Shown here piece by piece: positions 1-41,114 of a stretch of DNA of 41,114 nucleotides (the stretch's first letter is position 1; every line of letters starts with the position of its first letter). Below the pieces are notes generated by a model. It worked only from the letters and a program-made list of their open reading frames with translations, had not been told where the DNA came from and did not search any database. The position numbers and the translations under genes are program-made. Source of the stretch: Hyphobacterium sp. (lineage in GTDB: Bacteria; Pseudomonadota; Alphaproteobacteria; Caulobacterales; Maricaulaceae); assembly GCA_021604625.1 (NCBI GenBank), contig BQJI01000003.1, positions 1 through 41,114 of the forward strand, given 5' to 3'.

Positions 1-1790
1 ACCCGCTGCTCACCACATGGTGGGCAGAAAACCTTGACGAGGCGACGCATTCAAAACTCCGCTCCATGCCGCTGGGCCTTTTGCCTGACAAGGGACCAGC
101 AATGGCAGAAAGGTTGGAATTCGAGCCTCTTAATCGCCGTCCGCTGTCGGCTCTCTGCGCTCACAGGCACCGCGAAGGCGAGCAATGGGAGCCCCGTCGG
201 CAGGTTAGCGCGCTTGCACGCGAGTCGTGGCAAGGTTGGACCAACATACTGGATACGCCGGTCGACGAACCAATGTTCAAACGCTTGCTGTCACGTCATG
301 CTTTTGTGCTTTGCGTTGAGGGGGGCGGGTTGGACCCCTCGCCCAAGGCGTGGTTGGCATTGTTGCACGGTGCGATTCCCATCATCCGTAGATCGCCAAC
401 CGCCGCCGCATACGAGGATCTGCCAGTCGTCATCATTGACGACTGGAATGACGACAACATCACCGTGGAAAAACTGGAGAATTGGCGAGAACAGCTATCG
501 AGAGAATTTCAGCAGGTTGCGGACTGGCGTCACGACTGGTTTGACCGACTTTCATTCGATTGCCGTTGGAGCCAGTACACTGCCGCACATGATGATCGAG
601 TACGGGCTCTGCGCCCCACGCCGTTCATTTCGTCGCCGGTGGCGGGTGGAGGGTTTGCTTCCGATCAGAAGGCGGGTATTGATCTGCAAAATCAAAACTT
701 CAGTGTAGAGTTTCACGAACCGTTTTCACCTGATACTGCTTCTCGTGGCCTGAATTCTTGTGCGGTATCCAAATATTTCAACAAGGCGGGGAGGGGCATT
801 AACTTGTATTATTCGACAGCGCATCCTGGGTTGGCCCTCGGCGAGGGTGCAGATCTTTCCCAAATGGGCGAAGCTGCAGGCTTTGATTTTAAAACTCTGT
901 CTGAACATCTCCACAGTGACGCGGACGCGATACTTGTAATCTGGGCCGCTCCCGCCGCCCATCTTTTCGCGGCATGTTTGATGGACGGCATGGATTCGGA
1001 CGACGCCTTGCAATGGGTTGAAAGCCGCGCGACCGAAATACTGAACTTGTTCCGGCGAGCACGCCGCCAGGTGCTTATCCTGCCAGCAGATGCAAGTTGG
1101 TTGTCGGTAGCGAAAATTGCCAAGTCCACGCGGGACTATTTCGATCGCCGTATTCAGCCGACCTTTCGGATCGGCGCAGACTTTATGCCGCAACTTGACC
1201 CATCAACGGTACTCCACAGGCTTGTCGGCGCGACTATTATAGATTTGCATCCCAACCTTAATCGCCTTGATCAGGAATTGCGCGCGAGCATGGGGCAAGC
1301 CTCACTCGAACCTGACTTGAAGAAACGCGAAATCAATATGGCCCTGTCGGAGTTGGTCAATTTTTCCCGGGCGATACCATCTCAGGGGCAAGTTCCCGGA
1401 ATCGATGAAGGACCGCAATCTGTCCTGGATGTCCAGCGGTCACTTGTGGCCGAAATTCAGGACGCTTTGATCATCTGCCAAGAGGAATTGGCTTGGTACC
1501 ATAAACTGGCGGCAAGCAAGAAGGGCGGCCTGGAGCAGCGGCGAATTGAACGCGAGTTGTTAGCAATCAAAGAAGAGCGCGACGTATTGCGCACGTTGAG
1601 GTCGGATCTTGAGCGCCAGCTCGAGTGGGCCCGAAATGATGTCGAACAGTTGCGGCACGCTCTGGACGCGACGCGAAATTCAACCTCCTGGAAACTGACA
1701 GCGCCGTTTAGAATGCTTAGAGGTGATGGTGTTTCAAAAAAAAGAAATGAACCTCAGGAAAGCCCGGCGCCTGAAAAAGGTAAAGCGTGA
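1..1790 (+). CDS. Exostosin-like glycosyltransferase with second unknown domain and C-terminal coiled coil; 5' truncated by window edge
   Basis: The frame of ORF 66..1790 is open to base 3 (PLLTTWWAENLDEATHSKLRSM...), so the true start is outside the window. Motif FVLCVEGGGLDPSPKAWLALLHGAIPIIRRSP...LPVVIIDDW resembles the nucleotide-sugar-binding half of exostosin-type GTs. C-terminal STSWKLTAPFRML tail is common in bacterial GTs. Confidence 0.65.
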   Translation, partial: PLLTTWWAENLDEATHSKLRSMPLGLLPDKGPAMAERLEFEPLNRRPLSALCAHRHREGEQWEPRRQVSALARESWQGWTNILDTPVDEPMFKRLLSRHAFVLCVEGGGLDPSPKAWLALLHGAIPIIRRSPTAAAYEDLPVVIIDDWNDDNITVEKLENWREQLSREFQQVADWRHDWFDRLSFDCRWSQYTAAHDDRVRALRPTPFISSPVAGGGFASDQKAGIDLQNQNFSVEFHEPFSPDTASRGLNSCAVSKYFNKAGRGINLYYSTAHPGLALGEGADLSQMGEAAGFDFKTLSEHLHSDADAILVIWAAPAAHLFAACLMDGMDSDDALQWVESRATEILNLFRRARRQVLILPADASWLSVAKIAKSTRDYFDRRIQPTFRIGADFMPQLDPSTVLHRLVGATIIDLHPNLNRLDQELRASMGQASLEPDLKKREINMALSELVNFSRAIPSQGQVPGIDEGPQSVLDVQRSLVAEIQDALIICQEELAWYHKLAASKKGGLEQRRIERELLAIKEERDVLRTLRSDLERQLEWARNDVEQLRHALDATRNSTSWKLTAPFRMLRGDGVSKKRNEPQESPAPEKGKA

Positions 1791-3220
1791 TGGAATCGCT
1801 CCTTGATCGCACAAATGACCGGTTCGGTTTGGTTATACATATAGGGTGTAGCGAAACGGCAGGGCGCATGTGGCAGAGGCGCGCCGATAATATCGTAATG
1901 GTCGAACCGGATCCACTGCGCGCGGATGCAATAAGGACCTGGCTCGACGAGGGTGGTAAGGGAATGCTCGTCGAGGCCGCTGTCGCAGACCGTCGGGGTG
2001 AAGGCACTTTCAGGCGAACCAGTTTTGGTGACATGAACAGTTTGCGGGTGCCTACAGGCGCATTGACGCTATTTCCTGGACTGCAATCACTGGAAACAGT
2101 GCCGGTAAAGCTGATTTTGGCACGTGACTTGATAAATGGGCGAAATTTGGAATCAATCGAGGGTCGGACCTGCTTGGTGATTGATGCTCCGTCAGAAGTG
2201 CTGGTTGCGCTTGCCGACCTCGTTGATGCTGATGTGCTTGAAAAGATTGACGATATCATTTTGAATGTTGCTGAGATTCCACTTCATGAAGGTGGAGCAG
2301 ACCGTAAGTATCTCGAAAGATGGTTGGTTGAGTCTGGTCTTCGACTTGATTGGGAGACGAATTCGGTTGACCCGGACATCAGATATGCCCGTGTTGAACC
2401 CGACTGGAAAGCCCGGAACACGCGAAACGACCTTCGTGTTCTTGAGTTGACGGAGATCGTTTCGGATTTGCGGGACTCTAATGCAAAAATCTTGGGTGAG
2501 GCGCAGGCGAATTATGCGGCACTGGAGAAATCGCAACAAGACCGGGACGCTTTGAAGGAAGAAGTTGAGGCGTTGAAGGCGGCCAAGGGTGAAGCCTTGG
2601 AGGCGGCGCAGGCGAATTATACGGCACTGGAGAAATCGCAACAAGACCGGGACGCTTTGCGACAGGAAATTGAAGGTCTTCGCCAATCCTATGCTAGTTC
2701 TTCCGAGGAGGCGCAGGCGAATTATGCGGCACTGGAGAAATCGCAACAAGACCGGGACGCTTTGAAGGAAGAAGTTGAGGCGTTGACGGCGGCCAAGGGT
2801 GAAGCCTTGGACGCGGCGCAGGCGAATTATGCGGCACTGGAGAAATCGCAACAAGATCGGGACGCTTTGAAGGAAGAAGTTGAGGTGTTGAAGATTGCGC
2901 TGAACAAGGCTTCTGAGGAGGCGCAGGGCGCGCAAAGAATTCGCTCCGAACTCGAATTGATGCGCGATGACAATAGGCTATCTTTGCGGATTCAGCGCAT
3001 TGCACAGGCGGATCTGGCAGAATTGCAAGACCGTTACGGTTCTCTTGCTGACGAGAAACGAAAACTGGAAGATTTTCTCGATGAGCTTGCTGAAAAAGTT
3101 CAGGAATCTATGAGTGCCAAAGCGGAATTGCCGTTAGAAAAGAAAGCAAAGACAACGCGCTCGCGCGCCAGGACATCCAGCAAGCCCGCGAAGAAAAGCA
3201 GCCAGGCGCGGTCAGAATGA
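1790..3220 (+). CDS. FkbM-like SAM methyltransferase-type domain fused to a 35-aa-repeat coiled coil
   Basis: N-terminus FGLVIHIGCSETAGRMWQRRADNIVMVEPDP...VEAAVADRRGEGTF resembles FkbM motif I/II; C-terminal half has four 35-aa repeats (AQANYAALEKSQQDRDALKEEVEALKAAKGEALE). ATG overlaps upstream TGA (TGATG). Confidence 0.6.
   Translation: MESLLDRTNDRFGLVIHIGCSETAGRMWQRRADNIVMVEPDPLRADAIRTWLDEGGKGMLVEAAVADRRGEGTFRRTSFGDMNSLRVPTGALTLFPGLQSLETVPVKLILARDLINGRNLESIEGRTCLVIDAPSEVLVALADLVDADVLEKIDDIILNVAEIPLHEGGADRKYLERWLVESGLRLDWETNSVDPDIRYARVEPDWKARNTRNDLRVLELTEIVSDLRDSNAKILGEAQANYAALEKSQQDRDALKEEVEALKAAKGEALEAAQANYTALEKSQQDRDALRQEIEGLRQSYASSSEEAQANYAALEKSQQDRDALKEEVEALTAAKGEALDAAQANYAALEKSQQDRDALKEEVEVLKIALNKASEEAQGAQRIRSELELMRDDNRLSLRIQRIAQADLAELQDRYGSLADEKRKLEDFLDELAEKVQESMSAKAELPLEKKAKTTRSRARTSSKPAKKSSQARSE
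2501..2920 (+). repeat. Four near-identical 105-bp in-frame tandem repeats (35 aa = 5 heptads)
   Basis: gcgcaggcgaattatncggcactggagaaatcgcaacaaga recurs at 2501, 2606, 2711 and 2816 (spacing exactly 105 bp); a degenerate fifth start (gcgcagggcg) is at 2921. Confidence 0.93.
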
Positions 3221-4191
3221 GTTCACCTCCGCCAAAATCTGTGGCTCTGGCATTAAGCGGCAACAGCAATACGCCGTCTCTGGAGGGTGCCGAGCCCGGC
3301 AAACGGGTCGGTCTCAACTGGTTAAACAGTGAGGGCACTCGTCGTCTGAATCAAAATGCTCTAGCGCGTTTGTCCAAACTCCTGAATCAGCGTCCAGCGC
3401 GCAATTTGGAATCCGTACGGACGATTCATCACTTTGCCTGTACGGGCGGAACATTGGTTGCCAGAGGGTTGCAATCGCAGCCGAACACGCTGCTGCTCAG
3501 TGAGGTGGACCCGCTCAGCACGCTACAGTTCAAAACCCAACGTTCGCGGTTTGCGCCCACAGATCCGATATTGTTGGCACGCGGCGCACTCAATCCGATC
3601 GACGATACGACTGCAGTCGAAATGTTCGTGGCGTCGGTGACGGTTTTGAAGGATCGAATGCAGCAGATTGGACGGCATCTGATTTTGCGTGATCATGCAC
3701 ATTCGCAGTTCTGTACCGAATCCGATTGGACAGCACGGCCCAGCTTGGCCCACATGTTGACGGATAGAGTGCCGCTTTGTTCGGTTTTGACTGTGCGTCA
3801 TCCTGTAGATTCGTTTTTGGCACTAGACCGGAATAACTGGGGCCACTTTTCGCCATTCACGCTGGAAGAGTATTCGCGTCGCTATTTGGCGTTTCTATCG
3901 GCATATGAAAACGTTCCGATTGTCAGATACGAGCGCCTTGTGGCTGAACCGGACGAAACCATGCGTGAGGTATGCCAGCATCTCGAATTGAGTTACAATT
4001 CAGACTGGAAGGCGTTGATTTCAGCTGTGAACATGTCAGGAGACAGTGGGCGCCGCGGAGATAAAATCGCACCGCGCCCTCGCCGAGAATACACGGAAAT
4101 GTTGGTGCGCGAATCGCAGGAAAGCGCGTCTTATTCAGAATTATGCCAGTTACTGGAATATGATGATAAAATCAGATGGCCGGAAAGTTGA
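3217..4191 (+). CDS. Sulfotransferase family protein
   Basis: FACTGGTLVARGLQSQPN (PAPS-loop-like region), LTVRHPVDSFLA (3'-phosphate-binding-like R-x-P), YERLVAEPDETMREVCQHLEL; 4-bp ATGA overlap with upstream gene. Confidence 0.65.
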   Translation: MSSPPPKSVALALSGNSNTPSLEGAEPGKRVGLNWLNSEGTRRLNQNALARLSKLLNQRPARNLESVRTIHHFACTGGTLVARGLQSQPNTLLLSEVDPLSTLQFKTQRSRFAPTDPILLARGALNPIDDTTAVEMFVASVTVLKDRMQQIGRHLILRDHAHSQFCTESDWTARPSLAHMLTDRVPLCSVLTVRHPVDSFLALDRNNWGHFSPFTLEEYSRRYLAFLSAYENVPIVRYERLVAEPDETMREVCQHLELSYNSDWKALISAVNMSGDSGRRGDKIAPRPRREYTEMLVRESQESASYSELCQLLEYDDKIRWPES

Positions 4192-6053
4192 TGAAGATGT
4201 CAGTGTCCCTATTCATACCGTATTTCAATCCGGCCGATAACGCGAGGAGAAAGGAGCTTGAGCTTTGCCTTTCAAAGAATAGGGCCAATGAGCGTATTGC
4301 GCATATCTATCTGATGATCGATGACGACGCGGAGGTTGATCTGGAAGATGGCCGCGTTACGGTTTTCAGAATGGATAGCCGTCCAACCTACCAAGACTGG
4401 ACCCGTCTCGCTGAAATTTCATCGCCGACCCACATTTCTATTCTGGCCAATGCAGACATCTATTTTGACGAGACAATTAGCCGTCTTGAAGAGCTTTTCG
4501 CTTCCGACCCAACAGCGTTTGTAGCGTTAAGTCGCTACGAACTGGTTGACGACAAATTACGTTTGCACCCCAATCCCCACTGGTCGCAAGATACATGGGC
4601 ATATCTGCCGACGCATGCCTCCAATGCGGACCGCGACCGATGTCTCAATTTTCCACTCGGTGTTCCCCGGTGTGACAATAAGGTAGCGTACAGTTTTGCT
4701 GTCTATGGCCACGCTATATATAATCCCTGCCATCAAATCCGAAGCATTCATGTTCACGATAGCGAATCGAGAACCTATGATAAGAAGGGTGATATGCGAA
4801 TCGTCGGTGGCACCGCTATGGTCCACGCAAGTCAAGACCTCATGGAGCCAGCCAAGCTGGACATCGAGCTCTGGCCGATCCAGTCCGCTCAATTTGAAAC
4901 CGTTAGGATTAACAGATCGCTGGAGCGTTGGGCGCATGAGCGGGGCACGCAGCTTCCGCCTGTAAAGCCCATCGCTCCCGCCATATCCGCGTCGATTGGC
5001 GAACTGCGACTCCCGTCAGTTCAGTCGGCGGAAGTGTCTGCGGGTGCGCCTTCACGTGACAGCGATGTCTATGTTGATAGAAACATCGTTGCTTTTGATG
5101 CCCATTGGCAGCATCCGGCAATCACCGAACAGCACGCCTTCAATCAGATCAGATTGCTCGCGGTGCGTGGCGGAACGACTGCTTATCTAGGCTTTCCTTG
5201 GGCAACCTATATCGATGTCAGCAATCACAACAAAGCAGACAGCAAACGTCTCTCCGCCATGCGCGACGGACTGGGCCGCGCCGTCGAAGAAGTGGCGGGT
5301 CACGAACGTGTCGTGACAGTTTGCCAGCATATTCATATGCTGGATTTTCCCGAGTTGTTCGAAGCGGCCGGAATCACTGACGTCTTTTGGTCTCATGCTG
5401 CGCATGGCCAAATCAAGTTCGGTGCAAACCGCAGTATAAATATACACCCGTTCCCGCTATTCCCGGTTCAAATTCCGGAGGGACCAGAAGTTCCGATCGA
5501 AGAAAGACCGTATTTGTTTTCCTTCGTTGGTGCCAAAGCAACGCCGATTTATCTAACGCAGTCGCGAACTTTCCTGATAGAGGAGCTTGCGGACCATCCA
5601 CGCGGCTTTGTGCGCGATCGTGAAACTTGGCATTACAATAAAGTGGTTTACGATCATCAAGTCCTGTCGCGCGCTCAGAGTCATGCCGGATTGGTCGACG
5701 CCAATGCCTCCGAAGAATTCAAACAGGTTATGAGGAAGACACAATTCGCGTTGTGTCCATCGGGAACGGGCCCCAATTCCATCAGGCTTTGGGAAGCGAT
5801 TGCTGGAGGCGCAATTCCAGTGATTTTGAAAGACACATACAAGTTTCCAGGATCACAGACCATATGGGAACAAGCGTCAATTCAGTGCGGTGAAGACCGT
5901 GAGAGCATCCGCGCCTTGCCCGAGCGTCTCGAGTACATTGCGGCGGATCGGGAAGCGCTCCAACGGCACCGTGCTGCTTTAAAGATTCTGGCAGCGCGAT
6001 ATGGACGCACAAATTTCGTTCCAGATGTGCTGAAGGCGATCCAGACAGGATAG
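4191..6053 (+). CDS. Two-domain glycosyltransferase: N-terminal GT-A-like domain and C-terminal exostosin-like domain
   Basis: N-term SLFIPYFNPADNARRKELELCL...ILANADIYFD; C-term FSFVGAKATPIYLTQSRTFLIEEL...ALCPSGTGPNSIRLWEAIAGGAIPVILKDTYKFPG (exostosin signature). ATG at 4191 overlaps upstream TGA. Confidence 0.7.
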   Translation: MKMSVSLFIPYFNPADNARRKELELCLSKNRANERIAHIYLMIDDDAEVDLEDGRVTVFRMDSRPTYQDWTRLAEISSPTHISILANADIYFDETISRLEELFASDPTAFVALSRYELVDDKLRLHPNPHWSQDTWAYLPTHASNADRDRCLNFPLGVPRCDNKVAYSFAVYGHAIYNPCHQIRSIHVHDSESRTYDKKGDMRIVGGTAMVHASQDLMEPAKLDIELWPIQSAQFETVRINRSLERWAHERGTQLPPVKPIAPAISASIGELRLPSVQSAEVSAGAPSRDSDVYVDRNIVAFDAHWQHPAITEQHAFNQIRLLAVRGGTTAYLGFPWATYIDVSNHNKADSKRLSAMRDGLGRAVEEVAGHERVVTVCQHIHMLDFPELFEAAGITDVFWSHAAHGQIKFGANRSINIHPFPLFPVQIPEGPEVPIEERPYLFSFVGAKATPIYLTQSRTFLIEELADHPRGFVRDRETWHYNKVVYDHQVLSRAQSHAGLVDANASEEFKQVMRKTQFALCPSGTGPNSIRLWEAIAGGAIPVILKDTYKFPGSQTIWEQASIQCGEDRESIRALPERLEYIAADREALQRHRAALKILAARYGRTNFVPDVLKAIQTG

Positions 6054-6101
6054 GCTGCCTGACCGGCATCCAGTAAACCATTAAAGTGAAAGAATCCGAG
6101 T

Positions 6102-6944
6102 ATGGTGCATCACGACCCAATTTTCTCCGAATTTGAAACTGTCCAGGTCGAAGCCGACGGAAGTTCAGTCTACGATTTTCTCGGCATCGGAACACAGGCC
6201 CGCTTCAAGAAAGGATGGTCAAAATTTGTGCCTCCGGCTGGTAAGAAATTCAATGCAAACCTTCCTGTGCTGAATGAGCATTACTTGGATTGGGTGGCGG
6301 TTTTGGAAAGCGTGTCGCGCGCCAACGGCACTTACCGGATTGTCGAACTCGGCGCCGGCTGGGGTACATGGTCCGCCGCCGCGCTTGGCGCATGCCGACA
6401 GAACGTTGCCGTACGAGCTGTAGAGGCAGTAGCAATAGAGGCTGACGTCACGCATTGGCAGTGGATGGAGGAGCATTTCCGATCAAACAGGTTGCTGGAT
6501 CACGGTGTGCATTTGCTCCATGGTGCGGTCGGCGCTGAGTCAGGTGAAATTTCATTTCCGGTGATCGATAATCCAGATGAGGATTATGGGGCATCAACAC
6601 GAAGCGTCGCTGCAGCACCGAAAAAAGTAACGGTGCGAGCCTACACAATAACCGAAGTTCTCGAATACTTGTCTGGGCCAGCCAATTTTGTGCATATCGA
6701 CATTCAGGGAGCAGAATACGATACTGTGCCTGCCTCAATGGAATCCCTTACAACAAAGGCGAAGGCCGTACTTGTCGGCACTCACATCTCGTCCGATCAT
6801 CATCGGTCAATGGTAAAACTATTCCAGGCCGCCGGATGGCGAATACGAATGGACTATGAGCGGGGGCAGGTGTGTCAAACGCCGTACGGCCCGGTGAAAG
6901 TCGGCGATGGCGTTGTCGTGGCAGAGAATCCGAAATTTGATTGA
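6102..6944 (+). CDS. FkbM family methyltransferase
   Basis: YRIVELGAGWGTWSAAALGACRQ...VAIEADVTHWQWMEEHF...NFVHIDIQGAEYDTV motif typical of FkbM. Confidence 0.75.
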   Translation: MVHHDPIFSEFETVQVEADGSSVYDFLGIGTQARFKKGWSKFVPPAGKKFNANLPVLNEHYLDWVAVLESVSRANGTYRIVELGAGWGTWSAAALGACRQNVAVRAVEAVAIEADVTHWQWMEEHFRSNRLLDHGVHLLHGAVGAESGEISFPVIDNPDEDYGASTRSVAAAPKKVTVRAYTITEVLEYLSGPANFVHIDIQGAEYDTVPASMESLTTKAKAVLVGTHISSDHHRSMVKLFQAAGWRIRMDYERGQVCQTPYGPVKVGDGVVVAENPKFD

Positions 6945-7133
6945 TTGCGGCTTCCAAGCCGTGCCGGGCCCAGAAAGTGTTCATTAAATGGAATGCGTTC
7001 AGAGGGGGTAGGTATGCGAACAGCTTGACCCTCCAAGGGGGGTGTGGTGATTAGTCACGCGGTCTGACCAAGTTCTTGCGCTTGGGCTGGCCTGAAGCAA
7101 ACAAACACTGCCAGAGAGTATATATTCATCGTA

Positions 7134-7973
7134 ATGCGCGAATCCGAATTACCTCCAAAGTCAGCGGTCGTCACCATAGGGCGTCATGGACTGTCCGATT
7201 TTTTTGCCGACATTTTGCAGGGGATCGGCAAGGTTGATGTCTGGTTTACTTTCGCGATGGACGACATGCAGCAACGCTATCGGCGGAGCGCGCTTGGCCT
7301 GCTTTGGATCATGATGTCCTATGCTTTTTTTGTTGGCGGAATTTCATTCTTTTTTGGTGCCTTCAGTCAGGCCAGTCCGGATCGCTTCATTGCCTATGTG
7401 GCGATCGGCTATGCGATGTTCGCCTTCCTAATGGCTCAGGTACAAGACGGCTGTCAGGTTTTTGTGAACGCCACAACCTGGATCAAAAGCGTTTCAATGC
7501 CGTTTTCAATCCATGTCCTCAGAAGTATATTCAGAGCGGTTTTTACTCTGGCGCTCAATCTCATCGTCGCGTTCAGCGCCATGCTTGTCATGGGCTGGCG
7601 ACCGGAACTGGTAGCGTTTCTGTGTCTACCGGGATTCGTTATCTACCTGATCAATGCGATTGCGATCCAATATACTTTCGGGCTGATTGCCGCGCGTTAT
7701 CGTGATGTCGCTCATCTGACAAATTCTATTACGCGTATAATGATTTTTGTGACACCTGTCCTGTGGGTTCGCGAAGAACTAACCGGGGCGAGAGCCATTG
7801 TGGCCGACCTCAACCCCCTGACCCACTATATTGAAATCATACGCGCGCCGCTTTTGGGGGATGTGCCGCGATTGTCCAGCTGGGCCATCGTTCTTGCCAT
7901 TACCGTGCTTTTGTTGGCGATCGCCAGCGTGACGGGTGCCCATATGCGGCGTCGGCTTCCTTACTGGATATAA
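7134..7973 (+). CDS. Polysaccharide/O-antigen ABC transporter permease (Wzm/KpsM-like)
   Basis: DVWFTFAMDDMQQRYRRSALGLLWIMMSY... six-TM ABC-2 permease pattern, followed by its ATPase. Confidence 0.85.
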   Translation: MRESELPPKSAVVTIGRHGLSDFFADILQGIGKVDVWFTFAMDDMQQRYRRSALGLLWIMMSYAFFVGGISFFFGAFSQASPDRFIAYVAIGYAMFAFLMAQVQDGCQVFVNATTWIKSVSMPFSIHVLRSIFRAVFTLALNLIVAFSAMLVMGWRPELVAFLCLPGFVIYLINAIAIQYTFGLIAARYRDVAHLTNSITRIMIFVTPVLWVREELTGARAIVADLNPLTHYIEIIRAPLLGDVPRLSSWAIVLAITVLLLAIASVTGAHMRRRLPYWI

Positions 7974-7980
7974 GATTCAT

Positions 7981-8940
7981 ATGTCCCATGTCTCCGTCAA
8001 AAACCTGTTTTTGAATTATCCGCTTTATCAGCAAGCCCCCATTCCCGATAAGCCACAGATTGCACATTCAGTAGATCCGGAAAATAGCGCTCACAATCAT
8101 CGCAACGAAACGCTGATTCGCGGGGGCAATAATGCCATTATCGGTGTGCGCGCACTGTCTGGAATCAGTTTTGAAGTTCCCAGTGGGGGCCGATTGGCGA
8201 TCATGGGAGAGAATGGGTCGGGCAAGACCACGCTGTTGCAGGTTTTAGCGGGCATCTATGCCCCAGATTCCGGCGAGGTTGTTATAGATGGCCAGACGAC
8301 GAGCGTCGTCAATATCAATCTCGGCATGAGCCTCGAAGCCAGCGGCCATAACAATATAACACTACGTGGTCTGGCCGCAGGCAGGAGCCGCAGGGAAATC
8401 GAAGAACGCCGCGCCGATATTGCCGCGTTCTCGGAATTGGGCGAATTTCTTGATCTTCCGGTCCAGACTTATTCTGCAGGCATGCGCATGCGGCTGAATT
8501 TTGCCATAGCCACCGCCTTCCAGCCCGACGTGCTGATCCTGGACGAATGGTTGTCGGCTGGAGATGCTGCTTTTCGCAAAAAAGCCACGGCCCGCATGCA
8601 GAGCTTTGTTGAACAGGCGGGAATACTAATACTTGCCTCGCACAGCCGTGCGCTGATGGAGGCGACCTGCGACCGGGCGCTGTGGCTCGATTGCGGTCAG
8701 ATTCGCGCAGAGGGCAAAGTCGGCGAGGTTGCCAACGCATATGATGAAGAAATGATACGACGTCAAAAGGACAGGGATATCAGAGCTCAGGCCGAACTGG
8801 AGGCTGCGCGGGCGCATGCAACTTTTGTCGGTCAGGTTGATCAGGCCGCGCAAAGCGAAAATGGTCGCAGCCCGAGTGGATTTTATAGTTTTTTCGCGCG
8901 CCTGTCGCGAATATTTTTGCGAGCTATCGGGAGGAAATAA
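7981..8940 (+). CDS. Polysaccharide ABC transporter ATP-binding protein (Wzt/KpsT-like)
   Basis: Walker A GENGSGKTTLL, signature YSAGMRMRLNFAIA, Walker B DVLILDEWLSAGD. ATG at 7981 preferred over ORF-track start 7936, which overlaps the permease. Confidence 0.88.
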   Translation: MSHVSVKNLFLNYPLYQQAPIPDKPQIAHSVDPENSAHNHRNETLIRGGNNAIIGVRALSGISFEVPSGGRLAIMGENGSGKTTLLQVLAGIYAPDSGEVVIDGQTTSVVNINLGMSLEASGHNNITLRGLAAGRSRREIEERRADIAAFSELGEFLDLPVQTYSAGMRMRLNFAIATAFQPDVLILDEWLSAGDAAFRKKATARMQSFVEQAGILILASHSRALMEATCDRALWLDCGQIRAEGKVGEVANAYDEEMIRRQKDRDIRAQAELEAARAHATFVGQVDQAAQSENGRSPSGFYSFFARLSRIFLRAIGRK

Positions 8941-9121
8941 TGGTGGCAGCCCGCCAGAAAGCTCCGATAGTTGAATAACATCATGAGAAACGGCAGCTGA
9001 CGCCGCCACGCCGGAAAACCGTTCACGGCGAGCCATGATTTTCTAGGATAAACTAGAATTTCTCTGTAACGGTCAGGTCATACACAATGGAGCGCGATGC
9101 AAACTGTTTCGCGTCGAGAAC

Positions 9122-9555
9122 CTAACGCGAGTTCAGTCGCCGTTCGACACGGGTGGCGAAACATTCACGCGTGTATTCATTGATGATGCTCGGTATTTGA
9201 AACGCCTGTCCGGCAAGGTCGTCGCGTTGGACGAGATCATAGGACGATTGGACCAGACATGAACCCCGTGCGTGGGCCTCGGCCGTCAGCTCGATCCATC
9301 ATACAGCAATGATTGGCTTTGTTTGGGTAGTCCAGCGCGAGATCTGAGACAGCGTTAGGCGTCCGCGTATCCCCTTTTCTTGCCTCGTTCTTGCTTGACG
9401 TGCTCAACTTCCAACCCACCGTGCCTCCGATAGCAAGTCAGCTCTGTCAATCCGAAGGATGAAGCAGCTTGCGCCGCTGTCTCACTGCGAGCAAGGCAAA
9501 CCTCAATCTTCGGAAATTCCGCAAATATCTTGCCATGCGTCAGTCTCGTACCCAT
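9122..9555 (-). mobile_element. Decayed IS3-family insertion sequence remnant (OrfA plus OrfB fragments, frameshifted)
   Basis: Minus-strand ORF 9355..9555: FPKIEVCLARSETAAQAASSFGLTELTCYRRHGGLEVEHVKQ resembles IS3 OrfA. Further along the minus strand HVWS + frameshift + DLVQRDDLAGQAFQIPSIINEYTRECFATRVERRLNSR* resembles the OrfB core (HVWSxDFVxDRTxDGRxxRxLNIIDEYTRECLAIRVxRxLNS). Confidence 0.82.
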
Positions 9556-9728
9556 GGATCAACTCAAAGTCGGAGGCTGAAACTAACCCAAATAATGGAA
9601 CACGTTGCGGGAGGTAAACGACCTCCCTGACGGGCTGACAATTGTTGCTAGTGTTTAGAGGTTGACGATTCTTTGATTGATCATTAACCGGCTTTATAGA
9701 AATGGTGTTTTCGCATTAGGGGTTGATT

Positions 9729-10505
9729 ATGAAAGCGGTAATTTTGGCCGGTGGGTTTGGCACCCGGCTTATGGAGGACACTCAGATTCTCCCGAAGCCG
9801 ATGGTCGAAATCGGCGGTCGACCTATTCTCTGGCATATCATGAAGTCCTATTCGGCGCACGGCGTGGACGACTTTATCATATGCCTTGGTTACAAGTCAT
9901 ATGCGATTAAGGAGTATTTTTACAACTATTGGCTGCATTCGACTGATGTCACTTTCGATATGAGCACTGGACAGCGAATAATTCACCGAGACGATTCCGA
10001 GCCGTGGCGAGTAACTTTAGTGGATACGGGTTTGAATACGATGACGGGTGGGCGACTCGCGCGTGTCCAAGAACATGTAAAAGATGTGCCCTACTTCCAC
10101 ATGACTTATGGTGATGGGGTCGGAGACGTTGATATCACGAAACTTGCCGAATTTCACCAAGCCCACGGACGTCACGCAACGTTGACGGCCACTAAACCTC
10201 CGGGGCGATTCGGTGCTCTTGACATAGAGCACGACAATCGAATTTCGGCTTTCAAAGAAAAACCAGAGGGGGATAACGCCTATATAAATGGTGGTTTTTT
10301 CTGTTTAAACCAAGCTGTATTTGACTACATAAACGAGGGCGACTCGACAGTTTGGGAACGCGCTCCCCTTGAGAGGCTTGTTCACGACCATCAGCTGGCG
10401 GCTTTCCGGCACGACGGCTTTTGGAGGCCCATGGACACCCTTCGAGACAAGACGCACCTCAATGACCTCTACGAGGCGGGAGAAGCAAAATGGAAGATAT
10501 GGTAG
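9729..10505 (+). CDS. rfbF: Glucose-1-phosphate cytidylyltransferase
   Basis: MKAVILAGGFGTRLMEDTQILPKPMVEIGGRPILWHIMKSYSAHG...FIICLGYKSYAIKEYF; followed by rfbG. Confidence 0.93.
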   Translation: MKAVILAGGFGTRLMEDTQILPKPMVEIGGRPILWHIMKSYSAHGVDDFIICLGYKSYAIKEYFYNYWLHSTDVTFDMSTGQRIIHRDDSEPWRVTLVDTGLNTMTGGRLARVQEHVKDVPYFHMTYGDGVGDVDITKLAEFHQAHGRHATLTATKPPGRFGALDIEHDNRISAFKEKPEGDNAYINGGFFCLNQAVFDYINEGDSTVWERAPLERLVHDHQLAAFRHDGFWRPMDTLRDKTHLNDLYEAGEAKWKIW

Positions 10506-10517
10506 ACAAGGCTCGCC

Positions 10518-11603
10518 ATGATTAACCGGGAGTTCTGGAACGGAAAGCGCGTATTACTCACTGGGCATACTGGTTTCAAAGGTGGGTGGATGTGCCTTTG
10601 GCTTTCGGATATGGGAGCGCATGTAACAGGTCTGGCTTTGGATCCGGAAACAGATCCGAGCCTTTTTGGCTCAGCCAGAATACATGAATTGGTAGAAGAC
10701 TATCGAGGTGATATCGGAGACAAAAAGATCGTCGACGCTGCGTTCGATGAGGCGGCGCCTGAAATAGTTTTCCATATGGCAGCCCAACCGCTCGTGCGCC
10801 GTTCATATCGTGACCCGGTGGAGACTTATCGCACGAATGTTGTAGGTACGGCGCATGTGCTGGATGCGGCCCGTCGTTGTGATTCTGTTCGATCGATCGT
10901 CGTTGTCACGACTGATAAATGTTATCACAATAATGAGTGGGAGTGGGCCTACCGTGAAACCGACCGACTGGGTGGCAAAGACCCCTATTCGAACAGCAAG
11001 GCTTGCACCGAATTTGTCGCTGCTTCATTCCGCGAAAGTTTTTTTTGCTCGGACGCGGCGAGCGGCATCGGCACAGACGCGCGGCTCGCAACAGCTCGAG
11101 CTGGCAACGTCATCGGCGGCGGGGATTGGAGCGAAGATCGTTTGGTTCCGGACATTATTCGGTCTCTTATAGCATCCGAACCGATAGAGATTCGCAATCC
11201 ATCCGCAACCCGCCCCTGGCAACACGTTATTGAACCACTTTGCGGATATCTAATTTTAGCAGAACGACTTTGGAACGGCGAGTGTCAAAGCGCTTATAAT
11301 TTTGGTCCAGAGCCTGAAAACGAGCTCACCGTCGCGGAGTTGGTCGACCAGCTTTCTTCCGGATTCAGGAATGCGGGAGGGAGTGTGGTTTCAAAGGCCG
11401 ATCACCCAAAGGAAGCGCAATTTCTTCGTCTCGATTCCTCACGGGCTAAAGTGGAGCTACGATGGCACCCAGCATTCAGTCTCGACGATACGCTTACTTT
11501 CACGTCAAATTGGTTTAATGCGTGGATGAACAACGAAGACATGCGCGAACATTCAATCAGACAAATCCATGATTACGAAACGAAATTTCTACTTGGGAAT
11601 TAA
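10518..11603 (+). CDS. rfbG: CDP-glucose 4,6-dehydratase
   Basis: FWNGKRVLLTGHTGFKGGWMCLWLSDMGAHVTGLAL; YxxxK in DPYSNSKACTEF; RAGNVIGGGDWSEDRLVPDIIR. Confidence 0.93.
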   Translation: MINREFWNGKRVLLTGHTGFKGGWMCLWLSDMGAHVTGLALDPETDPSLFGSARIHELVEDYRGDIGDKKIVDAAFDEAAPEIVFHMAAQPLVRRSYRDPVETYRTNVVGTAHVLDAARRCDSVRSIVVVTTDKCYHNNEWEWAYRETDRLGGKDPYSNSKACTEFVAASFRESFFCSDAASGIGTDARLATARAGNVIGGGDWSEDRLVPDIIRSLIASEPIEIRNPSATRPWQHVIEPLCGYLILAERLWNGECQSAYNFGPEPENELTVAELVDQLSSGFRNAGGSVVSKADHPKEAQFLRLDSSRAKVELRWHPAFSLDDTLTFTSNWFNAWMNNEDMREHSIRQIHDYETKFLLGN

Positions 11604-11611
11604 TTTTCCCT

Positions 11612-12850
11612 ATGCGAATTGAGGAACCCCCGATGACCAAACCCACGCCAATGACCGATTTTATCCGTGTACCTTACGGACTAGCCGTCCATGATGAGGA
11701 GGAAATCAACGCCGTCGTTGACGTCTTACGCACCTCCACACAGATGGGAAATCGCACACGTCAATTCGAAAATGTCATCGCCAAGGAATTCTCACACACG
11801 CACGGGATAATGACGAATTCCGGATCCTCTGCACTGACCCTCGCTATGGAGGCATTTAGTCTGCCACCTGGATCCGAAGTCATTACGCCTGCGCTCACTT
11901 TTGCCACTACTGTGGCTTGTATTGTGCAGGCGGGTTGCATACCGGTTTTTGTCGATGTCGGCGAAAACGACTACGTCATGAATCCATCTCTCATTGAAGA
12001 AATGATCACGGATAAAACTCGCGCCATTGTTGCTCCGAATCTGATGGGAAACATTGTTGATTGGGGCACGGTATCCTCAATTGCAAAGAAACACGGTCTA
12101 AAAATTCTGGAGGATTCAGCCGACATTCTCGGAGTTCAGTATCAGGGTAAAAACCTTGGAAATTATGCCGATATCTCTATTACGAGCTTCTACGGTTCCC
12201 ACATCATCAACTGTGCCGGCAATGGAGGTATGGCGATGACGTCTAACGATGACTATGCGAACCGCATGCGTCTTTTGCGTTCTTGGGGCCGTAGCTCTTC
12301 ATTATTTGTCGAATCAGAATCTATTGAAAACCGTTTCAACATTGATGTCGATGGTATTCCATACGATGCAAAGTTTGTTTTTGAAGCTCTTGGATACAAT
12401 ATGGAAGGCGCTGAACTGGGTGCTGCATATGGCTTGGAGCAATACAAAAAGTTGCCAAATTTCCTAGCGCGCCGAAAGGAAGTTGTTGGGCGGCATATGA
12501 AGTTCTTCTCTAGATATGAGGAGTTCCTCGAACTTCCAGAGTACACTGCGGAATCAGATACGGTTTGGTTCGCATTTCCAATGAAGGTAAAAAAAGGAGC
12601 TCCCTTTTCGCGCCGCGATGTACAAGTTTTCCTCGAAAACCGTAATATTCAGACACGAGTCGTTTTCACTGGAAATATTACCCGTCAACCGGGGTTCAAA
12701 GACCTTCCCATGCGCAAACATCCGAATGGGTTTGGAAATGCCGATGGCGTAATGGGACGGGGGTTTTTATTGGGCAGCCATCATGGTATCACCGAGGCTA
12801 TGTTGGAGCATCTTTATTCCAGCTTCGCTGAGTTCATCGAGAGCCAGTGA
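11612..12850 (+). CDS. RfbH/ColD-like PLP-fold 3-dehydratase (DegT/DnrJ/EryC1 fold, His in place of catalytic Lys)
   Basis: MTNSGSSALTLAMEAF, KILEDSADILG, SFYGSHIINCAGNGGMAMT (His at the usual Lys position), SWGRSSSLFVESESIENRF. Located directly after rfbFG. Confidence 0.8.
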   Translation: MRIEEPPMTKPTPMTDFIRVPYGLAVHDEEEINAVVDVLRTSTQMGNRTRQFENVIAKEFSHTHGIMTNSGSSALTLAMEAFSLPPGSEVITPALTFATTVACIVQAGCIPVFVDVGENDYVMNPSLIEEMITDKTRAIVAPNLMGNIVDWGTVSSIAKKHGLKILEDSADILGVQYQGKNLGNYADISITSFYGSHIINCAGNGGMAMTSNDDYANRMRLLRSWGRSSSLFVESESIENRFNIDVDGIPYDAKFVFEALGYNMEGAELGAAYGLEQYKKLPNFLARRKEVVGRHMKFFSRYEEFLELPEYTAESDTVWFAFPMKVKKGAPFSRRDVQVFLENRNIQTRVVFTGNITRQPGFKDLPMRKHPNGFGNADGVMGRGFLLGSHHGITEAMLEHLYSSFAEFIESQ

Positions 12851-12852
12851 CA

Positions 12853-13200
12853 ATGTCTATTCCACCGGTTGCCACTCTGTTGATGTCGGTTTTGATCGGC
12901 GCGTTGGGACAGATATTTTTTAAGTGGGGAGTGAGGCCGGAGATTTCCGGTGAAGTATCCAGCATGCAGGTATATTTCCGTCCAGCCACCCTGCTCGGTT
13001 TCTCATGTTACGGGCTATCCGCCTTGCTATACATTTGGAGTTTACGCCATATCCCCTTATCTATTGCGTATCCGTCCCTGGCGCTCAGCTACGTCATTGT
13101 TGTTGCTGCGAGCGCACTTTTATTTTCCGAAGCCATGACTTTACAAAAGGCGCTGGCGATTGCCCTGATTGTCACGGGCGTTGCTGTACTCTGGAAATGA
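12853..13200 (+). CDS. Small EamA/SMR-type four-TM protein (ArnE/ArnF-like lipid-linked sugar flippase candidate)
   Basis: ALGQIFFKWGVRPEIS...LYIWSLRHIPLSIAYPSLALSYVIVVAASALLFSEAMTLQKALAIALIVTGVAVLWK; about 116 aa, SMR/EmrE-like pattern. A GTG at 12847 is an alternative start. Confidence 0.75.
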   Translation: MSIPPVATLLMSVLIGALGQIFFKWGVRPEISGEVSSMQVYFRPATLLGFSCYGLSALLYIWSLRHIPLSIAYPSLALSYVIVVAASALLFSEAMTLQKALAIALIVTGVAVLWK

Positions 13201-14087
13201 CCTTACAGCGTCACATTCTTCTAAGTGGTGGAACTGGTTACATCGGCGGACGAGTGGCTCGCGCACTTCTAGAGCATGGAGATCATATTTATTTCATCAT
13301 CCGTCCTGGAAGCAATTTAAAACAGTACTATCAAAATAATTCCAACATCACCTGCATAAGCACAGATTCCTCGGATGAAGAGGCATTGAAGTTAATGTCG
13401 CTTCATCCACCTGACGCATTTGTGCATCTTGCGACTTACTACCGTCGCAATCTAACAAATCTTAACTATAGAGATCTCTTGGATTCAAATATTAATATGC
13501 CGACGCGTTGGCTTGTATTATCGCTTGAGGTTGGGTGCCAAACAATTGTCAATACCGCCTCTTACTGGCAAGAGTCAGACCAACCACCGCATGCAGCGAC
13601 AAACCTTTACGCCAGTACAAAGGCCAGTTTCGAAGCTGTTATTGCGGGATTTGTACAAAGTCACGCGCTTCGTGCGGTCACACTGCGCCTTTTCGACGTC
13701 TATGGCCCCGACGATCCACGACCCAAAATATTTACGCTCATCCGCAATGCGATGATTAACAAGCAATCCTTAGACCTTTCTCCTGGCGAGCAACTGCATC
13801 ATTTCACCCACATCAAAGATGTTGTGAATGGATATATGCATTTGTTGAGTAACTTAGAAAAATACCCGCCAATTCAACACCATAAGTTTGACCTGGCGGG
13901 GCCGCGCGCTTCTCTCCGGGAGGCGGTCGCGGTTTACGTTGATTTGTTCGGCGGGACGCCGACCCTCAATTGGGGAGCATTGCCATATAATGCTGGCCAG
14001 ATTCATACGCCTTGTCTAACAAGCCCGCTGCCTGGGTGGTTTTATAGTTATGACTTGAGGCAAGGCCTCCAAACTTTGGTGGAATAA
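13197..14087 (+). CDS. NAD(P)-dependent SDR reductase/epimerase, CDP-abequose/paratose synthase-like
   Basis: HILLSGGTGYIGGRVARALLEHG; NLYASTKASFEAV; LRLFDVYGPDDPRPKIFTLIRNAM...LDLSPGEQLHHFTHIKDVV. ATG at 13197 overlaps upstream TGA and is in frame with track ORF 13005. Confidence 0.8.
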   Translation: MTLQRHILLSGGTGYIGGRVARALLEHGDHIYFIIRPGSNLKQYYQNNSNITCISTDSSDEEALKLMSLHPPDAFVHLATYYRRNLTNLNYRDLLDSNINMPTRWLVLSLEVGCQTIVNTASYWQESDQPPHAATNLYASTKASFEAVIAGFVQSHALRAVTLRLFDVYGPDDPRPKIFTLIRNAMINKQSLDLSPGEQLHHFTHIKDVVNGYMHLLSNLEKYPPIQHHKFDLAGPRASLREAVAVYVDLFGGTPTLNWGALPYNAGQIHTPCLTSPLPGWFYSYDLRQGLQTLVE

Positions 14088-14091
14088 TTGA

Positions 14092-15072
14092 ATGAAACAG
14101 AAAATCAGCATCATTACACCTGTCTATAATGAGTCAGACAATATTGACTTATACTACAGCAGGATAAGTAAATCTATAGATGCTTTTTCTGACCGATATG
14201 ATTTCGAAATCATTCTTACGGATAACTGCAGTAAGGATGACACCTTCGAGAAGGCGTCAAAAATAGCGGACCGTGACCCGCGGGTTCATGTGATCCGGTT
14301 TTCCAGAAATTACGGTTACCAGCTATCCATTTTGACGGGGTACAAGCACGCTACTGGGGATGCGGCAATTGAATTCGACTGTGATCTGCAAGACCCACCG
14401 GAACTTCTAGTGAGGTTTATTGAAGCCTGGGAAGCTGGTGCACAGATTGTTTACGGTGTGAGAAGAACCCGCAAAGAAGGTATGGCGATTCAGTTCTTAC
14501 GCAAATCTTACTATCGGATCTTGCGTGCCATTGCGGACCACGACCTGCCTGTCGATTCCGGCGACTTTATGCTCTTGGATAGAAAAGTTTTGGACGTCTT
14601 GAAGACCATTGAAGATCCGGACGTCTACATTCGAGGCGTTGTGTTCAGCTTAGGCTTTAATCGTACGCCAGTATCATACGACCGCGCACCACGTGAACAC
14701 GGTGTGAGTAAATTCAATCTCGCGAAATTGTTGCGACTCGCCTTCGACGGCTTTTTCTCACAATCATCTCTTCCTCTGAAGCTATCAGGCTACGCCGCGC
14801 TTTTTCTCTGGTTTCTTACTGTTTTGACTTTGCCTGTTTATGCTGTTTTGAAAGTTGTCACTGGCACAGACTGGCCTCCCGGCTTCGCGACGCTTATCAG
14901 TTTTTTGCTGTTTCAGACCGGTATGAATGCGTTTTTCTTTTACATTCTTGGATCTTACTTGTTAAGGCTCTACCGGCAAACTCAGTTCCATGGACGGGTG
15001 ATCGTCAATGAGTACGTCGGGAGCGCGACGGTCGATCTAACTGATGGATCGAATAAAAGAACTTTTGACTGA
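14092..15072 (+). CDS. GT2 polyprenyl-phosphate glycosyltransferase (GtrB/ArnC/DPM-like) with two C-terminal TM segments
   Basis: ISIITPVYNESDNIDLYYSRI; GYQLSILTGYKHATGDAAIEFDCDLQDPPELL; REHGVSKFNLAKLLRLAFDGFFSQSSLPL; two hydrophobic C-terminal helices. Confidence 0.88.
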   Translation: MKQKISIITPVYNESDNIDLYYSRISKSIDAFSDRYDFEIILTDNCSKDDTFEKASKIADRDPRVHVIRFSRNYGYQLSILTGYKHATGDAAIEFDCDLQDPPELLVRFIEAWEAGAQIVYGVRRTRKEGMAIQFLRKSYYRILRAIADHDLPVDSGDFMLLDRKVLDVLKTIEDPDVYIRGVVFSLGFNRTPVSYDRAPREHGVSKFNLAKLLRLAFDGFFSQSSLPLKLSGYAALFLWFLTVLTLPVYAVLKVVTGTDWPPGFATLISFLLFQTGMNAFFFYILGSYLLRLYRQTQFHGRVIVNEYVGSATVDLTDGSNKRTFD

Positions 15073-15112
15073 TCAATCAAAGTTCAAGACTATCCTTTCC
15101 GCCAACATTTGC

Positions 15113-15235
15113 TTACCGCGCGGACTGGTGACCTGCGCCCCTTGGCTCCCCGGTCGATTTCCCGGCCTCACGCTCGCGGTATAGCGCGATAGCCTGTTCT
15201 TCCTTACAACTGCGCTTGCGCTTCGCCAATCCCAT
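15113..15235 (-). pseudogene. Short IS3-type transposase OrfA N-terminal remnant
   Basis: Minus strand MGLAKRKRSCKEEQAIALYREREAGKSTGEPRGAGHQSAR*, resembling the IS3 OrfA start KRKRFTEEQIIxxLREAEAG. Confidence 0.5.
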
Positions 15236-15323
15236 TTTCGTTGGACTCTGCCAATGCGTGGTTGGCAACCAGAGAGATGGGTCGAAAGGGATAAAGTATG
15301 GAATGCTTGATATATTTTAGTTT

Positions 15324-16907
15324 ATGGTTCGGCATTCATATTGTGAAGGATTCTGGGATATGATCGATGCGGTACTGAACGGTCGAATGTTGCACCACCT
15401 GTCTATTTTGTGGTGTCGAATTGGAGAGCCACATCGGCGCGCCATGGCGGCTGCTTTCGTCGTGGGAATTTTCGCATACTTTATATTTATTGCTCATCAC
15501 CTACTCGACAATCATGCCTTTAGAATGCCATGGCTCGGCGTGGACGAGCAGGTTCAACACGGTCGATGGCTAGGCCCCTGGGTTGGAAGGTTAACCTACG
15601 GCGCAAATATACCGGTTGTGATGCAGTTGTTTTCAATTGGTTTGGCGCTTACGGCCACACACCTTATCGTTAGCACTTGGAAATTATTTGAACGTTTCGG
15701 TGATTTGTTTTTAGTTTACACATTCATACTAATTATTCCTTATAATTTGGCGAATTTCTATTATTCATTTATGACACCATTGTTCTATGTATCATGGATA
15801 TTTGCGGCTGTTGCTTTTGCTCTTGTAGATCGTTTAAGTGCTTGGCGTATCGGATTATCGGCGATTGCAGTTGTTATGATGATGGCGTCATATCAACCTG
15901 CCCTGAGCATATTGGCGGTCATAACCCTCAGTGGCGTTATTGTGGGCATCCTCAAAAGCGAGAGGAATGGCGAGCGCGTCAACGATATAAATACGCTGTT
16001 TGCTGAAGGAAAATTGCTGTTCGCCAGAGGGATAGCAATGGTGCTAGGCGGTGGCCTGTATTTGGCGAGCACTCGGTATTTGCCAGACTCTTCAAAAGTA
16101 GTACATTTTGAATCGATAAGCGCGGTATATGAACGGCTAGTCTATGTAACTAACGCAGCGGTCCGGCACCTTTTTGTTACCCAGCCAGACATCCTGATCG
16201 CAACGAAAGTCGCATTGAGTTTGATTCTATTGGGAGCTGTGGTTGCCTCACTTTTCGGAGTACGCCGATCTCCTGTTAAAATTGCTGTTTTGGTGGTCGT
16301 TTGGCCGTTGATTGTAATCGGTTCCAAGGCACTATTTTTATTATCGGAACCTGGGAATATATATCAATATCGTTATAATGGAGGAATGATTTTCCTTTAT
16401 GGATTTTCAGCCGCGATTCTTTTGTATGTGTTTCCAAGAAAATTTATGAACTGGATCGTGACTTCTCTCATTCTATTTTCTACGATTCTTTTCTTCCAAG
16501 CAGACTTGGTGCGCCAGCTTGTCTTGCTGCGAGGCCAAGAACGCGATCTTTCGACAATCAACAGAATACTTTACAGGGTCGAGTCTTTGCCAGATTTCGA
16601 TAGCAATACTGTCTATGATTTTATACGGGTAGGTAATCTTCCTCGCTATCGGCTTCAATTGCTGGGGTCAAATGGACGGCGCTGGGATGAGATTGGCGAC
16701 GGCCATATGGACTACGGTGAGATTACCGACCTCTGGACTGACCATACCGTTCTGGGACTACTTGGATCAAATATCCGTGTGCTTCCTCGAAATGGCCAAT
16801 CCGCGACCGAGATAAGAGAAGAAGGATTGCTTGATGACCGACAGGTATGGCCGCATGCATCGTCTGTTTTCATTGATGAAGATCGTATTATTGTTTTCAT
16901 TCGATGA
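15324..16907 (+). CDS. Multi-TM GT-C-like membrane glycosyltransferase (GtrC/GtrII-type candidate)
   Basis: Long hydrophobic protein with many TM segments (FVVGIFAYFIFIAHHLLDNH..., NLANFYYSFMTPLFYVSWIFAAVAFALVD...), polar C-terminal domain; next to GtrB-like GT2. ATG at 15360 is an alternative start. Confidence 0.55.
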   Translation: MVRHSYCEGFWDMIDAVLNGRMLHHLSILWCRIGEPHRRAMAAAFVVGIFAYFIFIAHHLLDNHAFRMPWLGVDEQVQHGRWLGPWVGRLTYGANIPVVMQLFSIGLALTATHLIVSTWKLFERFGDLFLVYTFILIIPYNLANFYYSFMTPLFYVSWIFAAVAFALVDRLSAWRIGLSAIAVVMMMASYQPALSILAVITLSGVIVGILKSERNGERVNDINTLFAEGKLLFARGIAMVLGGGLYLASTRYLPDSSKVVHFESISAVYERLVYVTNAAVRHLFVTQPDILIATKVALSLILLGAVVASLFGVRRSPVKIAVLVVVWPLIVIGSKALFLLSEPGNIYQYRYNGGMIFLYGFSAAILLYVFPRKFMNWIVTSLILFSTILFFQADLVRQLVLLRGQERDLSTINRILYRVESLPDFDSNTVYDFIRVGNLPRYRLQLLGSNGRRWDEIGDGHMDYGEITDLWTDHTVLGLLGSNIRVLPRNGQSATEIREEGLLDDRQVWPHASSVFIDEDRIIVFIR

Positions 16908-17132
16908 ACCGAACCTGGACCGACCTCTTGGATGTTGAGATGGAGTGTTGTGGATGCCGGCGAGGAAGAATGGCACGAAGACAATGCCGACATGACCAGA
17001 ACCATTTGCCTCCCTCGTTTATTTTGAGAGCCTGATGCTTTCGATGTAAAAGGTATGACGGCTGAAGACCTCGCCCAGTGATGGGTCAATCAGGTATATA
17101 TGCTCGTCGCAATTGAGTTACGACCCGACGCT

Positions 17133-17894
17133 TCAGACAACATAATAGCGATCGCCGTAGATATGCTCGCCATAGCGATCCGGCTGATCCGCTCTGACTT
17201 TGGGTGCTATTGAGAAGCCGCGATACTTGGGATGGTTTTCGGTCCTTGTCAGATATACGTTCAGCTCGGTGCTGTTGAGAAATGTTAGAAGGTCGTTGAC
17301 AAGGAATTTTGAGTAGAATTCGAAATCCTCTTTGCGGCAAAGGTAGGCCTTATTGGAGGAATAAAGTAGCATTTCCAACGGCACGTCGTTCCGCGCCAAA
17401 TAGGCAAATGCCGCAAACACAACCTGCATGTAGCTGGGGTTGCCGAAATCATCAAGCACCATTAGGCCGCGTGGTGCGATGCGTTCCGCCATCGCGTCTA
17501 TTTCGGACGCGACATTGATGTAGGAATGGCTGGCATCATGGTGTGAAAATCGTACGTGCTGAGGGATGTCATTCAGGAAATCCTGTTCTTCCAGAAGGCT
17601 TTCAGATTTACCTTTTATGAATTTAAAGTTTTTAGAGATCTTTCCCAGCTTGCCGAGCTCCGGATAATCGGCGATGTCGATCAGATACATGGTCTCTGTA
17701 TCATTTAGATTATTCATAAGCACCGAGGCCGACTTGCCCCGGTACACGCCATACTCGATCAAATCGCCGCTAACGCCATTCTTCTTTTGGAACGACATGA
17801 ATGCTTGAAACAGCGCGATGCTTAAGTCCTGCATCATACCATCGAAGTTGCCTGCAATCGTCCGTGCAGATTCATATTGGCTTTTGAATGTCAT
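17133..17894 (-). CDS. Class I SAM-dependent methyltransferase (TylF/macrocin-O-methyltransferase-like)
   Basis: GDLIEYGVYRGKSASVLMNNL...MYLIDIADY...VRFSHHDASHSYINVASEIDAMAERIAPRGLMVLDDFGNPSYMQ. Confidence 0.65.
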   Translation of the reverse strand: MTFKSQYESARTIAGNFDGMMQDLSIALFQAFMSFQKKNGVSGDLIEYGVYRGKSASVLMNNLNDTETMYLIDIADYPELGKLGKISKNFKFIKGKSESLLEEQDFLNDIPQHVRFSHHDASHSYINVASEIDAMAERIAPRGLMVLDDFGNPSYMQVVFAAFAYLARNDVPLEMLLYSSNKAYLCRKEDFEFYSKFLVNDLLTFLNSTELNVYLTRTENHPKYRGFSIAPKVRADQPDRYGEHIYGDRYYVV

Positions 17895-18073
17895 TTTACC
17901 GACCTTTTCCTGATCCCTCAGACATCATTCAAGTAGAATGAATAGGGGTATTAGGACGTTTGGATTGATACTGGAGTCAAGGCTGCTGGATCAATAAGCT
18001 CATATTTTAGCAATCCGAATACCAACATTTCGCAGGGCGGCGTTGCCGGTGCTGTGCTGCTGCAAGGATTCTG

Positions 18074-20110
18074 TCAGCTGATTTCATGGTCATCGCGAGA
18101 GAGGTCGCGGCGCATTTCGTACAATTCGGCGTGGAGTGAATCCAGTTCGAGTTCCAATTGTTGAAGCGAAAGTTGGCTATTCGCCTCTCCACCGGTCGCT
18201 ATTTTGAGCGCTTTAAGTACACTTTTTACAATCCGGCGCATTTTGATCGCCACTACCACGCCAAACGTAATACTGAATCCGAACATTCCGGTCATGATAA
18301 TCCAGACTCGCCATTCTGGCAGCAGTGCCGCAGCAAGTGCAAGAAAGACCATTATTCCTGTGCTTCCTATGACAAATCCGAGATTGCGTCGGAAGCTCGG
18401 AAACCAGGAATCAAGATATCGTGCAGCGAAGTTTGCCCGTATTGCCGTACCGCCGCGTCCGGAAGACTTCCTGTGTGCCACATCTTTATTTTTTTGGGGT
18501 CTTGCGGGCTGGTCTATGACACTTTGCAGCCTGGCCCACTCGAATACGCCCGGATCGCTCTCATCTGTCACACTTCGAACCGTCATCCCTTGGTTTTCAA
18601 GAGACTGGCGCGCCAGTCTCAAATGTTCATCTATGAGCGATGTGAGGTGTGCGTCCTCTGTGTCTATACCACTTTCCAGCTGATCTGTTTCGCGCCTTGA
18701 AACGGGGAGGTCGATACCGACAAGCACAAGGTCTGAAAAGCCCAAATAGGCGGCAAGTTGCATCATCGTAATTGCAACGTTGTGTGATTGAATGACGCGG
18801 GCCGTTGCGTCGGTAGAAAACATGGAGTCCGGCAAGTCATCGACTGTTCCCGGTTCGTCGTTGAAATAGTAACGGTTAGGAGCTTGCGGGATCAGGTCAC
18901 GGGTCCTCAGACGGCCACGATCGCCATTTCTCAAACCCATTTCGGCAGGGAAAAAAGCGATCATGTCGGGTTCAGTATCCAACATTGCCTCAATGTCCGG
19001 CGCATGATCAGCAAGAATTCGGGCATTGGCGCACGTATAATAAGCGGGCCGCCAATCAATTCTGTCGAGAATCAGGTGCATAGCATCGCAGGCAAAGACC
19101 GTCTCGTTCTTCAACAAAGCCAGATCTGTCATTTCAAGTGAGGACGGATTTCCGAGAATGATGCAACGCTCACCTTGGTGAGCGTCCTTGAGCAGGGAAA
19201 AATCACTCACCGGCTCCCGGGATTCCATTGTGATGCTAAAACGTGATCCTCCGCCTTCTGTCAGCGATGAAGTCCGTCGTCTGACCTTATCCATGCGTAT
19301 TATGGGTGAATCCAATACACGCAAACGGGTGTCGAGCTTGTCGAGCTCATCCTGATTTAGCTCCAGCGGGCGTTTCGGGATAAACGAACCGAATGCATCG
19401 CGAAAACCTGAGTCCAAAACTTCAAGTTCGCGCTTGAGTATGCTTCGTACTTCACGCTTGTAGCGGGCCAGCGAAACCACAGACCGTTGCCCCGGCCTCA
19501 CCCGGAAACAGCCTAGCATTCGGTCCACAGAATAGAGATGTGCATGGCGGAAAAAACGCGCCCACAAATCAAAGTCATTGGCGACATTGAAACTTGTATC
19601 GAGCCCGCCACCAGCACGATCCCAAAGGCTGCGTCGCCAGAATGTCGACTCTTGCTGAATCCAAAAATGGTCACCTGCCAAAAACCGCAGACGTGACCAC
19701 GGCCGCACGCTACCCACATAGTCGATCTCGCTTCGGACATTCATGGTGCTTGGGCGACCGGTCATCCATTCAATTTCCGGATGAGTTTCGAAAATATACG
19801 CCACCTGAGACAGGCATCCCGGATGTAGGATGTCGTCAGAATTAATCCAGCCCATGATTTCGCCATCAGTAAGCGCAAATCCTTTGTTTACGGCATCGGC
19901 ATGGCCATTGTCTGGCGCACTAATTAAGCTCGCCAAGCGGTCGCGGTAGTGTTCGAATATCAGCCGTGATCCGTCAGTGCTGGCCCCGTCAGCAATAACA
20001 TATTGTAGGGCCGGATAATTCTGATCCAAAACGGATTCAATGGTTTCGCGAACGAAATCCGCCCCATTGTAATTGGGAGTGACGATGCTGATTGTGGGAG
20101 GGCTGTTCAC
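18074..20110 (-). CDS. Multidomain GT2 glycosyltransferase fused to a DUF115/GT42-like domain, TM hairpin and coiled coil
   Basis: N-term ISIVTPNYNGADFVRETIESVLDQNYPALQYVIADGASTDGS; middle GERCIILGNPSSLEMTDLALLKNETVFACDAMHLI...YYTCANARI...LVLVGIDLPVS; C-term two TMs and QQLELELDSLHAELYEMRRDL. GTG at 20110 overlaps upstream TGA (GTGA); track ORF starts 20176. Confidence 0.75.
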   Translation of the reverse strand: MNSPPTISIVTPNYNGADFVRETIESVLDQNYPALQYVIADGASTDGSRLIFEHYRDRLASLISAPDNGHADAVNKGFALTDGEIMGWINSDDILHPGCLSQVAYIFETHPEIEWMTGRPSTMNVRSEIDYVGSVRPWSRLRFLAGDHFWIQQESTFWRRSLWDRAGGGLDTSFNVANDFDLWARFFRHAHLYSVDRMLGCFRVRPGQRSVVSLARYKREVRSILKRELEVLDSGFRDAFGSFIPKRPLELNQDELDKLDTRLRVLDSPIIRMDKVRRRTSSLTEGGGSRFSITMESREPVSDFSLLKDAHQGERCIILGNPSSLEMTDLALLKNETVFACDAMHLILDRIDWRPAYYTCANARILADHAPDIEAMLDTEPDMIAFFPAEMGLRNGDRGRLRTRDLIPQAPNRYYFNDEPGTVDDLPDSMFSTDATARVIQSHNVAITMMQLAAYLGFSDLVLVGIDLPVSRRETDQLESGIDTEDAHLTSLIDEHLRLARQSLENQGMTVRSVTDESDPGVFEWARLQSVIDQPARPQKNKDVAHRKSSGRGGTAIRANFAARYLDSWFPSFRRNLGFVIGSTGIMVFLALAAALLPEWRVWIIMTGMFGFSITFGVVVAIKMRRIVKSVLKALKIATGGEANSQLSLQQLELELDSLHAELYEMRRDLSRDDHEIS

Positions 20111-20859
20111 GGTGCCAACTTTCGACGCGATAGCGTTTCCGCGGCTAGTGAAAACAAACTTTTGGTGGCGGCCCACCCACCCGCATTTCGCCTGACCAAA
20201 CCGAACACCTCCGTTAGTCGCCGCCAGGAGACTTGATAGGTCTTAGTCGCTCTGCCCATAAAGACAAAAGACAGATTTTGTTGGATAAAGTGAAATTTTG
20301 CTCCGGAATTAAAAAGGCGAATCCAGAGATCCCAGTCCATAACGAAATGCAAAGCCGGATTTAGGCCTCCGACAACCTCAACGCTCGTGCGTCGCGCGAA
20401 ACATGAGGGTTGTGATATGATATTGGACCGCAATATCAGCGACGAAATATGTTCGACCTGATCATGACTTCCAACTACATTGCCGCTGGTATTCACGAAA
20501 TTCGACAGTCCATACACCACATCAAGCGTCGGTTCTGCCAATAGTGCGGCATGAACCAATTCCAGAGTGTCGGGTGCCAGTCTATCGTCAGCGTTCAACC
20601 AAAACACGAAATCCGATTCAGTATTATTCCAACCTTCAATGATGGCCGCAGACTGTCCCGAATCCGGTCCGGTGCGGTAATAGGCAAGGTCCAAACTGGA
20701 AGAACGCACTGCCTCAGCTACGCGGGGGTCATTCGAAGCATCCATCAAGGCTACTTGCAGCGGAGGTGTCTGGACCGCCAGACTTTCCAGTGTTTCAGAA
20801 ATCAAAGGGTGCCAGCTACCAACCGGAATAGCGACTGCAAAACTTGTACCTTTGCTCAT
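20107..20859 (-). CDS. GT2 family glycosyltransferase
   Basis: SFAVAIPVGSWHPLISETLESLAVQTPPLQVALMDASNDP...DFVFWLNADDRLAPDTLELV...FVMDWDLWIRLF. ATG at 20859 preferred over track start 20937. Confidence 0.82.
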   Translation of the reverse strand: MSKGTSFAVAIPVGSWHPLISETLESLAVQTPPLQVALMDASNDPRVAEAVRSSSLDLAYYRTGPDSGQSAAIIEGWNNTESDFVFWLNADDRLAPDTLELVHAALLAEPTLDVVYGLSNFVNTSGNVVGSHDQVEHISSLILRSNIISQPSCFARRTSVEVVGGLNPALHFVMDWDLWIRLFNSGAKFHFIQQNLSFVFMGRATKTYQVSWRRLTEVFGLVRRNAGGWAATKSLFSLAAETLSRRKLAP

Positions 20860-21052
20860 GCTAATTTTGCCGTGCGATGAAAATTTTGGTTTTTTGTCAT
20901 AGCAATACTCACCGGGCAGGTACTGAGCATTCAGCAAATTGTCAATTGCAACACGCCGATATTCAACAATATACCTTATGTATGATAGCAGGTTTAATGG
21001 GCAAGAAAACGACCGTGAAGCGAGTTATTGGCGGCTAGAGAACGCGAGTTTC

Positions 21053-22072
21053 TTAGTCGCGTAAACCGCGCTTGGTATTTTTCTGAACCGGGCGCACATC
21101 GGGTGCTCGCCTGATCAATTTTATAGGTGAGAGTGTCATCGCCCGCAAGATTTCGAATGAACCAATAACTTTTCGCGCCTGGATTTCTCGGCGGGCTTCA
21201 AAAACGGAAGGAAGACCGCGAACTGCATCAGCAGACGCTCTGAACGTGCAATTGAATGTGCCGTGAAATACGCTGCGTCCAAGAAACGCCACATTTGCAA
21301 GTACCATCAATGGAGTTGCGGCCCACAATAAGATAAATGGAATATTTTTGAACCAGGTCCATATCCGGTTCCGTGTTCCATGGTAAATTGTGAATTCCGA
21401 CCGTCGGCCTGAAATGCCGGACCCAACGTGGGCGACGATTGATCGGCTTGAATGCACACAAACGCCGCCAAAAAGCCTCAGCCTAAACGCCAGGTCGACA
21501 TCCTCGACATAACAAAAATAGCTCTCATCAAATCCGCCGGACTTCACAAACAGCATTCGTTCGTAGAAAGCGGCTGCCGCGCAGGGACCGAATACGAAGC
21601 CATCATTTTCTGGTGCGTTCTCGACCGGCCAGCCGAAGCCACCGCGCCATGCCAAGCCAAATATTGAGAATGCATCTCCAACACCATCTAGGAGTTCAGG
21701 CTGCAATTTTGAAATCTGCGTACATCCCACCATTGTCGCATTGTGTTGATTAGCGCAGTGAATCGCCTGTTCCAGCCAATCTATTGCAGGCACAGTGTCT
21801 GGGTTTAACATCGCAATCCATTCGGCACTTCCTAACGCCGCGCCTTGATTGCACGCGGCGGCAAACCCCACATTTTCCTTGTTATGAACAATGGTAAATC
21901 GCTCATCATCTTGATGTAACAAGGCGGCCGATCCGTCGGTGGAATGATTGTCGATGAGATAGACATGAAACGATGAGAGTGTCTGCTGTTTTACCGCCTC
22001 GATGCATTCTTCAATAAATTTGCCACCGTTAAAATTCACGATGACGATATCAACCTGTGGTCGGGCTGCCAT
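21053..22072 (-). CDS. GT2 family (rhamnosyltransferase-like) glycosyltransferase
   Basis: VDIVIVNFNGGKFIEECIEAVKQQTLSSFHVYLIDNHSTDGS...NVGFAAACNQGA...WIAMLNPDTVP...YFCYVEDVDLAFRLRLFG. ATG at 22072. Confidence 0.88.
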   Translation of the reverse strand: MAARPQVDIVIVNFNGGKFIEECIEAVKQQTLSSFHVYLIDNHSTDGSAALLHQDDERFTIVHNKENVGFAAACNQGAALGSAEWIAMLNPDTVPAIDWLEQAIHCANQHNATMVGCTQISKLQPELLDGVGDAFSIFGLAWRGGFGWPVENAPENDGFVFGPCAAAAFYERMLFVKSGGFDESYFCYVEDVDLAFRLRLFGGVCVHSSRSIVAHVGSGISGRRSEFTIYHGTRNRIWTWFKNIPFILLWAATPLMVLANVAFLGRSVFHGTFNCTFRASADAVRGLPSVFEARREIQARKVIGSFEILRAMTLSPIKLIRRAPDVRPVQKNTKRGLRD

Positions 22073-22259
22073 GATTTTTGCCTTTTGTGTGCCAGTTTCA
22101 GACCAACCCATCAATCGGTTGTCGAGGACACCACTTTGATTTGATGCTTCGCCAATGAAGTCAAATCGACAGCTCGCCGCTGGCATTGATAATAGGTGCG
22201 CTTGCGAAAGATTGCTATTGATAGGTTTACAAGATCGTGGGCGTTGAGAATTGAGATAA

Positions 22260-23615
22260 ATGACAAATAAAAAACAGTATTTTGGTACCGACGGTATTCG
22301 GGCAACTGTAAATTCGCCATCTATGACGCCTATGCTCGCCATGCAGTTGGGTATGGCAGCAGGGCAATTTTTCAAGCGGCGGGGTGACCATCGGCATTCG
22401 GTCGTGATCGGGAAGGATACACGCTTATCCGGTTATATGTTGGAAACGGCTTTGGTTTCAGGCTTTACCGCAGTCGGCATGGATGTCTTCCAGTTTGGCC
22501 CCATTCCGACGCCGGCCGTGGCGCAGTTGACTCGATCGCTCAGGGCAGATCTGGGCGTAATGATCACAGCTTCTCATAACCCGCATTATGATAACGGAAT
22601 AAAGCTTTTTGGGCCAGACGGGTTTAAACTTTCCGACTCGGCAGAATCGGAAATCGAAGCACTAATGAAGACACCGAAAAACATTTTGCTCGCTAAACCA
22701 GATCATCTGGGGCGCGCGAAACGAATTGACGACGCGCAGGCACGATATATTGAAATAGCAAAGTCGACGTTCCCAAAAAACATGAATCTATCGGGACTCC
22801 GCATAGTTGTGGATTGCGCAAATGGCGCTGCCTATAAGGTTGCCCCAGCTGCTTTTTGGGAGCTTGGAGCTGAAGTAATACCGATTCACGCTGAACCTGA
22901 TGGTTACAATATCAACCATAAATGTGGCGCGACCAATCTGGGTTCGCTCGTCGATAAAGTGCTGGAGGCACGCGCTGATATCGGAATTGCGTTCGATGGT
23001 GACGCGGACAGGTTGATTGTAGTCGACGAGCGTGGGCATATCGTTGATGGAGATCAATTGCTTGCGCTCATTGCGTCTGAATGGGCGTCGTCAAACAAGC
23101 TTCGCGGGAACATGGTCGTTGCAACAGTCATGGCCAATAGGGGCCTTGAGCTTTTCCTTGATACAAAGGGCCTGGGGCTCGAAAGGACAAATGTGGGCGA
23201 TCGATACGTCGTGGAGAAAATGCGCGAATTAAGGGCTAATGTCGGCGGGGAACAATCAGGACACATGATATTGACTGATTTCGCGACGACCGGCGATGGT
23301 CTAATCGCAGCTTTTCAGTTGCTCGCAATTCTGAAGCAGAAGGATCAACTGGTGAGCGATAGTTGTCGCGCATTTGAACCAACGCCACAAATGCTCACTA
23401 ATTTGGCAGTTGCAAACGGAGCCGCTGTTTTGGCGAATAATGAAGTCCGGCAAGCGATTGCCGATGCGGAATCATATCTTGGAAGAAATGGAAGAATCCT
23501 TGTGCGAGCCTCCGGAACCGAACCGGTTATTAGATTGATGGCCGAGGGCGATAAGGTAGCGTGCGATGAAGCCATCAAAATCGTGACAACGGCGATAAAT
23601 CAAAACCCCGAATGA
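22260..23615 (+). CDS. glmM: Phosphoglucosamine mutase (GlmM-like)
   Basis: [86 protein letters not shown]. Confidence 0.92.
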
Positions 23616-23646
23616 CAATTTCGCGGACGATTACAGGGATATTATT

Positions 23647-24255
23647 GTGATTTTACGTGCATCCGGTGCCATTTTTTACCCAGCGAGCGTATTGTTGCTA
23701 GGGATTATGATTTTTTTGCCGCTATTGTTAAACGGGCGACAGCAGACCCAAAGAATCCAGAACATTATAGATTTTGGTATTATTGCAGATTTTGATCGGC
23801 TGCAGTCGCTTGTAACGGGTCCAGGAATTTCAATGGCAGTAGCAAGTGATGGTCGCGGTGGTCAGACCGTAGCGGTCACTGCAGGAAATTATCTGGGGGA
23901 CCCGAATATCACGCCCTCAGCTGGGGGGTTTATCCCGCTCTCTCCGCGAGAATTGGGAGTCGTTCAGGGGCATAGTCTTCGTGTTTCATTTTTTGTGGAA
24001 GCTGCGCCGGGAAGCGACGTAGACCTTGTTAACGTCGGTGTATTTCAACGGGGCATAGGGCAGAATGGTTGGGAGTTGCATGAATTTCCACCACAAAATG
24101 AGCCTATTATCGTTACTGTGACGCCGCCCCAATGTGAGGCCGAATATGGTTTCTTCGGTGTTTGGCCTTCCGCGATCGGCGAACCGGGTGTGCTGCATCT
24201 GAATAGGATACATGTCGAAATTCTGGAACCGCTTGATTGTGGGGAACGGTCTTGA
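23647..24255 (+). CDS. Hypothetical membrane-anchored protein, single N-terminal TM
   Basis: ASGAIFYPASVLLLGIMIFLPLLLNG TM, then a beta-rich-looking domain. ORF sits between glmM and the epimerase, overlapping the latter's possible starts. Confidence 0.6.
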   Translation: MILRASGAIFYPASVLLLGIMIFLPLLLNGRQQTQRIQNIIDFGIIADFDRLQSLVTGPGISMAVASDGRGGQTVAVTAGNYLGDPNITPSAGGFIPLSPRELGVVQGHSLRVSFFVEAAPGSDVDLVNVGVFQRGIGQNGWELHEFPPQNEPIIVTVTPPQCEAEYGFFGVWPSAIGEPGVLHLNRIHVEILEPLDCGERS

Positions 24256-25229
24256 AAAACCCATTGAAAATTGTGGTAACCGGTGCAGCAGGTTTCATCG
24301 GATATCATGCGGTGAAATCATTGCTCGCTACCGGGCATTCCGTACTGGCGATCGATAATCTGAACGATTATTATGATGCCAAAATTAAAACGGACCGTTT
24401 AGAAAACATTGGAGCCGATAAGAGTTTTTGCTTCGAGCAAGTCGACGTCGCTGATCACAGAAGAATAGTTGATATTTTTCAAAAATACGCCCCGTCGCGA
24501 GTTTTACATCTAGCTGCTCAGGCGGGTGTGAGGTATTCAATTGAAAACCCTTTTACATATATAGAGTCAAACATAAGAGGTCATTTATCAATTCTTGAGG
24601 CGGTACGTAATACACCTTCGATCAGGCATCTCATATATGCTTCGTCAAGTTCAGTTTATGGAAATAATACCGATGCGCCCTTCTCGGAAGGTGATCGAGT
24701 TGATAAACCAGTGTCACTTTATGCAGCAACAAAAAGAGCCGACGAACTTATGAGTGAGAGTTATTCGGAGCTCTATCAAATTCCCCAAACAGGACTTCGG
24801 TTCTTTACTGTTTATGGCCCTTGGGGGCGTCCGGACATGGCGTACTGGTCGTTTACCAAGGCAATTCTCGCATCCACGCCAATTAACGTTTACAACGGAG
24901 GAGAATTAGAGCGCGACTTTACATACATAGACGATGTGATTCAGGCCATTATTAGAATTGTTGAAGATGTGCCAAAAAACAAATCTAACCGAATTTACAA
25001 TATAGGGGGTTCGCATCCGAGAAATCTTCATGAATTTATTGACATAATATCTTCGGCGTGTGGAAAAACAGCTATATGTAAAAATTATCCGATGCAAAAG
25101 GGCGATGTTTATTGTACATATGCCGATTTAACAAAGATAAAAGAAGATTATCATTATAAACCCGAAATTACTTTGGAAATTGGCATTCCAAAATTTGTGA
25201 ATTGGTATAAACAATATCATGAGATATAG
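24252..25229 (+). CDS. NAD-dependent epimerase, UDP-glucuronate 4-epimerase-like
   Basis: KIVVTGAAGFIGYHAVKSLLATGHSVLAIDNLNDYYDAKIKTDRLENIG; HLAAQAGVRYSIENPFTYIESNI; SSSSVYGNN; SLYAATKRADELM. TTG at 24252 is the likely start; the track GTG is at 24237. Confidence 0.85.
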   Translation: MKNPLKIVVTGAAGFIGYHAVKSLLATGHSVLAIDNLNDYYDAKIKTDRLENIGADKSFCFEQVDVADHRRIVDIFQKYAPSRVLHLAAQAGVRYSIENPFTYIESNIRGHLSILEAVRNTPSIRHLIYASSSSVYGNNTDAPFSEGDRVDKPVSLYAATKRADELMSESYSELYQIPQTGLRFFTVYGPWGRPDMAYWSFTKAILASTPINVYNGGELERDFTYIDDVIQAIIRIVEDVPKNKSNRIYNIGGSHPRNLHEFIDIISSACGKTAICKNYPMQKGDVYCTYADLTKIKEDYHYKPEITLEIGIPKFVNWYKQYHEI

Positions 25230-25440
25230 TAAAAAGATGAATTATTTTCAAAAATTGTATAATTATTCGATGTTATTCTAATGTAATTATTCCCAAGAAT
25301 CTGATGCGCATCTTAATACTTTGAGCTACCAAAATATGTACATATTTATTTTTTGCCGCGAGTTAATTGCCTGGCCGACGATGCGGACCTAGGCCAAGTG
25401 AAAGCTAGGTTGCGAAACATGTCGGATTTTGGAGAGGAAT

Positions 25441-25647
25441 ATGGGCGGAAGAGAAAGTCATGGAATTTATTCAATTGATACTGTGAATTGTTCCAGTGTC
25501 GTATTTAACACTTCGCGCGGGTCGTTTTTTGAAACTGTTTTTCGAATTAGCCAACCGAGCGCTGAAGTGATTTTTTGGTTGAAATATATTAGGCACGACG
25601 AACTGTATTCATCCCACTTAACCGCATGTGAAATGACTGAGATGTAA
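25441..25647 (+). CDS. Small hypothetical ORF abutting the AGE epimerase start
   Basis: ATG preceded by ggagagg; 68 aa, stop directly adjacent to ATG at 25648. No recognised family. Confidence 0.3.
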   Translation: MGGRESHGIYSIDTVNCSSVVFNTSRGSFFETVFRISQPSAEVIFWLKYIRHDELYSSHLTACEMTEM

Positions 25648-26823
25648 ATGGCTGCTCCACTTTCGTTAGCTGGCATCGGTGCGTGTTTTTGCGATTGGAT
25701 GCGTGACGCTGCTTTGCCGGTCTGGGCCGAGCGTGGATGGGACGATTCGCGTGGCGGTTTTCATGAATGCCTGCGTCTCGATGGTTCACCGGATGCCGAC
25801 GCTGTACGTCGCGTCCGGGCGCAGGCCCGTCAGGTCTATGTCTATGCACACGCGCATGAGCTCGGCTGGTTTGACGGCAAGGCGCTCGCGCTCAAGGGCT
25901 TTGATTATCTGGTCGACAAGGCATGGCAAACCGGCGGCGCCGGCGGCTGGGTCATGCGTCTCAATCCCGATGGCACTGTTGCCGACAAAACTTGCGACCT
26001 CTACGAACAAGCCTTTTCCTTATTGGCGCTTTCGCATGTTTATCGGCTGACTGGTGATGCGCAGGTCAAATCCCTGGCCCGGGAGACGCTCGCTTATATC
26101 GACGAAACGTTAGGTCATACTGCGGGGGGCTGGCGTGAGGCGGAGCCGGACCGCACACCCCGACGTCAAAATCCGCACATGCATATGTTTGAAGCCAGTC
26201 TTGCATTGCATGAAGCATTTGCCGGAAAGGGCCATCTGGCGCGGGCGGGCAATATATTACGGCTGATGCACGATCATTGGCTGTTTCCATCCGGCGGGCT
26301 CGCCGAATTCTTCAACCCGGACTGGTCGCCACTGACCGGGCCGGAGGGCCGCCGCACCGAGCCGGGTCATCAGTTTGAATGGGTCTGGTTGCTCGACCGC
26401 TATGCGGCGCTGTCCGGCGATGAAACGGGGCCGGAAGTCTCCAGCCTCTATGCTTTTGCCAAAGCCTATGGCCGATCTCCGGTTTCGGGGCTGATTGTTT
26501 CGGCGGTACGCGATGATGGGGTCGTTCTCGACGGATCGGCGCGGACCTGGCAACAGACGGAATATCTGAAAGCGGCGCTGGTTCAGGGGCAGACCGGACG
26601 ATCGGGCGGTTGGGGTAGTGCTCAGGATGCGCTGCACCAGCTCTTTACAAAATTCCTCAAACCGGCCCCCACCGGATGCTGGATTGACGCCTATGATGCG
26701 GCTGGTAATCCGGCCGTACAAAACATCACCGCTTCGACGCTTTATCATTTGCTGGTTGCGGCCATCGAAACCGACCGCGTGCTGGGCCACGAAGGCACAA
26801 CCGAACTCCGGATTGTGAAATGA
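25648..26823 (+). CDS. AGE family epimerase/isomerase (possible mannose-6-phosphate isomerase)
   Basis: ERGWDDSRGGFHECLRLDG; RVRAQARQVYVYAHAHELGW; PHMHMFEASLALHEAF; GHQFEWVWLLDRYA; 4-bp overlap with manC-like gene. Confidence 0.85.
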   Translation: MAAPLSLAGIGACFCDWMRDAALPVWAERGWDDSRGGFHECLRLDGSPDADAVRRVRAQARQVYVYAHAHELGWFDGKALALKGFDYLVDKAWQTGGAGGWVMRLNPDGTVADKTCDLYEQAFSLLALSHVYRLTGDAQVKSLARETLAYIDETLGHTAGGWREAEPDRTPRRQNPHMHMFEASLALHEAFAGKGHLARAGNILRLMHDHWLFPSGGLAEFFNPDWSPLTGPEGRRTEPGHQFEWVWLLDRYAALSGDETGPEVSSLYAFAKAYGRSPVSGLIVSAVRDDGVVLDGSARTWQQTEYLKAALVQGQTGRSGGWGSAQDALHQLFTKFLKPAPTGCWIDAYDAAGNPAVQNITASTLYHLLVAAIETDRVLGHEGTTELRIVK

Positions 26824-27884
26824 CGCCGATCAGGCCCGCTATTCTCTGCGGCGGTTCGGGTGAACGCCTCTGGCCGCTTTCCCGCAAGGACAAGCCAAAA
26901 CCGTTTCATGCCTTGCTCTCGGACCGAACCCTGTTTGAAGACACGCTGTTACGCTGTGCCGGGCAGGGCGACGGCGTTGCATTCAAGGCACCGTTGGTCA
27001 TTGCCGGTGAAGCCATCGAAACACCGGTGCGGGATGGGCTCGCCAGTGCAGGCATCACGGCCGCAGCAATGGCGTTCGAGCCCGTGGGGCGCAATACCGC
27101 GCCCGCCGCCGCGATTGCGGCTCTGTTGGCACAGCAACAGGACGGGCCGGACGCCCTTGTCCTGCTGGTGCCATCTGATCATCACATCACCCCGGTGTCG
27201 AAATTCCGGGAAACCATCGCCGCCGCCGCGCCCCTTGCCGCTGGCGGAAAAATTGTCGTTTTCGGCATCCCGCCCACGCGCCCTGAAACCGGCTATGGCT
27301 ATATCCGTCAGGGCGAACCGCTCGGCGAAGGGTTCACCGTCGCCGCGTTCGAGGAAAAACCCGATGCGGCTACCGCTCAATCCTATCTGAAAAGCGGCGA
27401 TCGGCTGTGGAATGCGGGCCTGTTTCTGTTTCGTGCGGATGTTCTGCTTTCCGAACTCGCCCGCTTCGAACCGGAGATTTTGTCTGCCGTAAAAGAATCA
27501 CTTGGCGCAGATGGACGCGTTGATGCGGCGATATTCGCCACCAGCCCGTCGGTTCCGCTGGATATTGCCGTGATGGAGCGGACTGCTCATGCCGCCGTTG
27601 TGCCGACGCGCTTTAACTGGTCGGACGTCGGCACTTGGCCGTCTCTGGCCGAGGCGCTGGACGGTGACGCGAGCGGCAATGTGCTCGCTGGCGATGTTGT
27701 CGCGATAGACTGCAATAACAATTATTTACGCGGCGAAAGCGTGACCCTCACAGCGCTCGGTGTCGATGATTTGGTGGTGGTTGCGACAGGCGATTCCGTC
27801 TTTGTCGCCCCTAAATCCAGGGCCCATGACGTCAAGAAAATCATTGCCGAACTCAAACGAAAAACCCGCGACGATCGTCTCTGA
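26820..27884 (+). CDS. manC: Mannose-1-phosphate guanylyltransferase
   Basis: RPAILCGGSGERLWPLSRKDKPKPFHALLSDRTLFEDTLLR; FEPVGRNTAPAAAIAALLA; LVPSDHHI; FNWSDVGTWPSL. Confidence 0.9.
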   Translation: MTPIRPAILCGGSGERLWPLSRKDKPKPFHALLSDRTLFEDTLLRCAGQGDGVAFKAPLVIAGEAIETPVRDGLASAGITAAAMAFEPVGRNTAPAAAIAALLAQQQDGPDALVLLVPSDHHITPVSKFRETIAAAAPLAAGGKIVVFGIPPTRPETGYGYIRQGEPLGEGFTVAAFEEKPDAATAQSYLKSGDRLWNAGLFLFRADVLLSELARFEPEILSAVKESLGADGRVDAAIFATSPSVPLDIAVMERTAHAAVVPTRFNWSDVGTWPSLAEALDGDASGNVLAGDVVAIDCNNNYLRGESVTLTALGVDDLVVVATGDSVFVAPKSRAHDVKKIIAELKRKTRDDRL

Positions 27885-27943
27885 CAGTTCCAACTTCGAG
27901 TCATACTTGAAGTTTTTGCCATTCCGGCTGATTTTAGCGCCAC

Positions 27944-28228
27944 ATGTCTAGATCCTTTGATCCCATGGCGCAGGCCATTTCGCGGCTTGATCGCGCGCTG
28001 ACGCAGGTTGAGTCGCGCCTGAACCGCTTGCAGGCAAGTGCACGCGATAGCGGTGATGCAGATGTTGATCGCGCGCGCCTGGCGGAAGAGCTGGACAAGG
28101 CCCGCGCCAGCGAAGCGAGCATGACCGAAATTGCAGATGCCGCCTCGAAGGCATTGGGAGAGGCCATCGAGGAATTGCGCGCCGCCGCCAACGCTGCCGA
28201 AGCTGCCGTGGAGCAGGCCGATGGGTAA
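27944..28228 (+). CDS. DUF4164-like small coiled-coil protein
   Basis: DPMAQAISRLDRALTQVESRLNRLQ...; position directly upstream of zapA, 8-bp overlap. Confidence 0.65.
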   Translation: MSRSFDPMAQAISRLDRALTQVESRLNRLQASARDSGDADVDRARLAEELDKARASEASMTEIADAASKALGEAIEELRAAANAAEAAVEQADG

Positions 28229-28574
28229 GGTTTCCGTCACGCTCAATGGACGCGCTTTCACCATCGGCTGCGAGGACGGTCAGGAAAGTTATCTGCGGGA
28301 TCTGGCGCGGCACCTTGATACTCATGTCACGGATTTGTCCAAACAGGTCGGCCAGATCGGTGATCTTCGGCTTCTGTTGATGGCGTCCCTTGTCGTCGTT
28401 GATGAGTTGAAGACCGCCCAGAACCGGCTGGAAGCTCTGGAATCCCACCTCAACCGGCTGAAAAGCGAAAACAGTTCGACGCCGCCGGATTCGCCAGATG
28501 CGGACGGTTTGGTCGAGGCGCTAAATGGCATTTCGGCGCGCCTTGAATCACTGGCGGCAGATGAAGCCCCTTGA
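28221..28574 (+). CDS. zapA: Cell division protein ZapA
   Basis: MGKVSVTLNGRAFTIGCEDGQESYLRDLARHLDTHVTDLSKQVGQIGDLRLLLMASLVVVDEL; ATG at 28221, in frame with track ORF 28131. Confidence 0.9.
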   Translation: MGKVSVTLNGRAFTIGCEDGQESYLRDLARHLDTHVTDLSKQVGQIGDLRLLLMASLVVVDELKTAQNRLEALESHLNRLKSENSSTPPDSPDADGLVEALNGISARLESLAADEAP

Positions 28575-28750
28575 GGATGGGCGGCGTCGGGTCCACATAT
28601 GGGTGCGGCGGTCCCTGCGACATGCGTCAGGACTTTAATTCCCCGCGGCCTTACATCTCGTCGAGGGAGCTGCCTCTGATTGGGATCGTGGTCCCTGATA
28701 CGCGGCGCCCACCTACATCTGTGGGTTCGATGGGAATTTACAAAGTCCAA
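28575..28750 (+). ncRNA. ssrS: 6S RNA (approximate ends)
   Basis: Lies in the zapA / 5-FCL gap, the conserved location of 6S RNA. Long imperfect hairpin: GCGTCAGGAC (28624-28633) pairs with GTCCCTGATACGC (28691-28703) around a large, mostly open centre; GGGTGC pairs with GCGCCC outside. Confidence 0.75.
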
Positions 28751-28771
28751 CGGTGATTGTGGGGCCGCTAC

Positions 28772-29344
28772 ATGTTTTTCAAATGGCGCAAAAACCGGGC
28801 TCGCAAAGCTGCTTTGAAACGTCGGCAATCGGCATTCGCCGCCCATCCCGATGCCGCAAAAGCGCTGGTTGAAAACTTCCCCGACGAAATCTGGCCTGCG
28901 GTGGGCGCATGCGTCTCCGGCTATGCGGCGTTCAATTCCGAGATCGATCCCATTCGCCTGATCGAGACGTTTCATTGTGAACAGGCGCGGATCGCCTTGC
29001 CTGCGGTTCTGGGTCGCGGTCAGCCGCTGGAGTTTCGCGTCTGGCAACCGGAAGACGAATTGCCGAAAGGCGTGCTGGGCATTTCAACGCCGGACGAAAC
29101 CGCCCAGACACTCAGCCCCGACCTGGTGCTCGTGCCACTCCTCGCCTTCGACGACCGCGGCTATCGGCTGGGCTATGGCGGCGGTTATTATGACCGGTCT
29201 CTGGCGGGACTGAGAGCCAACGGCAACGTAACCGCCGTCGGGCTCGCCTTCGAGGATCAGCGTGTCCGGAATCTGCCTGTGCAGCGCCATGATCAGCGAC
29301 TTGATTGGATTATTACCGAAAAGCAGGCATATCGCTTCGCCTGA
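28772..29344 (+). CDS. 5-formyltetrahydrofolate cyclo-ligase
   Basis: RKAALKRRQSAFAAHPDAAKAL; LVPLLAFDDRGYRLGYGGGYYDRSLAGL; follows 6S RNA locus. Confidence 0.9.
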   Translation: MFFKWRKNRARKAALKRRQSAFAAHPDAAKALVENFPDEIWPAVGACVSGYAAFNSEIDPIRLIETFHCEQARIALPAVLGRGQPLEFRVWQPEDELPKGVLGISTPDETAQTLSPDLVLVPLLAFDDRGYRLGYGGGYYDRSLAGLRANGNVTAVGLAFEDQRVRNLPVQRHDQRLDWIITEKQAYRFA

Positions 29345-29361
29345 GCAACAGGACAGTCGTT

Positions 29362-30180
29362 ATGCGGATAGGTTTTTTCGGCGATGTGATGGGCAAGTCA
29401 GGGCGTCAAGCGGTGATGGAGCGCCTGCCGGACCTGCGCAAAACCCTGCGTCTGGACTTCGTCGCCATCAATGCTGAAAACGCAGCGGGCGGGTTTGGCA
29501 TTACCGAGCGCACCGCCAATGAAATGTTCGATGCCGGCGCGGATGCGCTCACGTTGGGCAATCACGCCTGGGACCAGGCCGAGGCCCTCAGCTATATCGA
29601 GCGCGAGCCGCGTCTTCTCAGGCCATCCAACTATCCGCCGGGCACGGCCCCGGGGCGCGGGGCAGGTGTGTTCCCTGCATCCAACGGGGCCATGGTCTTC
29701 GTCATGAATGTCATGGGGCGTCTTTTCATGGATCCGCTGGATGATCCTTTTGTTTCCGTTGAGAAGGAATTGTCAGCAGCCCCTCTGGGCGAAGCCTGCG
29801 ATGCCGCACTGGTCGATTTTCATGGCGAAGCCACCTCCGAGAAAAACGCCATGGGCTATTTCTGTGATGGCCGCGTCAGCCTTGTGGTCGGCACGCATAC
29901 GCATATTCCAACCGCAGATCATCGTATCCTGCCGCAAGGCACGGGCTACATCACTGATCTGGGTATGACCGGTGACTATGAATCCGTCATCGGTATGGAC
30001 AAGGAAGAGCCCATGCGCCGCTTCACCACGCGGATACGGTCCAGCCGGTTCTCGCCGGCCGAGGGCGAAGCCACGCTTTCAGGTGTGGTCATCGAAACCG
30101 ATGACCGAACCGGCCTGTCAAAATCAATTCATCCCTTGCGGATTGGCGGGATTCTGGATCAGGCCGAGCCAACGCTCTAG
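29362..30180 (+). CDS. TIGR00282-type metallophosphoesterase (YmdB-like)
   Basis: MRIGFFGDVMGKSGRQAV; INAENAAGGFGIT; LTLGNHAWDQ; VDFHGEATSEKNAMGYFCDGRVSLVVGTHTHIPTAD; MTGDYESVIGMDKE. Confidence 0.9.
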   Translation: MRIGFFGDVMGKSGRQAVMERLPDLRKTLRLDFVAINAENAAGGFGITERTANEMFDAGADALTLGNHAWDQAEALSYIEREPRLLRPSNYPPGTAPGRGAGVFPASNGAMVFVMNVMGRLFMDPLDDPFVSVEKELSAAPLGEACDAALVDFHGEATSEKNAMGYFCDGRVSLVVGTHTHIPTADHRILPQGTGYITDLGMTGDYESVIGMDKEEPMRRFTTRIRSSRFSPAEGEATLSGVVIETDDRTGLSKSIHPLRIGGILDQAEPTL

Positions 30181-30830
30181 AGCGCGCCCTTTCCGGCATT
30201 GGCCCAGTCTTTCAGAAAGGCATCCAGACCATTATCGGTCAGGTCATGCTGGATCATGGCATCGAAAATCTTTGGCGGAATCGTGCAGGCATCCGCGCCC
30301 GCCAGCGCTGATCCCTCGACGTGCTCCATCGACCGGATCGACGCGGCCAGGATGTAGGTCGCAAAGCCGTGCTCGTCATAGAGCATACGAATATCCTCGA
30401 TCAGACCGAGACCGTCCTCGCCCTGATCATCCAGCCGTCCGATAAACGGTGAGACGAAGGTCGCACCGGCCTTCGCCGCCATCAGCGCCTGAGCCACCGA
30501 AAAACACAGCGTCACATTGGTGGGGTGGCCGTCATCCGTAAGCGCGCGGCAGGCTTTAAGGCCTTCAAAGGTCAGCGGCAGCTTGACGACGATATTGTCG
30601 TGGATGGCGCGCAGCTTCTTGCCTTCCGCAATCATGTTGTGCGCGTCCGTCGCAATAACCTCGGCGCTGATCGGGCCGTCAATGGTTTCGCAGATGGCTT
30701 TCAGGCCTTCGAAGAAATCACCGCCTGCCTTCGCTGCCAGTGACGGATTGGTGGTAACGCCGTCGACAAGCCCGGTGCTGGCGCGTTCGGCAATCACATC
30801 GGTTTCAGCAGTATCCAAAAACAGCATCAT
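30177..30830 (-). CDS. Transaldolase family / fructose-6-phosphate aldolase-like protein
   Basis: [81 protein letters not shown]. Confidence 0.9.
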
Positions 30831-30982
30831 GGCGGCATCTCCTCTTGGTTTTCCTTCGGATACCGCGCGCCGGTGAAGGAATCGTGACGAGACGGGTTGG
30901 AGGATGCACCCCAGATGCGCTAACTAGCCGCAAGATTAATTCACGCCGCCTGTCAGGTGGCCATCAATGGAGGCGACCTTAT

Positions 30983-31732
30983 ATGGCCGGACACTCGAAA
31001 TGGGCGAACATCCAGCACCGCAAGGGTCGTCAGGACAAGGCGCGCGGCAAGCTGTTTTCCAAGCTTTCCAAGGAAATTTCCATTGCCGCCAAAATGGGCG
31101 GTCCCGACCCGGACATGAATCCGCGCCTGCGACTGGCAGTGGCCAACGCCAAGGGCCAGTCCATGCCCAAGGACAATATCCAGCGCGCCATCGACAAGGC
31201 CGCCGGAGCCGATGCCGAAACCTATGAGGAAATCCGCTATGAGGGCTTTGGCCCCGGCGGTGTTGGAATCATCGTTGAGTGTTCAACGGATAATCGCAAC
31301 CGCGCCGCCTCCGATGTGCGCACCGCGTTTTCCAAGAATGGCGGCAACCTTGGCGAGACCGGCGCTGTGGCCTTCATGTTCGATCAGGTCGGTGAAATTC
31401 GATATGTCGAAGACGTCGCTGATGAAGACACGATGTTTGAAGCGGCAATCGAAGCCGGTGCCGAAGACGTCACCTATGAAGACGGTGATGAGGATGAGGG
31501 CGAACCGGGCGAGCGCATCGTGATGTGTGCGCGCGACGACCTCAATGAAGTGTCGGCGGCCCTGCAGGAAAAACTGGGCGAGCCCAAATCCGTCAACATC
31601 ATCTGGAAACCGCAGACATTGACGCCAGTGGAAGCCGACAAAGTGGAGAGTGTGCTGCGGATTCTTGAAGTGCTGGATGATCTGGACGATGTCCAGAATG
31701 TCTACGCCAACGCTGACTTCCCGGACGAATAG
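30983..31732 (+). CDS. yebC: YebC/PmpR family protein
   Basis: [81 protein letters not shown] at 30983. Confidence 0.95.
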
Positions 31733-31734
31733 GC

Positions 31735-32613
31735 ATGCTGCCCGGCCTGACCTTTGTGGATGCGGTGAATGTGCCGTCCGGTTCGGGCACGGGCGATGAT
31801 CGCTATGGTTTCGATGAAGGCGCGGGCACAGCCTGGGTCGTCGACGGAGCCACCGATGTCGGCACGGCGCGTCTGTTCCCGGAATATCTGGCAGACGCCG
31901 ATGCGCCCGTCATGGGTTGGGAAAGTGATGCCGCCTGGTATGCCGACCACCTGTCGGAGCGCTTCACCCGTCCACCGGAACAGCATGACAGCGCCAGATC
32001 CTATCTGGAGCGGGTTATTACCGATATCGCCGCGAAGGCTCAGCTTGAAGCCGTGCGACCCATCGAAAATGAACCCCGCCACAACCTGCCGAGCGCGGGT
32101 GGTATCTGGCTTCGACGTGTTGATGAAACGCTGGAATTTGCCGAGCTCGGTGATTGTGTGGCTGTTGTCCGTACGGGCGGGCATTCGCAATTTGTCGGCC
32201 AGCTGGACCTGATCAAGGCCGAGCATGCCCTGAACCGCAAGCAATTGGTCGAGCCCGCGGGCAAGGCAGGCGGCTATGCCAGCGCGCGCGAAACGCGCAA
32301 CCGGATGAATACGGACGGCGCCCACTGGGTGTTTTCCCTGCATCCTGAAGCCGCCGCTCACGCCGAGCTGACGCAAATCCGAATGCGCGGCGAAACACAA
32401 ATCCTGCTGATGTCAGACGGCTTTTTCCGACTGGTCGAGCCTTATGCGCTTTATGACATCAATTCGCTGATGGACCGCGCTATCGAAGAAGACAGCCTGC
32501 CGGACCTCGCCGCGCAACTTCGCGCCGCGGAGCAAAACCCGGAAGACGACGCTCGGATTGGCCGCCTCAAAACGTCTGATGATGCCTGTGCCGTATTGAT
32601 GGAAATCAGTTAG
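31735..32613 (+). CDS. PP2C-like protein phosphatase domain protein
   Basis: GDDRYGFDEGAGTAWVVDGATDVG; LEFAELGDCVAVVRTGG; ILLMSDGFFRLVEPYALYD: PP2C-like metal-site residue pattern. Confidence 0.7.
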   Translation: MLPGLTFVDAVNVPSGSGTGDDRYGFDEGAGTAWVVDGATDVGTARLFPEYLADADAPVMGWESDAAWYADHLSERFTRPPEQHDSARSYLERVITDIAAKAQLEAVRPIENEPRHNLPSAGGIWLRRVDETLEFAELGDCVAVVRTGGHSQFVGQLDLIKAEHALNRKQLVEPAGKAGGYASARETRNRMNTDGAHWVFSLHPEAAAHAELTQIRMRGETQILLMSDGFFRLVEPYALYDINSLMDRAIEEDSLPDLAAQLRAAEQNPEDDARIGRLKTSDDACAVLMEIS

Positions 32614-33707
32614 TCCTCCGGTAATTCATACCGGCCGATCACCGGCTGGGTCAAAGAGCCGAGCCAGATATTGCCCTCACCATCCGGCACGACATTCGCC
32701 AGCAAACCAAAGCGGCTGTCCGGATCGTGGTAGCTGTTGAGATAGTTTCCGTCCTCATCCATCACGAGGATGAAGGCCTTGGTCGGCCCGGCACGCAGCC
32801 ACACCCATTCCGGCAGTTTAGTGATCATCCGCGTCCAGAACGGATTGCGATGCAAAAATCGCATGATCGGAACGCGCTGCGTATCCATTGCAATGTAGAG
32901 ACGGCCCTCGCCATCGCCCAACAATCCGTCCGGTATGCCGGGCAGATTATCGGCGACGATCTCGAACTCGCCAGCTTGCGGGCCTTCCAGCCAGTAACGC
33001 GACAGCCGATAGCGATAGGTCTCCAGCACGTAGACCGCGCGATTATCCGTCGACATGGCGATGCCATTGGCAAAGTACAGCCCATCGGCCAGCACCTCCA
33101 TCTCGCCCGTTGCCGGATCGAGCGCATAGAGCAGGCCGTAAGGGCGGTTTTCCGCCATGTCATAAGCGTATTGCGGCGCACCTTCGCCTGCGCCCCATCG
33201 ATACGAGGCTTCGGAGAAATAGATCGTTCCGTCCGGCCCGATATCGAGATCATCGGCAAAGGCCAGAGGATGCTCGGTCGCACCGGTGGAAAGCAATGTG
33301 ACGTCACCGGTTACAACCTCCACCGCATAGATGCCGTCAATCGCCGCCGCGATCAGTCGGCCTTGTGCGTCCCATTGCAGACCCAGAACAGAGCGGCCAT
33401 CGGTGACCTGCGCGACAGTTTCTGCGGTCCATGCATCGCCGACCCGGAATAGGCGGATGATCGAACCGTCATGCTGGCCAGAAAAAACAGAGCCATCGAC
33501 GCCAATCGCGACATCCTCAGACGTGTGTAGCAAGGGATGCGAGATCATCTCCGCATCGGCCAACTGTCCGCGTGGCTCCAGCACACCGGTCAGTGCCGGA
33601 GCTTCCGGCTCATCCCAATAGGCTGGATCAACCGTTGCCGGCCATGTCCACCACAGAAGAAACAGACCGCCGATGACGCCCAACAAAATCAGGATTACAC
33701 GCATCAA
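32610..33707 (-). CDS. SMP-30/gluconolactonase/strictosidine synthase-like beta-propeller with N-terminal membrane anchor
   Basis: VILILLGVIGGLFLLWWTW anchor; IGVDGSVFSGQHDGSIIRL; DDLDIGPDGTIYFSEAS; FANGIAMSTDNRAVYVLETYRYRLSRYWLEG; WVWLRAGPTKAFILVMDEDG. Confidence 0.8.
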   Translation of the reverse strand: MMRVILILLGVIGGLFLLWWTWPATVDPAYWDEPEAPALTGVLEPRGQLADAEMISHPLLHTSEDVAIGVDGSVFSGQHDGSIIRLFRVGDAWTAETVAQVTDGRSVLGLQWDAQGRLIAAAIDGIYAVEVVTGDVTLLSTGATEHPLAFADDLDIGPDGTIYFSEASYRWGAGEGAPQYAYDMAENRPYGLLYALDPATGEMEVLADGLYFANGIAMSTDNRAVYVLETYRYRLSRYWLEGPQAGEFEIVADNLPGIPDGLLGDGEGRLYIAMDTQRVPIMRFLHRNPFWTRMITKLPEWVWLRAGPTKAFILVMDEDGNYLNSYHDPDSRFGLLANVVPDGEGNIWLGSLTQPVIGRYELPED

Positions 33708-33850
33708 TTTTCTCCCCCGGATTTAATCGAAGCGTAATTCGAAACGCCCGTTTGCGAAAGCACAGTTATTAATTGTGGGAAATATGGTGCCCCCGCGCTA
33801 CGCGAATTCGCGAATCCGTCTATAGGGCATGAAGCGCTTCAATCACGGGA

Positions 33851-35839
33851 ATGACCGCCATGACTTCGCTTGATCTCAACACGTTGAAACCCATGGCGAA
33901 TGCCGTCCGCGCGTTGGCGATGGATGCCGTTGAAGCCGCAAAGTCCGGCCATCCCGGCATGCCGATGGGCATGGCCGACGCGGCAACAACTCTCTGGGCC
34001 AACCATCTGAAATTTGACCCGGCCAACCCGGACTGGCGCGATCGCGACCGGTTCATACTTTCGGCCGGGCATGGTTCCATGCTCATCTATGCGCTCCTCC
34101 ATCTGACCGGCTATGCCGACGTCACGCTCGATGAGATCAAAAACTTCCGCCAGCTCGGATCGAAAACCCCCGGCCACCCCGAATTTGGTCACACCACGGG
34201 TGTGGAAACCACAACCGGTCCGCTGGGGCAGGGCATTTCCACCGCTGTTGGCATGGCGCTCGCGGAACGCATGTTGAATGCCCGATTTGGCGATGATCTT
34301 GTTGATCACCACACCTGGGTGATCGCCTCCGATGGCGACCTTCAGGAAGGCATCAGCCACGAAGCCATTTCTCTGGCCGGGCATCTCGGCCTCAATCGTC
34401 TGATCGTGCTCTGGGATGATAATTCCATTCAGATCGATGGCGATACGGCACTGGCGGAAACCACGGACGTGCTCAAGCGCTTCGATGCCGCCGGATGGGC
34501 AACAGACGCCGTCGATGGCCATGACATGGCAGCGATTGATGCGGCGCTCACACGGGCGAAAACCGCCGGCAAACCGGTGCTGATTTCCTGCAAGACCGTG
34601 ATCGGATTTGGCGCGCCGACGAAAGCCGGGAAATCCTCCAGCCACGGCGCACCGCTGGGCGGCGACGAGCTGGCCGGGGCCAAAAAAGCGCTCGGCTGGG
34701 CGCATGGGGCATTTGATATCCCCGACGATATTCGCGCCGACTGGTTGGCCGTTTCAACATCCGGAAAATCGGCAAAAGCAGAATGGACGGATCGCTATGA
34801 GGGCCATTCCCGGCGGGAGGAATTTGACGCCGCCTTCACCGCTGGCCTCTCGCCAGATGCAGCACGTACTTTGCACGATTGGCGTAAATCGCTGGCCGCC
34901 GAAAAGCCGGACCTCGCCAGCCGCGCCGCATCCGGCAAGGTTTTGGCACAAATCGTTCCGGTTATGCCCGAGCTGGTCGGTGGATCGGCGGACCTGACCG
35001 GTTCAAACCTCACCAAAACGCCCGACCAGACACCTGTCCAGTCCGGCGCTTATGGCGGTCAGTATATCTATTACGGCGTTCGCGAGCACGGCATGGCTGC
35101 GTGCGCCAACGGTCTGTCACTGCATGGCGGCGTGCGGCCCTATGTCGGGACGTTTCTGGTCTTTGCAGATTATTGTCGCCCGGCCATTCGTCTGTCGGCT
35201 CTGATGAGCCAGCCGGTCACCTATGTCTTCACGCACGATTCCATTGGGCTGGGCGAGGATGGTCCGACCCACCAGCCGATCGAGCATCTGGCGTCCTTGC
35301 GTGCCATGCCGAATGTCCGGGTCTTCCGCCCCGCTGATGCGCTGGAAACGGCGGAGTGCTGGGAAATCGCGCTGACCCACCAGAGCGGCCCGAGCCTTCT
35401 GGCGTTGTCGCGTCAGAAATTGCCTTTTGCCCGACGCGATGATGGCAGCGAGAATTTGTCCGCGCGGGGCGCATACATATTGCGCGATGCGGAGAATTCG
35501 GAAGCGGTCATCATCGCCACCGGTTCCGAAGTCGGACTGGCGCTTGAGGCTGCCAAAACGCTTGCCGACAAGGGTGTGCCGGTGCGCGTTGTATCCGCGC
35601 CCTGCCTCGACATTTTCGCTGAAGAAGACCGCGCTTATCGCGACAGCGTTCTACCCGAAGGTTTGCCCCGCATCGCGGTCGAAGCCGGTCTGCGTTATGG
35701 CTGGGATGCGTTTATCGGCGCGGATGGCGGCTTTGTCGGCATGACCGGCTTTGGCGCATCCGCACCCGCAGAAGCGCTTTACGAACATTTCGGCATTACC
35801 GCGAAACGTGTGGTCGACGCCGTGTTGCAGCGGGTCTAG
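33851..35839 (+). CDS. tkt: Transketolase
   Basis: DAVEAAKSGHPGMPMGMADAATTLW; GHGSMLIYALLHLTGY; SDGDLQEGISHEAISLAGHL; YGVREHGMAACANGLSLHGG; THDSIGLGEDGPTHQPIEHLASLR. Confidence 0.95.
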   Translation: MTAMTSLDLNTLKPMANAVRALAMDAVEAAKSGHPGMPMGMADAATTLWANHLKFDPANPDWRDRDRFILSAGHGSMLIYALLHLTGYADVTLDEIKNFRQLGSKTPGHPEFGHTTGVETTTGPLGQGISTAVGMALAERMLNARFGDDLVDHHTWVIASDGDLQEGISHEAISLAGHLGLNRLIVLWDDNSIQIDGDTALAETTDVLKRFDAAGWATDAVDGHDMAAIDAALTRAKTAGKPVLISCKTVIGFGAPTKAGKSSSHGAPLGGDELAGAKKALGWAHGAFDIPDDIRADWLAVSTSGKSAKAEWTDRYEGHSRREEFDAAFTAGLSPDAARTLHDWRKSLAAEKPDLASRAASGKVLAQIVPVMPELVGGSADLTGSNLTKTPDQTPVQSGAYGGQYIYYGVREHGMAACANGLSLHGGVRPYVGTFLVFADYCRPAIRLSALMSQPVTYVFTHDSIGLGEDGPTHQPIEHLASLRAMPNVRVFRPADALETAECWEIALTHQSGPSLLALSRQKLPFARRDDGSENLSARGAYILRDAENSEAVIIATGSEVGLALEAAKTLADKGVPVRVVSAPCLDIFAEEDRAYRDSVLPEGLPRIAVEAGLRYGWDAFIGADGGFVGMTGFGASAPAEALYEHFGITAKRVVDAVLQRV

Positions 35840-37023
35840 TTGACCCGCTCCACCACGCCGAACCCGAAGAGCTGATTGAGGGCTTTCTGGGCCTCTTCCT
35901 CTCCGGCCGCCGCGAAAGCGTCCAGACCAAACTCGCCGCCATCGAGGACAGTATCGAGCCCGGCCTCCACAGCCGTCGAGAATACGAGTTCGCCACCAGC
36001 GGTAATCAAAACCAGTCGATCGCCATCCTCGGCTAGCCGCCACGGGATGAAGGGCCGCAGTTTGAATCGGGCCGCTTTATCCTCCGCCGCGCCGCGCTGG
36101 ATAATGGCGCCTTCGGAATAAGGTGGACGTGAACGGATGAAATTGTCGATGAACATGTCGAAGGCGCCATCGAGGCTGGCCCCGTCGCTTATTTTCTTCA
36201 CCAGCGCGTTGAAATGCGCCTCGGCTGCCGAGCGATCAAAATCGGATCGGGCATAACCGGGTGGCAATGCTTGCCGGAATTCCGGGTGGCGGAGCGCCAC
36301 TTCCGAAACGGCCTCCAGCATCAGATCCGCCCAGGTTTTTACAATCAGCCCAACAGTGATGTGCAGGCTGTCATCATCGCCTTGCGTTTGGGCATCATGC
36401 ATCAGCCCGCGTGGCACGTAGGCGCAATCGCCGGCTTTCAACACAAATTCTTCGACCAGTTCGCCGGGCTGAACCGCTTCCGGATTGAAACCTTCGCCGC
36501 GATAGGGCTTGTCGACGGACTGATCATACAGCCGCCAGCGTTTTTCGCCCTCGATCTGCAGCACGAAAACATCGTGATCATCGTAATGCGTGCGAAAGCC
36601 CTGATTGTTGGGCGGTGTCAGATAGATATTGGTCTGCACATGGCAGGACAGGCGGGATTCCATGGCTCTGCAGAAATTCTTCAGACCGATATCGGCCTGG
36701 TGCAATTGCGGCAGGATCAGCGTTGCGCCTTCCTGATAAAGATTGGCGACGGAGCCACGGTCGGCATATCCGGTCGACAGCACAAATTGGTCGCGAGAGA
36801 TTTGTGGCTCGGCGCGCGCCATATCCAGATCATCACCGTGAAAATCCCGGCTCGCCAGTAATTTGTCGATTTTCGCAACCGACAGGAGATCGCGGTAGCG
36901 ATCGGTTTTCTCGCGCGAAACGATCAGTGCTTTCTGTTCAAAATGGGTCTTGAAAAACGCATCAATCCGGGTCGGACCGATGCAGTATTCCAGAATGTCG
37001 CTACCCCAAGGAAAGTCCGTCAT
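35836..37023 (-). CDS. JmjC/cupin-fold Fe(II)/2-oxoglutarate oxygenase (ROX, NO66/MINA53/YcfD-like)
   Basis: GFRTHYDDHDVFVLQIEGEKRWRLYDQ (HxD), FVLKAGDCAYVPRGLMHDAQTQGDDDSLHITVGL; about 395 aa with C-terminal extension like ribosomal oxygenases. Confidence 0.8.
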   Translation of the reverse strand: MTDFPWGSDILEYCIGPTRIDAFFKTHFEQKALIVSREKTDRYRDLLSVAKIDKLLASRDFHGDDLDMARAEPQISRDQFVLSTGYADRGSVANLYQEGATLILPQLHQADIGLKNFCRAMESRLSCHVQTNIYLTPPNNQGFRTHYDDHDVFVLQIEGEKRWRLYDQSVDKPYRGEGFNPEAVQPGELVEEFVLKAGDCAYVPRGLMHDAQTQGDDDSLHITVGLIVKTWADLMLEAVSEVALRHPEFRQALPPGYARSDFDRSAAEAHFNALVKKISDGASLDGAFDMFIDNFIRSRPPYSEGAIIQRGAAEDKAARFKLRPFIPWRLAEDGDRLVLITAGGELVFSTAVEAGLDTVLDGGEFGLDAFAAAGEEEAQKALNQLFGFGVVERVN

Positions 37024-37140
37024 AATTCCCCCCGTCGAACGGCGTGAGCGCCATTCTGTTTTGCCTGATATATTTGCGAGTGAAGTCAGGAAAGGTGAGG
37101 CTGTCCACTGCGCATATCAGCACAGTGTCGGCGTCAGATG

Positions 37141-37185
37141 AAACAGGCCCGGAACGGCGAATAATCTCATTCGCCAGCCCGGGCC
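37141..37185 (-). terminator. Intrinsic terminator-like hairpin downstream of the first Tat-repeat gene
   Basis: Two nested stems: ggcccgg (37146-37152)/ccgggcc (37179-37185) and ggcgaat (37156-37162)/attcgcc (37169-37175). On the minus strand only a short T run (TGTTT) follows. Confidence 0.5.
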
Positions 37186-37207
37186 GTGTCAGGATGTGCG
37201 AATACGT

Positions 37208-37753
37208 TTAGCAGCGATCTCCTTGCCCGACAGGATCAGCATAACTGCCTGTATCGCTGTCAGTACAATTTCGGCGCCCCCGTCCGCCGCGCCCGCCACC
37301 GACGGGGTCGGCATAGCTTCCGCTATCGCTGTCGGTGACACCGCTACCGCGTCCGCCTCTGCCGCCGCGACCATTTCCGACGGGATCTGAATAGGAACCT
37401 GTATCACTGTCGGTGATGCCGGATTGCCGACCGCCACGACCGCCGCGTCCATTGCCAGCAGGATCGGCATAAGAGCCGGTATCCCTGTCGGTGATCCCGG
37501 ACCCGCGTCGGCCGCGGCCATTTCCGGCCGGATCAGCATAGGAACCCGTATCGCTGTCTGTGACACCGGAATTGTAATTGCCACGTCCATAGCCGGCCGG
37601 GTCGGCATACGCGCCGACATCACTGTCCGTAATCCCGGAATAGGCACCGCTTGTGGCGCAACCGGAGACAACTCCGGCGGCACCTGTCGCGATACCTGCA
37701 CCTGCGACGCGGGTCAGGAATGAGCGCCGGCTTAATTTGTTTTTCTTCGCCAT
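37208..37753 (-). CDS. Tat-signal protein with six TDSDxGxYADPxGxGRG repeats; lipobox-like VSGC
   Basis: MAKKNKLSRRSFLTRVAGAGIATGAAGVVSGCATSG then six repeats, e.g. SGVTDSDTGSYADPAGNGRGRRG; terminal repeat CTDSDTGSYADPVGQGDRC. Confidence 0.85.
   Translation of the reverse strand: MAKKNKLSRRSFLTRVAGAGIATGAAGVVSGCATSGAYSGITDSDVGAYADPAGYGRGNYNSGVTDSDTGSYADPAGNGRGRRGSGITDRDTGSYADPAGNGRGGRGGRQSGITDSDTGSYSDPVGNGRGGRGGRGSGVTDSDSGSYADPVGGGRGGRGRRNCTDSDTGSYADPVGQGDRC
37211..37639 (-). repeat. In-frame TDSD repeats (6 units)
   Basis: Recurring ACDGACAGYGAYAC-like blocks on the minus strand encoding (G)[IV]TDSDxGSYADPxGxGRG. Confidence 0.9.
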
Positions 37754-37791
37754 GTAACTAATTCACCGGCTTTGTGGCCAGAGCCTCCATG

Positions 37792-38364
37792 TTAGCAGCG
37801 ATCGCCTTGTCCGACCGGATCAGCATAGGTGCCGCCATCAGAATCCGTACAACGGCGACGTCCGCGTCCGTTCCCGACAGGGTCTGCGCGGGAGCCTGAA
37901 TCGCTGTCGGTCAAGCCTGTGCGTCGACCGCCACGGCCATTACCGGCCGGATCGGCGTAGGACCCGCTGTCACTGTCAGTGACGCCAGAGCGCCGCCCTC
38001 CGCGGCCATTGCCGGCGGGGTCGGCATAGCTGCCGGAATCGGAGTCGGTAACGCCGGTGCGGCGACTGCCGCGTCCATTGCCAGCGGGGTCTGCGTATGC
38101 GCCGCTATCGCTGTCGGTCAGACCGGATCGGCTGCCGCGTCCATATCCGACGCGATCAGCATTGCGTCCGCCATCACTGTCGGTAACGCCGGTGCGGCCA
38201 TAGCCAACGCGGTCGGCATTGGATCCGCCGTCAGAATCTGTTCGTCCGGTGTAATTTTGTGCGACGGCTGCTCCGGTCACAGTCGCGGCAGTTCCAACCG
38301 CCAGGCTGGTGCCGGCAACGCGCGTCAGAAAAGAGCGACGGCTCAATTTCCCTTTATTGGCCAT
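37792..38364 (-). CDS. Tat-signal protein with seven TDSD repeats
   Basis: MANKGKLSRRSFLTRVAGTSLAVGTAATVTGAAVAQN then seven repeats; ends CTDSDGGTYADPVGQGDRC. ATG at 38364 preferred over track start 38403 because it aligns with its paralogues. Confidence 0.85.
   Translation of the reverse strand: MANKGKLSRRSFLTRVAGTSLAVGTAATVTGAAVAQNYTGRTDSDGGSNADRVGYGRTGVTDSDGGRNADRVGYGRGSRSGLTDSDSGAYADPAGNGRGSRRTGVTDSDSGSYADPAGNGRGGRRSGVTDSDSGSYADPAGNGRGGRRTGLTDSDSGSRADPVGNGRGRRRCTDSDGGTYADPVGQGDRC
37795..38250 (-). repeat. In-frame TDSD repeats (7 units)
   Basis: TGRTDSDGGSNADRVGYGR / TGVTDSDGGRNADRVGYGRGSR / SGLTDSDSGAYADPAGNGRGSRR etc. Confidence 0.9.
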
Positions 38365-38511
38365 GAGTTGATTTCCCCTGTTCAGCTCGTCTCCCAACGA
38401 CAAGCGCTATCACTCGCGGAAAAAGACTAGGCGTTACGACGGGTCGGCGTCAAACCGGATCGGGTTGATTTTCCGCCTGAATCCGCAAAAAAAGCCAATT
38501 AATTCAATCAA

Positions 38512-38526
38512 TGAGAGGCATTCTCA
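38512..38526. promoter_or_regulatory. Possible Fur-box-like palindrome upstream of the 37.8-38.4 kb Tat gene
   Basis: TGAGAGGCATTCTCA, about 10/14 to the 7-1-7 Fur pattern TGATAATnATTATCA; inverted repeat TGAGA/TCTCA. Confidence 0.3.
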
Positions 38527-38594
38527 TATAATCGACCCCTCGTAAGGACGAATGCCATTCATTCGCATAAACTGCGGTCCGGCCAATTCGAGGC

Positions 38595-38628
38595 AAAAAA
38601 ATACCGGTTGTCCGAAAACAACCGGTAT
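38595..38628 (-). terminator. Strong intrinsic terminator downstream of the third Tat-repeat gene
   Basis: Minus strand ATACCGGTTGT-TTTCGG-ACAACCGGTAT-TTTTTT: perfect 11-bp stem, 6-nt loop, T6 run. Confidence 0.9.
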
Positions 38629-38651
38629 CTTTCCAAAAAGTGTGTGGGCGA

Positions 38652-39008
38652 CTAGCCGCCGCGACCACGACCGCCTGGGTCAGAACACCCGGAGGAATCG
38701 CTGTCAGTGTAACCGGAATTACCCCGGCCATGACCGGCATTATCCGAGCAACCACCCGTATCGCTGTCAGTGTAGCCGGTATAACCGGTACCGCGACCAG
38801 CCTGGTCAGCATAGGCGCCGCCATCGCTGTCGGTGATGCCTGTCCGGCCATTGCCAGCTGGATCTGAATTGCCGCCACTGTCGCTGTCGGTCCGGCCACG
38901 AATCATCGTGGCTCCAACTGCGCCTGCGCCGATGGCACCAGTGACAGCTACGCCACCTGCTACACGCGTCAGGAATGAACGGCGGCTGAGTTTACCTTTT
39001 TTGGCCAT
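38652..39008 (-). CDS. Tat-signal protein with four TDSD repeats, two containing Cys
   Basis: MAKKGKLSRRSFLTRVAGGVAVTGAIGAGAVGATMIRGRTDSDSGGNSDPAGNGR...TDSDTGGCSDNAGHGRGNSGYTDSDSSGCSDPGGRGRGG. Confidence 0.82.
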   Translation of the reverse strand: MAKKGKLSRRSFLTRVAGGVAVTGAIGAGAVGATMIRGRTDSDSGGNSDPAGNGRTGITDSDGGAYADQAGRGTGYTGYTDSDTGGCSDNAGHGRGNSGYTDSDSSGCSDPGGRGRGG

Positions 39009-39131
39009 GTGAATGGGCCTCCCTTGGAACTAATCGTCTACTATTACGTCCCCCCGCACGGGTACGTTCGTTCGCAGCCTAAGCGAGGCAAATCGACTTC
39101 GTCAAACAAAAACAGAGTATTATTTGGCTCT

Positions 39132-39146
39132 TGATAGTCATTCTCA
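39132..39146. promoter_or_regulatory. Candidate Fur box upstream of the third Tat-repeat gene
   Basis: tgatagtcattctca (minus: TGAGAATGACTATCA), about 12/14 to TGATAATnATTATCA, in the gap between this gene and divergent ruvC. Confidence 0.45.
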
Positions 39147-39300
39147 CTAATATTCGCCGCTAGGTAGAAATATTGGCGCAATTTTCCGCGTTTGCAATTC
39201 ATTCGCAGAAATCTGTACTGCCCACTTGAAAATCAGTCGCAATACTGACGCTGGAGATAGGGGTGGGCGCGCAACGTCAATCAGGGCTAGATTCAGCATC

Positions 39301-39801
39301 ATGACGTCATCGATTCGTATTCTCGGCATCGACCCGGGCCTGCGGCATACCGGCTGGGGTGTCATTGCGGTGTCCGGATCGCGCCTCAGCCATGTCGCGG
39401 ATGGCAGAATATCCGCGCCTGTGGACCTGCCCCTGTCGGATCGCCTGATGGTGATTCATGCCGAACTGGAAGCGATCATTGGTCTGCATGTGCCGGATGA
39501 AGCGGCGGCAGAAGAAATTTTCATGGCGACCAATGCTGCCAGCGCTTTAAAGCTCGGGCATGCGCGCGCGGCCGCTTTGCTGGCGCCTGCGCGGATCGGC
39601 TTGCCGGTCGCGGAATACGCCGCCCGACTGGTCAAGAAGTCTGTCGTCGGTACCGGCCGCGCCGAAAAAGATCAGGTCGCCGCGATGATTGCGATCCTGC
39701 TTCCGGGCTGCAAGGCCAGGGATGATGCCGCCGACGCGCTGGCCGTCGCCGTCTGTCACGCGCATCATCGCACCACGCGAAAACTGGGGAGTGCGGCATG
39801 A
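39301..39801 (+). CDS. ruvC: Crossover junction endodeoxyribonuclease RuvC
   Basis: IRILGIDPGLRHTGWGVIAV; AAEEIFMATNAASALKLGHARAAAL; GRAEKDQVAAMIAILLPG. ATG at 39301. Confidence 0.95.
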   Translation: MTSSIRILGIDPGLRHTGWGVIAVSGSRLSHVADGRISAPVDLPLSDRLMVIHAELEAIIGLHVPDEAAAEEIFMATNAASALKLGHARAAALLAPARIGLPVAEYAARLVKKSVVGTGRAEKDQVAAMIAILLPGCKARDDAADALAVAVCHAHHRTTRKLGSAA

Positions 39802-40436
39802 TCGGAAAATTGCGCGGCCGCGTCGATGCTATCGGCGAAAGCGAAGCGGTTATTGACGTTAATGGCGTTGGCTATCTGGTCGGCATGAGCGGGCAGGCTC
39901 TCTCGCGTCTTTCGCAGGGTGCGGATGTTGAAGTGCATATCGAAACCTATGTGCGCGAAGACGCCTTCAAGCTCTGGGGGTTTTTATCCGAACGCGAGCG
40001 CGCCTGGTTCGCGCGCCTTCAACTCATTCAGGGTGTTGGCGCCAAAGCCGCGCTTGCGATTCTCGATGCGTTGGGCGTCGATGAGCTGGAAAGTGCCGCC
40101 GCGCTGGGTGACGCCGCGGCCTTCGGCCAGGCCAAAGGCGTGGGTCCCAAGCTTGCCGGGCGACTGGCATTGGAATTGAAAGACAAGCCACCCCCAACCG
40201 GCAGGGCTTTTGCCTCGGGCTTTAGCGTCGCCGCGCATGCGGGTCTGGCCTCGACGCAGAATTCGGACACCGCTGCCCCCAACAACGCCGCGCGCGAAGA
40301 AGCCGTGTCTGCGCTGATCAATCTCGGCTATGCTGAAAGCGATGCCCGCCGCGCCGCCGCGTCGGCCAGCGGCGCCAATGCGGATGCAGGCACCGGCGAG
40401 CTCATCCGTCTGGCATTAAAGGAATTGTCGAAATGA
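39798..40436 (+). CDS. ruvA: Holliday junction branch migration protein RuvA
   Basis: MIGKLRGRVDAIGESEAVIDVNGVGYLVGMS; LQLIQGVGAKAALAILDALG; KGVGPKLAGRLALELKDK. Confidence 0.95.
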   Translation: MIGKLRGRVDAIGESEAVIDVNGVGYLVGMSGQALSRLSQGADVEVHIETYVREDAFKLWGFLSERERAWFARLQLIQGVGAKAALAILDALGVDELESAAALGDAAAFGQAKGVGPKLAGRLALELKDKPPPTGRAFASGFSVAAHAGLASTQNSDTAAPNNAAREEAVSALINLGYAESDARRAAASASGANADAGTGELIRLALKELSK

Positions 40437-41114
40437 GGGTTTTGCTAGCCGCCGCCTTGCTCGCTGCCACCCCCGCTATTGCCTCAGCCGGCGTCACCAT
40501 CCGTTTCATCGCCAATGAAGGCGTGCATATTTCCGATGGCGAAACCGGTATTCTGATTGATGCGCTGACCTGGAATTCCTATGATGGGACTTACGCCCTG
40601 CCATCCGATGAAGCCCGTGCCGCGATGATCAATGGCGATGCGCCCTATGACGATGTCGCGGCGCTGCTCTTCACGCATATCCACGGTGATCATTCGGACC
40701 CCAATGCCGCAATTGATGCACTGGACGCGCAGTATGGCCTCACGGCTGCGGCATCCTCGCAGGTCACACTTGCTATGTTGAATGGTGATCGGGATATCGA
40801 AATTTCGACCGCCGCAAGCATTTATAGTGTCCATCTGAGTGCGGACGAACCCGGTCCCTGGCAACATCCGCTACACGACTTCATCGAAGGTGCATGGATT
40901 TTCCACCGCGAGGGCGTCGATAACATCACCTGGCATGTCGAAATAGACGGTCTTTCAATCCTCCATCTCGGCGATACCCAGCCGCAAATGGCCGATTTTT
41001 CCGTCTGGGATGACACCGAATTTGACGTCATTCTCTATCCCTACTGGTTCGCGCAGATGGAAGAGGGCGTCGCCTTTCTTGAAAGTCGACCCGACGCGCG
41101 CGCCATCGCCTTTC
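40433..41114 (+). CDS. Metallo-beta-lactamase-fold hydrolase with signal peptide, 3' truncated by window edge
   Basis: ATG at 40433 overlaps ruvA TGA; MRVLLAAALLAATPAIASAG signal peptide; LLFTHIHGDHSDPN and LSILHLGDTQPQ metal-site motifs. Confidence 0.85.
   Translation, partial: MRVLLAAALLAATPAIASAGVTIRFIANEGVHISDGETGILIDALTWNSYDGTYALPSDEARAAMINGDAPYDDVAALLFTHIHGDHSDPNAAIDALDAQYGLTAAASSQVTLAMLNGDRDIEISTAASIYSVHLSADEPGPWQHPLHDFIEGAWIFHREGVDNITWHVEIDGLSILHLGDTQPQMADFSVWDDTEFDVILYPYWFAQMEEGVAFLESRPDARAIAF

Follow-up and report, generated by a model that had tools for sequence, protein, structure and literature searches.

A conserved family of DegT-fold proteins predicted to act as Fe-S-free sugar 3-dehydratases in bacterial CDP-sugar pathways

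The window analysed here, a stretch of 41,114 nucleotides from Hyphobacterium sp., carries a gene whose product resembles the Fe-S dehydrase E1 (AscC/RfbH) and has none of the residues that hold the E1 cluster. This raises the question of whether such a protein could remove the C3 hydroxyl of a CDP-sugar on its own, and by what chemistry. Aminotransferases of the DegT family carry a PLP-binding Lys at the position of E1 His220. E1, ColD and SpnQ are the well-characterised sugar 3-dehydratases, with the Fe-S enzyme E1 representing the CDP route (PMC8987622, a 2022 review of nucleotide sugar dehydratases). In both E1 and ColD, PMP forms a Schiff base at C4 and a His drives loss of the C3 hydroxyl; what follows dehydration is hydrolysis with glutamate recycling in ColD and reduction via [2Fe-2S] and the partner E3 in E1 (PMC8987622). 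A 2021 study that needed CDP-tyvelose failed to obtain E1/E3 in active recombinant form, and the suspected cause was the Fe-S clusters (PMC7851689). In the open-access papers that we found, no Fe-S-free CDP 3-dehydratase was described.

The gene lies in the following group, all on the forward strand:

9723..10505 (+), rfbF, glucose-1-phosphate cytidylyltransferase, which makes CDP-glucose (TIGR02623, 401.6 bits, cut-off 300)
10518..11603 (+), rfbG, CDP-glucose 4,6-dehydratase, which makes CDP-4-keto-6-deoxyglucose (TIGR02622, 479.8 bits, cut-off 278; 49% identity to Salmonella RfbG)
11612..12850 (+), predicted Fe-S-free His-type DegT-fold sugar 3-dehydratase, family X (DegT Pfam; RfbH model below cut-off; E1 3bcx the best sequence and fold match; family alignment and tree); key sites His197, Ser196 and W225-GRSSSLFVESESIENRF-242 in place of the Cys loop
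12853..13200 (+), small membrane protein of 115 aa, EamA/ArnE-ArnF-like, possible undecaprenyl-phosphate-sugar flippase (PF00892, 35 bits; ArnF, 55 bits, below the cut-off of 99)
13197..14087 (+), SDR reductase, likely the 4-ketoreductase completing a CDP-3,6-dideoxyhexose (Epimerase Pfam)
14092..15072 (+), GT2 glycosyltransferase of PgfS/ArnC type, polyprenyl-phosphate sugar transferase (PgfS, 181 bits; ArnC, 112 bits; both below cut-off)
15324..16907 (+), GtrII-type membrane glycosyltransferase (PF14264, 53 bits, cut-off 30)

The ORF at 11612-12850 encodes a DegT-fold protein of 412 amino acids (Pfam match, 277 bits). In the PDB, its best sequence match was the Yersinia pseudotuberculosis E1 dehydrase (3bcx; 226 bits), followed by perosamine synthase (about 149 bits) and ColD (about 137 bits), and the protein scored 305.9 bits with the NCBIfam model of RfbH, under the equivalog cut-off of 423. 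A preliminary description of this DNA had placed a His where aminotransferases have the PLP Lys. The alignment confirmed this: using phmmer against 3bcx and 3bb8, the latter being the H220K mutant of E1, we found that His197 in the motif SFYGSH pairs with E1 His220. The same description had reported the Fe-S cysteines missing, and the E1 ligand positions C193/C251/C253/C261 indeed read A/S/L/I in the window protein; the first of these losses, C193 to A170, had not been named before. The protein contains three Cys in total, at 103, 109 and 201, so that none follows INCAG, again as described.

We next considered whether these features extend beyond one protein. The window protein and its relatives are called family X here. 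A scan of 84,980 species genomes confirmed 573 relatives. The best 80 of these were taken, and 88 family members were examined. Relatives at 52-55% identity were also detected by tblastn in plasmid records of Sinorhizobium, Ensifer, Roseibium, Palleronia and Leisingera, where annotations label family X relatives as aminotransferases. The catalytic position was His in 88/88 members. None of the 88 had the C251/C253/C261 set, and 11 kept C193 alone, while all four Cys were found in 16/16 control proteins (E1/RfbH/phage). E1-type proteins with all four Fe-S Cys are encoded by a cyanophage (L019), a marine virus (L122) and an uncultured 642-kb phage (L123). In place of the E1 Cys loop, family X has a loop of similar length, WGRSSSxFxxSExxENRF, in which W225, G226, R227, S229, S230, S235, E236, E239, N240, R241 and F242 are invariant among the 54 sequences of alignment A3. 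So many invariant positions indicate purifying selection on a different loop rather than decay. It is therefore very improbable that family X is simply a degenerate, inactive E1, as the loss of all Fe-S ligands might otherwise suggest: identity of 52-58% is maintained across several phyla, the replacing loop and the catalytic residues are strongly conserved, and X is usually the sole candidate 3-dehydratase in its genome. Family X is apparently a widespread, uncharacterised family of vitamin-B6 enzymes.

The preliminary description had also called the protein ColD-type and proposed a phylogeny with E1-type proteins and ColD as a check. A careful maximum-likelihood analysis of 55 proteins recovered four separate clades: X (100/100), Fe-S E1 (99/97), ColD (99/96) and the Lys aminotransferases (100/99). 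X grouped with E1 at 93/83, which is below the star threshold; a sister relationship of X and ColD was marginally rejected (p-AU 0.038), and one of E1 and ColD was not (p-AU 0.22). The window protein is 42-58% identical to other X proteins, 28-36% to E1-type and 26-30% to ColD-type proteins. An AlphaFold model (pLDDT 91.2), built from an alignment of the window and genome-scan loci with plasmid-record rows left out, matched the fold of E1 best (TM 0.88) and then those of aminotransferases and ColD; the loop region at 221-260 was less confident, with block means of 62-78. Judged from sequence, X is a third lineage that is probably nearer to E1. Membership of ColD thus did not hold, and "ColD-type" likely fits the chemistry of family X, where the Ser-His dyad and the lack of an Fe-S cluster speak for it, and not its ancestry.

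The residues around the active site point in both directions. The equivalent of E1 D194 was kept in 29/29 X proteins of the compared set and that of Y217 in 27/29; the corresponding ColD residues are Glu and Phe. Like E1, family X carries WGR...RF...YDxK and GNxxRQP motifs, and the retention of D194, Y217 and GNxxRQP, with E1 as the best fold match, indicates that the dehydratase scaffold is intact. The residue preceding the catalytic His was Ser in 86/88 X and 5/5 ColD proteins, in contrast to Ala in 15/16 E1 proteins. A second His common to E1 and ColD is missing in X (HH becomes H-I/V), and beside the catalytic His there is one inserted residue and GNGG instead of the GEGG of E1 and ColD. 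By these comparisons, the frame of X is E1-like and its dyad ColD-like; other features are peculiar to X, and because of these its chemistry could differ from both enzymes. Two deep actinobacterial family X proteins (L015, L016) have no Tyr217 equivalent and their function may differ; no CDP-pathway genes were found near either.

Since X cannot hold the E1 cluster, hydrolysis is the likelier ending of its reaction, and the Ser-His dyad agrees with this; a glutamate/PMP-dependent hydrolytic mechanism is plausible. An alternative is that X is a reductive C3 dehydratase like E1 to which an external ferredoxin or flavin protein passes electrons directly, with no cluster in X itself. The tendency of X towards E1 and away from ColD in the tree, together with the E1 D194/Y217 pair and the WGR, RF and YDxK framework, would fit such an enzyme, and the example of SpnQ illustrates that the reductase partner does not have to be a dedicated one (PMC8987622). 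We nevertheless regard this alternative as unlikely. Every member has lost C251/C253/C261 and carries no other Cys set in the loop to replace them, the dyad is that of ColD, and none of the 88 loci has a linked gene for an E3-like reductase.

The last point carries little weight. That no E3 lies nearby had been offered as agreeing with a reductase-free mechanism. With the E3 proteins of the Salmonella and Sphingomonas E1 loci as queries, we found no homologue in the window, in the 87 related loci or in the window's own genome (88% complete), where the one FAD_binding_6 match was a 285-aa reading frame (L010). A scan of the X loci for Fer2/RxYS motifs gave two irrelevant matches and recognised both real E3 positive controls. 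However, five relatives with an intact Fe-S E1 had no recognisable E3 either, and an E3 was linked in only 2/14 of the E1 loci examined (Salmonella and Sphingomonas). The absence is real but does not discriminate, and we dropped it as evidence for the mechanism of X.

The substrate is suggested by the neighbours. RfbF and RfbG, both strong family matches, make CDP-4-keto-6-deoxyglucose, which the window protein would take up. Enzyme-bound PMP would condense with the C4 ketone to a Schiff base, after which His197 (E1 His220, ColD His188) would drive loss of the C3 hydroxyl, as in the known mechanism of the fold. The PMP-glucoseen adduct would probably be hydrolysed, as in ColD, into PLP and an enamine; the enamine would tautomerise and release ammonia to give a CDP-3,6-dideoxy-4-ketohexose, with PMP regenerated from glutamate. 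The SDR at 13197-14087 would probably reduce C4 next. From the family matches, the GT2 protein would transfer the sugar to undecaprenyl phosphate, the ArnE/F-like protein would flip it and the GtrII-like protein would add it outside the cytoplasm. The group has no RmlC-type epimerase, and our guess is that the product sugar is D-configured and paratose- or abequose-like. Taken as a whole, the sequence evidence makes it reasonably likely that the window protein is an Fe-S-free, PMP-dependent CDP-4-keto-6-deoxyglucose 3-dehydratase.

The unusual surroundings of the active site (GNGG replacing GEGG, an inserted residue and the missing second His) leave room for a His-type PMP enzyme that performs another reaction on CDP-4-keto-6-deoxy sugars, such as transamination, C3/C5 epimerisation or tautomerisation, and SpnQ can transaminate without reductant (PMC8987622). 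But E1 and ColD with His do not transaminate, and the E1 H220K mutant gave only non-catalytic transamination (PMC8987622). RmlC-type epimerases and Lys-type aminotransferases are encoded separately in some X operons. Moreover, YerE-type enzymes act on CDP-3,6-dideoxy-4-keto-glucose (PMC12247030), and similar TPP enzymes, acetolactate-synthase-like and putatively YerE-like, adjoin X and were present in seven X loci. Another reaction is accordingly rather improbable, and the 3-dehydratase assignment is preferred.

To see how generally X is tied to CDP-sugars, we surveyed the 88 loci. In the stretches fetched, at least 47 loci carried rfbF or rfbG and 40 carried both, supporting the earlier proposal that this His-type, Fe-S-free C3 deoxygenation belongs to a CDP-sugar pathway. 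In about half of the loci, mostly from Bacteroidota, X lay apart from rfbF/rfbG. In 16/16 tested genomes where X was not adjacent, rfbG was found elsewhere (416-488 bits), mostly in an rfbF-rfbG-RmlC-type group, compared with 1/14 control genomes over the cut-off. X operons share partner genes with E1 operons: their RmlC-type epimerases are 40-46% identical to RfbC encoded in E1 operons of Sphingomonas and Qipengyuania, a split transketolase is 40% and 31% identical to that of the Desulfobaculum E1 operon, and their SDRs resemble E1-operon SDRs. Fe-S E1 was absent in 29/30 X genomes searched, the exception being G110 (from L084), which has both. X therefore looks like a replacement of E1 and not an assistant, and a role as E1 partner was ruled out. 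The best explanation is that in many bacteria family X takes the place of Fe-S E1 in pathways for CDP-3,6-dideoxyhexoses and branched sugars.

Compared with E1, then, X shares the fold, the catalytic His, the D194/Y217 equivalents and CDP-glucose operons, and differs in its separate clade, its missing [2Fe-2S] ligands and second His, its Ser for Ala, its GNGG and its score with the RfbH model (306 against 423 bits). ColD (GDP-4-keto-6-deoxymannose 3-dehydratase, 2gms) shares with X the fold, the Ser-His pair, the lack of a cluster and likely the same glutamate-driven chemistry, but it belongs to a GDP pathway, has no WGR and retains the second His; the ColD-like L118 and L119 adjoin gmd, where the window has rfbF/rfbG instead. 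For the SpnQ-type dTDP 3-dehydratases we used S. lavendulae RfbH (L017), chosen by gene context, as a stand-in. It is His-type like X, but it keeps four Cys, falls in the Fe-S clade and lies in a dTDP context with a 2,3-dehydratase. The DegT sugar aminotransferases (GDP-perosamine synthase, 3dr7/3bn1) have the same fold type and PLP/PMP site, whereas X has His for Lys throughout and an extra loop between WGR and YDxK.

Because a sister relationship of E1 and ColD was not rejected, the Fe-S cluster may have been either gained by E1 or lost by X. We tentatively raise the broader idea, for which the case falls somewhat short of even, that X is a cluster-free third 3-dehydratase lineage, sister to E1, which in several phyla carries out the CDP-sugar reaction of E1 through glutamate-driven hydrolysis and keeps the state that predates the [2Fe-2S] gain. 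If so, [2Fe-2S] would have been acquired late, on the E1 branch. Confirmation of the 3-dehydratase assignment would provide a one-protein, cluster-free alternative to E1/E3 that makes CDP-3,6-dideoxyhexoses accessible, and would correct the "aminotransferase" labels of family X genes in public records; gain or loss of the Fe-S cluster in E1 would become directly testable by mutation and phylogeny. Rare bacterial surface sugars would also be reachable by a simpler route.

The end product appears to vary, as some X operons contain a C-methyltransferase or the TPP enzyme. A Zn-binding sugar C-methyltransferase (Methyltransf_13/23/14) adjoins X in L012 (9219-10475), L013 (9398-10642), L014 (9203-10486) and L090 (about 12368), which may make a C-methylated dideoxyhexose the final product of some X pathways. 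Fusions of about 600 aa between a Lys-type DegT aminotransferase and a GNAT acetyltransferase occur in X CDP-sugar operons (L036, 11184-13004; L030, L037, L040 and L082). A conserved ORF of about 128 aa with no Pfam match directly follows X where it is apart from rfbF/rfbG, in L045 (11199-11582) and eight other Bacteroidota loci.

Among the comparators for the SDR of the window, SDRs from E1 operons scored highest (133 and 122 bits), with CDP-paratose synthase next at 70 bits. The ATG of the window SDR at 13197 overlaps the TGA of the 115-aa gene (ATGA), which is in another frame. As listed, the ORF begins at 13005 and so extends in frame across that gene; the SDR most likely starts at 13197. 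We had considered the Cys-rich N-terminus of the 13005-14087 ORF as a remnant of the C-methyltransferase encoded after X in Roseobacter operons, but this was ruled out as it is the wrong frame over the ArnE/F-like gene. The GT2 protein is 39-43% identical to the GT2 of X operons L011-L014 and L020, and is a conserved neighbour of X in other alphaproteobacteria. The rfbF-to-GtrII group (9723-16907) has a G+C content of 47.8%, compared with 53.5% for the whole window, and family X was found in none of 98 related genomes, five of which carry an E1-type relative. The low G+C and this absence suggest that the group was horizontally acquired. Further along, a gene at 2635-3603 of the alphaproteobacterial locus L070, which holds the nearest tree neighbour of the window protein, is homologous to 24237-25226 of the window.
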